Shown here one piece after another: positions 1 through 64,000 of a stretch of 64,000 nucleotides of DNA. The DNA lies in NCBI RefSeq assembly GCF_000060345.1, contig NC_008571.1, forward strand, positions 2,480,001 through 2,544,000. The letters are read 5' to 3'. The position numbers were made by a program, and so were the translations under genes. The DNA is from Christiangramia forsetii KT0803 (GTDB taxonomy: Bacteria > Bacteroidota > Bacteroidia > Flavobacteriales > Flavobacteriaceae). The notes beneath the pieces were generated by a model. It was not told the DNA's origin, searched no databases, and was given only the letters and a program-made list of their open reading frames with translations. How positions within the stretch are numbered: the stretch's first letter is position 1; each line of letters starts with the position of its first letter.

Positions 1-1
1 C

Positions 2-742
2 GTTAATAAGAATTATGAAGGACTGGCAGAGCCTCTAAATGTACTTGCCTACCGCTTAATGCAGGAGGACAACGATCTTAAAGGAGCAGAAACATTATTT
101 CTGGCTCAAATAGAAGAATATCCGGAAGAAGCAAACCCATACGATTCTTATTCTGATGTACTTTTAGAGATGGACAAAAAGGACGAAGCTGTGAAATATA
201 TTGAAAAATCACTGGCAATCGCTGAAAAAACGAACCACGAGGAGAATGACCTAATCATAGAAGCAGGAAAAGCTAAAAAAGCTATTCTGCAAAACAAGGA
301 CAAACAGCTCAACTTTTTAGTAGGAAACTGGGATAATGAAACTAAAATCTTTCAAAACGGAGAGGAAGTTAATAATTCAAAAAGCTCAAATAACATTTCG
401 TTTGATACCGGAGGTTCTATAATGATTGTGGATCATGATGATGGAAACGACAAACCATGTTGTAAACGAGTGATGGTCTATAATCCTGTTGATGATAATT
501 TCGATGTGGCCTTTATGAATAGAAATCAGCCAAACGGCATAAATAATTCAACAATGTCTTTAAAAGAAATCGAGCCTGATCATTATGAAATGATCGAGAG
601 ATATACCAACAATGAAGATGAAATGGTTGAAGTGAAGCATGATATTATGAAAAAAGCAGATCAGGTTGAATGGATAACTTATAACTCCAGCGATTCGGGA
701 TGGGAAAAAGTAAGAACTATGAATTTAAAAAAGAAAGAATAA
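2..742 (+). CDS. TPR-containing protein, 5' end cut off by window
   Basis: The frame is open from base 2, so the first Met at 59 is probably internal and the gene starts outside the window. About 246 residues are visible. The first ~80 look like tetratricopeptide helices (alternating Ala/Leu helices with a DEAVKYIEKSL-type repeat). The C-terminal ~145 residues start with LNFLVGNWDNE, which resembles DUF1579-like beta-barrel domains, and contain a CC pair in DKPCCKR. TPRs usually mediate protein contacts. The role is unknown, and the domain call rests on pattern only. A large inverted repeat follows the stop. Confidence 0.7.
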   Translation, partial: VNKNYEGLAEPLNVLAYRLMQEDNDLKGAETLFLAQIEEYPEEANPYDSYSDVLLEMDKKDEAVKYIEKSLAIAEKTNHEENDLIIEAGKAKKAILQNKDKQLNFLVGNWDNETKIFQNGEEVNNSKSSNNISFDTGGSIMIVDHDDGNDKPCCKRVMVYNPVDDNFDVAFMNRNQPNGINNSTMSLKEIEPDHYEMIERYTNNEDEMVEVKHDIMKKADQVEWITYNSSDSGWEKVRTMNLKKKE

Positions 743-772
743 AATTTAAATTTTCAGTATAGAAAAGAAGAA

Positions 773-906
773 GAGACTGTCTAAAAGGCGAAAGAACTTC
801 ATCCTAATCTTGTTTCAGAATTTTAACAAATTGCTATTCACTACATGTTAGAAGCCTGAAACAAGTTCAGTTTGACGAAAAAGGGGCTTTTAGACAGTCC
901 CTTTTT
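773..906 (+). repeat. Long inverted-repeat element, probable terminator
   Basis: Perfect 13-bp arms (775-787 and 887-899, GACTGTCTAAAAG and its complement) enclose ~100 bases and are followed by a T run. The interior carries the CTGAAACAAGTTCAG-type words seen in the other intergenic repeats of this window. It fills most of the gap between the TPR gene and pheT. Confidence 0.7.
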
Positions 907-965
907 TATGAAAATAGTTTAGAACAAAATTATTTTTCAGATTATGACAAAACCATTCGTAATAC

Positions 966-973
966 TATCTTTG
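966..973 (+). promoter_or_regulatory. Candidate -7 element for pheT
   Basis: TATCTTTG fits the Bacteroidota -7 consensus TAnnTTTG and lies 20 bases before the pheT start. No clear TTG -33 element is seen. Confidence 0.4.
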
Positions 974-993
974 CTGCCTGAAAAAGATTATCC

Positions 994-3420
994 ATGAAGA
1001 TTTCATATAACTGGCTAAAACAGTTCATTAAACTACCTGAAGAATCAGAGAAAACCGGAGAATTGTTAACCGACCTTGGGCTTGAAGTTGAGGGAATCTC
1101 AAGTTTTCAAAGTGTTAAGGGAGGCCTTGAAGGGATTGTAGTTGGCCACGTGCTTAGTTGTGAAGCACACCCTAATGCTGACAGATTAAAGCTTACAAAG
1201 CTGAATATTGGCAATGGCGAAGAGGTTCAAATAGTTTGTGGAGCACCAAATATTGGAGCTGGACAAAAAGTTCCTGTAGCTACTATAGGCACTGTACTTT
1301 ATGATGAAAAAGGAGAATCCTGGGAGATAAAAAAAGGGAAGATTCGTGGAGAAGCTAGCTATGGAATGATATGTTCAGAAAAAGAACTGGGCTTAGGCCA
1401 AAGCCATGAAGGTATTATGGTGATGGATAATGAACTGGTTCCGGGAACCCAGGTAGCAGATATTTTTGAAGTAGAGAATGATGAGGTTTTTGAAATTGGC
1501 TTAACTCCAAACCGGGCAGATGCCATGAGCCACTGGGGCGTTGCCAGAGATCTTAAAGCAGGTTATCAGCAAATGGGTAAACATTTGGAATTAATCACTC
1601 CTTCGGTGAGTAGCTTTCATGTGGATAGCCGTAGTCTGAAAATTCAGATAAAAGTAGATGATTCAAATTTAGCGCCCAGATATTGCGGCGTTACCTTATC
1701 TGAGGTTAAAGTAGGGGAATCTCCAAAATGGCTTCAAAACAGGCTCAAGGCAATTGGTCTCACTCCAAAGAATAACGTGGTGGATGCTACTAATTTTGTA
1801 ATGCATGAACTGGGACAGCCACTGCACGCTTTTGATGCAGGTAAAATAGCCGGAAACGAGATCAATGTAAAAACTCTAAAAGGTGGAACTAAATTTACCA
1901 CTCTTGATGAGGTGGAAAGAGAATTGCACGAAGAGGACCTTATGATCTGTGATGCAGAAAAACCTCTTTGTATTGCTGGTGTTTTTGGAGGAATAGGAAG
2001 TGGTGTGACTGAAAACACTACTCAGATATTTTTAGAGAGTGCCTATTTTAATCCTGTTAGCGTTCGTAAGACTGCTAAAAGACATGCGATAAATACCGAT
2101 GCTTCTTTCAGGTTTGAAAGAGGAATAGATATAAATTCAGTAGAATTTGCACTAAAACGAGCAGCACTATTGATAACAGAAATTGCAGGCGGCGAAATCA
2201 CCAGTGATATTGACGATCTGTTTTTTAAGAAAATAGAAGATTTCCAGGTGTTCTTAACTTTCGAGAAGGTTAATAAACTTATCGGTGAAAACCTGGAAGA
2301 AGAAACTATTAAATCTATTCTTGCTTCTCTGGAGATCCGAGTAAATAATGTCACCGAAACCGGGATGGGACTCACCATTCCTTCATACCGCGTAGACGTT
2401 CAGCGTGAATCTGATGTCATTGAAGAGATCCTTAGAGTCTATGGATATAACAATATTAAATTTGGAGATAAACTTAGCCTTTCTGTAGCAAACTCTTCAA
2501 AATTTGAGGATTATAAGATACAAAACCTTATCGCTAATCAGTTAATTGGTCAGGGTTTCTATGAAACTATGGCAAATTCGCTTACCACCGCAAAATATAA
2601 TAGGTTAAGTGAGGAATTAAAAGATGAATATCAGGTTGAAATGCTTAATCCCTTAAGCCAGGATCTTTCAGTTCTAAGACAAAGCATGTTATTCTCGGGA
2701 CTTGAAGCGATAAGCTATAATATTAATAGAAAAAGAAATAATCTAAAGATCTTCGAATTTGGAAAAACCTATCATTCTTTTGTGGGTGGAAGGGAAGAAA
2801 ACAAACACCTTACCCTATTCATTTCTGGCGAAAGAACTTCCGAAAGCTGGAATAGCGTTACTGGTAACGGAAATTTCTTTTATTTAAAAGGAGCGATTAC
2901 TTCTATTTTTGAAAAATTAGGCCTTAGTGATTTGAAGAGTAAAGCTGCAAAAAGTGATATTTTTTCTGAAGGCCTTCAAATAAGTGGTAAAAAAGCCAAA
3001 CTGGTTCAATTTGGAGTAGTTAAAAGATCAATTCTGAAAAATTTCGATATTGAGCAAGAAGTAGTTTTTGCTGATTTTAACTGGGACGAGGTAATTGATG
3101 CCGTTAGACAACAGAAAAAAAGCTTCTCTTCTATTCCAAAATATCCTAGTGTAAGGAGAGATTTTGCGCTGCTTTTAGACCAATCTGTTAGTTATGATGA
3201 GATTGAACAAATCGCCAGGCAAACTGAAAAGAAAATGTTGACAAAAGTTAATCTTTTCGATGTTTACGAGGGGAAAAATCTTCCGGAAGGCAAAAAGAGT
3301 TATGCAGTAAGTTTTGTATTTCAGGATGAACACAAAACACTTACAGACAAACAGGTTGATAAAATGATGAGCAAGCTTCAGTATCGATTTGAAAAAGAAC
3401 TTAAAGCTGAGTTGAGATAA
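994..3420 (+). CDS. pheT: Phenylalanine--tRNA ligase beta subunit
   Basis: 808 residues, the normal length for bacterial PheT. It pairs with PheS in an alpha2beta2 enzyme that charges tRNA-Phe in the cytoplasm. In order: an N-terminal region starting MKISYNWLKQF; an EMAP/tRNA-binding OB fold at about 40-150 (AHPNADRLKL); a B3/B4 editing domain around 210-390; B5 around 405-475; and a C-terminal ferredoxin-fold anticodon-binding domain from about 715 (YPSVRRDFALLL). pheS is not adjacent here, which is common in this phylum. A strong terminator follows. Confidence 0.97.
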   Translation: MKISYNWLKQFIKLPEESEKTGELLTDLGLEVEGISSFQSVKGGLEGIVVGHVLSCEAHPNADRLKLTKLNIGNGEEVQIVCGAPNIGAGQKVPVATIGTVLYDEKGESWEIKKGKIRGEASYGMICSEKELGLGQSHEGIMVMDNELVPGTQVADIFEVENDEVFEIGLTPNRADAMSHWGVARDLKAGYQQMGKHLELITPSVSSFHVDSRSLKIQIKVDDSNLAPRYCGVTLSEVKVGESPKWLQNRLKAIGLTPKNNVVDATNFVMHELGQPLHAFDAGKIAGNEINVKTLKGGTKFTTLDEVERELHEEDLMICDAEKPLCIAGVFGGIGSGVTENTTQIFLESAYFNPVSVRKTAKRHAINTDASFRFERGIDINSVEFALKRAALLITEIAGGEITSDIDDLFFKKIEDFQVFLTFEKVNKLIGENLEEETIKSILASLEIRVNNVTETGMGLTIPSYRVDVQRESDVIEEILRVYGYNNIKFGDKLSLSVANSSKFEDYKIQNLIANQLIGQGFYETMANSLTTAKYNRLSEELKDEYQVEMLNPLSQDLSVLRQSMLFSGLEAISYNINRKRNNLKIFEFGKTYHSFVGGREENKHLTLFISGERTSESWNSVTGNGNFFYLKGAITSIFEKLGLSDLKSKAAKSDIFSEGLQISGKKAKLVQFGVVKRSILKNFDIEQEVVFADFNWDEVIDAVRQQKKSFSSIPKYPSVRRDFALLLDQSVSYDEIEQIARQTEKKMLTKVNLFDVYEGKNLPEGKKSYAVSFVFQDEHKTLTDKQVDKMMSKLQYRFEKELKAELR

Positions 3421-3455
3421 TATATTCTATTGAAATTGGAAATATAGGTAAACAT

Positions 3456-3485
3456 AAAAACCCGATGCAAAAGCATCGGGTTTTT
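3456..3485. terminator. Bidirectional terminator between pheT and DUF4136 gene
   Basis: The 13-bp stem AAAAACCCGATGC/GCATCGGGTTTTT has a 4-base AAAA loop and T runs on both strands. It separates two convergent genes. Confidence 0.9.
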
Positions 3486-3508
3486 GTTTAGGGTATAATT
3501 AATTGAAC

Positions 3509-4087
3509 TTAATAAAGTTCTTTAAATATATCGTCTACATATTCCCTGACCTCGCGATCTATTCTTTTCTTTTCGATAGTTTCGTCAGTAGATCCTCTCC
3601 ATAAAATTTCATTGGTTCTTCTATCTATAAAATCGATTACTATAGATCTTTCTTTATAAGGGATCTGGCTAACACGAGGTCCGTTGATTCTTTGGATCGT
3701 AAAATAATTATCATACATAACATCCTGATAATATGGCCCTATGTAAAAACCAGGACGATAATAAGGATAATTGGTATAAACTGGATTAGCATTTACAGCT
3801 ACCTTCTCGTCAAACATTGGGTGAACGTGTATTAGGACATCAGGCTGCAATTTATCCAGACGAAATCCATTCTCACGCATATTTGCATTGATGGTTTCAA
3901 TTATATTTTGATTAATTGCATCATTATTAAAATCCCTGCTAATTATCGTGTCCTTATTTGGCAGGTAAGCATAAGAGTCATAGGATTTTAATTTTTTGAC
4001 ATCATTCTTAGCGGTGGGACTACTAGATCCACAAGAAGCAATTAGTACCGTTACCAGAATTAATAAATTTATTTTTAAAAATTTCAT
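3509..4087 (-). CDS. DUF4136 family lipoprotein
   Basis: Envelope lipoprotein of about 192 residues. I chose the ATG at 4087, giving MKFLKINLL and then the lipobox IASC with the lipidated Cys about 20 residues in. The longer reading frame begins with a TTG that overlaps a promoter-like TATTTTG. The mature part has a YAYLPN motif near its start, a Tyr/Pro-rich middle and a C-terminal block with VIDFIDRRTNEILWRG, typical of DUF4136, which is frequent in Bacteroidota. The function is unknown. It is convergent with pheT. Confidence 0.8.
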   Translation of the reverse strand: MKFLKINLLILVTVLIASCGSSSPTAKNDVKKLKSYDSYAYLPNKDTIISRDFNNDAINQNIIETINANMRENGFRLDKLQPDVLIHVHPMFDEKVAVNANPVYTNYPYYRPGFYIGPYYQDVMYDNYFTIQRINGPRVSQIPYKERSIVIDFIDRRTNEILWRGSTDETIEKKRIDREVREYVDDIFKELY

Positions 4088-4173
4088 AGCATTAAAATTT
4101 TTTATTTTATTCAAAATAGCCTTTAGGTATTCAACAAAAAAGACTTTTAGTTAGTTTGACTTTTATTTAACGG

Positions 4174-4196
4174 AAAAAGCGGCATTAAGCCGCTTT
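4174..4196 (-). terminator. Terminator of the fasciclin gene
   Basis: AAAGCGGC/GCCGCTTT stem with a 5-base loop. On the minus strand it is followed by five T. It lies just past the stop of the fasciclin-domain gene. Confidence 0.8.
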
Positions 4197-4217
4197 CGCA
4201 AATAAATCAATTGATTC

Positions 4218-4784
4218 CTATTTAGATGGGAGTAATACGGTATCAATAACATGAATCACACCATTAGATTGATTAACATCAGCTATAGTTACCGTTGCAA
4301 CATTTCCAGCCGCATCCTTTAGTTTGACTTTATCTCCATCTAACATAGCAGAAATCTTAGCCCCATTAACCGTTGTAAAAGTTGCCTTACCATTTCCTTT
4401 TTTTATAGCCATCATCACATCTTTAGCCTTGAAATCACCGGCAAGTACGTGGTACGTTAAAACAGACTGAAGTTTCTTTTGATTCTCTTCTTTCAACAAT
4501 GTTTCAACTGTTCCAGCAGGAAGTGCTTCAAAAGCAGCATTTGTTGGTGCGAAAACTGTAAAAGGTCCTTCACTTTGCAGAATCTCTACAAGATCGGCTG
4601 CTTTTACAGCGGCAACCAATGTTGTATGATCTTTTGAGTTTATAGCGTTCTCAACAATATTCTTGGAAGGATACATCTCTGCGCCACCCACCATTTTTGT
4701 TTTAGCCATATCTCCCTGACCAAAGGCAAACGTTCCTGCAAAAAGGAACATACTTAAAACAGTAAAAATTCTTAGATTTTTCAT
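4218..4784 (-). CDS. Secreted fasciclin (FAS1) domain protein
   Basis: 188 residues with a Sec signal peptide (MKNLRIFTV..., cleavage likely after AFG or AFGQ around residue 22) and one FAS1 domain at about 40-186. Both FAS1 signatures are visible: GPFTVFAPTNAAFEALP and the closing GVIHVIDTVLLP. FAS1 domains are small adhesion-like beta folds; bacterial single-domain forms are secreted or periplasmic and their ligands are mostly unknown. The gene stands alone with its own terminator. Confidence 0.92.
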   Translation of the reverse strand: MKNLRIFTVLSMFLFAGTFAFGQGDMAKTKMVGGAEMYPSKNIVENAINSKDHTTLVAAVKAADLVEILQSEGPFTVFAPTNAAFEALPAGTVETLLKEENQKKLQSVLTYHVLAGDFKAKDVMMAIKKGNGKATFTTVNGAKISAMLDGDKVKLKDAAGNVATVTIADVNQSNGVIHVIDTVLLPSK

Positions 4785-4954
4785 AATGTAGATTTAGTTA
4801 TTTATAGTGAAAGTTACGAGCAAGGTTCTTAGACGGTTTTTAATAGCTTGCTAATTGGCTTAAGATTAACAACTAAAAAAAGAGCTTTTATGTAAAAAAA
4901 GTAATTGTAATTCAAATCTTAATTGTCTAATTTAGTGGAGCTAAAGAGAAGAAA

Positions 4955-5680
4955 ATGAAGTTGATATTTCCCCGCACCGATATTAGAAAACAACTCCTTA
5001 AAGTTAGAAACAAAAACTTCAAGGAAGATCAAATCCTGAAACAGGTAACTGCCATTTTAGCTGAGGCGCAAGCTAAAGATGATATCGTATTGAAAGAATT
5101 ACAGCAGGAAAGTAACGTAAACGAGAACGATTTTGATATTGACCTTCTAGAATCCGATCGCATATTTCATGTGAATGATATCTATACCATCTGCATTAAT
5201 TATAGACTGAGATTTTTAGACACCCGTTTTTTTAAATCCAAAATACCATACGAAGCTTTGATGGAAATCAAAAAGTTAGAGCAGACCCATAAAATTTCCC
5301 TTAAAGGATTTAAAATTATTGCGCCATCCAGCCTATTTAAATTAGAAAACGCGGATGATCCGTTGCTATTTGCTCCTATCGGGAATGACTATTATTATCT
5401 AATTCACAAATGGGGGAATGATCTTCATCCATTTCGCAAACTCCTAATGTGGCCATTTAAAACACTGGAGAATTTCGCCGTCTTTCTTCTAGCCACAAGT
5501 TTTTTAACTGCCTTACTTATTCCAGAGGGTCTTTTTACTCCACAGCAAACTACTACTCAATTCTTTATGATCTTCTTTTTTGTATTTAAGTGGTTTGCAG
5601 GCTTATCTATCTTTTATGGTTTTAAAATGGGTAAAAATTTCAGTACAGAGATTTGGAACAGCAAATTTTATAACGCTTAA
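4955..5680 (+). CDS. Membrane protein of unknown function
   Basis: 241 residues with no signal peptide. The first ~165 look soluble, with an early amphipathic region (KQLLKVRNKNFKEDQ). Two hydrophobic helices follow, near 175-193 and 203-222, and the tail returns to the cytoplasm if the N-terminus is inside. The pattern of a soluble domain followed by two membrane helices is all I can say. I do not recognise a family. The 5'-flank is AT-rich without a Shine-Dalgarno. It starts a run with the two small genes downstream. Confidence 0.7.
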   Translation: MKLIFPRTDIRKQLLKVRNKNFKEDQILKQVTAILAEAQAKDDIVLKELQQESNVNENDFDIDLLESDRIFHVNDIYTICINYRLRFLDTRFFKSKIPYEALMEIKKLEQTHKISLKGFKIIAPSSLFKLENADDPLLFAPIGNDYYYLIHKWGNDLHPFRKLLMWPFKTLENFAVFLLATSFLTALLIPEGLFTPQQTTTQFFMIFFFVFKWFAGLSIFYGFKMGKNFSTEIWNSKFYNA

Positions 5681-5751
5681 GTTAATTTCAGACTAAAAAA
5701 TTACCATAGCCTGTAGCTTATTTGTAATTTAGATAGCTAAACTAGTATACA

Positions 5752-5994
5752 ATGAGTGAAGAAGAAAAATATAGAAGAGTTTACACCGGTCCAAATACAA
5801 ACGTTCAATATCTTCAGGAGTTATTTGAAAAATCAGGGATACATTCCCGGGTTAGAAACGATTTTGAATCCAGTATAAGGGCAGGTTTTGGCTCCACGCC
5901 GGGACAGGTTTTATTATTCGTTTTTAAAAAGGATTACGAAGAAGCTGTGAAAATTGCGAAAACTACTTTCCCTAAAGATTTTGACAATGCATAA
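5752..5994 (+). CDS. DUF2007-type small protein
   Basis: 80 residues. The layout (YTGPNTNVQYLQELFEKSGI near the start, then LLFVFKKDYEEAVKIAK) matches DUF2007, often labelled putative signal-transducing protein, an alpha/beta ferredoxin-like fold. No experimental role is known to me. It overlaps the next small membrane-protein gene by 8 bases, suggesting translational coupling. Confidence 0.75.
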   Translation: MSEEEKYRRVYTGPNTNVQYLQELFEKSGIHSRVRNDFESSIRAGFGSTPGQVLLFVFKKDYEEAVKIAKTTFPKDFDNA

Positions 5995-6196
5995 TCAGGA
6001 AATAGATACAGAGAACCAACAACCTAAAAAGAATATTTGGAACTTAGTATTGGGAATAGTTTTTTTGGGATACGGAAGTTTTAGACTTTATCAAAAAACA
6101 CAATTGCAGGAATCTGATACCTTCGGAATTATTTTAGCTGTTGGCTTTATAATTTTTGGGATATACGATCTATACAAATATTTTAAAGGAGTATAG
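5987..6196 (+). CDS. Small two-helix membrane protein
   Basis: 69 residues from the ATG at 5987 (MHNQEIDTE), which overlaps the stop of the preceding gene by 8 bases. The longer reading frame runs back inside that gene and is less likely. Two hydrophobic helices (about 17-33 and 45-62) with a basic LYKYFKG end suggest a helical hairpin in the inner membrane. The family is not recognised. Confidence 0.7.
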   Translation: MHNQEIDTENQQPKKNIWNLVLGIVFLGYGSFRLYQKTQLQESDTFGIILAVGFIIFGIYDLYKYFKGV

Positions 6197-6241
6197 AAAG
6201 AAGGCTGTTTAAAACAGTTACTTTAAAAAGCCTCTATATTT

Positions 6242-7252
6242 TTACCATTTTATTATTGCACTACCCCAGGTAAAACCGCTACCAAAAGCTGCAAGTACAA
6301 CAACATCTTCATCTTTCACTTTCCCTTCTTCCCAGGCTTCGGTTAATGCAATAGGGATGGATGCCGCTGTTGTATTTCCGTATTTCTGAATATTGTTATA
6401 AACTTGATCGTCTGAAAGTTTGAATTTCTGCTGAACAAATTGGGAAATTCTAAGATTCGCCTGATGTGGAACAAGCATATCAATATCTGAAACTTCCAAG
6501 CCGTTCGCTTTTAATCCTTCATTTATAACTTCAGAAAATCGTTGAATAGCATTTTTAAATACAAACTGTCCATTCATATAAGGATAATATGGAATATCAT
6601 CACCCTGAGGGTTTTCAGCTATAATCTCCGGCACCCAGTGATTGGTGCTTGGTCCCTTTAAAGATAATTCCAATGCATGTTTTCCTTCAGAATGTAAATG
6701 CGTGGAAAGAATTCCCTGACCATTATGATCGCTTCTTGTTAAAACGGCAGCTCCTGCCCCATCCCCAAAGATTACCGAAACTGAACGTCCTCTATCGGTA
6801 AAATCGAGTCCCCCGCTATGGTTTTCACTTCCTATAACCAAAACATTTTTATACATCCCGGTTTTAATGAACTGATCGGCCACTGAAATTGCGTAGATAA
6901 ATCCGCTACACTGATTACGTACATCTAATGCGGGGCAGGTATCTATTTCTAGCATTTCCTGAACCTGAACTCCACATCCAGGGAAATAATAATCGGGACT
7001 TAAAGTGGCAAAAACGATTAAATCTATATCGTCTTTTGAAATTTTTGAACGTTCCAAAGCAATTTTAGCAGCTTTCACGCCCATACTTGCTGTAGTATTG
7101 CCATCTCCTTTCTTAATATGCCGGCGTTCTTTTATTCCAGTACGTTCTGTTATCCACTCATCATTGGTGTCCATTTTTTTAGACAGATCATCATTAGTGA
7201 CAACATTCTCTGGTACATATTTTCCTAATCCTGCAATTTTGGTTTGATACAT
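6242..7252 (-). CDS. 3-oxoacyl-ACP synthase III family (FabH-like ketosynthase)
   Basis: 336 residues with a thiolase-fold ketosynthase layout. The catalytic triad is readable: Cys115 in NQCSGF, His263 in VPHQANLRI and Asn293 in YGNTTAAS. FabH enzymes condense an acyl-CoA with malonyl-ACP to begin fatty-acid synthesis. The gene is not next to fabD, plsX or acpP, so it may be a paralogue with another primer specificity rather than the housekeeping enzyme. An ATG start after an AT-rich leader with a TACATTTTG-like box fits. Confidence 0.88.
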   Translation of the reverse strand: MYQTKIAGLGKYVPENVVTNDDLSKKMDTNDEWITERTGIKERRHIKKGDGNTTASMGVKAAKIALERSKISKDDIDLIVFATLSPDYYFPGCGVQVQEMLEIDTCPALDVRNQCSGFIYAISVADQFIKTGMYKNVLVIGSENHSGGLDFTDRGRSVSVIFGDGAGAAVLTRSDHNGQGILSTHLHSEGKHALELSLKGPSTNHWVPEIIAENPQGDDIPYYPYMNGQFVFKNAIQRFSEVINEGLKANGLEVSDIDMLVPHQANLRISQFVQQKFKLSDDQVYNNIQKYGNTTAASIPIALTEAWEEGKVKDEDVVVLAAFGSGFTWGSAIIKW

Positions 7253-7387
7253 GGACGATTTATTATGATATTAAAAATTATTCTTATTAAATTTAAGCAA
7301 AATGTAAAAAAATAGACGCGCAATATAATAAACATTAACATTCCAGATGTATCTGCCGTCCTTAAACTTTCATCTAAAATTCTATTT

Positions 7388-9856
7388 ATGAAACGATTTT
7401 TTATTTGTCTTTCAGCTATGTTCCTGTTTGTTTCGGGAATGTTCGCCCAGGAAAACCTTGATTATCAGAAACCACCCAAAGAGATCCTGGAACTAATTGA
7501 TGTGCCACTTGCTCCTGCAACTCTTATAGACAGTGATGCCGAAATGATGATCTTTCTATATCGAGATCAGTTTAAAAGTATAGCAGAACTCAGTGAAGAA
7601 GAAATGCGACTGGGGGGTTTAAGAATTAATCCCGTTACCAATATTAACAGCCGGGCAAGATACTACAACGACTTAAAGGTTAAGCCTGTAGATGGAAATC
7701 AGCCTATAGAGGTTACAGGTCTTCCTGAGGCACCGAGACTTACAAACTTTAGCTGGTCTCCAGATGAATCCATGATCGCTTTTACCCATACTACCGATAA
7801 AGGAGTAGAACTTTGGGTATTAAACATCGAAAATGCCTCGGCAAAGAAACTAACCGAAGGAACCCTGAATGCTAATATGAGAAGTACTATTAACTGGTTT
7901 AGAGATAATTCTGCTTTATTAGTTACCATGCTTCCCACCGACAGAGAAAAGTTAATTGACGCTGAAACTTCTGTACCCACAGGCCCTACCATTTCGGTGA
8001 GTGATGGAAAAGAAGCTCAGAACAGAACTTATCAGGATCTGCTCAAAAATCCCAATGATGAATACAATTTTGAACAACTTGCGAGATCTGCATTGATTAA
8101 AGTTAATTTAGACGGAACTACTTCTAAATGGATGGCTCCTAAGATGTACAGTGATATTTCCTTTTCGCCAGATGGAAAATATGTGATGATAACCAATATT
8201 AAAAAACCATTTTCATATCTGGTTCCGTATTATAGGTTTCCTTCTGAAACAACTATATATGATGCTTCAGGAAATTTGGTCAATATGATCAATGATGTCC
8301 CACTTATTGAAGATCTTCCTAAAGGTTTTATGGCAGAACGTGAGGGAAAAAGAGATTTTCAATGGCGGGATGACAAACCAGCCACTTTAGTGTATGTAAC
8401 TGCCCTGGATGGTGGAGATCCTGAAGTGGAAGCTGAATACAGAGATGAATTTTTTCAAATAGAAGCACCCTTCAAAGGCAATGGAAAATCTATTTTGAAG
8501 GTTAAAAATCGCGGAAGCAGGATTTTATGGGGAGATGATGAAATAGCACTGGCTACTGACTACTGGTGGAATACTAGAAACACGAAAACATATGTTTTTA
8601 ATCCTTCAGACTCTTCAGAAGATCCAGAAATCATTTTTGACAGAAATTACCAGGATGTTTATAACGATCCGGGAAGTTTTGTCACGACCAAAAATAAATT
8701 CGGAAGAAATATTCTAAAACTTGATGATGAGAACGCGTTTTTATTAGGTTCCGGTTTTACAGAAGAGGGACAATATCCATTTGTAGATAAAATTGATCTT
8801 GAAAATGGGAAAACTAAAAGATTATATCAATCTAAATTCGAAGATAAAAAAGAAAGTCTTGTAGAAGCACTGGATATAGAAGATGGAAAAATTTTAGTTA
8901 GAATTGAAGCCTCTACAGAATATCCTAATTATTACATACGAGATATAAACTCAGATGATAAATTAACTCAGATCACCTCGTTTGAAAACCCTTTCAAAAG
9001 TCTGGAAGATGTCAGCAAAGAAGTGATCACATACAAACGTGATGACGGTCTGGAACTGAATGCTACTTTATATCTTCCCGCCGGTTACGACAAAGAGAAC
9101 CCCGAAAAGTTACCAATGTTGATGTGGGCTTATCCACGTGAATTTAAAGATAAAAATTCCGCTTCTCAGAATACATCTAATGCAAATGATTTCACGTATC
9201 CTTATTACGGTTCTCCTATTTACTGGGTCAACCTGGGATATGTTGTCTTAGATGATGCTTCTTTCCCAATTGTAGGTGAAGGAGATGAGGAGCCTAATGA
9301 TACTTTTAGAAAGCAATTGGTAGCTAATGGAAAGGCGGCTATAGATGCAGTGGACGAAATGGGATATGTAGACAGAGACAGGGTTGCTGTTGGAGGCCAT
9401 AGTTATGGTGCATTTATGACCGCTAATTTATTGTCACATTCAGATCTTTTTGCTGCAGGAATTGCGAGGAGTGGCGCTTACAACAGAACGCTTACGCCTT
9501 TCGGGTTCCAAAGTGAGGAAAGAAGTTATTGGGAAGCTCCGGAGGTCTATAATACCATGTCCCCGTTTATGCATACCGACAAGATGAAAACACCGCTACT
9601 ACTTATTCATGGAGAAGCAGATAATAATTCCGGAACTTATCCTATGCAAAGTGAGCGTTATTTTAATGCTTTAAAAGGATTAGGTGCAACAGCAAGGCTG
9701 GTGATGCTTCCCAAAGAAAGTCATGGATATAGCGCAAAGGAATCTGTATTACATGTGTTATGGGAACAAAATCAATGGCTGGAGAAATATGTAAAGAACA
9801 GAAATTTAGAAGATGAAGATCAAGAGGAAATGCCTGAAGAAAGTTTGAAGAATTAA
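7388..9856 (+). CDS. Secreted S9 family prolyl-oligopeptidase-like peptidase
   Basis: 822 residues with a signal peptide (cleavage near FAQ, residue 21). Residues ~100-560 have WSPDESMIAF and FSPDGKYVMI repeats, as in the beta-propeller of S9 peptidases. The C-terminal alpha/beta-hydrolase domain carries Ser672 in GGHSYGAF, Asp745 in HGEADNNSG and His779 in ESHGY, so the triad is complete. It most resembles the glutamyl-endopeptidase-like S9 group seen in Bacteroidota and plants. It probably acts in the periplasm on peptides. The acidic tail (EDEDQEEMPEE) is unusual. Confidence 0.9.
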   Translation: MKRFFICLSAMFLFVSGMFAQENLDYQKPPKEILELIDVPLAPATLIDSDAEMMIFLYRDQFKSIAELSEEEMRLGGLRINPVTNINSRARYYNDLKVKPVDGNQPIEVTGLPEAPRLTNFSWSPDESMIAFTHTTDKGVELWVLNIENASAKKLTEGTLNANMRSTINWFRDNSALLVTMLPTDREKLIDAETSVPTGPTISVSDGKEAQNRTYQDLLKNPNDEYNFEQLARSALIKVNLDGTTSKWMAPKMYSDISFSPDGKYVMITNIKKPFSYLVPYYRFPSETTIYDASGNLVNMINDVPLIEDLPKGFMAEREGKRDFQWRDDKPATLVYVTALDGGDPEVEAEYRDEFFQIEAPFKGNGKSILKVKNRGSRILWGDDEIALATDYWWNTRNTKTYVFNPSDSSEDPEIIFDRNYQDVYNDPGSFVTTKNKFGRNILKLDDENAFLLGSGFTEEGQYPFVDKIDLENGKTKRLYQSKFEDKKESLVEALDIEDGKILVRIEASTEYPNYYIRDINSDDKLTQITSFENPFKSLEDVSKEVITYKRDDGLELNATLYLPAGYDKENPEKLPMLMWAYPREFKDKNSASQNTSNANDFTYPYYGSPIYWVNLGYVVLDDASFPIVGEGDEEPNDTFRKQLVANGKAAIDAVDEMGYVDRDRVAVGGHSYGAFMTANLLSHSDLFAAGIARSGAYNRTLTPFGFQSEERSYWEAPEVYNTMSPFMHTDKMKTPLLLIHGEADNNSGTYPMQSERYFNALKGLGATARLVMLPKESHGYSAKESVLHVLWEQNQWLEKYVKNRNLEDEDQEEMPEESLKN

Positions 9857-9880
9857 TAAAATCAACTCTGATTAATAAAA

Positions 9881-10007
9881 GAGGCTGTCTAAAAATTAAA
9901 TATCGTCATCCTGAATTTATTTCAGGATCTATAGATTACCAGTTTAAATTGGAAACTGAAACGAGTTCAGCTTGACGAAAAAGCAATTTTTAGATGGCCT
10001 CTTTTTC
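9881..10007. repeat. Long inverted-repeat element between convergent genes
   Basis: Arms 9881-9897 and 9985-10001 (GAGGCTGTCTAAAAATT against its complement, two mismatches) enclose TCGTCATCCTGAATTTATTTCAGGATC-type sequence. It belongs to the same family as the element at 773-906 and ends in a T run, so it probably terminates transcription from the S9 peptidase gene. Confidence 0.65.
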
Positions 10008-10077
10008 TTTTAAATAAGGAAGCGCAACCGATTGGGATCGACTACGCTTCCTAACAACCTAACCAATAAACCAACCA

Positions 10078-11385
10078 TTAGAGATAAACTCTAAACTTAT
10101 TAATATCAACTGTTGCTTTAAGATCGTGTAATAGATTATAAAGGCCAAAAAAGGTTCTACTCATATAGAGAAAGTGCCTGCTTCCCCTGTTTCCATTCAT
10201 TTTTCGTAATTCAGGGTCTTTTGAATACTTTTCACTTAGCTCTGTAAGATGCTTCCAGAAATTTTCATCTGTAAAATCAAATGTCTCTGACTGATATGGG
10301 GTAGAAAACATCGTGAACATCTCGTGAAACATTTCTGAAAAGAATTCTTTCTCTTTATTTGAATCTTTTTGATTCAGAATTTCAAGTTCTAGCAACCTGT
10401 CATAAAAGAATTCCTGATTATTTAAATTTTTTCTATCTGTCAAGGAAAAATAAGGACTATAAAAATCATCAGGAATCTGTTTTATACATCCAAAATCAAT
10501 GGCAATAAGGTTATTATTTTCATCTACCATAAAATTACCGGGATGAGGATCTGCATGCACCTGTTTTAAACCATGTATCTGGAACATATAAAAATCCCAT
10601 AGTGCCTGCCCAATTTCATTTGCCAGTTCCTGATTATCATTCTGCTTTGCGAATTCGCTTAAATGAATACCATCCATCCAGTCCATTGTGATTATTCGCT
10701 CACTGGATAAATCTTCATAATACTTCGGGAACTTTAGATTAGGAATATGTTCACAAGCATTAGATATCAATTTGCTCTGCTTTACTTCCAGGATGTAATC
10801 TGTCTCCTCGAGAAGCTTCCCCTCTACTTCTTTAAAATATTTTTCAGAATCCTTGGCTTGCATATTGAACATCTTCAATGCAATTGGTTTTACCATGGCC
10901 AAATCTGAACTGATACTGTCTGCAACCCCCGGATATTGGATTTTCACAGCAAGTTTTCTCCCTTCTTTTGTAGCCTTATGCACTTGTCCGATGCTGGCTG
11001 CATTTACCGATTGGGCTGCAAACGTATCATATAAATCTTCAGGGTATTCCCCGTGATATTTCTTAAATGTCTTTCTAACTAACGGTGCTGAAAGTGGTGG
11101 AACACTAAACTGGGCCAGACTAAATTTTTCTACATAAGCCCCGGGCAGTAAGTTCTTTTCCATGGAAAGCATTTGTGCGACTTTAAGTGCACTGCCTTTT
11201 AGACTTTTTAATCCGTCATAAATATCAGAAGCATTGTCTTCATCTAATTCGTCTCTGGTAAGTTCTGAATTGAATGCTTTTTTCCCATAATATTTGAGGT
11301 AATTGCCACCAATTTTTACTCCGGTCTGCACCAGTTTTCCTGTTCTTCCTATTTTTCCCGTGGGTATTTTATCTATAGTTTTCAT
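10078..11385 (-). CDS. ABC1/AarF/UbiB-family atypical kinase
   Basis: 435 residues. The conserved features of the UbiB/ADCK group are visible: a KGSALKVAQMLS (KxGQ-like) motif near the N-terminus, an LAVKIQYPGV lysine strand, VHADPHPGNFM as catalytic loop and AIDFGCIK as the metal-binding DFG. These proteins support quinone or lipid metabolism, with substrates uncertain. The gene follows a TetR regulator by 15 bases on the same strand, so the two probably form one operon and the regulator may control the kinase. Confidence 0.88.
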   Translation of the reverse strand: MKTIDKIPTGKIGRTGKLVQTGVKIGGNYLKYYGKKAFNSELTRDELDEDNASDIYDGLKSLKGSALKVAQMLSMEKNLLPGAYVEKFSLAQFSVPPLSAPLVRKTFKKYHGEYPEDLYDTFAAQSVNAASIGQVHKATKEGRKLAVKIQYPGVADSISSDLAMVKPIALKMFNMQAKDSEKYFKEVEGKLLEETDYILEVKQSKLISNACEHIPNLKFPKYYEDLSSERIITMDWMDGIHLSEFAKQNDNQELANEIGQALWDFYMFQIHGLKQVHADPHPGNFMVDENNNLIAIDFGCIKQIPDDFYSPYFSLTDRKNLNNQEFFYDRLLELEILNQKDSNKEKEFFSEMFHEMFTMFSTPYQSETFDFTDENFWKHLTELSEKYSKDPELRKMNGNRGSRHFLYMSRTFFGLYNLLHDLKATVDINKFRVYL

Positions 11386-11400
11386 CTATTTCCTTCTGAC

Positions 11401-12072
11401 TTATGCTTTTCTTTCTTTCCATAGAAATTTTCCCAGATCAACGATCCTTTCTAGTGGTGTATTATCAAATAGATCAAAAACGGTATGCACCGATTTCTCT
11501 ATTGCTACATCTGTACTCTCAAAAGCTGCAGAATTGTCGTCCATCCAGAATTTCAGGAGAAAAAGAAACTGTACCCAGACTCCTTCAGAAAAGATCATTT
11601 CATTTTGTTGAAACAACTTCATAGATTTTTCGCTATTACCATCCTGAATGAGTGTTTTAGCATAACTCTTTATCCTTTTTCTAAGTGTTTTAAGCTGCTC
11701 CATATTTTTTAGAGGCGCCTCATTCTCATTTAAAGTATAAAGCACGTAGCTCCTGTTAGCGGTTAAAACCTCAAAAAATGTATAATAGAATGTGAGTAGT
11801 TTTTCACGATTTGGAAAGGAGGCATACTCCTTAGATTTTTCCATCACCTGAAGACTATTCTGGAAAAGTTTATCCCATATAGCTTTTCTCAAACCTTCAA
11901 AACTTCCAAAATGCTTGTAGAAGTCTCCCTCGGTCATATCGTTATCTTTCGCAAATTTATAGACACTTCTAGGAGTTTTTTCATGCTCCAGTACATAGTC
12001 CATATATAGTGCTATAAGTTTCTCTGCATCAGGTTTCTTATTCACTTTTGTATTTCCTGTCTTCTTTGCCAT
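11401..12072 (-). CDS. TetR family transcriptional regulator
   Basis: 223 residues. The N-terminal helix-turn-helix region (about 15-65) contains VYKFAKDNDMTEGDFYKHFGSFEGL, which matches the TetR recognition-helix pattern. The rest is a helical ligand-binding domain with no recognisable pocket. It is the first gene of a two-gene operon with the AarF-like kinase and reads away from htpG. A near-palindrome upstream could be its own operator. Confidence 0.87.
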   Translation of the reverse strand: MAKKTGNTKVNKKPDAEKLIALYMDYVLEHEKTPRSVYKFAKDNDMTEGDFYKHFGSFEGLRKAIWDKLFQNSLQVMEKSKEYASFPNREKLLTFYYTFFEVLTANRSYVLYTLNENEAPLKNMEQLKTLRKRIKSYAKTLIQDGNSEKSMKLFQQNEMIFSEGVWVQFLFLLKFWMDDNSAAFESTDVAIEKSVHTVFDLFDNTPLERIVDLGKFLWKERKA

Positions 12073-12090
12073 AATTTTTTGCTTCTATTC

Positions 12091-12098
12091 CAAAAATA
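12091..12098 (-). promoter_or_regulatory. Candidate -7 element of the tetR-aarF operon
   Basis: On the minus strand TATTTTTG, a full TAnnTTTG match, lies 18 bases before the ATG. No good -33 element was seen at normal spacing. Confidence 0.45.
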
Positions 12099-12099
12099 C

Positions 12100-12140
12100 A
12101 ACTTTGTTTAGTTTAAATTAAAAAACATTAAACAAAAGTT
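12100..12140. promoter_or_regulatory. Candidate TetR operator
   Basis: AACTTTGTTTA (12100-12110) and TAAACAAAAGTT (12129-12140) form an inverted repeat, imperfect by one extra A. They lie immediately upstream of the tetR promoter and facing htpG. This placement fits autoregulation. The spacing is longer than in many TetR operators. Confidence 0.35.
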
Positions 12141-12199
12141 TGTTAAAAATTCTATTCCTTTCAATATTTGAATTTTAGACGTGTGACAAGACGATTAAT

Positions 12200-12207
12200 T
12201 ACATTTG
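12200..12207 (+). promoter_or_regulatory. htpG: Candidate htpG -7 element
   Basis: TACATTTG, the variant that recurs in this window, gives a leader of about 70 bases before htpG. The -33 element is unclear. Confidence 0.45.
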
Positions 12208-12283
12208 CGCCAGTTTGTCAGCGAATCACTAATGGTATTTTTTTTGAAAACAGAAAAGGGAATCAAAATTTAAATTAGAAAAT

Positions 12284-14173
12284 ATGGCAACCGGAAAAAT
12301 AAATGTATCTGTTGAAAACATTTTTCCGCTCATCAAGAAGTTTTTGTACAGTGATCATGAAATCTTTTTGAGGGAGCTTATATCAAATGCAACCGATGCT
12401 ACATTAAAACTCAAACATCTAAGTCAATTAGGAGAAGCCAACGTAGACTACGGGAATCCTTTTATTGAGGTAAAAATAAATAAGGAAAATAATACCCTTC
12501 ATGTGATAGATCAGGGTATTGGTATGACAAAAGAGGAGGTTGAGAAATATATCAACGAAGTGGCTTTCTCTGGCGCTGAAGAATTCCTTGAAAAATATAA
12601 AGATTCTGCAAAAGACAGTGGCATTATTGGTCATTTTGGGCTTGGTTTCTATTCTGCCTTTATGGTAGCCAATAAAGTAGAGATCATTACAAAATCTCAT
12701 AAGGATGAACCGGCAGCTCACTGGGTTTGCGAAGGAACTACTGAATTCACATTAGGAGAAGCTGACAAAAAAGAACATGGTTCAGAAATCATTCTTCATA
12801 TAAATGAAGAGGATAAAGAGTTTCTGGAAGAGAACAGAATTCAGGAATTATTGGTGAAGTACAACAAGTTTATGCCAATTCCAATTAAATTCGGAACTAA
12901 GGAAGAAACACTTCCGCTTCCTGAAGATGCTAAAGAAGACGCAAAGCCGGAGACAGAAACAGTTGATAATTTTATCAATAATCCTGAACCGGCCTGGACA
13001 AAACAACCCACAGATCTTGAGGAAAAAGATTATAATGAGTTTTACAAAGAATTGTATCCAATGCAATTTGAAGAACCATTATTTCACATTCATTTAAATG
13101 TAGATTATCCTTTCAACCTTACAGGAATACTTTATTTCCCAAGAATGGCTCAGGATATGAATATCCAGAAAGATAAAATTCAGCTTTATCAAAATCAGGT
13201 ATACGTAACAGATAATGTGGAAGGAATTGTACCTGAATTTTTGACCATGCTTCGTGGGGTGATAGATTCTCCAGATATACCTTTAAATGTTTCAAGATCT
13301 TATCTTCAGGCAGATGGCGCAGTAAAAAAGATCTCCAGTTATATCACCAGAAAAGTTGCTGATAAACTAAAAAGTCTTTTCAATAACAACCGTGAAGATT
13401 TTGAGAAGAAATGGAACGATATTAAGATCGTTATTGAATATGGAATGCTTTCAGAAGATAAATTCTTTGAGAAAGCTGAAAAATTTGCGCTGTATCCTAC
13501 TACCGAAGGTGAGTATTATACGTTCCCTGAATTAGAAGAAGCCATTAAAGAAAACCAGACCGATAAAGATGGGAATATGGTAGTGCTTTATGCTTCAAAT
13601 GAAAATGAGCAGCACAGCTATATTGAAGCTGCAAAAGATAAAGGATATAAAGTTCTTTTACTGGATTCTCCAATCATCTCGCATCTTCTTCAAAAACTGG
13701 AAACTTCGAAAGAAAAGATTTCTTTTGTACGTGTAGATTCAGATCATGTTGACAATCTTATTAAGAAAGATGAAGAGAAGATCTCTAAGCTTTCAGATGA
13801 AGAAAAAGAAACGCTCAAAGCAGATTTTGAAAAAGTAATTCCTGCTGAAAAATATACCATTCAGCTGGAAGCGATGGACAGCACTGCTGCTCCATTAATT
13901 ATCACGCAGCCTGAGTTTATGCGTAGAATGAAAGAAATGCAGCAAACCGGCGGTGGCGGCGGAATGTTCGGAATGGGCAACATGCCTGAAATGTATAACC
14001 TGGTAGTGAACACGAACCACGACCTTATTAATACAATTCTAAACACGAAAACTGAGAAGAAACAGCAACGTTTAATCAAACAATCCTTAGACCTTGCCAG
14101 GCTCTCTCAAAACCTATTGAAAGGTGAAGAACTTACAAGCTTTATCAAAAGAAGTTTTGATATGGTAAAATAA
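12284..14173 (+). CDS. htpG: Molecular chaperone HtpG (Hsp90)
   Basis: 629 residues, close to the family length. The cytoplasmic ATP-dependent chaperone is recognised by the GHKL N-terminal domain: FLRELISNATDA, the DQGIGMT Gly box and GHFGLGFYSAFMV. The middle domain has NVSRSYLQ with the catalytic Arg. A Gly-rich insert (GGGGGMFGMG) around residues 560-570 precedes the C-terminal dimerisation helices. It is divergent from tetR and followed by a dispersed inverted repeat. Confidence 0.97.
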   Translation: MATGKINVSVENIFPLIKKFLYSDHEIFLRELISNATDATLKLKHLSQLGEANVDYGNPFIEVKINKENNTLHVIDQGIGMTKEEVEKYINEVAFSGAEEFLEKYKDSAKDSGIIGHFGLGFYSAFMVANKVEIITKSHKDEPAAHWVCEGTTEFTLGEADKKEHGSEIILHINEEDKEFLEENRIQELLVKYNKFMPIPIKFGTKEETLPLPEDAKEDAKPETETVDNFINNPEPAWTKQPTDLEEKDYNEFYKELYPMQFEEPLFHIHLNVDYPFNLTGILYFPRMAQDMNIQKDKIQLYQNQVYVTDNVEGIVPEFLTMLRGVIDSPDIPLNVSRSYLQADGAVKKISSYITRKVADKLKSLFNNNREDFEKKWNDIKIVIEYGMLSEDKFFEKAEKFALYPTTEGEYYTFPELEEAIKENQTDKDGNMVVLYASNENEQHSYIEAAKDKGYKVLLLDSPIISHLLQKLETSKEKISFVRVDSDHVDNLIKKDEEKISKLSDEEKETLKADFEKVIPAEKYTIQLEAMDSTAAPLIITQPEFMRRMKEMQQTGGGGGMFGMGNMPEMYNLVVNTNHDLINTILNTKTEKKQQRLIKQSLDLARLSQNLLKGEELTSFIKRSFDMVK

Positions 14174-14192
14174 TAAATTTTAGTTTTTTCAT

Positions 14193-14348
14193 AATTGTAT
14201 ATCCGTAAAGTGTCCTAAATTGATAAATGACGTCATTCTGGGCTTGTTTCAGAATCTCTGGACGTCAGTAATTACAACAGGAACTTGAGACCCTGAAATA
14301 AATTCAGGGTGACGAAATAACTATAGGACGAAAAACGGATATACAATT
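14193..14348. repeat. Dispersed inverted-repeat element
   Basis: The perfect 14-bp outer arms are AATTGTATATCCGT (14193-14206) and its complement (14335-14348). GTCCTA/TAGGAC pairs lie inside, and the core carries GACGTCATTCTGG and CCCTGAAATAAATTCAGGG. It is a mobile-looking intergenic repeat with no coding capacity. Confidence 0.75.
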
Positions 14349-14359
14349 TCATAATTACA

Positions 14360-14392
14360 AAAAGCCGCTTTCCTTTTGGAAGGCGGTTTTTT
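14360..14392 (+). terminator. htpG: Terminator-like hairpin after htpG
   Basis: An AAAGCCGCTTTCC/GGAAGGCGGTT stem (with a G-T pair) is followed by six T. It probably ends htpG transcripts that pass the repeat. Confidence 0.75.
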
Positions 14393-14393
14393 A

Positions 14394-14421
14394 TTGGGGT
14401 CAGTTTTCTTTTGTACTTTTG
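14394..14421 (+). promoter_or_regulatory. Promoter of the lipoprotein gene
   Basis: TTG at 14394-14396, a 17-base spacer and TACTTTTG at 14414-14421 match the Bacteroidota sigma consensus well. It lies 17 bases before the ATG chosen for the downstream lipoprotein. Confidence 0.6.
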
Positions 14422-14438
14422 AAGCAAAATTGAGAGTC

Positions 14439-15254
14439 ATGAGAAATCTTCTATTCATATTTGCCCTATTCAGCCTGATAAGCTGTAAACAAAATAAAAC
14501 CGAAGAAAAAATTCCGGTAGAGCCTAATAATGGTATTGGAAATGGAGCCCAACCTCCAAAAGTTCTTTCTTTTTCAGAAAATATTGAAGAAGCTCATAAT
14601 AAAACAGCCTTTATGATGAATGAGGCAGTTTCTTATGACATTAAATTAAAGTTTGGAGGAAGTCCAAGGCTGGAAGGAACCGTGAGCATGACCACTAATT
14701 CTTCGAAGGTACGTCTTGACAAAGCAGACGGAACTACTGTGATATTTGATGGAGACCAGGTTTATATATCTCCTGAGACCGCGAAAAAAGAAGGTGCCAG
14801 ATTTGATATTTTTACCTGGCAATACTTTTTTGCTATTCCATTTAAATTAACAGATCCAGGAACTGTTTGGGAAAAACAGCAGCCTAAAATGCTGGATAGT
14901 ATGGAATATCAAACCGCTAAACTTAGTTTTGAATCTAACGTTGGAGATTCCCCGGATGACTGGTATGTAGTTTACAAGGATCCTGAAACCAATAGACTTA
15001 AAGCTGCCGCTTATATTGTAACCTTTGGAAGTGAGCAGGAAAAAGCTGAAGAGAATCCTCATGCGATTGTATATTCAGACTATCAAACTTTTAAAGATGC
15101 TGAGATTGCTACCCAGTGGAGTTTTCATAACTGGAGTTCAACAGATGGTTTTGGCGAAAAGCTAGGTGAAGCGACCATTTCTAATGTGAAATTCTTTTCA
15201 CCAGAGAAAGAATTATTTAAAGCTTCTGAAAATTCAGAATTGTTAGAAAGATAG
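14439..15254 (+). CDS. Lipoprotein next to htpG, possibly DUF6503
   Basis: 271 residues from the ATG at 14439 (MRNLLFIFALF), followed by the lipobox LISC with Cys near residue 16. The longer frame crosses the promoter and terminator and is rejected. The mature protein has alternating beta-strand sequence (GTVSMTTNSSKVRL, TTVIFDGDQVYIS) like LolA/LppX-type half-barrels, and ends with an IATQWSFHNW block. Similar flavobacterial proteins are often mislabelled Hsp90 because of their position. The ligand is unknown. Confidence 0.75.
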   Translation: MRNLLFIFALFSLISCKQNKTEEKIPVEPNNGIGNGAQPPKVLSFSENIEEAHNKTAFMMNEAVSYDIKLKFGGSPRLEGTVSMTTNSSKVRLDKADGTTVIFDGDQVYISPETAKKEGARFDIFTWQYFFAIPFKLTDPGTVWEKQQPKMLDSMEYQTAKLSFESNVGDSPDDWYVVYKDPETNRLKAAAYIVTFGSEQEKAEENPHAIVYSDYQTFKDAEIATQWSFHNWSSTDGFGEKLGEATISNVKFFSPEKELFKASENSELLER

Positions 15255-15256
15255 GC

Positions 15257-17488
15257 CTAGACTTCTTCTACAATCCTTTGAATACTTAAATGCTTATAAA
15301 CGATTTGGTAGAATTGCTGAACATCGTAAGGTTTTATAATGATCCCACTCATTCCGGCATCATGAATTTCTTCTCTTATCTCTTCTACCTCAACGGCTGT
15401 TAATGCAAGAACCGGAATTATCTTGTTAAATTCCCTTATCTTTTTGGAAGCTTCAAGTCCTGAAATGCCAGGCATATTCACATCCATTAATACGAGATCA
15501 AAATTGCCATTCTTCACCAGTTCAATAGCTTGCATTCCATCCCCGGCCACCTCACAAATAAAATCTTTCTTTTCTAAAATTCTCCGCGTCACAACCTGAT
15601 TGATCCGGTTATCGTCTACGATAAGAATACATTTCTTACCCGAATATTCATGCAGATACGAATCTTCCTCGATTTTAATAGTTTCTGCCTTCGCTGTATC
15701 CACATCAAACAGAATAGAAAAGCTAAAAGTAGAGCCTTCACCTTCCTTACTATCCAGTTTTATTTTTGAATTGAATAGTTTCAGTAGACGTTTCACGATA
15801 GGCAGCCCCAAACCAGTTCCCTGATAATTATAATTTGAATTATCTAATTGAGAAAACTCTTCGAAGATCACTTTCTTTTTACTTTCAGGAATTCCCGGTC
15901 CATCATCCCGGATCTCAAAATAGATCTTAGAATGATCTTTATCCCCATCAATTTGTTTAACCTGAAAATAGATATTACCCCTTTCAGTAAATTTCATGGC
16001 ATTACCTACCAAATTCATCAATACCTGAGATAACCTTATAGAATCACCTAGTAAGAAACTTGGTATATTTTCATCAAAATCCAGATGTAACTCATTCTTA
16101 TTCTGAACACGTGTAAACTCAAAACTATTTAAGATACTATTGAGAAGGTCTCGCGGATTAAAAGAAACGCTCTCAAGATTGACCTCGTTAGACTCCATCT
16201 TATTCATTTGAAGCACATCGTTTATAAGCGCTAATAGATAATCTGCTGAAAACTTCAGAGATTTAAGATCTGATTTGTGTTTACCAAGACTTTTTTCTTC
16301 CAACAGCAAAGAAGTAAGACCTATCACTCCATATAAAGGAGTTCTAATTTCATGACTTACCGTACTAAAAAAGCGTGTTTTCAACAAAGAAAGATTCTCT
16401 GCTTCTACCTTTGCTTCCTTATACTGCTTATTTTTATTCTTCAATTCACTAATTAGACCCCTCCGGTCATGATTAATCTTATAAAGAAAAACGAGTATAA
16501 AAACGAGGATCACTGAAGAAATCACCATGATAATCACTTTCTCTTGAGACTTTTCGATTATTTCATCCTGATAATTCTGTTCTCTTTCGGCAATTTCCAG
16601 GTTCTTTTTATATTCTGATATACTGAATCTAGCATTGGCAATTTCCATTTGTCTAAGCTTTTCACTTTCAAACACCATGGAATTATATTCATTGAACTTT
16701 AATTGGGCCATATAGGCAGCTTCAAAATCCCCTTCTTCTTCGAGCATTTTAGCATAGGCCTTATAAGCCTCTGCAGCAGGTAGAACTAATGAATCTGCAA
16801 CTGCAAGTTCTATAGATTTATCAAAGAAATAACTAGCGGTATCAAATTGTTTCTCATGGCCAAAATAGCGCCCATGAAGCATATATATTTGAGAATAAAA
16901 ATAACTCCTATTCTTATCTCCTAACGTAGCTATAGAGTCCATTAATTGCAGGGATTCCTTTAAATAAGGATAAGCTTCTTGATATTTATTATTATCTAAA
17001 TATGTCCATCCAATATTTGCCTTAGGAATAATCAATTCAGATGGATCATTCAATTTTTTAGCAAGGTCAATTACTTTATTATAATAGTCTATTCCTTTTT
17101 CAGTAGTCTCTGGAATTTCAGAATAGATATTACCCAGGTTATTATACGAACGCATCAAAATAGTATCGTTACCTACTCTTTGAGCATATTCCAGACCAAG
17201 TGCATAATTTTTACGGGCACGCGCACTATCCTTTTGGTCTAAATAAGCATGCCCAAGACTATTATAAGCATGCGATACATAATAAAGATTATTTTTTTCT
17301 TTTGCTAAATTTAAAAGATCATGAGAATCCTCTATTGCCTGATCATAGCGGTATTTTTCTATATGAACTGAAATTTCTTTCAGAATATCCTTTAAAGAAT
17401 CTTTGTCTGAAGAATGCGGGGTTTGTGCAGAGCTACCGCTCCAGCATAAAATAAATAACAGAAAAAAGGCTGTATAGCTTTTTGTCAA
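15257..17488 (-). CDS. TPR-sensor hybrid histidine kinase
   Basis: 743 residues: a signal peptide (1-21); periplasmic tetratricopeptide repeats to about 270; a coiled region; one membrane helix near 320-337; a HisKA domain with phospho-acceptor His379 in TVSHEIRTP; a HATPase domain (LVGNAMKFTE, DDGPGIP, GTGLGLPI); and a C-terminal receiver with Asp669 in LMDVNMPG and Lys in IKPYD. Phosphorelay from His to the internal Asp is expected. No output regulator or HPt partner is adjacent. Its stop lies 2 bases from that of the convergent lipoprotein gene. Confidence 0.93.
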   Translation of the reverse strand: MTKSYTAFFLLFILCWSGSSAQTPHSSDKDSLKDILKEISVHIEKYRYDQAIEDSHDLLNLAKEKNNLYYVSHAYNSLGHAYLDQKDSARARKNYALGLEYAQRVGNDTILMRSYNNLGNIYSEIPETTEKGIDYYNKVIDLAKKLNDPSELIIPKANIGWTYLDNNKYQEAYPYLKESLQLMDSIATLGDKNRSYFYSQIYMLHGRYFGHEKQFDTASYFFDKSIELAVADSLVLPAAEAYKAYAKMLEEEGDFEAAYMAQLKFNEYNSMVFESEKLRQMEIANARFSISEYKKNLEIAEREQNYQDEIIEKSQEKVIIMVISSVILVFILVFLYKINHDRRGLISELKNKNKQYKEAKVEAENLSLLKTRFFSTVSHEIRTPLYGVIGLTSLLLEEKSLGKHKSDLKSLKFSADYLLALINDVLQMNKMESNEVNLESVSFNPRDLLNSILNSFEFTRVQNKNELHLDFDENIPSFLLGDSIRLSQVLMNLVGNAMKFTERGNIYFQVKQIDGDKDHSKIYFEIRDDGPGIPESKKKVIFEEFSQLDNSNYNYQGTGLGLPIVKRLLKLFNSKIKLDSKEGEGSTFSFSILFDVDTAKAETIKIEEDSYLHEYSGKKCILIVDDNRINQVVTRRILEKKDFICEVAGDGMQAIELVKNGNFDLVLMDVNMPGISGLEASKKIREFNKIIPVLALTAVEVEEIREEIHDAGMSGIIIKPYDVQQFYQIVYKHLSIQRIVEEV

Positions 17489-17640
17489 AAGTAAGAATGT
17501 AGGTTATTAAGTTAGATTTCGGGGGTTGAAAATACTCTATTTAAAGTACTTACACAACATTTATTTTTATAATGCAATTTTTTTCTGACGAATTTTCTGA
17601 ATTGCGTAATTAACCTATCTTGAGAAAAAACTGTTTAATC

Positions 17641-18000
17641 ATGAATTATCCCTGGCATCTTTACTTAATGGCTGCGATGTATACGATCGCTGGTATTTTC
17701 CATTTCATTAAGCCTAAAATGTACATGCGAATAATGCCAAGATATCTACCTAATCATAAGCTTTTGGTTTATTTGAGTGGATTAGCAGAAATATCTCTTG
17801 GGATTGGCCTATGCTTCCCAGAAACAAAGAATGTAGTCATATATGGTCTTATTCTAATGCTACTTATTTTTTTACTGGTTCATTTCTATATGCTGTCTTC
17901 AAAAAAAGCGGGAGCGGGAATTCCAAAATGGATTTTACTTGTAAGGTTACCCCTACAATTTATATTAATATGGTGGGCCTGGTTCTATTTGCAATTTTAA
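17641..18000 (+). CDS. DoxX-like small membrane protein
   Basis: 119 residues from the ATG at 17641 (MNYPWHLYLMAAMY). The longer frame uses a TTG and is less likely. Four hydrophobic segments and the motif GIFHFIKPKMYMRIMP place it in the DoxX-like group, where the sequence Hxx(K/R)P after the first helix is typical. The function is unknown; the group has been linked to thiol or redox stress. It sits 3 bases before the AlkB-type gene, so the two are probably co-transcribed. Confidence 0.78.
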   Translation: MNYPWHLYLMAAMYTIAGIFHFIKPKMYMRIMPRYLPNHKLLVYLSGLAEISLGIGLCFPETKNVVIYGLILMLLIFLLVHFYMLSSKKAGAGIPKWILLVRLPLQFILIWWAWFYLQF

Positions 18001-18003
18001 GAA

Positions 18004-18591
18004 ATGGAAACAGCTATCAAAAACCTTCAGGACGCTGAATTAGAGTATTATCCCGACTTTTTAACGAAGGAAGAGGCAGATCGACTGCTTCGTTTCCTAT
18101 TAGAATCTGATTCATGGAGACAGGACAAAATAAAACTGTTTGGAAAAGAAGTTTTACAGCCAAGGCTAACTATTTTATTTGGCGAAAGCGGAAATACTTA
18201 TAAATATTCGGGTTTAGAAATGTCACCCGAGCCCTTTCCCGATATAATCAAAACTTTAAAATATAAATGTGAAGAAGAAAGTAACGGGATAAAATTTAAT
18301 ATATGTCTTGCAAACCTATACCGAAATGGCGATGATAGTATGGGCTGGCATGCCGATGATGAAAAAGAGCTTGGATCAAATCCCGTTATAGCCTCCATAA
18401 GCCTTGGAGCCGAGAGAGTTTTTCACCTAAAACATAAAAAGCTTCAAAATGCAAAGCATAAAATAAATTTACTACATGGCAGCCTTTTAGTAATGAAAGG
18501 TACCACTCAGGAATTCTGGAAACATCAACTCCCTAAAACTAAGAAAATAATTGCTCCCAGAGTAAATCTTACTTTTCGGAAGATCATTTAA
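18004..18591 (+). CDS. alkB: AlkB-type 2-oxoglutarate/Fe(II) dioxygenase
   Basis: 195 residues. Iron ligands are visible: His116 and Asp118 in GWHADDE, and His174 in WKHQLPK. The C-terminal RVNLTFR holds the 2-oxoglutarate-binding arginines. The signature is closest to ALKBH2-like enzymes, which directly reverse N-alkyl damage in DNA. It is co-oriented with the DoxX-like gene and overlaps the convergent nuclease gene by 4 bases at its stop. Confidence 0.9.
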   Translation: METAIKNLQDAELEYYPDFLTKEEADRLLRFLLESDSWRQDKIKLFGKEVLQPRLTILFGESGNTYKYSGLEMSPEPFPDIIKTLKYKCEEESNGIKFNICLANLYRNGDDSMGWHADDEKELGSNPVIASISLGAERVFHLKHKKLQNAKHKINLLHGSLLVMKGTTQEFWKHQLPKTKKIIAPRVNLTFRKII

Positions 18592-19370
18592 GAATAAATA
18601 TCATTCAGAATTTTCGCAAGGCGAATTCCTCCTTTTTGTAATTGCTCTAAAACTGTAGGCATATTTTTATACATATAAGAGTAACCAAGTTTTTCTCCGT
18701 TATCTACTCCGGTGTAAAGATCTTCAGCCATCGCTCTCGACTCATAAACCCAATCTAGCAACTTTCCTTTTTCAATAGCTTTAATTTGATTTTTGGAAAG
18801 ATCTTTTGTGTTCAAAGCCAATTCTGTATAACTCATCTGATAAAAATTAATCATATCGCTATCCCAAACCCTATGGATATTAGAACCTTCATTAAACCAT
18901 CTCACCTGGATATCATTCCCACCTTTATCCTCTGCATGTCCGGTATGGAAAGGCTGGTGTAAATCTCCAACAAAATGTACAAGCATTTTTAAATAGAACT
19001 GTTTTTCATCCCTGGAAGAATTTTGATCTTTTAAAACCTCCACACATTTTTTTATAGCCTGCACCAGGTCTCCACTTTTATTAGCTTCTTCTTCAATATA
19101 TTTCTTATTCTCAGGATCTATATTTACATAATGCCATGGACCAAATTCCCTGTATTCAGGATCACTTTTAATATCATCTGCATAATTCGCAACGAAAGCC
19201 AAACCATGGCCACCTAGCAGGCCGTCAATTGCATTTTTAGCTTTATTACTCAAGTGGGTTTCAGCGATCTCTGCGGTGGCACGATGTCCTGTTTTCCCCC
19301 AATCTGAATCATTTGCGAAACCACAAATTCCAACAAAAAGGACGAAAACAATAATTAAAAGATTTTTCAT
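18588..19370 (-). CDS. S1/P1 family secreted nuclease
   Basis: 260 residues with a signal peptide (cleavage near GFA, residue 19). The mature start DSDWGKTGHR supplies the N-terminal Trp that ligates zinc in nuclease P1. Further ligands sit in HYVNID, LVHFVGDLHQPFHTGHAEDKGGND and NIHRVWD. It cleaves single-stranded nucleic acid or 3'-nucleotides, probably in the periplasm for phosphate or nucleoside uptake. The gene has a TATATTTG promoter box just upstream. Confidence 0.93.
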   Translation of the reverse strand: MKNLLIIVFVLFVGICGFANDSDWGKTGHRATAEIAETHLSNKAKNAIDGLLGGHGLAFVANYADDIKSDPEYREFGPWHYVNIDPENKKYIEEEANKSGDLVQAIKKCVEVLKDQNSSRDEKQFYLKMLVHFVGDLHQPFHTGHAEDKGGNDIQVRWFNEGSNIHRVWDSDMINFYQMSYTELALNTKDLSKNQIKAIEKGKLLDWVYESRAMAEDLYTGVDNGEKLGYSYMYKNMPTVLEQLQKGGIRLAKILNDIYS

Positions 19371-19389
19371 TTTTCTTCAATATTTCTGG

Positions 19390-19397
19390 CAAATATA
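19390..19397 (-). promoter_or_regulatory. Candidate -7 element of the S1/P1 nuclease gene
   Basis: Minus-strand TATATTTG matches TAnnTTTG and lies 20 bases before the ATG. No -33 TTG was found at the right spacing. Confidence 0.45.
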
Positions 19398-19490
19398 AAC
19401 AAGCCTGTAAAAAATAACTATTAAGAATACAGAAGATTAAATTTTAATATTATATATTTATGATATCATTTTAATATCAATATTTCAATC

Positions 19491-20351
19491 ATGACACACG
19501 AAAAATCAATTACGGCATTTAACGGCTACATAATGCTCTTTCTCTTTTTATTTCTCCTAATTGGTAGTATAATAGGAATATTTTCAACCGGAAACCCTAT
19601 ATGGGCACTGGGAGTTCTTCTGGCATTTTTTGTAGTTCCCGGTTTAATCCTGGTAAACCCCAATGAATCCAGAGTATTATTATTGTTTGGTGACTATAAG
19701 GGAACTGTTAAAAAGAATGGACTATTTTGGGTAAATCCTTTCTACACCAAAAAGAAAATTTCTTTGAGAGCACGAAACTTCGATAGTGAGAGGCTTAAGG
19801 TTAATGACAAATTGGGAAATCCGGTTATGATTAGCACCATTCTTGTTTGGAGAGTCATGGATACCTTTAAAGCTTCCTTTGATGTTGATAATTTTGAAAA
19901 TTTCGTGGTGGTTCAAACAGATGCGGCTGTAAGGAAACTTGCCAGTCTCTACCCTTATGATAATTTTGCCGACGAAGGTCTGGACGAAGATATTACCTTG
20001 CGATCCAGCGTTAATGAAGTGAGTGATGCCCTGGAAAAGGAACTGGAAGAGCGTCTTAACATTGCAGGAATTGAAGTTCTCGAAGCCAGAATTGGTTATT
20101 TGGCATATGCCAATGAAATTGCCAGCGCGATGCTGAAAAGACAACAGGCTACTGCCATCGTAGCGGCGAGACATAAAATTGTGGAAGGTGCTGTGAGTAT
20201 GGTTGAAATGGCTCTGGACGAACTAAGCAGAAAACAAGTGGTAGATCTCGACGGAGAAAGTCGCGCTGCCATGGTTAGTAATTTAATGGTTGTTTTATGT
20301 AGCGATAGAGATGCTACCCCGGTTGTAAATGCCGGAACTTTAAATCACTAA
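19491..20351 (+). CDS. SPFH/Band 7 domain membrane protein
   Basis: 286 residues. Two hydrophobic segments (about 13-33 and 38-55) are followed by a Band 7 domain. Its hallmarks include VNPNESRVLLLFG, WRVMDTFKAS, VVQTDAAVRKLAS and LEERLNIAGIEVLEARIGYLAYANEIASAML. SPFH proteins oligomerise on membranes and organise lipid or protease complexes. It heads a tight plus-strand cluster with a PH-like protein, a hydrolase, an RHH protein and a HAD phosphatase. No NfeD partner is present. Confidence 0.92.
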   Translation: MTHEKSITAFNGYIMLFLFLFLLIGSIIGIFSTGNPIWALGVLLAFFVVPGLILVNPNESRVLLLFGDYKGTVKKNGLFWVNPFYTKKKISLRARNFDSERLKVNDKLGNPVMISTILVWRVMDTFKASFDVDNFENFVVVQTDAAVRKLASLYPYDNFADEGLDEDITLRSSVNEVSDALEKELEERLNIAGIEVLEARIGYLAYANEIASAMLKRQQATAIVAARHKIVEGAVSMVEMALDELSRKQVVDLDGESRAAMVSNLMVVLCSDRDATPVVNAGTLNH

Positions 20352-20352
20352 A

Positions 20353-20829
20353 ATGCGTGTATTTAAAGAAATCCAGGCTTTTAGACAATGGTGGATACTA
20401 TTGATCCTGGCAATCACAGTTATTGGAATTTCCATAAAAATCTATTTTGAAATTAGTAATTCAAATTTTGAAATATGGGATATTGGAAGCTTCATCCTCA
20501 TAATTGCATTTTGTGGATTATTTTGGAATATGAAATTACACACCAAAATCGATGCTAAAGGTATTTCAGCCAGATTTGAACCTTTTCCATTTTTCAGAAA
20601 GAATTACAAATGGAATGAAATCAGCAAATGTCATGTTAGAAAATATTCAGCTTTAACAGAGTATGGAGGTTGGGGCATCCGAGGATTAGGATCAGCAAAA
20701 GCATATAATGTTTCCGGAAATATGGGGATTCAAATCATCACAAAGAAGCATGAAAAGTTTTTAATTGGAACCAATAAGCCAGAAGATGCCAGAAAAGTAA
20801 TCAGGCGTTATCAGGAAAAATTACAATAA
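20353..20829 (+). CDS. PH-like membrane protein
   Basis: 158 residues starting 1 base after the SPFH stop. Two hydrophobic helices (about 14-32 and 43-60) precede a small beta-rich domain (KIDAKGISARFEPFPF, KWNEISKCHVRKY, IQIITKKHEKFLIGTN) that reads like a bacterial PH domain. The function is unknown. The spacing indicates it is made together with the SPFH protein, perhaps as a membrane partner. Confidence 0.78.
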   Translation: MRVFKEIQAFRQWWILLILAITVIGISIKIYFEISNSNFEIWDIGSFILIIAFCGLFWNMKLHTKIDAKGISARFEPFPFFRKNYKWNEISKCHVRKYSALTEYGGWGIRGLGSAKAYNVSGNMGIQIITKKHEKFLIGTNKPEDARKVIRRYQEKLQ

Positions 20830-20831
20830 AC

Positions 20832-21770
20832 ATGAAAAAGTACTTAATATTTGGTCTTTTAATTGTGATGAGTCAGGCAGGATTCTCACAGGAAGAAAAT
20901 TTTCTGGAAGAAGACCTAAAAATTAACACGGTTATAGAAGGAACCTTGACTGTTCCCCGAAATAAGGAAGCTGAAAGCATAGTTATTTTCATCCAGGGAT
21001 CAGGGCCCACAGATCGAAACGGGAATCAATCCATGGCGAAAAATGATGGCATTCAGAAGATGGCTCGCAAGCTTGCAGTAAACGGAATTGCCTCCTATAG
21101 ATTTGATAAAAGAATCTTCAAAATACAGGAGCTAAAAACGAAAGAAGAAGATCTAAGATTTGAAGATTTCTCAAAAGATGTGGAAAATATCCTGAAGTAT
21201 TTCAAAGAGCATGATAAATTTGACAATCTTATTATAGCAGGACATGGTGAAGGTTCTCTGGTGGGCATGCTTGCAGCTAAAGAAACTGTAGATGCTTTTA
21301 TTTCACTAGCAGGAGCTGGAGAACCTATAGATAGTATTATTGTGGACCAGGTAAATAAAATGGCCCCACAACTTGGAGAAAATGCCAGAGTCGCTTTTGA
21401 TGAAATAAGAGAAGAAGGAAAAACGACCAATTACAATCCAATGCTAGAGTCAATTTTCAAACCCAGCGTACAGCCTTATATGTATAGCTGGATGCAGTAC
21501 GACCCTTCCCAGGAAATTAAAAAACTGGATATTCCGGTGCTTATCATTAATGGATCTGAAGACATACAGGTTGAAGTTGATCAGGCTGAAATGTTGAAAT
21601 CAGGAAATCAGGATGCAAAATTGGTGATTATTGAAAATATGAACCATATTTTCCGTGAGATAGCAAGTAAAGATAGGTTAGTAAATACCAAATCTTATAA
21701 CGAACCTGGTTTACCGTTACATCCAGAATTAATTCCTGTAATTACAGAATTCATCAAAGAACTTGAGTAA
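20832..21770 (+). CDS. Secreted alpha/beta-hydrolase-fold protein lacking the nucleophile Ser
   Basis: 312 residues with a signal peptide (cut near GFSQ, residue 19). The fold is clear: an oxyanion strand with IFIQGSGPTDRNGNQ, a nucleophile elbow, an acid in INGSEDIQVEVDQAE and a final His in ENMNHIF. At the elbow the sequence is AGHGEGSLVG, so residue 139 is Gly where family members have Ser. The enzyme may be inactive, use Ser142, or have become a binding protein. It is the third gene of the SPFH cluster. Confidence 0.87.
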   Translation: MKKYLIFGLLIVMSQAGFSQEENFLEEDLKINTVIEGTLTVPRNKEAESIVIFIQGSGPTDRNGNQSMAKNDGIQKMARKLAVNGIASYRFDKRIFKIQELKTKEEDLRFEDFSKDVENILKYFKEHDKFDNLIIAGHGEGSLVGMLAAKETVDAFISLAGAGEPIDSIIVDQVNKMAPQLGENARVAFDEIREEGKTTNYNPMLESIFKPSVQPYMYSWMQYDPSQEIKKLDIPVLIINGSEDIQVEVDQAEMLKSGNQDAKLVIIENMNHIFREIASKDRLVNTKSYNEPGLPLHPELIPVITEFIKELE

Positions 21771-21773
21771 ATT

Positions 21774-21944
21774 ATGGGCAAGAAAAAAGCATTCGCCTTA
21801 AGAGTTGATGAAGATATGCTAAAAGCTATCGAGAAATGGGCTTCTGATGAATTTAGAAGTACCAATGGACAGATCGAGTGGATGCTAAACAAAGCTTTAA
21901 AAGAGTCAAAAAGACACCCTAAATCTAAAAAGAACGAGGATTAA
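21774..21944 (+). CDS. Arc-type ribbon-helix-helix protein (56 aa)
   Basis: A short gene of 56 residues starting MGKKKAFALRVDEDMLKAIE, 3 bases after the hydrolase stop. Its stop TAA overlaps the ATG of the HAD gene (TAATG). The pattern of a basic N-terminus, a short strand FALRV and two helices (EDMLKAIEKWA, NGQIEWMLNKAL) fits Arc/MetJ-like RHH DNA-binding proteins. Similar tiny proteins accompany SPFH genes in other bacteria. It could autoregulate the cluster. Coupling on both sides supports that it is real. Confidence 0.85.
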   Translation: MGKKKAFALRVDEDMLKAIEKWASDEFRSTNGQIEWMLNKALKESKRHPKSKKNED

Positions 21945-22753
21945 TGTTTAAAATTATTTTTTCAGATATCGATGGTACATTGCTTAATGCAGAAAGGGAT
22001 CTTTCAGAATACACCATTGAAACTATAAGAAAGTTATCAAAAGCAGACATTCCTTTTATTCTAATTTCTTCAAGGATGCCTGCTGCCATGAGACACCTTC
22101 AAAAGAAAATGGATATTGAGCACCTTCCTATAATAAGTTACAACGGAGGTTTGATCATTGTAGACGGTAAAGTTGTTAGTTCTACTGAAATTCCTATCGA
22201 AATCCTTACAGAACTACATAAATTTAATGAGCATCAAAATGTGCATCTCAGTCTTTTTCATAACGACGAATGGTATGTACCAAGAGATGATTTCTGGACC
22301 CAAAGAGAGATCAATAACACCAGGGTTCAACCTGAGTTTGAAAGTAACCAGAATGTGATAAACAAATGGCGAAAGGAAAGCAAAGGAGCTCACAAGATTA
22401 TGGCGATGGGAGAAGAAGAAAAAATTGACGCTATCATGACTTTTCTTCTACAAAATTTCAAAGATGAACTACACTTATACCGTTCTAAACCTACTTATAT
22501 TGAAATAGCACCGAAGGCAATTTCAAAATTAACCGCGGTTCAGCATTTATTAGATAATCATTTTAGAATCCCATTATCTCAAAGCATGGCTTTTGGTGAT
22601 AACTACAACGATGTGGAGATGATTCGGGGTGTGGGAATGGGGATTGCTGTTGGTAATGCTAAACCTGAGGTATTAGAAATAGCCCATATGGTCACCACTC
22701 CGGGCAAGGAAGACGGGGTTGCAAAAAGTATTATGGAATTACTAAAAATATAA
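21944..22753 (+). CDS. Cof-type HAD-superfamily phosphatase
   Basis: 269 residues. HAD motif I is SDIDGTLL (Asp8, Asp10), motif II is in LISSRMP, and motifs III/IV are in KAISKLTAVQHLL and AFGDNYNDVEMI. The large alpha/beta cap between motifs II and III is of the IIB Cof type. These enzymes hydrolyse sugar phosphates, flavin precursors or similar metabolites; the substrate is not evident. It is the last gene of the SPFH cluster, and its ATG overlaps the RHH gene stop by one base. Confidence 0.9.
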   Translation: MFKIIFSDIDGTLLNAERDLSEYTIETIRKLSKADIPFILISSRMPAAMRHLQKKMDIEHLPIISYNGGLIIVDGKVVSSTEIPIEILTELHKFNEHQNVHLSLFHNDEWYVPRDDFWTQREINNTRVQPEFESNQNVINKWRKESKGAHKIMAMGEEEKIDAIMTFLLQNFKDELHLYRSKPTYIEIAPKAISKLTAVQHLLDNHFRIPLSQSMAFGDNYNDVEMIRGVGMGIAVGNAKPEVLEIAHMVTTPGKEDGVAKSIMELLKI

Positions 22754-22820
22754 GTTAAATATCTCCACCCTTTAGGTACAATAAAAATTGTATTTTGCCG
22801 GCCAATCTATTCTAAATTAT

Positions 22821-24086
22821 ATGGAAACTACTACCGTGTTTACTAATGACGCCATCGTCTTTGGTTTACTAATGCTTGCTCTTGGATTTGTTTTTTATAC
22901 CTCTTCTAAAAAAGAAGGATTCTGGAGTAAATTTTATAAAGTTGTTCCAGCACTTTTAATGTGCTACCTCATCCCGGCAATTCTCAATTCACTTGGTCTA
23001 ATAGACGACAATACATCTCAACTCTATTTCGTTGCCAGTAGATATCTTTTACCAGCAGCCCTGGTGCTTATGACACTAAGTATAGATCTAAAAGCCATTT
23101 TCAACCTCGGTCCTAAAGCTTTAATAATGTTTTTCGCCGGAACCCTGGGAATCGTTCTTGGCGGACCTATTGCTGTTTTAATTATTTCAGCCATTTCTCC
23201 TGAAACCGTTGGCGGGGTAGGTCCCGATGCTATTTGGAGAGGACTTTCAACCATTGCAGGCAGTTGGATTGGTGGAGGAGCCAACCAGGCGGCCATGCTC
23301 GAAATTTATGAATACAATCCCGATCTGTACGGAGGAATGGTATTGGTAGATATCGTAGTAGCCAATCTCTGGATGGCCATAATACTAATGGGAATTGGTA
23401 AAAACGATAAAATTGATAAATGGCTTAAAGCCGATAATTCTGCTATTGAAGATCTTAAAGTTAAAGTTAGTGACTATGCAAAAAGTGTCACCAGGGTTCC
23501 TGAATTGCCGGATTTTATGATTATGCTGGCACTTGCTTTCGGGGCTGTTGGAATCGCACATTGGGGAGCTGATAATATTTCTGAATACCTGCTTGCAACT
23601 TTTGATGTTTTCAATGATTCCAAAAGTGCACTTTCCTCATTTTCCTCCCAGTTTTTCTGGATGATCACTATTGCAACGGCTATTGGAATACTCTTATCAT
23701 TTACTAAAATGAAAAAATATGAGGGCGCCGGAGCAAGTAAAATTGGAAGTATTTTTATTTATATACTGGTTGCTACCATTGGTATGAAAATGGATCTAAC
23801 CATGATTATGGATAATCCTGGTTTAATTGCCATAGGATTAGTTTGGATACTCATCCATGTCATTGTTCTAATTACTACAGCAAAAATCATCAAGGCTCCT
23901 TTCTTCTTCCTTGCAGTAGGAAGTCAGGCAAATGTAGGTGGTGCAGCTTCAGCTCCAGTAGTTGCCGCGGCGTTTCACCCTTCATTAGCCACGGTAGGAG
24001 TACTGTTAGCAGTCTTTGGTTATGTGGTTGGAACTTATGGTGCGATCCTGTGTACAATTTTAATGCAAATAGCTGCCGGCAGTTAG
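22821..24086 (+). CDS. DUF819 family membrane transporter-like protein
   Basis: 421 residues from the ATG at 22821 (METTTVFTNDAIVFG). The longer frame begins at a TTG that overlaps a promoter-like TATTTTG. About 11 membrane helices are visible, with conserved Gly-rich blocks GSWIGGGANQAA and SQANVGGAASAPVVAAAF, which are characteristic of DUF819. The family has a sodium/solute symporter-like fold and is suspected to move small metabolites. The substrate is unknown. Confidence 0.88.
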   Translation: METTTVFTNDAIVFGLLMLALGFVFYTSSKKEGFWSKFYKVVPALLMCYLIPAILNSLGLIDDNTSQLYFVASRYLLPAALVLMTLSIDLKAIFNLGPKALIMFFAGTLGIVLGGPIAVLIISAISPETVGGVGPDAIWRGLSTIAGSWIGGGANQAAMLEIYEYNPDLYGGMVLVDIVVANLWMAIILMGIGKNDKIDKWLKADNSAIEDLKVKVSDYAKSVTRVPELPDFMIMLALAFGAVGIAHWGADNISEYLLATFDVFNDSKSALSSFSSQFFWMITIATAIGILLSFTKMKKYEGAGASKIGSIFIYILVATIGMKMDLTMIMDNPGLIAIGLVWILIHVIVLITTAKIIKAPFFFLAVGSQANVGGAASAPVVAAAFHPSLATVGVLLAVFGYVVGTYGAILCTILMQIAAGS

Positions 24087-24140
24087 CAATAGACAGAAAA
24101 ATATAAGATATTTGCACTTTTTAAAATCTGAATTCAAAAA

Positions 24141-24887
24141 ATGAAAAAATTAGCTCTTCTTTTAGTTATTCTGATCAGTTTTACCTCCTGCTCCGAAAAA
24201 GAAAGCAATCTCATTGTTAGTGGGGAAATTAAGGGCCTTAAGAAAGGGACTTTATACTTGCAAAAGATCGATGATACTTCTTTAGTAAATATAGATTCAG
24301 TAATTGTTGATGGCGACCCTATGTTCTCTATGGAAACTTACATTGAGAGTCCTCAGATCATGTATCTATATCTTGAAAAAGTAGACAACAACACCTATGA
24401 TGATCGCATAGATTTTTTTGCTGACAAAGGTGAAATTAGCATTAATACAAAGCTTGAAAAATTTGAAACCAGCGCTAAAATTGTTGGTTCGGTAAACCAG
24501 GAAAAACTGGTGGAATATCGTAAAATGATTAGTAGATTCAATGATCAGAACCTGGATTTGATCAAGGCTAGTTTTGAAGCTGAAAAGTCTCAGGATGAAG
24601 ATAAATTGATGGAAATCGATAAGAAGTATGATGGTCTGCTGAAGAGAAAGTATCTATATACAGTAAATTTCGCGATCAATAATAAAAATCACGAAATTGC
24701 ACCTTATTTGGCGCTTTCTGAAGTTTTTGATGCGAATATCAAATACCTGGATACCATCTATAATTCTTTAGCTCCAAAAGTAAAGAAATCTAAATACGGA
24801 AAGGAACTTAAGAGCTTTCTAAAAGAACGTCGAAAAGAAGAAAAGCTGGAAGCAAAAGTAGAAGCGCAGTCGACGGAAGAAAATTAA
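24141..24887 (+). CDS. DUF4369 family lipoprotein
   Basis: 248 residues. The signal and lipobox LISFTSCSEK place the lipidated Cys near residue 17. The N-terminal region (LIVSGEIKGLKKGTLYLQKID) is the DUF4369 beta domain, which in longer Bacteroidota proteins precedes a thioredoxin fold; here it is followed by a helical, highly charged tail. The role is unknown. A rho-independent terminator follows the stop by 23 bases. Confidence 0.85.
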   Translation: MKKLALLLVILISFTSCSEKESNLIVSGEIKGLKKGTLYLQKIDDTSLVNIDSVIVDGDPMFSMETYIESPQIMYLYLEKVDNNTYDDRIDFFADKGEISINTKLEKFETSAKIVGSVNQEKLVEYRKMISRFNDQNLDLIKASFEAEKSQDEDKLMEIDKKYDGLLKRKYLYTVNFAINNKNHEIAPYLALSEVFDANIKYLDTIYNSLAPKVKKSKYGKELKSFLKERRKEEKLEAKVEAQSTEEN

Positions 24888-24910
24888 TATTTTTTTATAA
24901 GATATATTGA

Positions 24911-24939
24911 AGAGAGGAGCCAAACGGTTCCTCTCTTTT
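24911..24939 (+). terminator. Terminator of the DUF4369 gene
   Basis: An 11-bp stem AGAGAGGAGCC/GGTTCCTCTCT (one G-T pair) with a short loop and TTTT after it. Confidence 0.85.
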
Positions 24940-25004
24940 GTTATAATAAGTTCTTACCAATCTATTGCATCAGTTAGTGATTGCATTATTTGCATAAGTT
25001 GAAC

Positions 25005-25150
25005 CAATATCCATATCTGATTTTATCCTATAGTATTTTCGTCACCCTGAATTTACTTCAGGGTCTTAAGCTACCATATTGATTCTTAAACTTATGAAAT
25101 TCTGAAACAAGTTCTGAATGACGCAATTTTTTTTTTCGATACTTTGCGGA
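25005..25150. repeat. Dispersed inverted-repeat element in a 330-base gap
   Basis: The core holds CACCCTGAATTTACTTCAGGGTC and TTCTGAAACAAGTTCTGAATGACG, flanked by ATCC/GGAT half-arms resembling the element at 14193-14348. The rest of the gap before the MFS gene shows no gene. Confidence 0.6.
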
Positions 25151-25270
25151 TAAACAAAAAAATATCCAAGTAAAGCATTAGTCAATTTAATTTTCTGTTA
25201 ATAAAACCTTATTATTGTCGCTGTTTATCCTAAATTTTGATCAATAGATCATTTTGCAAAATCATAAGTG

Positions 25271-26536
25271 ATGAATTCAGAAAAAAACCGCTGGCTAATT
25301 GCCGCGTCAGCTATAGCCATTCATGTCTCGATTGGCGCAGCCTATGCTTATAGTGTTTACACACAACCATTGGTAGAAGCAAAAGGCTGGTCTGTAGCCT
25401 CGGTAACTACCGCCTTTACTATTATGATGGTTTTAGGAGGTGGCTCCGCCGCCCTCTTCGGGAGATTTGTCGAAAAAAGTGGCCCCAGGAAATCAGCCAT
25501 GCTGGCTGCAGTATTATTTAGTGTAGGCCAGGCTGGTTCAGGCTTCGCTATTTCTATGGATTCACTAACACTCTTTCTTCTCTCTTATGGACTTTTAAGC
25601 GGACTTGGATTGGGCATTGGATACATTTCACCAGTCTCAACGCTAGTAAAATGGTTTCCCGATAAACGTGGTCTAGCTACCGGTATGGCCGTATTAGGTT
25701 TTGGAACAGGAGCTTTAGTGACAGCTCCGGTTGCGGCTAGCTTAATCGAATCGATTGGAATAAGTTATACTTTTTATATTCTGGGAGCCTCTTATTTTAT
25801 AATGATGATGCTGGGAGCCTCTTATATTGCTCCACCTCCTAAAGAATGGTTACCTGCAGGTATGAAAGCAGCCGTTGATGCAGGAACACAAAAAATAAAA
25901 AAAGACCTAAGACAGGCAACCGGAGCCCAGGCAGTAAAGACCAGACATTTCTGGATGTTATGGGTCATGATGCTTATTAATACCAGTGCAGGGATAATGA
26001 TGATTTCTGTCGCATCTCCTATGGCTCAGAACATCGCTGGACTTTCAGCGGGTGCGGCAGCAACCATGGTTGGTCTAATGGGCATTTTTAATGGTGGTGG
26101 AAGACTTGGCTGGGCTGCAGCTTCAGATTATATTTCCAGACCTAAAGTCTTTATAATTTTCTTCGTTATACAATTAATTGCATTTATCGCGCTCCCTCTA
26201 ACAGTTAGCACTATTATCTTTCAACTACTAATATTTCTGGTAGTAAGCTGTTATGGCGGTGGGTTTTCTAATCTTCCGGCGTTTATTGGCGATCTCTTCG
26301 GAACAAAAGAGCTGGGGGCTATTCATGGCTATCTGCTTACCACCTGGTCTTTAGGCGGATTAATAGGCCCTACGCTCGTCTCTCAAATCTATACACGAAC
26401 AGGCAGTTATATTCCAGTATTCTATGTTTTTACCGGATTGATTTTAATAGCCTTAATCGTGAGTATATTGCTTAACAGGAGTATAAAAAAAGCGAGAGAA
26501 AAGCGAGATGAATATGAACTAAGTACAACAGAATAG
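25271..26536 (+). CDS. OFA-type major facilitator superfamily transporter
   Basis: 421 residues from the ATG at 25271; a GTG lies directly before it. Twelve membrane helices are expected. The opening SAIAIHVSIGAAYAYSVYTQPL, the RFVEKSGPRKSAM loop between helices 2 and 3 and YISPVSTLVKWFPDKRGLATG are typical of the oxalate/formate antiporter (OFA) group. Known OFA members exchange small carboxylates. The substrate here is not shown. It stands alone on the plus strand. Confidence 0.9.
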   Translation: MNSEKNRWLIAASAIAIHVSIGAAYAYSVYTQPLVEAKGWSVASVTTAFTIMMVLGGGSAALFGRFVEKSGPRKSAMLAAVLFSVGQAGSGFAISMDSLTLFLLSYGLLSGLGLGIGYISPVSTLVKWFPDKRGLATGMAVLGFGTGALVTAPVAASLIESIGISYTFYILGASYFIMMMLGASYIAPPPKEWLPAGMKAAVDAGTQKIKKDLRQATGAQAVKTRHFWMLWVMMLINTSAGIMMISVASPMAQNIAGLSAGAAATMVGLMGIFNGGGRLGWAAASDYISRPKVFIIFFVIQLIAFIALPLTVSTIIFQLLIFLVVSCYGGGFSNLPAFIGDLFGTKELGAIHGYLLTTWSLGGLIGPTLVSQIYTRTGSYIPVFYVFTGLILIALIVSILLNRSIKKAREKRDEYELSTTE

Positions 26537-26610
26537 CAGTATGATCTGCATACTTAATTAAAAAAGTTTCTTTGTAAGGAGTCGTATGAAAATTTAATTT
26601 TTGGTCTCGT

Positions 26611-26647
26611 TACCAAACTTTGGTATATTTGAATAAACACTCAAATA
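26611..26647 (+). promoter_or_regulatory. parDE promoter and probable autoregulatory operator
   Basis: A perfect palindrome TACCAAA-C-TTTGGTA (26611-26625) abuts the -7 box TATATTTG (26624-26631). A second inverted repeat TATTTGA/TCAAATA (26626-26632 and 26641-26647) runs up to the parD start codon. This layout fits repression by the RHH antitoxin, as is usual for ParD proteins. Confidence 0.6.
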
Positions 26648-26889
26648 TGGGAAAAAACACCTCTATATCACTTGGAAATCATTTTGAAGAGTTTATTAAT
26701 GAAGAATTAAAATCTGGAAGATATAACTCTGTAAGTGAAATAATTCGTTCTGCTTTAAGGTTATTAGAAAGTGAAGAAAGAAAAGAAAAAGAGCTTATTA
26801 AAGCTCTAGAAGCAGGAGAACAAAGTGGATTTGTTGAAGATTTCGATTCTAAAGAACACTTAAAAGAATTGCACCGGCAACACTTATGA
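26647..26889 (+). CDS. parD: ParD-family antitoxin
   Basis: 80 residues from the ATG at 26647 (MGKNTSISLGNHFEEFI); the longer frame runs through the operator. The N-terminal ribbon-helix-helix (NTSISL strand, then SGRYNSVSEIIRSALRLLE) binds DNA. The charged C-terminal tail (EAGEQSGFVEDFDSKEHLKEL) is the part that wraps the toxin in ParD homologues. It overlaps the toxin gene by 4 bases (ATGA), so the two are translationally coupled. Confidence 0.92.
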   Translation: MGKNTSISLGNHFEEFINEELKSGRYNSVSEIIRSALRLLESEERKEKELIKALEAGEQSGFVEDFDSKEHLKELHRQHL

Positions 26890-27185
26890 GTAACGATAAA
26901 TATCGAATAAGTCAAAAGGCACTTGAAGATTTAGATAAAATTTGGATTTACACTTTTAAAAAATGGTCTAAGGTACAAGCAGACAGATATTACAATTTAA
27001 TAATTGAAGAAATTCATTTTATAGCAGATAATTTTTTGACAGGTAAATCAGCCGAACAAACGCGAAAAAATTATCGAGTAACAAAAATAAAATCACATTT
27101 GATTTTTTACAGAAAAGATGAAAATCAAACCGTAGAAATCATTAGAATTCTCCACGAAAGAATGGATATAAAAAGACGTTTATAG
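26886..27185 (+). CDS. parE: ParE/RelE-family toxin
   Basis: 99 residues, starting inside the antitoxin stop. The ParE layout is visible: YRISQKALEDLDKIWIYT, YYNLIIEEIHFIADN, YRVTKIKSHLIFYR and a C-terminal VEIIRILHERMDIKRRL with the Arg-rich end. ParE toxins act on DNA gyrase, whereas RelE toxins cut ribosome-bound mRNA. The match to ParE is better, but the target is inferred. The pair sits on the 3' side of a tRNA-Thr gene. Confidence 0.92.
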   Translation: MSNDKYRISQKALEDLDKIWIYTFKKWSKVQADRYYNLIIEEIHFIADNFLTGKSAEQTRKNYRVTKIKSHLIFYRKDENQTVEIIRILHERMDIKRRL

Positions 27186-27347
27186 TAAAACTCCACACGA
27201 AAACGGTTCATCGCAATTACCGGTAGTCTTCTGAAAGTTATTTTTTTTTAGAGATCAATCATAAAAACAACTAAGCCGATAAATCCACGTCCCCTACTCC
27301 GCCAACTGGCGATAACCGAGACCGCAGCATTTTTTTTAAAAACAATA

Positions 27348-27400
27348 GAGGGACTCCCTTCGATTTCGCTAACGCTACACTCTGGACAGGCTTCTCATCC
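27348..27400 (-). repeat. tRNA-tail fragment plus short CTTCGA repeat
   Basis: GAGGGACTC (27348-27356) copies part of the 3' end of the neighbouring tRNA-Thr and is joined to CCTTCGATTTCGC...GGACAGGCTTCTC. It is one of four such arrangements in the window. Apart from this, the 264-base gap after parE shows only AT-rich sequence. Confidence 0.55.
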
Positions 27401-27415
27401 CAATTTAAATTCCAC

Positions 27416-27441
27416 AAAAAAACCTTTCCGAAGAAAGGTTT
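27416..27441 (-). terminator. Terminator of tRNA-Thr(UGU), first copy
   Basis: AAACCTTTC/GAAAGGTTT stem with a CGAA loop. On the minus strand it is followed by a run of seven T. It lies directly 3' of the tRNA. Confidence 0.85.
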
Positions 27442-27449
27442 CTATTAAG

Positions 27450-27523
27450 AGCCGATGGAGGGACTCGAACCCACGACCTGCTGATTACAAATCAGCTGCT
27501 CTAGCCAGCTGAGCTACATCGGC
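27450..27523 (-). tRNA. tRNA-Thr (anticodon UGU)
   Basis: On the minus strand a full cloverleaf reads from GCCGATG to CATCGGC with discriminator T. The anticodon loop is TTTGTAA, giving anticodon UGU. It begins 11 bases after the stop of the small gene at 27535-27801, so the two are probably co-transcribed. CCA is not encoded. An identical copy lies at 48880-48953. Confidence 0.95.
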
Positions 27524-27534
27524 AACTTATTAGA

Positions 27535-27801
27535 TTAAAGTGCGTTCAGTTTTTCGATCAAAGCATTTGCTTTAGTCTCCAAGTCAGCCTGAACTTCCTT
27601 AAAATGTTTTTGTTTATTTTCAACATCACGACGGTTGATCTTAGTGATCAATTCATCATATTCTTTTATAGCCTCATCAACGATCGACTCAGATTTCGCC
27701 GGGTCTTCTTTTGGATTAGCCATTTGGTGAATGTAAGCAGCATCGATGATGTCTCCCATTACATAATTCACGTCTTTTTTAAGTAGTCTTTTACTCGCCA
27801 T
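27535..27801 (-). CDS. Small conserved-looking helical protein
   Basis: 88 residues from the ATG at 27801 (MASKRLLKKDVNYVMG); the frame extends two codons further to a TTG, which is not needed. It is predicted all-helical, with charged heptad-like stretches (VDEAIKEYDELITKINRRD, HFKEVQADLETKANALIEKL) suggesting a coiled coil. No family is recognised. It lies between the peroxiredoxin gene and tRNA-Thr on the same strand. Confidence 0.75.
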   Translation of the reverse strand: MASKRLLKKDVNYVMGDIIDAAYIHQMANPKEDPAKSESIVDEAIKEYDELITKINRRDVENKQKHFKEVQADLETKANALIEKLNAL

Positions 27802-27864
27802 TATCAATAAATTTCGGCTGCGAATTTAAACTATTTTTCGAAACGAAAATAGATTAAATAAGTT

Positions 27865-28317
27865 TTAATTCTGATTTTTTTTCAATACCGCTAAAGCTTC
27901 AGGCATATGCCTGCCTGCACTCATACTATTAAACCTGTGAAGTAATTTTCCGTTTTTATCAAAGACAAAGGTTTCCCTTCCCGGCAGCAACCCTAATAAA
28001 CTGGGCTTCACGCCAAAAACATTCCTTGCTTTTTTATCTTTATCAGATAGAAAAATATAGGGTAATTTATATCTATCAATAAATTTAGAATGTGATTTTG
28101 AAGAATCACCACTAATTCCAATAACCTCAGCTCCAAGTTCTTTAAAGTCCTCGTAACTATCTCTAAAACTGCAGGCCTCTTTAGTACAACCCGGTGTAAA
28201 ATCTTTTGGATAGAAATAAACCACAAAGGCTTTTTTTCCTTTCAATTCTGAAAATCGAAATTTTTCACCATTTTGATTCTTTAATTCTAAATCTGGAACC
28301 TCATCGCCAATCTTCAT
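27865..28317 (-). CDS. bcp: Thioredoxin-dependent peroxiredoxin, Bcp/PrxQ type
   Basis: 150 residues. The peroxidatic Cys44 and resolving Cys49 are in FTPGCTKEACSFRD, the spacing typical of Bcp/PrxQ enzymes that form an intramolecular disulfide. These reduce hydrogen peroxide and organic peroxides with thioredoxin in the cytoplasm. It is the last gene of the idi-queD-bcp run and starts 1 base after the queD stop. Confidence 0.94.
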   Translation of the reverse strand: MKIGDEVPDLELKNQNGEKFRFSELKGKKAFVVYFYPKDFTPGCTKEACSFRDSYEDFKELGAEVIGISGDSSKSHSKFIDRYKLPYIFLSDKDKKARNVFGVKPSLLGLLPGRETFVFDKNGKLLHRFNSMSAGRHMPEALAVLKKNQN

Positions 28318-28318
28318 A

Positions 28319-28729
28319 TTATTCTCCTTTATAGCTCACAAAATTTCTTGGTGTTTCATATAACGTCACCTTCAAATCATGATCTTCCTGAATTCTTGTA
28401 CGAAGTTTATTCCATATTACTACGGCAATATGCTCGGCGGTAGGAATCAGATCTTCAAACTCCGGAACTTCAACATTAAGATTTTTATGGTCAAAAGCCT
28501 CCTCCACTTCCAAATAGATAAGCTCTTTTAAGATCTTTAGATCCATTACAAAGCCCGTTTCAGGGTCTGGCTCACCAGTTACCGAAACTATAAGTTCGTA
28601 GTTATGCCCGTGATAATGTGGATTACTACATTTTCCGAAAACCCCAAAATTTCGCTCATCATCCCAATCTTTCCTGTAAAGGCGATGAGCTGCATTAAAA
28701 TGGGCCTTTCTGTGTACGGTTATTCTCAT
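28319..28729 (-). CDS. queD: 6-carboxy-tetrahydropterin synthase / PTPS family
   Basis: 136 residues. Zinc ligands are visible: His15 in NAAHRL, and His40 and His42 in HYHGHNY. The nearby Cys34 (GKCSNPH) fits the catalytic Cys, and FDHKNLN follows downstream. The family includes QueD of queuosine synthesis and PTPS of biopterin synthesis; sequence alone does not fully separate them. It overlaps idi by 4 bases, so it is translated from the same mRNA. Confidence 0.88.
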   Translation of the reverse strand: MRITVHRKAHFNAAHRLYRKDWDDERNFGVFGKCSNPHYHGHNYELIVSVTGEPDPETGFVMDLKILKELIYLEVEEAFDHKNLNVEVPEFEDLIPTAEHIAVVIWNKLRTRIQEDHDLKVTLYETPRNFVSYKGE

Positions 28730-29244
28730 TGTTGAATATGTGAATAATATTTATCAAAAATAATCTTGAACCATTCGGTATAAATATGAGGATTTTTCTT
28801 CATATCTACTTCCAGATCTTCTAAAGTAACCCATTTCCAGGCGGCAACTTCATCTGGATTAAGGTTCGGTTTTTCTTCAAAATTCCCCACAAGAATATGA
28901 TCAAACTCATGCTCGGTTAAACCATTATCAAAAGGTGCTTTATAAATAAAAGAGATGGTATCTTTAAGATCTGTAGAAAATCCCATTTCTTCGTGAAGTC
29001 TTCTTTTACCGGCATCAATATTAGATTCACCTTCTCTTTGATGACTACAACAGGTATTTGTCCATAATCCCGGAGAATGGTATTTCGTGAGCGCCCTTTG
29101 TTGTATCATCAGTTCATTTTTGTTATTAAAAACGAATACCGAAAAAGCCCTGTGAAGCAATGCCTTTTCATGCGCTTCTATCTTCTCCATTAGACCAATC
29201 TGCTCGTCCTTTTCGTTAACTAAAATTACTTTTTCTTTTGCCAT
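28726..29244 (-). CDS. idi: Isopentenyl-diphosphate delta-isomerase, type I
   Basis: 172 residues with a Nudix-like fold. The active-site Cys is in WTNTCCSHQREGE, and the acidic metal-binding block is RRLHEEMGF. The enzyme interconverts isopentenyl and dimethylallyl diphosphate for isoprenoids such as menaquinone and carotenoids. It is the first gene of the three-gene operon with queD and bcp, and has a consensus promoter 17-50 bases upstream. Confidence 0.95.
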   Translation of the reverse strand: MAKEKVILVNEKDEQIGLMEKIEAHEKALLHRAFSVFVFNNKNELMIQQRALTKYHSPGLWTNTCCSHQREGESNIDAGKRRLHEEMGFSTDLKDTISFIYKAPFDNGLTEHEFDHILVGNFEEKPNLNPDEVAAWKWVTLEDLEVDMKKNPHIYTEWFKIIFDKYYSHIQQ

Positions 29245-29260
29245 TTTTTTTATTGAAGTT

Positions 29261-29293
29261 CAAATGTACAAAAACGGAATTTTTTATCACAAA
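29261..29293 (-). promoter_or_regulatory. idi: Promoter of the idi-queD-bcp operon
   Basis: On the minus strand TTTG (29293-29290), a 21-base spacer and TACATTTG (29268-29261). It is a very good match to the Bacteroidota consensus, 17 bases before the idi ATG. Confidence 0.65.
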
Positions 29294-29312
29294 GAAGCTG
29301 ATTAAGCAATTC

Positions 29313-30923
29313 CTAAAGTTTTAAGTTACCAGTATAAAGATCGCAGTTTATAGACAAAATAAATTCTGAACGACGATTTATTGCATGAGCATCCTCTGGA
29401 CAGGGAATCTTATTTCTGCAATTATTAACCAGTTCGGTTTCACCATAACCTCGTCCCGATATACGATTTCCATCTACCCCCATATTTACTAAATACTGCC
29501 TGGTAACCGCTACCCGGTTTTGAGATAATTTTATATTATATTTATCATCTGCCCTGCTATCTGTATGTGATCTAATATCAATAAGTAATTCAGGGTATTC
29601 CTGCATATATGCTGCAATATGATCTAACTGTCTGGCAGCTTTTGATTCGATTTCAGCTTTATCCAAATCAAATAAAATAGGGTCTAAATCGAGCATTTTC
29701 GCCAGATCATCCCCTACTCTGGCTGCAAAAATTTTATCACCTTTATCATTTTGAAACCGAATAAAATTTTCCTTCCGCTTGACTTCCGCTGCGTAAAAAC
29801 TCCAGTTAAAAAAAGCTCTTATAGCGGCAACATTTTCAGGATCATTGCCCGAGAAATCATGAGAAACCTGATACATCACTAAACCGTTTTCAGGATTATC
29901 AAATCCATTACCGTAAACTATTACAGCACCTGGCCCATTGGACAGCGATGGAACATCTGGTGCTGAAGGATCTATGACAATCATTTTTGCTCCCTCCCTC
30001 CAGGCATTTGCCTTTTTTGGATATAAAATACGTTCGGAACCATTAATCATTGCGTTGTCGTTCCTGCCGAGATATTGAGCAACAGGATCTGATGGAAATT
30101 GATGCAAATAAGGGGGCGTTGCAAACCTGTGTTCGTAATATGGAATAAGGCCCGATGTTCTTGCCCCGGGCATCCCAGCCGATAAGAAATTGAGTTGAAT
30201 TAGTTTACTTTTATCACCTTCAGGAACCGATCCATAAAGATTTTCAAGCTGGCTTCCGGCATGGCAACCTGCCCAGATCGCGCCTTTATATTTTCTATTC
30301 CAGAAATATAAATTTTTGTGAGTTTCAAATTTAGGTTCGGCATGAGGCATCACAAATATATCATCACAAATCCCTAATTCATCCGGCGATTTCCAATTAC
30401 TGGAATTATAACCACCATGTGCAGAACCAGGAATTCCTGCGGCTTTGAAATAAACCAGGGCAATACTACCATTCTGTTTATCTAATGTCCATTTTGGAGC
30501 TACTGAAAGGTTTGTAAAGACAGGAAGCGCTTTATCCTCATTCAAGTAACTACCAATAATGCCTCTTTGCTCCCAGCTTTGTATACTCTGTTGTACTTCT
30601 TCTGTAATATAGGAAACAGGAATCACAAAAGAACCCGATCTAAAATCTTCGCCCATTAGACTAAAATCGATTCCATCTTTACTTTTTTTTGAGTTAATTA
30701 TCCATTTTATTTCCACCGGATAATCCGATAGAAGCTCGTGTATAAAACCATAAGGTTTTAAAGCATTGGCATGTGTTTGGGGAGTAATTCCTAAATTTAT
30801 AGCATAGGAACCTTTTGCTATAATTTCAGTATTAGACTGAGAAAATAATGAGAAGCTGAAAATAAGATTTACAGCAAATAATAAGACCGCATGTCTTAGG
30901 TTTTGTAGGGCAAAGACCTTCAT
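29313..30923 (-). CDS. OmpA-family outer-membrane protein with a large unidentified N-terminal domain
   Basis: 536 residues with a signal peptide (cleavage near LFSQ, residue 29). The C-terminal ~115 residues are an OmpA peptidoglycan-binding domain (ILFDLDKAEI, HTDSRADDKYNIKLSQNRVAV, GRGYGE). Residues ~35-390 form a domain I cannot name; it contains WAGCHAGSQLE around Cys220, resembling the nucleophile turn of amidotransferase-like folds, and PHAEPKFETH. It is probably anchored to the cell wall from the outer membrane side. It is divergent from prfC. Confidence 0.82.
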   Translation of the reverse strand: MKVFALQNLRHAVLLFAVNLIFSFSLFSQSNTEIIAKGSYAINLGITPQTHANALKPYGFIHELLSDYPVEIKWIINSKKSKDGIDFSLMGEDFRSGSFVIPVSYITEEVQQSIQSWEQRGIIGSYLNEDKALPVFTNLSVAPKWTLDKQNGSIALVYFKAAGIPGSAHGGYNSSNWKSPDELGICDDIFVMPHAEPKFETHKNLYFWNRKYKGAIWAGCHAGSQLENLYGSVPEGDKSKLIQLNFLSAGMPGARTSGLIPYYEHRFATPPYLHQFPSDPVAQYLGRNDNAMINGSERILYPKKANAWREGAKMIVIDPSAPDVPSLSNGPGAVIVYGNGFDNPENGLVMYQVSHDFSGNDPENVAAIRAFFNWSFYAAEVKRKENFIRFQNDKGDKIFAARVGDDLAKMLDLDPILFDLDKAEIESKAARQLDHIAAYMQEYPELLIDIRSHTDSRADDKYNIKLSQNRVAVTRQYLVNMGVDGNRISGRGYGETELVNNCRNKIPCPEDAHAINRRSEFILSINCDLYTGNLKL

Positions 30924-31057
30924 TTCTTACAGGAATTAAATCAAATATCTATCAAAAACCGCATATACTCATTAAAGTTAATAATTAATGGTTTAAGAGA
31001 TGTATTGCATCGATAAAAAGGCGTGTCCAGATAAACAAAATTTCATCAAAATAATGG

Positions 31058-31065
31058 TATTTTTG
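31058..31065 (+). promoter_or_regulatory. prfC: Candidate prfC -7 element
   Basis: TATTTTTG, a full TAnnTTTG match, lies 20 bases before the start codon. The -33 element is weak. Confidence 0.45.
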
Positions 31066-31085
31066 CCGCTCCAATATCAGCAGGC

Positions 31086-32675
31086 ATGAAGCATTATCAG
31101 AAAGAGATCAATAAAAGAAGAACATTTGGGATCATTTCCCACCCCGATGCCGGTAAAACCACTCTTACTGAAAAGTTATTACTTTTTGGTGGTGCGATCC
31201 AGGAAGCGGGAGCCGTAAAATCTAATAAGATCAAAAAAGGTGCTACCAGTGACTTTATGGAAATTGAACGCCAGAGAGGAATTTCTGTAGCGACTTCTGT
31301 ACTTGCTTTTGAATATAGAGATATTAAGATAAATATTCTGGATACTCCCGGTCACAGGGATTTTGCTGAAGATACTTTTAGAACCCTTACCGCTGTAGAT
31401 AGCGTTATCGTTGTTATTGATGTCGCAAAAGGTGTGGAGGAACAAACTGAAAAACTGGTAGAGGTTTGTAGAATGCGAAACATCCCGATGATCGTATTCA
31501 TCAATAAACTTGACCGTGAAGGTAAAGATGCTTTCGAGCTGCTGGATGAAATTGAGCAAAAATTAAACTTAACCGTAACTCCTTTAAGTTTCCCAATTGG
31601 AATGGGTTATGATTTTAAAGGAATTTACAATATCTGGGAAAAGAACGTGAATCTGTTCACCGGTGATCCAAGAAAAGATATTGAGGAAACTGTAGAAATT
31701 AGTGACCTTAAATCAGAGGAACTTGATGGATTGATAGGTGATACTGCTGCAGATACACTTAGAGAGGAATTAGAACTTGCCCAAGGTGTTTATCCAGAAT
31801 TTGATAGGGATGCTTATTTAGACGGGAGGTTACAGCCAGTATTCTTTGGTTCGGCCTTAAATAATTTTGGAGTTAGAGAACTACTGGATTGTTTTATTAA
31901 GATCGCTCCACCACCAAGACCTAAAGAAAGTGATTCCAGGCTGGTGAAGCCGGATGAAAAAGAATTTACCGGTTTTGTATTCAAGATCCACGCGAATATG
32001 GATCCTAAACATCGTGACCGACTTGCATTTATAAAAATTGTATCAGGGAAATTTGAAAGAAACAAGAACTACCTGCACGTTAGAAATAATAAGAACATGA
32101 AGTTCTCTTCTCCGAATGCATTTTTTGCTGAAAAGAAAGAGATCGTAGACGTTTCATATCCGGGAGATATTGTTGGTTTACATGACACTGGAAATTTTAA
32201 AATCGGAGATACTCTTACTGAAGGAGAAAATCTGGCTTACAAGGGAATCCCTAGTTTCTCACCCGAACACTTTCGATATATCAACAATGCAGACCCCATG
32301 AAATCCAAGCAATTGGAAAAAGGGATTGATCAGTTGATGGATGAAGGAGTTGCGCAATTATTCGTTCTTGAAATGAACGGAAGAAAAGTGATAGGTACTG
32401 TTGGTGCACTTCAGTTCGAGGTAATCCAATATCGTTTGGAACATGAATATGGTGCAAAATGTACTTATGAAAACCTAAATGTTCATAAAGCAACCTGGAT
32501 TGAAGCTGAAGATGAAAAAAGCGACGAATTCAAAGACTTTAAAAGAGTAAAGTCGAAATTTCTGGCAAAAGATAAACATGGCCAACTGGTGTTTTTTGCA
32601 GATTCCCAGTTTTCCTTACAAATGACCCAGCAAAAATATCCATCTATTAAATTCCATTTTACTTCAGAGTTTTAA
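31086..32675 (+). CDS. prfC: Peptide chain release factor 3
   Basis: 529 residues, the family length. A translational GTPase with G1 SHPDAGKTTL, G2 region RGISVATSV, G3 DTPGHRDF and G4 NKLDRE. RF3 releases RF1/RF2 from the ribosome after termination and helps quality control. Domain II and the C-terminal RF3 domain (KATWIEAED, QLVFFADSQFSLQM) are complete. The ATG is 6 bases into a short leader without Shine-Dalgarno. Confidence 0.97.
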   Translation: MKHYQKEINKRRTFGIISHPDAGKTTLTEKLLLFGGAIQEAGAVKSNKIKKGATSDFMEIERQRGISVATSVLAFEYRDIKINILDTPGHRDFAEDTFRTLTAVDSVIVVIDVAKGVEEQTEKLVEVCRMRNIPMIVFINKLDREGKDAFELLDEIEQKLNLTVTPLSFPIGMGYDFKGIYNIWEKNVNLFTGDPRKDIEETVEISDLKSEELDGLIGDTAADTLREELELAQGVYPEFDRDAYLDGRLQPVFFGSALNNFGVRELLDCFIKIAPPPRPKESDSRLVKPDEKEFTGFVFKIHANMDPKHRDRLAFIKIVSGKFERNKNYLHVRNNKNMKFSSPNAFFAEKKEIVDVSYPGDIVGLHDTGNFKIGDTLTEGENLAYKGIPSFSPEHFRYINNADPMKSKQLEKGIDQLMDEGVAQLFVLEMNGRKVIGTVGALQFEVIQYRLEHEYGAKCTYENLNVHKATWIEAEDEKSDEFKDFKRVKSKFLAKDKHGQLVFFADSQFSLQMTQQKYPSIKFHFTSEF

Positions 32676-32689
32676 AGTCTTTTAAATAA

Positions 32690-32762
32690 AGAGTTCGTCA
32701 CCCTGAACTTGTTTCAGAGTCTCCAGAGATACTGAAACAAATTCAGTAATACATTGTATTTG
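32690..32762. repeat. Dispersed intergenic repeat
   Basis: GTCACCCTGAACTTGTTTCAG followed by ACTGAAACAAATTCAGT. It has the same word family as the elements at 773, 14193 and 25005, here without long outer arms. Confidence 0.5.
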
Positions 32763-32839
32763 AATGATGTTTCAAAAGAGCATTTCGAAAAAGATAGATA
32801 CACCCATAAAATTTACTATTTTCGAAACAAAGTAACTCT

Positions 32840-34210
32840 ATGTCCCAAATTGATGAATTTATTGCTGATTTTGCTTCTCTTGTATGGGGGATTCCGTTAG
32901 TGATCCTGCTTATTGGAGGTGGAATTTTTCTTCTTATATATTCCCGATTTTTACCGTTCAGATATTTAGGTCATTCCGTAGAAGTTCTCCGTGGAAAGTA
33001 TAATAACCCTGATGACCCGGGTGATATCAATCATTTTCAGGCTTTATCTACCGCGCTATCCTCCACGGTTGGGATGGGGAATATAGCTGGTGTTGCGGTG
33101 GCTATTGCAGTAGGTGGACCTGGAGCGATATTCTGGTTATGGGTTAGCGCCGTAGTTGGAATGGCTACAAAATTCTTTACGAATAGTTTAGCGGTAATGT
33201 ACCGCGGAAAAGATACCGAAGGCAAAATACAGGGAGGCGTTATGTATTTTATTGTTGAAGGACTTGGTAAGAAATGGAAACCTTTAGCTGCTTTTTTTGC
33301 CATTGCCGGACTTGTAGGAGCTTTACCTGTTTTTAATGTGAATCAGCTTACACAGGCGATTAATTATATTCTTTTAGAACCTAATAATATTGAAACAGGC
33401 TTTACTACCAGCCTTATAATTGGAATTATTTTAACCCTAATCACCACGGTAGTTATTATTGGAGGTTTGGACAGAATTAGTAAAACGGTTTCAAAGCTGG
33501 TACCGGCTATGGTTGTGTTATACTTTGTTTCAGTACTGGTAATCCTTTTTGTAAATTATGATGTCGTGTTTCACTATTTCGGAATGATCTTTACCGATGC
33601 ATTTGCTGCAAATAATTATAAAGGAGATCCTCTTTTAGGAGGTGTTTTAGGCGGACTTATTCTATTAGGGATACGTCGTGGTGCATTTTCTAACGAAGCC
33701 GGTATAGGAACGGCCACCATGGCTCACGGAGCGAGCAAGACTTCAGAACCCATCAGGGAAGGGCTTATTGCAATGCTGGGTCCTGCAATTGATACCTTAG
33801 TGGTTTGTACACTCACGGCAATGGCTATTTTAGTAACAGGAGTTTGGCAAAGTACAGATGTAAACGGAGTAAGCCTTACCGCCGCAGCATTTGATCAGGG
33901 AATTCCGTATGTTGGAAATTATGTATTATTACTTTGTATTCTGGCATTTAGCATTTCCTCGCTATTTTCTTATTCTTACTACGGAACAAAATGCCTTTCA
34001 TTCCTACTTGGAGCAAAAAACAAGAAGTATTACAATTATGTCTACGTATTAAGTATTATCGTTGGAGCAACAACATCTTTAAGTTTTATACTGAATTTGA
34101 TTGACGGATTTTTTGCACTTATGGCAATCCCAACAATGATCTCAACATTAATCATGGCGCCAAGAGTGATGAAGGCGGCGAAGATCTATTTTAAGAAATA
34201 TACTCCCTGA
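32840..34210 (+). CDS. Sodium:alanine symporter (AGCS), standard form
   Basis: 456 residues, the normal AGCS length, with about 11 membrane helices. The signature NHFQALSTALSSTVGMGNIAGVA near residues 60-85 and GIRRGAFSNEAGIGTA near 275 hold the Na+/amino-acid site residues. It imports alanine or glycine with sodium. It serves as the reference for the two longer AGCS proteins at 54100 and 59792, which carry extra domains. No signal peptide is present. Confidence 0.94.
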   Translation: MSQIDEFIADFASLVWGIPLVILLIGGGIFLLIYSRFLPFRYLGHSVEVLRGKYNNPDDPGDINHFQALSTALSSTVGMGNIAGVAVAIAVGGPGAIFWLWVSAVVGMATKFFTNSLAVMYRGKDTEGKIQGGVMYFIVEGLGKKWKPLAAFFAIAGLVGALPVFNVNQLTQAINYILLEPNNIETGFTTSLIIGIILTLITTVVIIGGLDRISKTVSKLVPAMVVLYFVSVLVILFVNYDVVFHYFGMIFTDAFAANNYKGDPLLGGVLGGLILLGIRRGAFSNEAGIGTATMAHGASKTSEPIREGLIAMLGPAIDTLVVCTLTAMAILVTGVWQSTDVNGVSLTAAAFDQGIPYVGNYVLLLCILAFSISSLFSYSYYGTKCLSFLLGAKNKKYYNYVYVLSIIVGATTSLSFILNLIDGFFALMAIPTMISTLIMAPRVMKAAKIYFKKYTP

Positions 34211-34239
34211 TAATTGAATTTCAGGAATTAAACCGAACA

Positions 34240-34327
34240 AAAAAAGAGATTTCTCAGTCGCTTCTCTCCTTCAAAATGACACTCATTATTAAACGTCATT
34301 TCGAGCAAAGCGAGAAATCTCTTTTTT
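34240..34327. terminator. Long inverted repeat acting as a bidirectional terminator
   Basis: The perfect 16-bp arms (34240-34255 and 34312-34327) read AAAAAAGAGATTTCTC and its complement, with T runs at both ends. The interior carries CGTCATTTCGAGC, a common Bacteroidota repeat word. It lies between the convergent AGCS and DUF3467 genes. Confidence 0.75.
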
Positions 34328-34379
34328 ACTATTAAGTTTGTAATAAACTGCCAATTGTTACTGCTAATAGCGTACTAAA

Positions 34380-34700
34380 TTAAGCCTGTCCTGTAGGTCC
34401 AAAATTTAAAGGCAACGGTGCTTTATCATAATCTTTGATCTCGCCATGTGCCTTTTCAAATTTATTAATGTTATCTCCTAAAGCTTTCAGCAATCTCTTA
34501 GCATGTTGCGGAGTCAGGATAACTCTTGATTTCACTTTACTTTTAGGTCTTCCCGGCATGATATTCACAAAATCCACTACAAATTCTGAAACCGAATGAT
34601 TAATGATCGCCAGATTTGAATAGGTTCCTTCAGCAATAGCATCATCAAGTTCTATATTGATCTTTCCTTTCTGGTTTTTATTCTTTTTATCTTCTTCCAT
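34380..34700 (-). CDS. DUF3467 family protein
   Basis: 106 residues. The core NLAIINHSVSEFVVDFV and SRVILTPQHAKRLLKALGDNI matches DUF3467, a small cytoplasmic family of unknown role that is widespread in Bacteroidota. The N-terminus is strongly charged (EEDKKNKNQKGK). It lies downstream of rpoC and dinB on the same strand, which is a conserved placement near rpoC as far as I recall. Confidence 0.85.
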   Translation of the reverse strand: MEEDKKNKNQKGKINIELDDAIAEGTYSNLAIINHSVSEFVVDFVNIMPGRPKSKVKSRVILTPQHAKRLLKALGDNINKFEKAHGEIKDYDKAPLPLNFGPTGQA

Positions 34701-34740
34701 AATTTAAATTTTCTTCAATTTAATATTTATTTTGAAATGC

Positions 34741-35196
34741 TTAATTATCTAGTTTATAATACACAAAATCTGAAACTATTGGATCAATCCCCTCTTTTCT
34801 AAATTCGGTGGCGATCTGTCCTCGATGATAAGTAGAATGGTTAACCACATGAAAAATAATATCTCTTAAAGAATTTTGATAACGCTCTCCTTTAGAATTC
34901 TTATACTTTACAATTCTGTCAAGATCTTCATTTTCTAAAATATCCAGAGTTTCTTTAAAATTTTTAATTTCTATGGACTTCATTTTATCTACTTCATAAT
35001 TCTGCCACACATTCACTTTATCCTCTTTCTCCATCACTCGATTATTCCAGATATTTTGTGCATTCAAGATATGAGATAAAAGTTTGATTGCTCTTTCTGG
35101 TATCATAAACTCCAAATCACCATCATTAAATTTTTTAATGATCTCCAGATTGTAATAATGCGAATATTCCAGCAGTTCTTTAAAATAATCCTTCAT
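34741..35196 (-). CDS. DinB/DfsB-family protein
   Basis: 151 residues forming a four-helix bundle. Metal-binding histidines are likely in LEYSHYYN and in VNHSTYHRGQIATEFR; the latter is the DinB signature. Members include thiol-dependent transferases, but the substrate is unknown. It starts 71 bases after rpoC, behind a terminator, so it may have its own promoter. Confidence 0.85.
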   Translation of the reverse strand: MKDYFKELLEYSHYYNLEIIKKFNDGDLEFMIPERAIKLLSHILNAQNIWNNRVMEKEDKVNVWQNYEVDKMKSIEIKNFKETLDILENEDLDRIVKYKNSKGERYQNSLRDIIFHVVNHSTYHRGQIATEFRKEGIDPIVSDFVYYKLDN

Positions 35197-35213
35197 ATTT
35201 CAAATATCGTTAT

Positions 35214-35249
35214 AAATAAAAAAAGGCCCCACTGTTAGCGGAGCCTTTT
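35214..35249 (-). terminator. rpoC: rpoBC operon terminator
   Basis: On the minus strand AAAAGGCTCC/GGGGCCTTTT (one G-T pair), with a 9-base loop and a following run of seven T. It starts 18 bases after the rpoC stop. Confidence 0.85.
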
Positions 35250-35267
35250 CTTAATTATTATCAGGAA

Positions 35268-38200
35268 TTAGTTATAATTAACTTCCTGTTTCTTCTCAAG
35301 CATCTGGTCAAATTCTTCTTTAGAACCAACAATAATGCTATCGTATTTTCTCATACCTGTACCTGCAGGAATTCTGTGTCCTACAATTACATTTTCCTTC
35401 AATCCTTCAAGATAATCAATCTTACCGCTTACTGCAGCCTCGTTCAATACCTTCGTTGTTTCCTGGAAGGAAGCAGCAGAGATAAAGGACTTAGTTTGAA
35501 GTGAAGCTCTGGTAATACCCTGAAGTACCGGATTAGCCGTTGCCGTGATTACGTCTCTGGCAGTTGCAAGATTCTTATCTTCTCTTCTAAGAATAGAGTT
35601 TTCGTCTCTAAGATCTCTTGGAGTGATAATTTGTCCTGCCTTCAGTTTTTCAGAATCACCCGCGTCTTCGATAACTTTCATTCCGAATAACTTGTTATTC
35701 TCTTCGATGAAATCAGCTTTATGTACAAGTTGATTTTCAAGGAAAATAGTATCTCCCGGATCTACGATTCTTACCTTACGCATCATCTGTCTTACCACAA
35801 CCTCAAAGTGCTTATCGTTAATCTTCACACCCTGTAGTCTATATACCTCCTGAACTTCGTTCACAAGATACTGTTGTACAGCATTTGGCCCTTTGATATT
35901 CAAGATATCTTCCGGAGTGATAGAACCATCAGAAAGTGGCATTCCAGCTCTCACGTAGTCATTCTCCTGAACAAGGATCTGGTTAGATAATTTAACAAGA
36001 TACTTCTTAACCTCACCAAGTTTAGACTCAACGATGATCTCACGGTTACCTCTTTTAATCTTACCAAAAGATACCACACCGTCAATCTCAGATACAACAG
36101 CCGGGTTAGATGGGTTACGTGCTTCGAAAAGCTCGGTTACCCTTGGAAGACCTCCTGTAATATCCCCTGCTTTAGAAGATTTACGTGGAATCTTAACCAA
36201 AATCTTACCAACTCCAATTTTCTCTTCGTTGTCCACCATAAGGTGAGCACCTACCGGAAGGTTATAAGAACGAATTACTTCGTCTTTCTTCCCTAGGATA
36301 TGAAGCGTTGGGATCAATTTCTTGTTACGGGATTCAGAAATTACTTTTTCCTGGAATCCTGTCTGCTCATCGATCTCAACCTGATAAGTAACACCCTGTT
36401 CTACATTCTCATACTTGATCTTACCGGCAAATTCAGAAATAATTACACCGTTATATGGATCCCAAGTACAGATTACTTCACCTTCCTTCACTGTTGCTCC
36501 ATCGTTAATATTGATCTGAGAACCGTAAGGAATATTGTTGTTACTTAATACAACTCCTGTTTTCTTATCCTTGATCTTAAGTTCAGCGGTACGAGAGATC
36601 ACGATGTCTGCAGTTCCACCATCAGGGGCTTCACCTTTAACAACTTTTAGATCTTCGATCTCTGCAACACCAGCAAACTTAGCTTCAAGTTTATTATCTT
36701 CAGAGATGTTACCTGCAATACCACCCACGTGGAACGTACGTAGTGTAAGCTGTGTACCAGGTTCTCCAATAGACTGTGCAGCAACAACCCCAACAGCTTC
36801 ACCTGTTTGAACAATTTTGTTGGTTGCAAGGTTTCTACCGTAACACTTGATACAGATCCCTTTCTTCGCCTCACAAGTAAGTGGTGAACGTACTTCAACA
36901 CTCTCGATTGGCGCAGCTTCGATCTTAGCAACGATCTCTTCAGTTATTTCTTCATTTGTAGCAACAATATGTTCTTGTGTTGATGGATTTACCACATCAT
37001 TTAGAGAAATACGTCCAAGGATTCTCTCTCCTAATGATTCTACAATTTCTTCATTCTTTTTAAGTGGCTTCACTTCCACTCCTCTCAATGTTCCACAGTC
37101 ATCTTCATTTACGATCACATCCTGAGAAACATCTACCAGACGACGGGTTAAGTAACCAGCATCGGCAGTTTTAAGTGCGGTATCGGCAAGACCTTTACGA
37201 GCACCGTGAGTTGAGATAAAGTATTCAAGAATTGAAAGTCCTTCTTTAAAGTTAGAAAGAATCGGGTTTTCAATAATTTCACCTCCACCAGAGTTAGATT
37301 TCTTCGGCTTAGCCATCAATCCACGCATACCGGTTAACTGACGAATCTGTTCTTTCGAACCACGAGCACCAGAATCAAGCATCATATATACTGAGTTGAA
37401 TCCTTGCTTGTCTTCACGAATTCGCTTCATAGCCAGATCTGTAAGACCTGCGTTCGTAGAAGTCCAGATGTCAATTACCTGGTTATAACGTTCGTTATTG
37501 GTAATAAGACCCATGTTATAGTTACCAATGATACCTTCAACCTGCTCATTAGCTTCATCGATCATAGATTGTTTCTCTTCAGGGATGATAATATCACCTA
37601 AGCTGAAGGAAAGTCCACCACGGAATGCAAATCCATATCCAAGACCTTTAATCTCATCAAGGAATTCTGAAGTTTCAGGTACACTTGTAATTTTAAGAAT
37701 CTTACCAATAATCTCACGAAGGGATTTCTTAGTTAATACCTCATTGATATACCCGGCTTTTTCAGGTACAGCTTCATTAAATAAAACTCTACCAACCGTG
37801 GTATCCTTGATCATATAAACCAATTCACCTTCTTCGTTGTAATCTTTAGTTCTAATCTTGATTCCTGCGTTAAGATCTACTCTCTTCTGGTTGTAAGCTA
37901 TTACAAGCTCTTCCGCAGAATAAAAAGTAAGTCCTTCACCAATTACTGTCTCATCTTTAGTAGTTTTCTTGTGCTTGGTCATATAATAAAGACCAAGTAC
38001 CATATCCTGAGAAGGTACAGTAATAGGAGAACCGTTTGCAGGGTTCAAAATATTATGAGAAGCAAGCATTAATAACTGTGCTTCTAGAATAGCTTCCGGC
38101 CCAAGTGGTAAATGAACTGCCATCTGGTCACCATCAAAATCGGCATTGAATGCAGTACACGCAAGTGGGTGAAGCTGAATTGCCTTACCTTCAATAAGTT

Positions 38201-39569
38201 TAGGCTGGAATGCCTGGATTCCCAGACGGTGAAGTGTAGGAGCACGGTTCAATAATACCGGATGCCCTTTCAACACATTTTCCAATATATCCCAAACTAC
38301 AGGTTCTTTCTTATCGATAATCTTCTTAGCAGACTTCACTGTTTTTACGATCCCTCTTTCTATCAGTTTTCTAATAATAAAAGGCTTGTAAAGTTCCGCT
38401 GCCATATTCTTGGGAAGACCACATTCGAACATTTTTAGTTCCGGTCCTACAACGATTACCGAACGTGCTGAATAATCCACACGCTTACCAAGCAGGTTCT
38501 GACGGAAACGCCCTTGTTTCCCTTTCAATGAATCTGAAAGTGATTTAAGCGGACGGTTAGAATCAGTTTTTACTGCTGATGATTTTCTTGTATTATCGAA
38601 TAATGAATCTACAGATTCCTGAAGCATACGTTTCTCATTTCTAAGAATCACCTCAGGAGCTTTAATCTCCATTAATCTTTTCAGACGGTTGTTACGAATA
38701 ATTACACGACGGTAAAGATCGTTCAAATCTGAAGTAGCGAAACGACCACCATCAAGAGGCACCAAAGGTCTAAGTTCCGGTGGAATAACCGGTACTACCT
38801 TCATGATCATCCATTCTGGATTGTTTTCACGATTTTTATTTGCATCACGAAGTGCTTCCACCACCTGAAGTCTCTTAAGAGCCTCCGTTTTACGTTGCTT
38901 GGAAGTTTCGTTATTAGCTTTATGTCTTAATTCATAAGAAAGTTCATCAAGATCTATTCTCTTAAGAATTTCGATTAGACATTCAGCTCCCATTTTAGCG
39001 ATAAACTTATTTGGGTCGCTGTCGTCTAAATATTGATTTTCCTGAGGAAGTTCATCTAAAATATTTAGATATTCTTCTTCCGTCAAGAAATCCATTTTCT
39101 TCAATGGTTCTCCTTCTTCATTCTTCGCATTACCTGCCTGGATCACTACATATCTTTCGTAGTAGATGATCATGTCAAGTTTCTTAGAAGGAAGTCCCAA
39201 CAAATAACCAATTTTGTTAGGTAAAGAACGGAAATACCAGATATGAGCTACAGGTACTACAAGGTTAATATGACCAACACGGTCTCTACGCACCTTCTTC
39301 TCGGTAACTTCTACACCACAACGGTCACAAACAATCCCTTTGTAACGAATTCTCTTATATTTTCCGCAGGCACACTCATAATCCTTTACAGGACCAAAAA
39401 TACGCTCACAGAACAATCCGTCACGCTCTGGTTTGTGCGTACGGTAATTGATCGTTTCAGGCTTAAGAACTTCGCCGCGAGATTCCGCAAGGATAGACTC
39501 TGGAGAAGCTAAACCTATAGAGATCTGGTTGAACCTCTGTACTGTATTTTTATCATTATTTCTAGCCAT
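35268..39569 (-). CDS. rpoC: DNA-directed RNA polymerase subunit beta'
   Basis: 1433 residues, the usual size in Bacteroidota. The catalytic [12 protein letters not shown] with its three Mg-binding Asp residues is present. The N-terminal zinc site ([16 protein letters not shown]) and the second zinc site ([16 protein letters not shown]) are also readable. It is the largest subunit of the core enzyme. It follows rpoB by 70 bases on the same strand and ends at a strong terminator. Confidence 0.99.
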
Positions 39570-39639
39570 AATACTTTTTATATAGTAAACAGTAGTAGTA
39601 TCCAGTAAAGTTTACTGAATACTAACTACTGGTGACTTT

Positions 39640-42600
39640 TTATTCTTCTAATTTAATATCCAATCCAAGACCTTTCAATTCGTGCATAAGTACATTGAAA
39701 GATTCCGGCAATCCAGGTTCTGGCATTGGCTCACCCTTCACAATAGCCTCATAGGTCTTAGCTCTACCAATCACATCATCAGATTTTACCGTCAGGATTT
39801 CACGTAGGGTAGCAGAAGCTCCATAAGCCTCTAATGCCCAAACTTCCATCTCTCCAAATCTCTGACCACCAAATTGTGCCTTACCACCAAGCGGTTGCTG
39901 AGTAATAAGTGAGTATGGTCCAATAGATCTGGCGTGCATCTTATCATCGATCATATGACCTAATTTCAGCATATAAATCACACCAACTGTAGCACGTTGA
40001 TCAAATCTCATTCCGGTTCCACCATCATAAAGATACGTATGACCATATCTTGGAATTCCTGCTTTATCGGTAAGATCATTGATCTCTTCGATAGTTGCAC
40101 CGTCAAAAATTGGAGTCGCATATTTCTTCCCGTTTTTCTGACCAGCCCATCCAAGAACTGTTTCGTAGATCTGACCGATGTTCATACGTGATGGTACCCC
40201 AAGTGGGTTCAACACGATATCAACCGGAGTTCCATCTTCAAGGAATGGCATATCTTCCTGACGAACGATTCTTGCAACAATACCTTTGTTACCGTGACGT
40301 CCTGCCATCTTATCCCCTACCTTCAGCTTACGTTTCTTAGCGATGTAAACTTTAGCCAGTTTAAGAATTCCTGATGGAAGTTCATCTCCAACAGAAACGG
40401 TGAATTTCTCTCTTCTTAGGTTACCCTGAAGATCGTTTTCCTTGATTTTATAATTATGTAAAAGATCTGCAACAAGCTCATTAAGGTGATCATCTGTAGT
40501 CCATGTACCCGTAGTTAAGTGGGTATAATCGTCTACAGCATTTAACATCTTAAGCGTGTACTTCTTACCTTTTGGCATTACTTCTTCACCAAGGTCATTC
40601 TGTACTCCCTGAGCTGTTTTTCCACCTATAATAGTGAATAGTTTCTCAACAAGATCAGCCTTAAGATTAGCGAATTTAGCATCGTACTTTTTCTCTAGTG
40701 CTGCAACATCTTCTTTATCCTGAGCTCTCTTACGCTTATCTTTAATTGCTCTTGCGAACAACTTCTTATTAATAACAACACCACTTAATGATGGAGATGC
40801 CTTTAATGAAGCATCTTTTACATCACCTGCTTTGTCACCAAAGATCGCACGTAGAAGTTTTTCTTCGGGAGTTGGATCACTTTCTCCCTTAGGAGTAATC
40901 TTACCTATAAGAATATCACCAGGCTTCACTTCAGCACCAACTCTAATCATTCCGTGTTCATCAAGGTCTTTAGTAGCCTCTTCTGAAACGTTTGGAATAT
41001 CATTCGTCAATTCTTCGTTACCTAGTTTTGTATCTCTCACTTCAAGAGAGTATTCATCTATATGGATAGAGGTGAAAATATCATCTCTTACCACTTTTTC
41101 TGAAATTACAATCGCATCCTCAAAGTTGTAACCTTTCCAAGGCATGAAGGCTACCTTCATATTTCTACCTAATGCAAGTTCACCTGCTTCAGTAGCATAA
41201 CCCTGGCAAAGAACCTGTCCTTTAGTAACTCTGTCACCTACACTTATGATTGGTTTCAGGTTGATACAAGATCCCTGGTTCGTCTTACGGAATTTAATAA
41301 GGTTGTAAGATTTTGAATCATCATCAAAACTTACCATTCTTTCCTCTTCAGTACGATCGTACTTAATTACAATCTTATTTGCATCTACATATTCTACTTC
41401 TCCTTCTCCTTCAGCATTAATCAATACTCGAGAATCTGTAGCTACCTGTCTTTCAAGTCCAGTTCCAACAATAGGAGAATCTGTTCTTAAAAGTGGTACT
41501 GCCTGACGCATCATGTTTGATCCCATCAATGCACGGTTGGCATCATCATGTTCCAGGAATGGAATTAATGAAGCCGAAATAGAGGAGATCTGGTTTGGTG
41601 CAACATCGGTATAATGTATCTCCTTAGGATCAACTACCGGGAAATCACCCTCCATACGTGCAATTACACGATCTGTATCTATAGTTCCGTCATCTTTTAA
41701 TGGAATGTTAGCCTGAGCTATCTTCTTACCTTCTTCTTCTTCAGCGCTTAAATAAATTGGCTCTTCGGAAGTATTGATCTTACCATCGGTTACACTTCGG
41801 TATGGAGTTTCAATGAATCCCATTCCGTTCACTTTTGCATAAACAGAAAGTGAAGAGATCAAACCAATATTCGGACCTTCAGGAGTTTCAATAGGACAAA
41901 GTCTTCCGTAGTGAGTATAGTGAACATCACGTACCTCGAACCCTGCTCTTTCTCTTGATAAACCACCTGGTCCTAATGCGGAAAGTCTACGCTTATGCGT
42001 GATTTCTGCAAGAGGGTTCGTCTGGTCCATGAACTGAGATAACTGGTTAGTTCCGAAGAAAGAGTTGATCACAGAAGACAATGTCTTCGCGTTGATCAAG
42101 TCAATTGGAGTAAACACTTCGTTATCACGAACGTTCATACGCTCACGGATTGTTCTTGCCATACGAGCAAGACCAACACCGAACTGCTGAGATAACTGCT
42201 CACCTACAGTTCTTACACGACGGTTAGAAAGGTGATCAATATCATCAATCTCAGCTTTAGAGTTGATAAGTTCAATTAAATATTTAACAATGGTAATAAT
42301 GTCTAATTTGGTAAGCACCTGCTTATCCATTTCAACATCAAGACCAAGCTTTTTGTTCATTCTATATCTACCAACTTCTCCAAGGCTGTAACGCTGATCT
42401 GAGAAGAAAAGTTTGTCGATAATTCCACGAGCAGTTTCCTCATCTGGCGGTTCAGCATTACGAAGCTGACGATAGATATGTTCTACCGCTTCTTTTTCAG
42501 AGTTGGTAGGATCTTTTTGTAGTGTATTATGAATGATCGCATAATCACCGGTTTGGTTATCTTCTTTATGAAGAAGAATCGTTTTACTTCCGGTTTCAAG

Positions 42601-43452
42601 AATTTCTTCTATGTGATCTTTTTCAAGTTCTGTATCACGGTCAAGAACGATCTCGTTACGTTCGATAGAGACAACTTCTCCGGTATCTTCATCTACGAAA
42701 TCTTCGTACCATGTATTTAATACTCTTGCCGCAAGTTTACGTCCAAGGTATTTTTTAAGTCCTGTTTTAGATACCTTCACTTCTTCCGCAAGGTCAAAGA
42801 TCTCCAAAATATCTTTATCACGCTCAAATCCGATAGCACGGAAAAGCGTGGTAACAGGTAATTTTTTCTTACGATCGATATACGCGTACATTACGCTGTT
42901 AATATCGGTAGCAAATTCTATCCATGATCCTTTAAAAGGAATTACACGGGCAGAATATAATTTAGTTCCATTTGCATGGAAAGACTGTCCAAAGAAAACC
43001 CCTGGAGAACGGTGTAGCTGAGAAACTACTACTCGCTCGGCACCGTTGATGCAGAAAGTTCCGCTAGGTGTCATATAAGGGATAGTTCCCAAATAAACGT
43101 CCTGTACGATGGTTTCAAAATCTTCGTGTTCAGGGTCGGTACAGTATAACTTAAGTCTCGCCTTAAGTGGTACACTATAGGTCAATCCGCGTTCTATACA
43201 CTCCTGAATGGAATATCTCGGCGGGTCCACAAAATAATCTAAGAATTCTAGTACAAATTGATTACGGGTGTCCGTAATGGGGAAGTTTTCTAGGAAGGTG
43301 TTGTAAAGACCTTCATTTCCCCGCTCTTCTGATTTTGTCTCTAATTGAAAGAAGTCCTGAAAAGACTTAATCTGCAGATCCAGAAAGTCCGGATAAGCAG
43401 GCTTGTTCTTAACAGAAGAGAAACTCAATCTTTCAGTTTGCTTTGCTAACAT
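39640..43452 (-). CDS. rpoB: DNA-directed RNA polymerase subunit beta
   Basis: 1270 residues from the ATG at 43452 ([13 protein letters not shown]). The rifampicin-binding cluster is visible as [17 protein letters not shown] and [26 protein letters not shown]. The switch region is [12 protein letters not shown]. It forms the catalytic core with beta'. It is preceded by a long hairpin in the rplL-rpoB spacer. Confidence 0.99.
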
Positions 43453-43522
43453 CAATGGACGGGATTATAATTTATATATAAAAAACTGCGTTTTTTGAAC
43501 TTAAGTTCTATATACGCAAAAT

Positions 43523-43561
43523 GGTTTAGACCTCCAGGAGTGTATCCCTGAGGTCTAAACC
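43523..43561 (-). promoter_or_regulatory. Long hairpin in the rplL-rpoB spacer
   Basis: GGTTTAGACCTC (43523-43534) and GAGGTCTAAACC (43550-43561) pair perfectly over 12 bp, and CAGG/CCTG extends the stem after a bulge. No T run follows on the minus strand. A processing site or partial attenuator, as known between rplL and rpoB in Escherichia coli, is the natural reading. Confidence 0.6.
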
Positions 43562-43585
43562 TAAATAATATTGCTTGTGCTAAGC

Positions 43586-43960
43586 TTATTTAAGCTCAAC
43601 CTCAGCTCCTGCTTCTTCTAACTGTGCTTTTAATGCTTCAGCTTCGTCTTTTGCAACTCCTTCTTTAACTGGTTTTGGAGCTTCGTCTACTAATGCTTTT
43701 GCATCTTTAAGACCAAGACCTGTAAGTTCTTTTACCAACTTAACTACTGCCAATTTAGATCCACCTGGAGCAGTAAGAATTACGTCGAATTCTGTTTGCT
43801 CTTCAGCTTCTTCACCACCAGCGGCACCACCACCAGCAACAGCTACTGCAGCAGCAGCAGGCTCAATACCATATTCTTCTTTTAAAATATCAGCTAATTC
43901 GTTTACTTCTTTTACAGTAAGATTAACTAATTGTTCTGCGAAATCTTTTAAATCTGCCAT
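43586..43960 (-). CDS. rplL: 50S ribosomal protein L7/L12
   Basis: 124 residues. An N-terminal dimerisation helix ([23 protein letters not shown]), an Ala/Gly-rich hinge ([14 protein letters not shown]) and the C-terminal factor-binding domain ([16 protein letters not shown]). It forms the ribosomal stalk with L10. It is in the rplKAJL-rpoBC series, 57 bases after rplJ. Confidence 0.98.
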
Positions 43961-44017
43961 TTTCTATCGTTTTTAAAAAGTTCTTTAATTTATAATTGTT
44001 AAAAAGTGCGTACTATA

Positions 44018-44539
44018 TTATCCCTCTTTTTCTGAAAGGGTTTTAAGGATTCCTGCGATCTTTCCACCACCTGATTTAAGTGCGGAAACAACATTTTTAG
44101 CAGGAGATTGAAGTAATCCAACGATATCCCCGATAACTTCTTCTTTAGACTTGATATTAACAAGTGTATCAAGATAGTCGTCACCTACATAAATAGCTTC
44201 TTCTACAAAAGCTCCTTTAAGTAAAGGTTTCTCAGATTTCTTTCTAAATTCCTTAATAACTTTCGCCGGAGCGTTTCCGGTTTCAGAAAGCATTATTGAG
44301 GTATTGCCTTTTAAAACTGTAGGAAGTTCACCGAAATCTTTTTCAGCAGCTTCCATCGCTTTAGCAAGCAATGTATTCTTAACTACCGCTAATTTTACGT
44401 TTGCTTTAAAACAAGCTCTACGTAAGTTAGAAGTACTTCCAGCATCCAGGCCAGAAATGTCAGCCAAATAGATAGTTGGATTTTCGGCTAACTGGGCAGT
44501 TAAAGCTTCTATAACTTGTGCTTTTTCTTCTCTTGTCAT
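44018..44539 (-). CDS. rplJ: 50S ribosomal protein L10
   Basis: 173 residues. The N-terminal globular part (TIYLADISGLDAGSTSNLRR, KNTLLAKAM) binds 23S rRNA, and the C-terminal helix (LQSPAKNVVSALKSGGGKIAGILKTL) carries L7/L12 dimers. It starts 9 bases after rplA. Confidence 0.98.
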   Translation of the reverse strand: MTREEKAQVIEALTAQLAENPTIYLADISGLDAGSTSNLRRACFKANVKLAVVKNTLLAKAMEAAEKDFGELPTVLKGNTSIMLSETGNAPAKVIKEFRKKSEKPLLKGAFVEEAIYVGDDYLDTLVNIKSKEEVIGDIVGLLQSPAKNVVSALKSGGGKIAGILKTLSEKEG

Positions 44540-44548
44540 AATCTTAAA

Positions 44549-45247
44549 TTATTGCTCAGTAAACCTTTTAGTATCAATCTGTACACTCGGGCTCATGGTA
44601 CTAGACATGTAAATTGTCTTAATGTACACTCCTTTAGCTGCCTGAGGCTTCAATTTTACCAGCGTAGTTAATAATTCTCTTGCATTACCAGCAATTTTCT
44701 CAGCATCAAAAGATGCTTTTCCAACTCCAGCATGCACAATTCCGTGCTTATCTACCTTAAAGTCAATCTTACCAGCTTTAACATCAGAAACTGCCTTAGC
44801 AATATCCATAGTTACAGTACCAGTCTTAGGGTTAGGCATTAAACCTCTTGGTCCTAGAACTCGTCCTAATGGTCCAAGTTTACCCATAACGCTAGGCATC
44901 GTGATAATTACATCAACATCTGTCCAACCGCCTTTTATCTTATCAAGGTATTCATCTAATCCCACGTAATCGGCACCAGCTTCTTTAGCCTCTTCTTCCT
45001 TATCTGGAGTCACAAGAGCCAAAACTTTAACGTCTTTACCAGTACCATGAGGAAGTGTTACCACACCTCTCACCATTTGATTTGCTTTTCTAGGATCTAC
45101 GTTCAAACGAACCGCTAAATCCACAGAAGCATCAAAGTTTGCGTTGGAAACTTCTTTTATCAAAGCTGAAGCTTCGGCAACCGTATAGGTTTTGCCGTTC
45201 TCAATCTTAGACTGAGCTTCTTTTTGCTTTTTAGTTAATTTTGCCAT
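44549..45247 (-). CDS. rplA: 50S ribosomal protein L1
   Basis: 232 residues. The signature [16 protein letters not shown] is present, along with an [17 protein letters not shown]-contact block. It forms the movable L1 stalk of the large subunit. In many bacteria L1 also represses its own operon by binding the mRNA; no mimic site was checked here. It starts 19 bases after rplK. Confidence 0.98.
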
Positions 45248-45266
45248 TTCTTAATTTCTTTTTGGA

Positions 45267-45704
45267 TTAAAACGGTGCATCACCTTTTACAGTTATTCCC
45301 ATCGAACGAGCTGTTCCGGCAACCATTTTCATTGCAGACTCTACAGTAAATGCATTAAGATCCTGCATCTTGTCTTCTGCAATCGCTTTAACCTGATCCC
45401 AAGAAACACTAGCCACTTTTTTTCTGTTCGGCTCACCAGAACCTTTTTTAGTCTTAGCCGCTTCCATCAATTGTACTGCTGCAGGTGGAGTCTTGATCAC
45501 AAAATCAAAAGACTTATCCTTATATACAGTAATTGCAACTGGAAGCACCTTTCCTTGCTTATCCTGAGTTCTACCATTGAATTGCTTACAGAATTCCATG
45601 ATATTTACCCCGGCAGCACCTAAAGCAGGTCCAACTGGTGGTGATGGGTTAGCAGCACCTCCGCGAACTTGTAGTTTTACAACTTTACTTACTTCTTTTG
45701 CCAT
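45267..45704 (-). CDS. rplK: 50S ribosomal protein L11
   Basis: 145 residues. The conserved N-terminal [15 protein letters not shown] and the C-terminal rRNA-binding domain ([20 protein letters not shown]) are present. It sits at the GTPase-associated centre with L10. It follows nusG by 73 bases. Confidence 0.98.
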
Positions 45705-45777
45705 TTTTCAAATTTTTAAATGATCGTTTATTGAGTGGAAGCTTAAAAAACAATCAAAAAATATGTAACAGTTATTA

Positions 45778-46335
45778 TTATACTTTTTCTACTTGCATAT
45801 AGCTTAACTCCAATGGTGTTTTTCTTCCGAAAATTTTCACCATTACTTCAAGCTTACGCTTTTCTTCATTGATCTTTTCTACCGTACCATTAAATCCGTT
45901 AAATGGTCCGTCAATTACCTTAATAGTTTCACCAATTGTAAAAGGAATCGCAACATTATCAGCCTTCACAGAAAGTTCATCGACTTTCCCTAGCATTCTA
46001 TTCACTTCAGATTTTCTAAGCGGCACAGGATCTCCTCCTTTTGTTTCTCCTAGAAATCCAATAACTCCATTGATACCTTTAATTATATGAGGAATTTCAC
46101 CTCCAATATTGGCTTGAATCATTACATAACCTGGAAAATAAACTCTTTCTTTATTTACCTTTTTCCCGTTACGAATTTGAATTACTTTTTCAGTAGGAAC
46201 AAGAACCTGATCTATGGCATCTTGAAGCCCGAGGTATTCGATTTCTTTTTCAATATAATCTTTAACCTTATTCTCCTGTCCGCTAACGGCACGAACCACA
46301 TACCACTTTTTCTCTTTTGCTTCTGCCATAGCCAT
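45778..46335 (-). CDS. nusG: Transcription termination/antitermination factor NusG
   Basis: 185 residues. NGN domain (KKWYVVRAVSGQENKVKDYIEK, PGYVMIQ) and C-terminal KOW domain (VIDGPFNGFNGTVEKI). It binds RNA polymerase and couples it to Rho or the ribosome. Two ATGs lie two codons apart (46335 and 46329); either could be the start. It begins 5 bases after secE. Confidence 0.97.
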   Translation of the reverse strand: MAMAEAKEKKWYVVRAVSGQENKVKDYIEKEIEYLGLQDAIDQVLVPTEKVIQIRNGKKVNKERVYFPGYVMIQANIGGEIPHIIKGINGVIGFLGETKGGDPVPLRKSEVNRMLGKVDELSVKADNVAIPFTIGETIKVIDGPFNGFNGTVEKINEEKRKLEVMVKIFGRKTPLELSYMQVEKV

Positions 46336-46340
46336 CTTAA

Positions 46341-46538
46341 TTATGATTTAACCCATTCGAAGTATTGCTCAATCGCTCCACTAAAAAGCGTATCAACACC
46401 CCAAATTGCTAATGAAAAAATAATCGAGAATACTGCAACAATTACTGTAAGCCTTTGAGCTTCAGACCAGCTTGTCCAGGTAACGTGGTTTCTTAACTCG
46501 TTATATGATTCTGAAATGTAATTAACAATTCCTGCCAT
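46341..46538 (-). CDS. secE: Preprotein translocase subunit SecE
   Basis: 65 residues, the short single-helix form. YISESYNELRNHVTWTSWSEAQR is the cytoplasmic amphipathic helix, followed by one membrane helix (about 29-50). It is a component of the SecYEG channel. It lies between tRNA-Trp and nusG as in most bacteria. Confidence 0.95.
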   Translation of the reverse strand: MAGIVNYISESYNELRNHVTWTSWSEAQRLTVIVAVFSIIFSLAIWGVDTLFSGAIEQYFEWVKS

Positions 46539-46555
46539 TTTTTAAAAAGATATTT

Positions 46556-46634
46556 GCACGGGTTGAGAGGCTCCCTTCGACTTCGCTCAGGACAGGCTTC
46601 TCGCCTCGTTTAATCAGCACGGGTTGAGAGGCTC
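46556..46634 (-). repeat. 18-bp direct repeat of the tRNA-Trp 3' end around a short CTTCGA repeat
   Basis: GCACGGGTTGAGAGGCTC occurs at 46556-46573 and again at 46617-46634, where it is the 3' end of tRNA-Trp plus one flanking base. The 43 bases between them hold CCTTCGACTTCGCTCAGGACAGG and CTTCTCGCC. Confidence 0.8.
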
Positions 46635-46690
46635 GAACTCCCGACACCTGGTTTTGGAGACCAGTGCTCTACCAACTGAGCTAAACCCGT
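46618..46690 (-). tRNA. tRNA-Trp (anticodon CCA)
   Basis: A minus-strand cloverleaf from ACGGGTT to AACCCGT with discriminator G, as expected for Trp identity. The anticodon loop CTCCAAA gives CCA. It lies between tuf and secE, a conserved bacterial position. The 3' CCA is not encoded. Confidence 0.96.
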
Positions 46691-46701
46691 AAATATAAGT
46701 G

Positions 46702-46730
46702 AAGGTATCCCGCTCTTCACGGGATACCTT
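46702..46730 (-). other. Hairpin between tuf and tRNA-Trp
   Basis: The perfect 11-bp stem AAGGTATCCCG/CGGGATACCTT has a 7-base loop. On the minus strand it lacks a following T run, so readthrough into tRNA-Trp with RNA processing here is more likely than full termination. Confidence 0.6.
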
Positions 46731-46748
46731 TTTATATTAAAATAATTC

Positions 46749-47936
46749 TTAATCTAGAATTTCAGTTACCTGACCAGCACCTACAGTTCTACCACCTTCA
46801 CGGATAGCAAAACGAAGACCTTGATTCATAGCAATTGCTTGGATAAGCTCTACTGTAATAGTAAGGTTATCTCCAGGCATTACCATTTCTACACCATCAG
46901 GAAGACTAATTGTTCCAGTTACATCAGTTGTACGTACGTAAAACTGAGGACGGTAATTGTTATGGAATGGAGTGTGACGTCCACCTTCTTCTTTCTTAAG
47001 GATATAAACCTCTGCTTTAAACTTAGCGTGAGGAGTTACAGATCCAGGCTTAGTAATTACCATACCTCTAGAAATTTGAGATTTCTCAATACCTCTTAGA
47101 AGAATACCAACGTTATCACCAGCTTCACCTCTATCAAGAATTTTACGGAACATCTCAACTCCAGTAATTGTAGAAGTAAGTTTTCCTGCACCCATACCAA
47201 TAATCTCTATAGGATCTCCAGTATTAGCAACACCAGTTTCTATACGTCCAGTTGCAACAGTACCACGACCAGTAATAGAGAATACATCTTCTATAGGCAT
47301 CAAGAATGCTTTATCAACATCACGCTCAGGAAGTTCAATCCAAGTATCAACTGCTTCCATAAGCTCAAGAACAGTCTTAGACCATTTCTCATCTCCTTCT
47401 AAAGCTCCAAGTGCAGAACCTGAAATTACAGGACCATTATCACCATCATACTCGTAGAAAGAAAGAAGATCTCTAACTTCCATTTCAACTAGCTCTAAAA
47501 GCTCTTCATCATCAACAAGGTCAACTTTATTCAAGAATACAACGATTCTTGGAATACCAACCTGACGTCCAAGAAGGATGTGCTCACGAGTTTGTGGCAT
47601 AGGACCATCAGTCGCAGCAACAACAAGAATAGCACCATCCATCTGAGCAGCACCAGTTACCATGTTCTTAACATAATCGGCGTGACCAGGACAATCAACG
47701 TGTGCATAGTGACGCTTCTCTGTTGAATACTCAACGTGAGAAGAGTTAATAGTTATACCTCTTTCTTTTTCTTCTGGAGCGTTGTCAATTTGATCAAACG
47801 CACTAGCTTCTGAATATCCAGCATCAGCCATTACCTTAGTAATCGCTGCAGTTAAAGTAGTTTTTCCGTGATCTACGTGTCCAATTGTACCAATATTAAG
47901 GTGCGGTTTGGAACGGTCGTATTTTTCCTTTGCCAT
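46749..47936 (-). CDS. tuf: Elongation factor Tu
   Basis: 395 residues. GTPase motifs [18 protein letters not shown] and NKVD are present, with the Thr switch in [12 protein letters not shown]; domains II and III are complete to GAGQVTEIL. It delivers aminoacyl-tRNA to the ribosome. It sits directly downstream of tRNA-Thr(GGU), giving the tRNA-tufB arrangement known from Escherichia coli. Confidence 0.99.
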
Positions 47937-47993
47937 AATTAATACTTATTTAATCTTAGTTATATATTAGTGTTCAATTTTATACAAAACTAG

Positions 47994-48065
<72 letters not shown>

Positions 48066-48220
48066 CAGACAATTGACTGTTTCAAACAGCAATAACCATA
48101 AACCTATAAGGGGCTTATGGATAGGATCAGGTTCGAGGTATTTCAGTCATTTTGCCCCGAATGGGTAAACCGAAATAATCGGTTGTTGTGACCGGATAAA
48201 CCTGATTCAATTAAATATAG
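48066..48220 (-). other. Structured spacer between tRNA-Gly and tRNA-Thr(GGU)
   Basis: No gene is seen. Several pairings are visible: ATCAGGTT (48126-48133) with AACCTGAT (48199-48206), AACCGA/TCGGTT (48168-48184) inside it, and a CTGTTTGAAACAG palindrome near the tRNA. It may be a tRNA-processing spacer or an unannotated RNA. Confidence 0.35.
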
Positions 48221-48223
48221 AAT

Positions 48224-48280
48224 GAGAGACCATATTTCCTTCGATTCCGCTTTCACTTCACTCAGGACAGGCTTCTCACC
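48224..48280 (-). repeat. Degenerate tRNA-Gly tail plus CTTCGA repeat
   Basis: GAGAGACC resembles GGGAGACC at the 3' end of the neighbouring tRNA-Gly, and is followed by CCTTCGATTCCGC...ACTCAGGACAGGCTTCTC. It is the most decayed of the four copies. Confidence 0.4.
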
Positions 48281-48344
48281 CTTCTTTCTATTTCCAACAT
48301 CTTTCAATTAAAAATCAAATTCTGTTTTCTTTAGAAAAACTTAG

Positions 48345-48417
48345 AGCGGGAGACCGGGTTCGAACCGGCGACATTCAGCTTGGAAGGCTGACGCTCTACC
48401 AACTGAGCTACTCCCGC
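48345..48417 (-). tRNA. tRNA-Gly (anticodon UCC)
   Basis: A minus-strand cloverleaf from GCGGGAG to CTCCCGC with discriminator T. The anticodon loop CTTCCAA gives UCC. Confidence 0.95.
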
Positions 48418-48491
48418 ATTTAATTCAAGATTTAAAATTCAAGATTCAAAATTAATTTTGAATTCAGAATTCAGAGTTTTGAATTTATTGG

Positions 48492-48573
<82 letters not shown>

Positions 48574-48766
48574 AATTTTACCACTATTTCATAGAACCAT
48601 AGCTGAAACAGCTAAGCTTATGATGGTTTTAAAACGGCTGCAAATTAAAGCAAATTTGAAGCACCATCCAAAGCATTTTTTAAAATTTCAGAAGAAAAAT
48701 TTTTAAAGCCTTAAAAATTAATAATTTAAATTTTAAAAAATCTTCCGAAATTCGGTAATATCAAAA

Positions 48767-48824
48767 TTTCAAGAGCCGATGGAGGGACTCCCTTCGACTA
48801 AGCTCAGGATAAACTTCTCGTCCC
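48767..48824 (-). repeat. tRNA-Thr 3'-end copy fused to CTTCGA repeat
   Basis: 24 bases (48767-48790, TTTCAAGAGCCGATGGAGGG then ACTC) exactly repeat the tRNA-Thr 3' end and flank found at 48873-48896. They switch to CCTTCGACTAAGCTCAGGAT... at the point where the tRNA would continue into its T loop. Confidence 0.8.
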
Positions 48825-48879
48825 TTCTTTTACTAAGATCAAAATCTCAACAAAACCTGTGCATTTTCAATTTTTCAAG

Positions 48880-48953
48880 AGCCGATGGAGGGACTCGAAC
48901 CCACGACCTGCTGATTACAAATCAGCTGCTCTAGCCAGCTGAGCTACATCGGC
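48880..48953 (-). tRNA. tRNA-Thr (anticodon UGU), second copy
   Basis: Sequence identical to the tRNA at 27450-27523. It is the first tRNA of the Thr-Tyr-Gly-Thr cluster leading to tuf, and has a consensus promoter about 55 bases upstream. Confidence 0.95.
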
Positions 48954-48976
48954 CTTTTATGCTACTTTTTCAGCAT

Positions 48977-49003
48977 AAAAAAGTCCGCTATTTCTAACGG
49001 ACT
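48977..49003 (-). terminator. raiA: raiA terminator
   Basis: AGTCCGTTA/TAGCGGACT (one G-T pair) with a GAAA loop, followed on the minus strand by six T. The -7 box of the tRNA promoter touches its upstream arm. Confidence 0.8.
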
Positions 49004-49004
49004 G

Positions 49005-49034
49005 CAAATGTATGTAAATTATTCCTTTATCAAA
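49005..49034 (-). promoter_or_regulatory. Promoter of the tRNA-Thr/Tyr/Gly/Thr-tuf transcript
   Basis: On the minus strand TTTG (49034-49031), an 18-base spacer and TACATTTG (49012-49005). The expected start falls inside the 5' arm of the raiA terminator, so new transcripts could not form that hairpin. Confidence 0.6.
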
Positions 49035-49056
49035 AAATAATTTTGAAAAAAATTAT

Positions 49057-49359
49057 CTACGCATGCGCGCTCATTTTTTCTTTTCTTTTAATCAATTGTC
49101 TTTGAAGCGAACTAACGCATTCATCCACACATGCTTCAAATTTATTGCAAGTTTTTTTCACCATAATATCTCCTCCAGGAACACTTAAAAGAATTTCAGT
49201 TATCTTATTCTCTTTCCCACTTGTATTTTGAACTTTAAAATACACATCAGCATGAATAATCTTATCGAAATAGGTATCTAGTTTATCTAGTTTTTTTTGA
49301 GTGAAGTCAATTAATTTTTGATCGGCATTGAAGTTCACAGATTGCAAATTCATTTTCAT
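49057..49359 (-). CDS. raiA: Ribosome hibernation factor, short HPF/RaiA type
   Basis: 100 residues. A beta-alpha-beta-beta-beta-alpha ribosome-binding domain (VNFNADQKLIDFTQKKLDKLDTYFDK, ADVYFKV, ACVDECVSSLQRQLIKRKEK). It inactivates ribosomes during slow growth by occupying the tRNA/mRNA channel. It lacks the C-terminal dimerisation domain of long HPF. It follows xerC by 35 bases on the same strand. Confidence 0.92.
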   Translation of the reverse strand: MKMNLQSVNFNADQKLIDFTQKKLDKLDTYFDKIIHADVYFKVQNTSGKENKITEILLSVPGGDIMVKKTCNKFEACVDECVSSLQRQLIKRKEKMSAHA

Positions 49360-49394
49360 ATCCTGTAGAATTTAATTAAACAAAAAAGATTAGG

Positions 49395-50285
49395 TTAGGT
49401 TTTACTGTTCCGGGGATGTGCGTTCTGATGAATTTTACTCAATTCAGCAATACTATTATGAGTATACACTTGAGTCGCTGCAAGACTGGAGTGACCCAGC
49501 AATTCCTTTACGGCATTTAAATTAGCACCCTGGTTCAATAAATGAGTGGCAAATGAATGCCGCAGAATATGCGGACTCTTCTTTAGTTTACCAGACACCT
49601 CACTAAAATAATTATTTATAACTCTATAAACAAAACTTTCATAGATTTTATCTCCTTTGGAGGTTAAAAAAAGGAATTCAGAATCATGATTCACCCCTTC
49701 TTCTCGTCTTCGTTCAAGGTATTTCACGGCAGTATCAATTACAGATGAAATCAAGGGAATATACCTTTCTTTACTTCTCTTCCCTAAAACCTTCAACACC
49801 CCTCTCTCAAGATCAAGATCTGAAAGTTGGATGTTAATCAACTCTATCCTTCTGATTCCCGTGGAATAAAAAAGTTCTACAATTAACCTGCCCCTGATCC
49901 CTTCGTAAGTAGAATCGTCTATATTCTCCAGAACACTCACGATCTCTTCTTCAGAAAAGGGTATCTGAATTTTTTTAGGGGTTTTTAAGGCTTTATGTTT
50001 TGCAAGTGGAGAAAACTCTATCTGCTTAGTTTTCAATAGAAATCTATAATAAGCTTTTAAGGACGATATTTTCCTGTTAATAGTTCGGTTAGAAATTCCC
50101 GATTCAGAAAGTTCAACGATCCAGCTTCGTATTTGAGAATAACTTACCTCTAAAATCGTATCCTGCTCAAAAGTGTTCTGTATAAAGTCCTGAAATGCAT
50201 TAAGATCTGCTTTATACGCCGTAATTGTATGAAAAGCATATTTTTTTTCAAGCTGAAGATAATCGAGAAAAGCAGAAAAGGACAT
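49395..50285 (-). CDS. xerC: Tyrosine recombinase, XerC/XerD type
   Basis: 296 residues from the ATG at 50285 (MSFSAFLDYLQLEKKYAFHT); the longer frame runs into the rpsU terminator. The N-terminal SAM-like core-binding domain is followed by a catalytic domain with Arg in STGIRRIEL, HILRHSFATHLL (His-x-x-Arg), LGHSSL and the nucleophile Tyr in QVYTHNS. It resolves chromosome dimers at dif. Its position between rpsU and raiA, inside the translation gene block, fits a housekeeping Xer. Confidence 0.93.
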   Translation of the reverse strand: MSFSAFLDYLQLEKKYAFHTITAYKADLNAFQDFIQNTFEQDTILEVSYSQIRSWIVELSESGISNRTINRKISSLKAYYRFLLKTKQIEFSPLAKHKALKTPKKIQIPFSEEEIVSVLENIDDSTYEGIRGRLIVELFYSTGIRRIELINIQLSDLDLERGVLKVLGKRSKERYIPLISSVIDTAVKYLERRREEGVNHDSEFLFLTSKGDKIYESFVYRVINNYFSEVSGKLKKSPHILRHSFATHLLNQGANLNAVKELLGHSSLAATQVYTHNSIAELSKIHQNAHPRNSKT

Positions 50286-50337
50286 AAAAAAACTGTTGAT
50301 AAACAAAGTTACTAAACTTTGACCTACCAACAGTTTT
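50286..50337 (-). terminator. rpsU: rpsU terminator containing the xerC promoter
   Basis: The outer stem AAAACTGTTG/CAACAGTTTT (50328-50337 and 50289-50298) encloses an inner stem CAAAGTT/AACTTTG, with a run of T directly before the xerC ATG. The minus-strand TTG at 50330-50328 and TAACTTTG at 50311-50304 form a promoter inside the same hairpin. Confidence 0.7.
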
Positions 50338-50377
50338 AAATTTATTGTAGACTGATTTTACAATCTTCTAGTAAGTA

Positions 50378-50572
50378 CTAGATATCTTCTGCGTCTCTCA
50401 GATGCTGGATGTATTCAGCTTTCTGAACCTGAGCTCTACGCTCTACAGAAGGTTTTGTAAAATGCTGACGATCTCTTAGCTGACGCATAGTTCCGGTTTT
50501 GTCGAACTTACGCTTAAAACGCTTAAGAGCTCTATCTATATTTTCTCCGTCTTTAACTGGTATAATTAACAT
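50378..50572 (-). CDS. rpsU: 30S ribosomal protein bS21
   Basis: 64 residues from the ATG at 50572 (MLIIPVKDGENIDRALKRFKRK); the longer frame would run through the Shine-Dalgarno and promoter. The basic helices (RQLRDRQHFTKPSVERRAQVQKAEYI) are typical of bS21. In Bacteroidota bS21 helps hide the anti-Shine-Dalgarno end of 16S rRNA. The unusually strong Shine-Dalgarno here suggests autoregulation. Confidence 0.96.
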   Translation of the reverse strand: MLIIPVKDGENIDRALKRFKRKFDKTGTMRQLRDRQHFTKPSVERRAQVQKAEYIQHLRDAEDI

Positions 50573-50578
50573 AGTGTC

Positions 50579-50590
50579 ATCACCTCCCTT
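50579..50590 (-). promoter_or_regulatory. rpsU: Strong Shine-Dalgarno of rpsU
   Basis: On the minus strand AAGGGAGGTGAT matches the anti-Shine-Dalgarno complement at nearly every position, just before ACACTATG. Other starts in this window lack anything comparable, so this site decides the rpsU start and is probably regulatory. Confidence 0.85.
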
Positions 50591-50606
50591 CTTTTGGAAT
50601 CGGTTG

Positions 50607-50636
50607 CAAAGATAATGCATTTCTATTAACGCCCAA
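50607..50636 (-). promoter_or_regulatory. rpsU: rpsU promoter
   Basis: Minus strand: TTG (50636-50634), 19-base spacer, TATCTTTG (50614-50607). A good Bacteroidota promoter, giving a leader of about 30 bases that contains the Shine-Dalgarno. Confidence 0.6.
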
Positions 50637-50727
50637 TACTTTTATAATTTATTTATCCATGAGTAAATCGAACTTAGATTCGAAGTTCAGGTTTTTCAGT
50701 AAATTAGAGCTCAATAAAATATATGTT

Positions 50728-51597
50728 ATGAAAAATTCCTTTAAACTTCTGTTGTCGTTTCTTCTTATGAGCTCTTCTCTTTTTGCTTTTCAGGAAATGG
50801 AAAATATAGAAATTGAAATTATTCCAGTTAACAAAGATGTTTATATGCTCCAGGGAGCAGGGGGAAATATTGGAATTCTGATAGGCGACGATGGTATTTT
50901 TATGATAGACGATCAATTTCCGGCTTTGAGCAATAAAATTAAAGTCAAATTAGAAAGCTTGAGTGATCAACCTGTAAAATATCTTGTTAATTCACATCAT
51001 CATGGAGATCATACCGGTGGAAATGAAAATTTCCAGGAAGACGGTGCTTTAATATTTGCTCACGAGAATGTTAGAAAAAGACTTAAATCAGACACCACCA
51101 AAACTAACGGATTTCCCATTGTCACTTTTAATGACAAAATGAATCTTCATATAAATAATAATGATATTGTGGTAGCCCACGTCCACAATGCCCATACCGA
51201 TGGTGATGCGTTGATTTATTTTCCCCAAAGCAATGTGCTTCATACCGGAGACACCTTCTTTAATGGAATGTTTCCCTTTATAGACCTTAAAAGTGGCGGA
51301 AGTGTTGCAGGCGACATTGAAGCCGCAAAAACGGGATTATCGCTTATAAATGAAAACACAAATATTATCCCGGGTCACGGAGCACTGTCTGGATATTCTG
51401 ATTATAAGAACTATTTAAATATGCTTGAAACAATTAGGGATAATGTAAACAGAGCAATTTCTGAAGGAAATTCTGAATCTGAAATAATAGAAAATGAAAC
51501 ACTGACCAGCGAATTTTATTCTGATGAGGAAGCAAAAGATTTTTTTATAACGGGAAAAAAGATCAGGAAAACCTTTTACGATAGTTTAAAAAAATAA
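50728..51597 (+). CDS. Secreted metallo-beta-lactamase-fold hydrolase
   Basis: 289 residues from the ATG at 50728 (MKNSFKLLLSF), chosen because it gives a clean signal peptide (cut near FAFQ, residue 22); the longer frame adds 23 charged residues before it. Zinc motif His90-x-His92-x-Asp94-His95 (NSHHHGDHTGG), then VHNAHTDGD, VLHTGDTFFNG and IPGHG complete the two-metal site. It could be a periplasmic hydrolase related to subclass B-like or quinoprotein-relay families. A real beta-lactamase role is not shown. It is divergent from rpsU. Confidence 0.9.
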   Translation: MKNSFKLLLSFLLMSSSLFAFQEMENIEIEIIPVNKDVYMLQGAGGNIGILIGDDGIFMIDDQFPALSNKIKVKLESLSDQPVKYLVNSHHHGDHTGGNENFQEDGALIFAHENVRKRLKSDTTKTNGFPIVTFNDKMNLHINNNDIVVAHVHNAHTDGDALIYFPQSNVLHTGDTFFNGMFPFIDLKSGGSVAGDIEAAKTGLSLINENTNIIPGHGALSGYSDYKNYLNMLETIRDNVNRAISEGNSESEIIENETLTSEFYSDEEAKDFFITGKKIRKTFYDSLKK

Positions 51598-51643
51598 CCC
51601 CGGGCGAAACCCAGGGTCTATCTTAAAAATATTTGATTAAAAA

Positions 51644-51955
51644 TTACCTCGCTGCTGGCTTATATTCTTTTTTATCGATCACCATTTTGGCGATAATAGA
51701 AAGGAATTTTTGCCAAAATTCTTACCTCGCTGCTGGCTTATATTCTTTTTTATCGATCACCATTTTGGCGATAATAGAAAGGAATTTTCGCCAAAACTCT
51801 TACTTAGCAGCTGGCTTATATTCCTTATTATCAATCACCATTTTGGCGATAATAGAAAGGAATTTTCGCCAAAATTCTTACCTAGCTGCCGGCTTATATT
51901 CTTTTTTATCGATCACCATTTTGGCGATAATAGAAAGGAATTTTTGCCAAAATTC
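51644..51955 (-). repeat. Four tandem 78-bp copies of the acyl-CoA dehydrogenase 3' end
   Basis: Units start at 51644, 51722, 51800 and 51878, with the native gene end at 51956 in the same phase. Read on the minus strand, each unit is 26 codons in frame with the gene. It has a new EFWQKFLS-like (or EFWRKFLS) half, then the native IIAKMVIDKKEYKPAAR end and a TAA stop. Each unit carries a TTTTGGC/GCCAAAA inverted repeat (TTTTGGCGA/TCGCCAAAA in the second and third). Unit 3 differs mostly at third codon positions. Confidence 0.95.
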
Positions 51956-53122
51956 TTACCTCGCTGCTGGCTTATATTCTTTTTTATCGATCACCATTTT
52001 AGCGATAATTTCTTTCAAAATTTCAGAAGTTCCACCTCCTATAGGGCCTAGTCTACTATCTCTTAATAATCTAGCCATAGGATAGTCTTCCATATATCCA
52101 TACCCCCCAAGCATCTGAAGACATTTATACATGACCTCATCTGCTATTTTAGTGGCTAGTAATTTAGACATGCTTGCCTCTTTTACTACATAATCACCAT
52201 CATTCAGCCTTTGAGCAGTCGCATAATTAAATTCTTTAATCACTTCAACTTCACTCACCATCTCTGCCAAAGAATGCCTTAAGACCTGGAACTTATCCAA
52301 AGTCTTTCCGAAAGCTTCACGTTCTTTCATATAACCCATAGCATAATCCAGAGCGAATTCAGATCTTGCATGAGCATTGATTCCCATGATCAATCGTTCC
52401 ATCGCAAAATGCTGCATGATATAATTAAAACCTTTTCCTTCTTCGCCTAAAAGATATTCTTCCGGAATTTCTACATTATCAAAAGCAAGTTCTGCGGTGT
52501 CTGAAGCTCTCCAACCTAACTTATTGAGTTTAGTCGCAGAGATACCTTTAACTTCTTTATCTACCAGGAACATACTCATTCCCTTATTACCTTTTTCAGG
52601 AGCCGTTTTAGCTGCTACCACATAAAAGTCTGCATAAACACCATTTGTAATAAAAGTCTTTGAACCGTTTATTATATATTTATCACCTTTCTTGACTGCC
52701 GTAGTTTTCATTCCAGCCACATCAGATCCTCCAAAAGGTTCAGAAATACAAAGACATCCTATCTTATCCCCATCAATCGCAGGTGTAAGATATTTTTCTT
52801 TTAGATCATGATCTGCTTCCACTTTTAAATGGGTCATCGCTAAATATGCATGTGCCCACATCGCTGCTGCAAACCCTCCGGAATTAACCTTCTGAAGCTC
52901 TTCAAGAAATATCACAGTGTAAAATAGGTCAAGGCCCATACCACCGTATTCTTCAGGCTGATTAAGTCCGAAATATCCCATTTCACCGAATTTTTTCCAT
53001 ATAAATCGTTCTATGGTTCCGGTTTCTTCCCATTTTTCTATATGAGGCACAACTTCTTTCTGCAAAAATTCCTGAAAACTTTTCCGGAATAAATCGTGTT
53101 CCTCTGTAAAATATCTACTCAT
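51956..53122 (-). CDS. Acyl-CoA dehydrogenase
   Basis: 388 residues. An N-terminal helical domain (FGLNQPEEYGGMGLD), the FAD-binding middle (LCISEPFGGSDVAGMKTTA, KTFITNG) and a C-terminal helical domain with a probable catalytic Glu345 in GGYGYMEDYPMAR and the final GGGTSEILKEIIA. It oxidises acyl-CoA to enoyl-CoA and passes electrons to ETF; the position of the Glu fits the short/medium-chain type. Its last ~18 codons have been copied four times downstream. Confidence 0.95.
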   Translation of the reverse strand: MSRYFTEEHDLFRKSFQEFLQKEVVPHIEKWEETGTIERFIWKKFGEMGYFGLNQPEEYGGMGLDLFYTVIFLEELQKVNSGGFAAAMWAHAYLAMTHLKVEADHDLKEKYLTPAIDGDKIGCLCISEPFGGSDVAGMKTTAVKKGDKYIINGSKTFITNGVYADFYVVAAKTAPEKGNKGMSMFLVDKEVKGISATKLNKLGWRASDTAELAFDNVEIPEEYLLGEEGKGFNYIMQHFAMERLIMGINAHARSEFALDYAMGYMKEREAFGKTLDKFQVLRHSLAEMVSEVEVIKEFNYATAQRLNDGDYVVKEASMSKLLATKIADEVMYKCLQMLGGYGYMEDYPMARLLRDSRLGPIGGGTSEILKEIIAKMVIDKKEYKPAAR

Positions 53123-53213
53123 TCCTATATTATTTTAAAGCTGTAATTGTAATTCAAAAACAGCAATTCTAAATTGTATTATTGTGAATTTGGACAAGAA
53201 ATTTTTCCAAAAA

Positions 53214-54086
53214 TTACTCTAAGGTCAAATATAATTTAATTCTATCAATTTTATCGTAAGGAAAATCGTTGATTTTTGATAATTCTTCAAAAGAAGTGAT
53301 TTTTTCATGAAGTCTTCGATAGCTTAAAATTCCCCTGACCAATTGCCCATTAAAGTAAGGGATTTCAGCCAATTCTGCCTCCGTTATCAAATTGAGATTC
53401 TTTATAGCTATATTAGGCCTTGAAACGATTTGAAACTTTTTATCGATTCTTTCAATAACTTCTGAAGAGAGACCGTAAACATCATTTAACTGAATTGAAG
53501 ATACAAATCCTCCTATTTTCTTCCTGTATTTTACAATCCTTTCCGATAGAACATCTCCTACTCCATTAATGAGTTTAAAATCTTCAGCACTGGCCGAATT
53601 CAGATCGGAAATTGCAATATCAATATCAGATCCTTTGGATCCTTTATTCTGAAAGGTAACTGAATTTCTTTTATTAGTCCATTCAGGAAAACGAAAAGAC
53701 CGACTGATTCTATTCAACAAACTATCTGACACTCCGGTTATTTTTTGAAAGTCTTCCACAGAGTTAATCCATTTTCCGTTTTGTCTGTAAACTAAAAGAC
53801 GATCAATTTCTTCCAATTTCATCCCTAACTGATATCCCTTAAAATCCGTAATATAATTGGGATTAAAAGGATAAATTGTATCTCTTCCAGAAGGAGCAAT
53901 CCTGTTTAGGGAATCCAGTTGTTTTTGATAAATTTCTACTTCACGATCGTTTATTTTATCAGCTTCTTTTTCGGAAGAAAAATCAAAAAACATAAAAACC
54001 TGGAAACTAATAATTAAAAGGACTAAAAGAAAAATCCCATTTTGCTGACTTCTTGAAAGCGCAAAATGGGATTTTAGAAATTTCAT
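53214..54086 (-). CDS. Membrane-anchored helix-hairpin-helix protein
   Basis: 290 residues. One membrane helix (about 18-33) is followed by repeated HhH modules: DFKGYQLGMKLEEIDRLLVYR, an SASAEDFKLINGVGDVLSERIVKYRKKIGGF block of the ComEA type, and AELAEIPYFNGQLVRGILSYRRLH. ComEA-like HhH domains bind DNA, for example during uptake, but in Bacteroidota many such proteins are uncharacterised. It starts 13 bases after the upstream AGCS gene and is probably co-transcribed with it. Confidence 0.85.
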   Translation of the reverse strand: MKFLKSHFALSRSQQNGIFLLVLLIISFQVFMFFDFSSEKEADKINDREVEIYQKQLDSLNRIAPSGRDTIYPFNPNYITDFKGYQLGMKLEEIDRLLVYRQNGKWINSVEDFQKITGVSDSLLNRISRSFRFPEWTNKRNSVTFQNKGSKGSDIDIAISDLNSASAEDFKLINGVGDVLSERIVKYRKKIGGFVSSIQLNDVYGLSSEVIERIDKKFQIVSRPNIAIKNLNLITEAELAEIPYFNGQLVRGILSYRRLHEKITSFEELSKINDFPYDKIDRIKLYLTLE

Positions 54087-54099
54087 TTTTTATCAAGAC

Positions 54100-56184
54100 C
54101 TAAGAGGCCGTCTTAGTATTTTTCTTTTCGGTTTTCTGAAACAGCTCACCGGCTTTAAGCCTATGTTGATATTCCTTAAGATCATTGCTAACCTCTCCAA
54201 TCAAGAAGTATAGCCCAATGATGTTAGGGAAAGACATCGCCAGAATCATCATATCTGAAAAGTCAAGAACCGCTCCCAAACTAACAGAAGCTCCAATTAC
54301 TACAAATATAAGAAACAGTGATTTATATACGATCTCGTTCTTTTTACTCTTCCCGAAAAGGTAGGTCCATGCCCTCATTCCATAATAAGACCAGGAGATC
54401 ATCGTAGAGAATGCAAAAAGGAATACCGCTGTTGCAAGAACATAAGGAAACCATGAGATAACACTACCAAAAGCGGTTGATGTAAGCTCTACACCTCCAA
54501 CCCCGGCAACTTCATGCATTCCTGTAAAAATAAGTACTAATGCGGTAAGCGTACATACTACAACAGTATCGATAAATGGCTCTAAAAGAGCTACAAAACC
54601 TTCAGAAGGCGGATGATTCGTTTTTGCAGCACTGTGTGCAATTGCCGCAGATCCAACACCAGCCTCATTCGAGAATGCTGCACGCTGGAATCCTACGATA
54701 AGTACCCCAATAACTCCACCTTTTAAAGCACTTGGACTAAATGCTCCATCCCATATTGCGGAAAAAGCAGGCCCTATATTTTCAATATTTACTCCTATCA
54801 CTACCAATGCTCCAAGAACATACACCCCGGCCATAATAGGTACAATTTTTCCGGTAACCTTAGCAATACTACTAATCCCACCAATAATTACAATACCAAC
54901 AAAAATAGCTACTACAATACCAAACCAGAATCCGTTTCCAACAAGCATTGGAAACTCTCCTGCTAGAATTGAGAAAGACTGGTTGGCCTGGAACATGTTA
55001 CCTCCACCAAAGGAAGCTCCAATAGCAAGAATTGCGAAAAAAGCTGCAAGGAATTTACCCAGTCCTTTTTTATTTCTTTTTTCAAGCCCATATCTCAGGT
55101 AGTTCATAGGGCCACCAAATACACGACCTTCAGAATTTATAAATCTATATTTTACCCCTAACGTACATTCTACGAATTTAGATGACATCCCCAGCAAACC
55201 TGCAAGAATCATCCACATGGTAGCTCCTGCACCTCCTAAAGAGATAGCCACAGCAACACCGGCAATATTCCCAAGTCCCACGGTACCAGAAACAGCAGTA
55301 GCCAATGCCTGGAAATGTGTTACCTGTCCCGGTGCATTTGGATCATCAAATTTCCCTTTTGCAAGTTGAAGTGAATGCCTAAAGCCTCTTATATTGATAA
55401 ACCCTAAACGTAAGGTAAAAAATAAAGCTCCCAGAACTAACCAAACTACAATGAACGGTATGTTCTTAGTTTGAAAGTCTCCGTTTGGATGAAGCAAAGC
55501 GACAGGCTCATCATATTCAATACTAGCGAAATATTGAGCACCCGCCTCTATTACGTGTTTTTTATTTTCTGAATTATAAATAACATCTTCTTCACCAAGA
55601 AAATGTTCTATTTTACCATCAGCATTGGCATAAACATTAATATCCTGACCGTTTTTAGATACAATAGCTACAAGGTCTCCTTCATTCACATGATCACCAT
55701 CAGCCTCTTTCCATTCTTTAAGAATGAATTTTGCATCCTCACTTGCATCCCATTCAGGCGCTTCGATTCTTTTTATATCTGCGTAAACAACCGGATCGTA
55801 AATTCCAACTGCAGAAAACGGATCCCAGAATAGAACACTTCCCATACTGGCTACAATTGGCGCAAATGTTCCGTTAAAATGCTCTGTAATGGCCTCTGCA
55901 TCTACCTGATACTCTTTTTCAACAGAATCTCCATTACTATCACTAACTACAACAGTATAAGGAATACCTTCGGTAAGTCCTTCAGTTCTATTAGATTCAA
56001 GGCTGGTTCCCTGATTAGACCATTTGTATTGATAAGGAGGAGTTCCCCCGGTTACATCTAGTTCGATGAACCCATTATTAATCACTTTTGAAGGATTACC
56101 TACTTTGGCTTTTACATCTAGTTCTTGTGCAGACAATCCAAAAATTGAAAATAAAAAGAACATTGAAAGCAAATACTTTCTCAT
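54100..56184 (-). CDS. AGCS sodium:amino-acid symporter with SprB-like and lipoyl-like periplasmic domains
   Basis: 694 residues, ~240 more than the standard AGCS at 32840. Order: signal peptide (1-19); SprB/PKD-like beta domain (~25-95: [20 protein letters not shown]); a short [23 protein letters not shown] helix matching the usual AGCS start; a lipoyl/biotinyl-like barrel (~154-224: [24 protein letters not shown]) in which Gly replaces the modified Lys; then the transporter from ~242 (NHFQ-like [37 protein letters not shown]). The added parts should face the periplasm. A paralogue lies at 59792. Confidence 0.88.
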
Positions 56185-56326
56185 ATGGAATTTCAGTTAT
56201 TTATGTGAAGTTAAATTTTCAGCGGGTGAATATGCTAAAAAATTAGTCTATTTCAAACTTTTACCCGTTAAATTGTGAATTTCTTGTTAAATATAAACGA
56301 TATTCGGTGCTTAATTTTTAGAAATT

Positions 56327-57337
56327 TTATACCGAATAGAATCTTTTTAAACTATCTATTTGTTCAGGTCTCCCAATCATAATAAGTTTAGAATTTTTCT
56401 CTAATTTCAGGGATGGCTCGGGGTTTACCACATACGTTCCTAAAGGTGATTTATATCCAATAATGGAGCAGCCTGTATTTTTTCTAATATCGGTCTCTGC
56501 AATTGTCTTTTCCCTTCCGTCTGAACATACTTTGGAAAAAGGAATTTGTTCCACATTAATACTATCGTGTTTTCCTGAAACCGAAAGATTATCCAGGAAT
56601 TCTACAAGATCTGGAACCACCACTAAAGACGCCATATGGCTCCCTCCTATCCTATCTGGCATGATCACATTATCTGCACCGGCAAGTTTTAACTTTTTAT
56701 AGCTGTTTTCTTCGGTAGCCCGACTTATGATCTTCAGCTCCTTATTAAGTTGGCGGGCAGATAATACGATAAAAAGATTATCTGCATCCCTTGGCAAGGT
56801 ACAAATCAATGTGGAAGCCCTCTCAATTCCTGCTGTTTCCAATACTTCATCTTCAGTAGCATTGCCAACAATATAATTGAGTTTTTCAGCGCCAATTCCA
56901 TGAAAAACCTCCTCATTTTCGTCAATGATCACAAAATCCTTTCGGTAATCTACCAGTTTTTGCACAGCTTCTTTCCCGTTCTGCCCATAACCGCAAACAA
57001 TAATATGATCCTTAAAAGAATCAATTCTCTTTTTCATTTTATTCCGCTTTAGATTACCAATATTATTTTTATTCAGAATATGCTCTGTAATGGTTGAAAG
57101 ACCAAAACCAAATATAAAAAGTCCGGAAATAATAAATATCGATGTGAAAATTTTACCATAGGCACCCATTGGCTGAACTTCACCATAACCAACTGTACTA
57201 ATGGTGATTATCGTCATATATAATGCGTCTACCCACGAATAATCATATAAAAACCGGAAGCCGATTATTCCGGTAATAAATACCAGAATAATTAAGACTA
57301 TAGCCAGTTTGAGCTTTGAATCTACCAGTCTTCTCAT
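56327..57337 (-). CDS. Potassium channel with RCK (TrkA) domains
   Basis: 336 residues. Two membrane helices flank a pore loop with the selectivity filter TVGYG at residues 48-52. A TrkA-N Rossmann domain follows (HIIVCGYGQNGKEAVQKL, about 112-230), then a TrkA-C domain (NTGCSIIGYKS, SKLIMIGRPEQ). It is a ligand-gated K+ channel of the MthK/Kch type in the inner membrane. It overlaps the PspC-domain gene by 4 bases. Confidence 0.93.
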   Translation of the reverse strand: MRRLVDSKLKLAIVLIILVFITGIIGFRFLYDYSWVDALYMTIITISTVGYGEVQPMGAYGKIFTSIFIISGLFIFGFGLSTITEHILNKNNIGNLKRNKMKKRIDSFKDHIIVCGYGQNGKEAVQKLVDYRKDFVIIDENEEVFHGIGAEKLNYIVGNATEDEVLETAGIERASTLICTLPRDADNLFIVLSARQLNKELKIISRATEENSYKKLKLAGADNVIMPDRIGGSHMASLVVVPDLVEFLDNLSVSGKHDSINVEQIPFSKVCSDGREKTIAETDIRKNTGCSIIGYKSPLGTYVVNPEPSLKLEKNSKLIMIGRPEQIDSLKRFYSV

Positions 57338-57564
57338 AAATCGAAAACCGAAGTTCGCTTAGTATAAATAAGATCTTTTAATCTCAACCAGAACGCCAGG
57401 GTAAGATATACCACGAAGCCAACTCCCATCGTGAAAAATGAAGCATATATAAAGAATAACCTTACATTTTTAGCACGCATCCCAAGTTTATCTGCAAGCC
57501 GGGTAGAAACATAGAATCCGTGCTTTTCAAGATAATATCTAAAGTTTGAAACCAGCGTCGTCAT
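57334..57564 (-). CDS. PspC-domain small membrane protein
   Basis: 76 residues. The pattern of an N-terminal YLEKHGFYVSTRLADKLGMRAKNVRLFFIYASF helix-loop leading into one long membrane helix (TMGVGFVVYLTLAFWL) matches PspC. PspC proteins sense membrane stress in other bacteria; here the link to a K+ channel through a 4-base overlap is notable. The cytoplasmic tail is short. Confidence 0.85.
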   Translation of the reverse strand: MTTLVSNFRYYLEKHGFYVSTRLADKLGMRAKNVRLFFIYASFFTMGVGFVVYLTLAFWLRLKDLIYTKRTSVFDL

Positions 57565-57573
57565 AGCACAAAT

Positions 57574-58857
57574 TTAAATGTATTTAGGAGACTTCCTTAA
57601 TAAAGAGGCGCCCAATTCGCATTGTAGACATTTGTTTGAAGTACAATATTCACTATTTAATTGTAACAATGCCTGTGAATGCATAGCTGTAGTCGCTGTT
57701 TTTGGTCTCAATTCATTATAAAGATTTACTACGGAATTCTTTTCTGTTTTAATTGATTGAATAAGGTCCTGAATAGATTGCTCATTTTCCTCTCCAATAA
57801 ACTGAAAATAACAATGTTTAATTGGGACGATACAGTTTATAATGATAATGTCTATAAATGCGGAGGTGAGTTTTTTATTCTTTGTAGTATGAGTTTTGCC
57901 AAAATTATAATGAGATTTCCAGTATTCTGAAATTTGCAAATCGAACAGGTCTTTGATTTCAGTTATATTTTTTGCCTGCATTAGCTCATGAAATATATTT
58001 TTCTTTTCTGAATATAAAGCAGCGAGTTGTGCTAATCTAATGCTTGGAAAATTATCTGGTCGTAATCTGAAAAATTCGGGGGACGGAAGAAATTCGTTTT
58101 TCAGGGAAAACTTATGCTTTAAATAATCATATTCTTTTTGCAACTCTAATGAATACTGGTCTTCCCCCTTTATAAGTTTCGCCTGCCCAAGAAAAAGTGC
58201 TTCTAATGAATAGCGATTATTAGATAATTTTTGAACCACTTTAAAATCCAAGCTTTGAGCCATTATCATAAAAGCATCGGCATTAACCTTCGATCCGAAA
58301 CTTCTGGAAAGGACGGTAAATAAGACCGCCTCCCAATTATTCCCCGTTTTAGCTAAAAGGTCCAGGATGAATTTTGTCTTTCTCTCTAATCGTTCAAAAA
58401 ATAAACGTTCCAGCCAATGCTCCATTTGAAAATCTGAAAAGTTTTTAAAATCATTCTCACAATTGAGTTTAAGATGATCTTTCTCCAAAAGATTTTCATA
58501 GGATTCCTGAAGTCCTTTGTCAACTTTATCTTTTAATACAAGAGTGGGAATTATAGAATTATCGCGGCGGTAAATTTCTTCGTCATGCTCCCAAACCACA
58601 TGCAGGATTACATTATCGTAGTTCGAATCTATTTCATGACGATGTAGGTACCAATCTGAAGATTTTATATGGATTTCCACATTGCCCGCCCAAAGTTGAT
58701 CGCCTATCTGGATTTTCGCATTGAAAAAATCTGGCCCGGATAATTCATTCTGAATACCCGGCTTAAAAATTTTTAAATAATCTTTTTCTGAAGTTTTTAA
58801 ATCTTCAGAATCATATTTTTGGAACTTCCATAAATGATATAAAAAATCCTCTTTCAC
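57574..58857 (-). CDS. DUF2851 family protein
   Basis: 427 residues, close to family length. The opening EDFLYHLWKFQKYD and GPDFFNAKIQIGDQLWAGNVEIHIKSSDWYLHRHE are the DUF2851 hallmark. A C-terminal Cys cluster (CTSNKCLQCELG) suggests metal binding. The WxGNVExHxxSxDW block resembles nuclease-like folds, but no function is established. It lies 9 bases before the PspC gene on the same strand. Confidence 0.88.
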   Translation of the reverse strand: MKEDFLYHLWKFQKYDSEDLKTSEKDYLKIFKPGIQNELSGPDFFNAKIQIGDQLWAGNVEIHIKSSDWYLHRHEIDSNYDNVILHVVWEHDEEIYRRDNSIIPTLVLKDKVDKGLQESYENLLEKDHLKLNCENDFKNFSDFQMEHWLERLFFERLERKTKFILDLLAKTGNNWEAVLFTVLSRSFGSKVNADAFMIMAQSLDFKVVQKLSNNRYSLEALFLGQAKLIKGEDQYSLELQKEYDYLKHKFSLKNEFLPSPEFFRLRPDNFPSIRLAQLAALYSEKKNIFHELMQAKNITEIKDLFDLQISEYWKSHYNFGKTHTTKNKKLTSAFIDIIIINCIVPIKHCYFQFIGEENEQSIQDLIQSIKTEKNSVVNLYNELRPKTATTAMHSQALLQLNSEYCTSNKCLQCELGASLLRKSPKYI

Positions 58858-58904
58858 ACATTAAATATATCAATTTAAATAATTGAATATTAGCGTATAA
58901 AAAA

Positions 58905-59600
58905 TTATTCCGGAAGTTTTTCAGCAATCTGGTTCACGATTTGGTCAACCCAATATTGGTACATTAATCCGCTTGGATGCAAACCATCGCTGGCTACTAA
59001 ATCTGGATTGTTCACTGCATCTCTTGAAATAGGAGTAATATTATAGAAAGGAACGTCAAATTCATCGGCTATTCTTTTAAAGACAGCGTTAAATCTATCT
59101 ATTTCGGCACTAATCTCCTCCTGATCGGCTGAACCAAAAGGGGTATAACCATAGTCTGGAATGCTTACCGCAAAAACACCTTTTTCCATGGTTTTAGAGT
59201 GATTCACAGCTTTATTAAAAATGGTTCGAAGATCATCCTCGTATTCCGTAATACGTTTTCCCTGATATTGATTGTTTACTCCAATAAGAATGGAAACAAG
59301 ATCAAAATCCCGCTGAATATTCAATTCATTCTCCATTCCTCTTAACAGATCTTCAGTAGTCCAGCCAGTCTTCGCTATGATCTTGGGAGCAGCCATTTTA
59401 TAGCCTCTGGATCTCAGTTGTTCGGCAAGCTGTACCGGCCAACGCTGCGTTTCTACAACACTTTCCCCAATAGTATATGAATCTCCAAGGGCCAGAAAGG
59501 TATATTTTGGATCTTCGGGCATTGGGTTGCTTACACTATCTACCGTAGAACTGCAGGAAAAAAGAATAAGGCTTAAAAACAGAAAGTATATTTTTCTCAT
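58905..59600 (-). CDS. SGNH/GDSL hydrolase lipoprotein
   Basis: 231 residues. Signal and lipobox LILFSC (lipidated Cys16). Catalytic Ser41 in ALGDSYTIG, then the Gly/Asn blocks (ILIGVNNQ) and Asp205-x-x-His208 in DGLHPSG complete the SGNH site. Such enzymes deacylate or deacetylate lipids, sugars or peptidoglycan; the substrate is unknown. It is anchored in the envelope and lies downstream of the second long AGCS gene. Confidence 0.92.
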   Translation of the reverse strand: MRKIYFLFLSLILFSCSSTVDSVSNPMPEDPKYTFLALGDSYTIGESVVETQRWPVQLAEQLRSRGYKMAAPKIIAKTGWTTEDLLRGMENELNIQRDFDLVSILIGVNNQYQGKRITEYEDDLRTIFNKAVNHSKTMEKGVFAVSIPDYGYTPFGSADQEEISAEIDRFNAVFKRIADEFDVPFYNITPISRDAVNNPDLVASDGLHPSGLMYQYWVDQIVNQIAEKLPE

Positions 59601-59719
59601 AATTATCTTTTTAAAGCCTGAAAATAGGATATTTGAAGCTATTCTGAAATAAATTATTTGAGTTTAGCCTTTTCTTAGCATACGAAGAGTGAATATAGAA
59701 GTGGCTAAAATGAAAAATT

Positions 59720-59759
59720 GAGTGCAGTCGAATTTTCAATTAAGGTTTCGACTGCGCTC
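59720..59759. repeat. Inverted repeat with CTTCGA-family sequence
   Basis: GAGTGCAGTCGAA (59720-59732) and TTCGACTGCGCTC (59747-59759) pair over 13 bases with one mismatch. It is a possible terminator for the AGCS gene and is related in sequence to the repeats near the tRNAs. Confidence 0.5.
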
Positions 59760-59791
59760 AACCTGATAAAACAAGTTTTAAAATTTTCCCT

Positions 59792-61900
59792 TTAAGCGGC
59801 GTCCCTAAATTTAGGATTAATAAAAAGCTCCCCTTTTTTAAGTCTATGCCAGTAAGCCTCCATATCTGCTCTTACTTCAGAAGACATAATATATAAACCG
59901 ATGATATTCGGGAACGACATAGCGAGAATCATCATATCTGAAAAGCTTAAAACGGCTCCCAGACTTACCGATGCTCCAACTACTACAAATACAAGGAACA
60001 ACACTTTGTAAATAATTTCAGATTTTTTGCTTTGTCCAAATAAATAAGTCCAGGATCTCATTCCGTAGTAAGACCAGGAAACCATGGTAGAAAATGCAAA
60101 AAGGAAAACGGCTAGCGCAAGTACCGCCGGAAACCAGGAGATCACACTTCCGAAGGCATCAGAAGTCAATTCAACTCCTTTCATTCCGCCACCAACTTCG
60201 TGCATTCCAGTAAAAATAAGCACAAGCGCCGTCATGGTACAAACTACCATCGTATCTATAAAAGGTTCTACCAAAGAAGTAAAACCATCTGCGATAGGAT
60301 TGGTTGTTTTAGAAGCACTATGGGCAATCGCAGCAGAACCAACCCCGGCCTCACTGGAGAAAGCAGCTCTCTGAAGACCAATTATCAGCACTCCAATAAA
60401 TCCACCTTTTAGCGCACTTGCAGAAAATGCTCCATTATAAATCGCGGAAAATGCTCCGCCAATATTTTCGATATTAACACCAATTACCACAGCACAACCA
60501 AGGATATAAATAATTGCCATCACAGGAACCACCTTTCCCGTCACACGGGCAATACTGTTGATTCCCCCAAGAATCACCGCTCCTACTAAAATGGCGAAGA
60601 TCACTCCAAAAATAAAACCATGCCCTTGTAAAATAGGGATTTGTTCAGAAACAATTTTAAAAGCCTGGTTAGACTGGATCATATTACCACCTCCAAACGA
60701 AGCTCCCACTCCAAGTACAGCGAATAGTCCGGCAAGAAATTTACCAAGACCTTTCATATTTCTTTTTTCTAAACCATAACGCAGATAATTCATGGGCCCA
60801 CCGAAAATCCTGCCATCTTCTTTAATCTCACGGTATTTCACCCCTAGGGTACATTCGGTGAATTTTAGAGACATCGCGAAAAAACCGGCACAAAACATCC
60901 AGAATGTAGCACCTGCTCCACCTAGGGAGATCGCCACGGCCACCCCTGCAATATTACCAAGCCCAACTGTAGCAGAAACCGCTGTAGCCATCGCCTGGAA
61001 ATGTGTAATTGTTCCCGGAGCATCAGGATTGTCAAATTTCCCTTTTGCGAGTTGTATGGAGTGTTTGAATCCGCGGATATTTACAAATCCAAGCCGTAGA
61101 GTAAAGAAAATACTACCCAGAATTAACCAAATAACGATAAAAGGAATAGCGTTGGTTCTTATATCTCCATTTGGATGATGTAAAGGTTGCGGATTATCAA
61201 ACTTTACCTGTGCGATCATATGGGCATTCTGCTCAATTACATCACTTTTATCATTCGGATTAAAAATTTCACCACCTTCCTGAACGAGATAATTTATAGT
61301 CCCAGAAGCATCTGAATACACTTCCCGTTCTTTTCCAGATTCGCTTTGTACGATGGCTATTTTATCACCTTCGGCTACTGAAGCACCTTCAGCAACAAGC
61401 CACTCTTTAAGATGGTAAATACTATTGGTGGTAGCATCCCAATTTGGAATGGGGATTTCTTTTTGATCAGAATAAACTATGGGGTCGTAGATTCCTACGG
61501 CAGCAAATGGATCCCAGAAAAGAACGCCGCCTAAAAAATCTACTGCAGGCTGTACCTTACTATTAAAGACTTCTGTAATTGAAGTGGCTGGTACAGTAAA
61601 TTTTTCTTCTATACTCTTCCCGTTAGCATCAGTTACTGTAACTGTATGCTCCATTCCCTCAATAAGACCTTTGGATTTCTTAGAATCAAGAGCTGTGGCC
61701 TTTTTACTCCATTTATATTTAAAAGGAGCTACACCTCCCTGAATCTGTAATCTAACAATCCCGTCATTGATCTCCCGGGTGGGATTGATCAATTTTAGAG
61801 AAACCTCGAAATCTGAGTAATTTTTTACATCATTCTGTGCATTTGTAATTAAGCTTAACATTAAGAATAAACTGGTTAATAACCACGAATTCTTTATCAT
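59792..61900 (-). CDS. AGCS symporter with SprB-like and lipoyl-like domains, second copy
   Basis: 702 residues, a paralogue of the protein at 54100 with the same order: signal peptide (1-22), SprB-like domain (GIVRLQIQGGVAPFKYKWS), a SITEVFNSKVQPAVDFLGGVLFW helix, a barrel-sandwich domain (GASVAEGDKIAIVQ, VYSDASGTI, again Gly at the lipoyl-Lys position) and a complete transporter ([37 protein letters not shown]). Both copies keep the layout, so the extra domains are under selection. Substrate is probably alanine or glycine, by family. Confidence 0.88.
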   Translation of the reverse strand: MIKNSWLLTSLFLMLSLITNAQNDVKNYSDFEVSLKLINPTREINDGIVRLQIQGGVAPFKYKWSKKATALDSKKSKGLIEGMEHTVTVTDANGKSIEEKFTVPATSITEVFNSKVQPAVDFLGGVLFWDPFAAVGIYDPIVYSDQKEIPIPNWDATTNSIYHLKEWLVAEGASVAEGDKIAIVQSESGKEREVYSDASGTINYLVQEGGEIFNPNDKSDVIEQNAHMIAQVKFDNPQPLHHPNGDIRTNAIPFIVIWLILGSIFFTLRLGFVNIRGFKHSIQLAKGKFDNPDAPGTITHFQAMATAVSATVGLGNIAGVAVAISLGGAGATFWMFCAGFFAMSLKFTECTLGVKYREIKEDGRIFGGPMNYLRYGLEKRNMKGLGKFLAGLFAVLGVGASFGGGNMIQSNQAFKIVSEQIPILQGHGFIFGVIFAILVGAVILGGINSIARVTGKVVPVMAIIYILGCAVVIGVNIENIGGAFSAIYNGAFSASALKGGFIGVLIIGLQRAAFSSEAGVGSAAIAHSASKTTNPIADGFTSLVEPFIDTMVVCTMTALVLIFTGMHEVGGGMKGVELTSDAFGSVISWFPAVLALAVFLFAFSTMVSWSYYGMRSWTYLFGQSKKSEIIYKVLFLVFVVVGASVSLGAVLSFSDMMILAMSFPNIIGLYIMSSEVRADMEAYWHRLKKGELFINPKFRDAA

Positions 61901-61970
61901 ATAAATTTAAGTTTGATTAAACATTTTCTATAATCATTCTTATTGAATATCTGCGAAGTATCATAAATAG

Positions 61971-62107
61971 CGTCATTCTGTTCCGATAACTATCGGGATT
62001 GCTTCAGAATCTCATAAAACTAAGTATCGATAAGGTAATTTGAGATCCTGAAATCGAAGATTCGACGAAGTCAAATAAATTTAGGGTAACGAAACAACTA
62101 TAGAATA
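61971..62107. repeat. Dispersed intergenic repeat
   Basis: CGTCATTCTG, GCTTCAGAATCTC and GAGATCCTGAAATC...TTTAGGGTAACGAAACAACTATAG echo the 14193-14348 element, again with CTATA near the right end. An internal CGATAACTATCG palindrome is present. Confidence 0.55.
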
Positions 62108-62140
62108 AAACCAGCTATACAAATCATTCTTTTAAATGAT

Positions 62141-63121
62141 TCAATCTAAATAGCCTTGTTTTTTCATCCACTCATTATTGTACATCTTACCAACATACCT
62201 GCTTCCATGATCATGGAAAAGAACCACTACCACATCATCTTTAGTAAAGTGCTCTTTCAACTGAAGTAACCCCTTGGCCGCGGCACCTGCACTATTACCA
62301 AGAAAGAAGCCCTCCTCCTTAGAAAGTTTTTGAGTATATACTGCTGCATCTTTATCGGTTACTTTGGTAAAACCGTCAATAACATCAAAATCTACATTTT
62401 TTGGCAGGATATCTTCTCCAATACCTTCTGTTACATATGGATATATCTCTTTTTCATCAAAAACACCTGTTTCGTGATATTTCTTAAATACAGATCCATA
62501 AGTATCTATTCCCCAAACTTTAATATTTGGATTTTTTTCTTTTAAATATTTTCCGACGCCAGAAATAGTTCCACCGGTTCCCACTCCTACTACAAAATGG
62601 GTTACTTTACCATCGGTTTGTTTCCAGATCTCCGGACCTGTGGTTTCATAATGAGCCTCACGATTTGCAAGGTTATCGTATTGGTTTACATACCACGAAT
62701 TCGGGGTTTCTTCTGCCAGTCTTTTTGAAGTTGAATAGTAAGAACGGGGATCATCCGGCTCAACATCTGTAGGGCACACGATTACTTCACTTCCCACAGC
62801 ACGTAAAATATCCATTTTCTCTTTACTTTGCTTGTCGCTAAGTACACAGATCATTTTATATCCCTTTACGATTGCGACTAAAGCCAGGCCCATTCCCGTA
62901 TTTCCTGAAGTTCCTTCAATAATAGTCCCTCCGGGTTTTAACCATCCTTTCTTTTCAGCATCTTCAACCATTTTCACCGCCATACGATCCTTAACAGAAT
63001 TTCCGGGATTAAAGGTTTCATATTTCGCAAGTACCAGAGCGTCTATCTCTTCAACAATTTTGTTCATTTTCACCAAAGGAGTATTCCCTATGGTACCCAA
63101 TATATTTTCAGCGTATTCCAT
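62141..63121 (-). CDS. PLP-dependent cysteine synthase / cystathionine beta-synthase-type enzyme
   Basis: 326 residues from the ATG at 63121 (MEYAENILGTIGNTPL); a TTG two codons upstream is ignored. Fold-type II PLP enzyme with Lys44 in NPGNSVKDRMA, the substrate loop GTSGNTG and the phosphate-binding GVGTGGTISG. Near the end FLGNSAGAAAKG and HDHGSRYVGK resemble bacterial CBS-like enzymes more than CysK. It could make cysteine or cystathionine. It has a consensus promoter. Confidence 0.9.
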   Translation of the reverse strand: MEYAENILGTIGNTPLVKMNKIVEEIDALVLAKYETFNPGNSVKDRMAVKMVEDAEKKGWLKPGGTIIEGTSGNTGMGLALVAIVKGYKMICVLSDKQSKEKMDILRAVGSEVIVCPTDVEPDDPRSYYSTSKRLAEETPNSWYVNQYDNLANREAHYETTGPEIWKQTDGKVTHFVVGVGTGGTISGVGKYLKEKNPNIKVWGIDTYGSVFKKYHETGVFDEKEIYPYVTEGIGEDILPKNVDFDVIDGFTKVTDKDAAVYTQKLSKEEGFFLGNSAGAAAKGLLQLKEHFTKDDVVVVLFHDHGSRYVGKMYNNEWMKKQGYLD

Positions 63122-63139
63122 TTTCAATTTTTAAGAATG

Positions 63140-63171
63140 CAAATGTAAAAAATCCTTAAGCCTTATGCCAA
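63140..63171 (-). promoter_or_regulatory. Promoter of the cysteine synthase-type gene
   Basis: On the minus strand TTG (63171-63169), 21-base spacer, TACATTTG (63147-63140), 18 bases before the start codon. Confidence 0.6.
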
Positions 63172-63204
63172 GAATTACAGATGCTTATATTTTTACAGGA
63201 AAGT

Positions 63205-64000
63205 TTAATCGAATTTTATCGCTTTCACCGGGGATATTTTGGAAATTATAATAGATGGGATTAACAACATCAACATACATAAAAGTAAGGTTCCAAAATT
63301 CACCGCGAGAATATAGTCCCAATTCAGATAAATTGGAACTTCGCTCACATAATATGTTCGAGGATCTAAAGGAATTAGTTTAAAATATTTCTGAAGCGCT
63401 AATATTCCAATTCCAATTAAATTACCCCAGAACAGACCAAGTACAATAAGATAACCTGCGTTATAGAGAAAGATCTTTCTTATGCTCCAGTCTCCTGCAC
63501 CAAGACCTTTTAAAATTCCAATCATTTGGGTTCGTTCCAGGATCAAAACTAATAAAGCGGTAATCATATTGATCCCTGCGACAAGGATCATAATCCCAAT
63601 AATTAGTGCAATATTAAAGTCGAAAAGGGACAACCATTCAAACATGGAGTAATACTTCTGACTGATCGTTTGAGTATCCAGAAAAGAACCGGTATTTTCA
63701 TAAACTTCATTTCCTTTTTGATCCAGTTCATCAAAATCGTTTACGAAAACTTCAAAATTTCCAACCTGATCGTCTTCCCATTTATTGATACGTTGAATAT
63801 GCCTTATATCGGCAATCAAATAGAGCTCATCAAATTCCTGAAATCCAGAATCATAGATACCGGTAATTTCGAATCCTCTGGCAAGAGGACGTTCACTATC
63901 TTCCCGAAGAAAATAAGTAGGCACTCTATCTCCAACTTTTAACTGAAGCCTGTTTGCAAGGTATTGTGAGATTAAGATCTCATCATTTAAATTTTCTGTG
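63205..64000 (-). CDS. LolC/E or FtsX-type ABC permease, 5' end cut off
   Basis: The frame is open to base 64000, so the start lies outside; about 264 residues are visible. A periplasmic part (ISQYLANRLQLKVGDRVP, RGFEITGIYDSGFQEFDEL) is followed by three membrane helices with LVLILERTQMIGILKGLGAGDWSIRKIFLY, the FtsX-domain hallmark, and a terminal ISPVKAIKF. In the Lol system such permeases release lipoproteins to LolA. The partner ATPase is not in view. Confidence 0.88.
   Translation of the reverse strand, partial: TENLNDEILISQYLANRLQLKVGDRVPTYFLREDSERPLARGFEITGIYDSGFQEFDELYLIADIRHIQRINKWEDDQVGNFEVFVNDFDELDQKGNEVYENTGSFLDTQTISQKYYSMFEWLSLFDFNIALIIGIMILVAGINMITALLVLILERTQMIGILKGLGAGDWSIRKIFLYNAGYLIVLGLFWGNLIGIGILALQKYFKLIPLDPRTYYVSEVPIYLNWDYILAVNFGTLLLCMLMLLIPSIIISKISPVKAIKFD

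Follow-up and report, generated by a model that had tools for sequence, protein, structure and literature searches.

Tandem hairpin-linked copies of an acyl-CoA dehydrogenase gene end in Flavobacteriaceae and their possible exchange with the gene

In Borrelia (vlsE) and Neisseria (pilE/pilS), silent partial gene cassettes recombine with an expressed gene. Other elements, known as REP, PU or BIME, are palindromic hairpins that are found just after coding regions, sometimes in tandem, and that are dispersed. Integrons carry tandem cassettes with attC sites, which form a hairpin with a one-sided bulge and a variable terminal stem and have the core RYYYAAC/GTTRRRY.

Here, we describe an array of Christiangramia forsetii KT0803 that can be compared to each of these systems. 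The window (i.e., the whole stretch of 64,000 nucleotides that was analysed) covers positions 2480001-2544000 of a 3.80-Mb genome assembled as one contig. It contains an acyl-CoA dehydrogenase (ACAD) gene directly followed by tandem copies of its own end. Like the silent cassettes of vlsE and pilE/pilS, these are promoterless partial copies near an expressed gene (expression of the ACAD gene is assumed here), and comparison between species suggests that they may exchange with the gene. In contrast to these cassettes, the gene encodes a metabolic enzyme, the outcome is mostly synonymous, and the copies stand in tandem directly after the stop codon, each with a hairpin. The presence of tandem hairpins just behind a coding region recalls REP/PU/BIME elements, but the array follows one gene only and is not dispersed, as far as tested. 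The units also share a one-sided bulge, a variable terminal stem and a tandem arrangement with attC sites; unlike integron cassettes, however, they have no cassette ORF, and no core RYYYAAC was conserved, by eye, in an alignment of 28 unit rows. Finally, the inverted repeats and quasipalindromes produced by template switching likewise possess an arm that is the reverse complement of nearby sequence, with paired stems, according to PMC8794818. The ACAD arm differs from them in being joined to a directly repeated coding end and in its tandem repetition, and the ACAD hairpin in its conservation over the family, where the same deviation from a perfect palindrome recurs. Among the open-access matches listed, judged by title or by the start of the abstract, no such array was described.

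Architecture of the array and its hairpin

The ACAD gene is located on the minus strand at 51959-53122 (388 codons without the stop; Pfam Acyl-CoA_dh_N, Acyl-CoA_dh_M and Acyl-CoA_dh_1) and ends at 51956 when the stop codon is included. Its last 17 codons, IIAKMVIDKKEYKPAAR, and the TAA constitute the native tail (51956-52009, minus strand), which is the counterpart of the direct copies. TRF identified a tandem repeat at 51644-52009 (period 78, 4.7 copies, 93% matches, score 648); with the minus-strand reading of the gene and units, this bears out the four 78-bp units that an earlier note on this sequence had placed behind the stop. Every unit is composed of an inverted copy of the last ACAD codons and a direct copy of the last 18 codons, stop included. 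All four are on the minus strand. In unit 1 (51878-51955), the 24-nt inverted half occupies 51932-51955 and the 54-nt tail copy 51878-51931, with an inverted repeat at 51918-51931/51940-51953. It is followed by unit 2 (51800-51877; inverted repeat 51840-51853/51862-51875, 93%), unit 3 (51722-51799; 51763-51775/51784-51796) and the distal unit 4 (51644-51721; 51684-51697/51706-51719). The tail copies of units 3 and 4 each differ from the native tail at 1 base over 54. Unit 2, which the earlier note had numbered as the third, presents the variant tail VIDNKEYKPAAK, whose peptide also forms the native end in a congeneric species (L018). The six changes that had been named in this unit are accurate: five affect third positions (four synonymous, one K to N) and the other is AGG to AAG. 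All four units additionally share a seventh difference, a third-position change of GCT to GCC.

The units had also been described as in frame, with first halves reading EFWQKFLS or EFWRKFLS and a native tail ending in TAA. This holds, except that the tail is composed of 17 residues and the stop rather than 18 residues. The upstream half had been taken to be new; it is instead an inverted copy of ACAD's own tail codons, and EFWQKFLS has no special meaning as an in-frame peptide since it is this inverted copy read forward.

Past the array, positions 51600-51643 separate it from a convergent gene with a metallo-beta-lactamase fold and contain a terminator-like GC-rich inverted repeat (by eye). 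Beyond that gene are found the ribosomal protein S21 gene (rpsU) and, adjoining it about 1.3 kb past the array, a gene for a XerC-like tyrosine recombinase (49395-50330), which scores 293.7 with the XerC model, under the curated cut-off of 335.15. An antisense open frame of 150 codons (51633-52085, plus strand) spans the entire array, and its third positions coincide by eye with those of the sense tail codons. Two short tandem repeats are present in the window at 705-750 and 48422-48453 (23 and 14 bp). Elsewhere in the genome, TTTTGGAGAAGATTC occurs in pairs 282 bases apart (C1 74316, 74598, 76008 and 76290), hinting at another repeat region. The ACAD gene end itself is present only at this locus, in the gene and its four copies. 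The array is unlikely to result from an assembly artefact because the genome is a single contig and the same architecture is found in the assemblies of other species.

We compared the upstream halves of all arrays to the gene end. In the variant unit, ATTTTGGCGAAAATTCCTTTC agreed at 18 of 21 bases with the reverse-complemented native end. Across arrays, the alignment to the inverted gene end beat all 100 shuffles for 77 of the 96 distinct halves, which possess the reverse-complement arm from nearby sequence that marks template switching, and 91 of the 96 aligned better to the inverted than to the forward gene end. Pairing is possible between the inverted half and the IIAKM codons in the tail copy. 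After GCG, the arms read AAAAT in 95 of 111 cases where the inverted gene would read ATAAT (103 of 114). The hairpin is therefore not a mere fresh palindrome, and this common departure suggests that it arose once, long ago, instead of being newly formed many times. The 126 units were 59-98 nt long, with the exception of one interval of 294 nt.

Each unit can fold into a conserved hairpin built in two parts: an outer stem (TTTTNGCGA/TCGCNAAAA) and a variable inner stem, separated by a short A-rich bulge. Of 114 units, 111 contained its arm motif. In a set of 50 units, the third position of the Ala codon paired with its partner as G-C 17 times, as T-A 17 times and as A-T 6 times; the pairing of the outer stem is maintained while its bases change. 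The covariation score reached 0.163 against 0.097 for shuffled alignments, with none of 500 shuffles as high, for 28 units chosen from these 50 and a structure derived from the same sequences. The inner stem, whose sequence changes, folded better than shuffled sequences in 37 of 38 groups of related genomes. On the sense strand, G-U pairs outnumbered A-C pairs (54 vs 12 distinct group-and-pair cases).

The conserved arm motif, the shared AAAAT, the covariation, the paired inner stem and the excess of G-U pairs are all consistent with a structured RNA that would be selected in the ACAD 3' UTR for stability or 3'-end formation, with additional units merely repeating it and the tail copies being passengers; such a role is compatible with exchange. 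However, 46 of the 54 G-U cases lie at the end of the outer stem or touch a third codon position, and the remaining excess of 8 vs 6 means that the strand signal nearly vanishes. In addition, the folding energies of the sense and antisense strands presented no clear difference (p=0.07), and the arrays of eight loci yielded no Rfam match at E up to 1, the matches elsewhere being to tRNA, YrlA and plastid models. Template switching can also create and maintain hairpins whose stems stay paired without selection on RNA (PMC8794818). We consider that a selected RNA is possible as the main explanation, at clearly less than even odds.

The native codons ATTATCGC, which correspond to the hairpin's arm, were found in 32 of 35 genomes with an array and in 23 of 53 genomes without one, in a comparison where species are not independent. 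Such a skew would be expected if exchange carried the hairpin's constraint into the gene, or if arrays lasted only in genomes with suitable codons.

Distribution and gene specificity

Arrays of this kind, which the earlier note had suggested seeking in other genomes, are present behind the ACAD gene in several genera of Flavobacteriaceae. All 24 genomes that were searched within the genus contain the gene; one to four tail copies per genome were counted in 13 of them, and a fourteenth (L009) presents copies beside a run of N. Across all genera, at least one copy was detected in 35 of 88 loci, a few of these being decayed (13 duplicate records, two records with runs of N and one without the motif were left out). 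These array-bearing loci include Christiangramia, Salegentibacter, Gillisia, Tenacibaculum, Gelidibacter, Polaribacter and other Flavobacteriaceae. All comparisons in this work used mostly one genome per species, with relatedness handled by coarse grouping only. The 53 loci without a detected copy make for a patchy distribution, which argues against a selected RNA. Just past the ACAD stop, L007, L021 and L029 show apparent remnants or a decayed unit by eye; they were counted as array-free, and these remnants suggest that arrays have been lost. The contigs of L132, L189 and L190 start inside an array, and L009 and L037 are gapped by N there; in draft assemblies broken or gapped inside the array, the copies counted are a minimum.

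We then ran a unit covariance model on 299 genomes of the family, 53 of which were matched at E up to 1e-4, with the caveat that the native tail alone scores 50.7 bits. We inspected 30 of the matched loci. For the best 25, the unit was found directly after the ACAD stop in 24 (including the window), and the remaining locus is a contig starting inside an array; the last five were matches to native ends, with no unit. Two genera were searched separately at E up to 3e-7; 17 of 78 genomes were matched in one and 9 of 9 in the other. From the wider order, 296 genomes of unspecified family makeup yielded six matches at E up to 5e-7, all from Flavobacteriaceae.

The array also appears specific to one gene. 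Among 620 open-frame ends from 81 sequences (frames of at least 100 codons, whether real genes or not), 25 had an echo of their own end downstream and all 25 were ACAD; in 464 kb of the C. forsetii genome, this was the case for a single end of 494, again that of ACAD. A dispersed repeat was rejected: with up to two mismatches, the hairpin core occurred in 129 places of this genome and its backward control in 130. The unit model gave a strong match only at the array, the next match having an E of 0.44.

The constant position of the units in a single gene, the direct repeats of its 3' end and the XerC-like gene close to the window's array resemble the attachment site of an integrating element of the tyrosine-recombinase type that restores the 3' end of its target. 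We regard this explanation as highly improbable: the length of the units leaves no room for an integrase gene, and the usual neighbour rpsU is no more than 1.9 kb away in 30 of the 35 array loci. Two of the other five stop at a contig end. Of the remaining three (L023, L103 and L091), the downstream open frames of L023 (through its twin record L046) and L103 were listed, and none looked by eye like an integrase. Overall, the unit lengths, the spacing to rpsU and these downstream frames gave no sign that an element carrying genes had inserted. A permease-like gene (by eye) separates the array from the metallo-beta-lactamase-fold gene in Gramella sp. AN32 (L046:4484-6214).

Alternatively, the units might form a minimal cassette system devoid of genes. 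A host recombinase, for which the XerC-like enzyme beside rpsU is a candidate, would recognise the hairpin, perhaps as single-stranded DNA, and would move the hairpin, C-terminal codons and stop between strains, always into one point of one housekeeping gene. We view this as very unlikely; if true, the end of the enzyme would be an exchangeable part. A 28-bp dif consensus, with its XerC and XerD arms, had no match in the C. forsetii genome at up to three mismatches. Passages of PMC3025954, PMC3091885 and PMC9719478 did not give a dif sequence.

Coding-like divergence behind the stop codon

We built a set of 132 distinct gene ends, 76 of them with a copy, after leaving out 43 duplicates, 13 ends without the motif and two with N; 76 of 132 is not a frequency because many ends were found through the unit model. 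Counts were restricted to the codons after AKM, and 12 of the 126 units were dropped for having more than 14 differences, leaving 114 units. Relative to their own genes, these units presented 436 differences, of which 323 were at third positions (in this count and the following ones, units and species are not independent). The earlier note's proposal that the copies evolved like coding sequence is supported well outside the window. Codon by codon, units and their genes showed 278 synonymous and 98 non-synonymous differences, which is not the protein diversification expected from silent cassettes. Between units of the same array, 113 of 147 variable columns were third positions (28 arrays), and 107 of 140 without the window's genome.

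Simulations of a decaying copy produced a third-position fraction of 0.42 and 2.4-3.1 extra changes on the side of the copy, and simulations of a copy constrained like coding sequence produced 0.72-0.74 and about 0 extra changes. We observed a fraction of 0.74 and +0.54 extra changes (SE 0.36), the latter from the 54 pairs with a usable outgroup drawn from 75 array genomes. Most of the divergence between the tail of the gene and that of the copy thus appears to date from a time when both were coding. Decay after copying within the lineage does not give this pattern; former gene ends of this or another lineage, displaced behind a hairpin, would. Direct repeats and hairpins favour slippage, and it is conceivable that slippage simply copies the tail from the gene, the copies then decaying neutrally with no exchange back. 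Decayed copies do exist (the 12 of 126 units set aside above, and the novel residues described below), but the observed fraction of third positions and the lack of a clear rate excess on the copy's side render this scenario unlikely.

The Pfam match ends at residue 376 and the PDB sequence matches mostly end at 374-383 of 388, so that much of the sequence downstream of AKM seems to extend beyond the conserved fold. Judging from these alignments, swaps of the codons after AKM may be tolerable for the enzyme.

The earlier note had also considered that stop readthrough could extend the enzyme in 26-residue steps. Over the 126 units, lengths modulo 3 (0/1/2) were distributed as 40/46/40; the exact 26 codons of the window are thus incidental, and readthrough is unsupported. 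The third-position bias was 0.74, 0.75 and 0.72 by cumulative frame and, together with the even spread of unit lengths, this led us to reject readthrough in 26-codon steps. A restart at an internal ATG is disfavoured as well, since the 14 units without an ATG before the tail showed the same bias (56 of 77 differences at third positions). More broadly, the copies could be translated by either route, restart being at the ATG of the tail copy, and maintained because the peptide is selected. In 108 of 114 tail copies the frame stays open to a stop, and an ATG precedes the tail in 100 of 114 units, but the indifference of lengths and bias to the frame, the equal bias of units lacking an ATG and the many residue changes that look unconstrained leave this idea with very little credibility.

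Signs of exchange between gene end and array

The earlier note had raised the possibility that recombination swaps the C-terminus, and the comparison of relatives, on which the case depends, points to exchange between gene and array. The gene bodies of L126 and L131 are 3% apart, with a third-position divergence of 0.083. At third positions, their native tails have diverged by 0.50, with the peptide unchanged, and their distal copies by 0.00. The native tail of L131 resembles the distal copy of L126, while its last codon and the bases after the stop resemble the first copy of L126. It is possible that this tail is a mosaic, on few bases.

In four array-bearing Salegentibacter, native tails diverged by 0-0.23 at third positions as opposed to 0.31-0.40 for the gene bodies. 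Array-free pairs of Salegentibacter (body distance within 0.22) had tails more diverged than bodies in six of seven cases, the exception being L061/L065, whose tail was less diverged. For close pairs with arrays, native tails diverged by 0.299 and bodies by 0.171 on average (n=8), with one pair showing the opposite; array-free pairs presented a similar excess of tail over body at larger distances.

Residue differences between copies and genes were compared to those of relatives, with expectations based on a null of random one-step changes. Of 77 differences, 11 were cases where the copy, but not the gene, had the majority residue of the relatives (1.7 expected), 12 more had in the copy a residue of some relative (7.3 expected), and 54 were new among relatives (68.1 expected). 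For instance, the distal copy of L087 (Gillisia hiemivivida) encodes H where its gene encodes K, and seven relatives have H (4), K (2) or N (1). From these comparisons, some copies seem to preserve earlier ends of the gene and others to decay.

In the outgroup test of the 54 pairs, the native tail was nearer in 21, the distal copy in 16, and 17 were tied. This absence of direction indicates that import at the gene end is not general and that replacement has no single direction. A general displacement of the old native tail by import was therefore rejected; single cases fit it. The sequence after AKM was 0.882 identical to the gene end of its own genome and 0.714 on average to those of other genomes. 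The nearest native tail of another genome reached 0.875 on average, compared to 0.882 for the own one, and the own gene end was at least as near as any other for 70 of the 126 units. With 39 conserved bases, much of this similarity may arise by chance. Nearest native tails were listed for 13 genomes; among these, no foreign native was fewer than two differences from a copy, and no donor was identified.

These patterns lead us to propose, with a probability of about 0.5, that the gene end and the array form one recombining pool of C-terminal codons around a conserved hairpin, perhaps fed by other strains. An ancestral template switch would have made the inverted arm, and unequal recombination or slippage would alter the number of copies. 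The tails would mostly serve as a real gene end, here or in another strain, and would then be displaced behind the hairpin or brought back when the array contracts. The C-terminal codons of the enzyme would thereby be swapped between nearly equivalent versions. More tentatively, selection might act on the hairpin itself, whether as RNA of the 3' UTR or as a structure in DNA, which would account for the persistence of the array. Among the points that weigh against such a pool, the signs of exchange come from comparisons between species only, and the 54 of 77 residue differences not seen in relatives indicate that many copies do decay.

Out-of-frame sequence behind a stop codon is expected to lose its coding constraint, and here this constraint is largely kept across many genera. 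This serves as a warning that third-position bias alone is no proof that an open frame is translated. The arrays also mark a conserved hairpin with no Rfam match at the eight loci searched. Finally, they allow a simple test of how frequently a gene and its partial copies trade sequence, and of whether these copies come from other strains.
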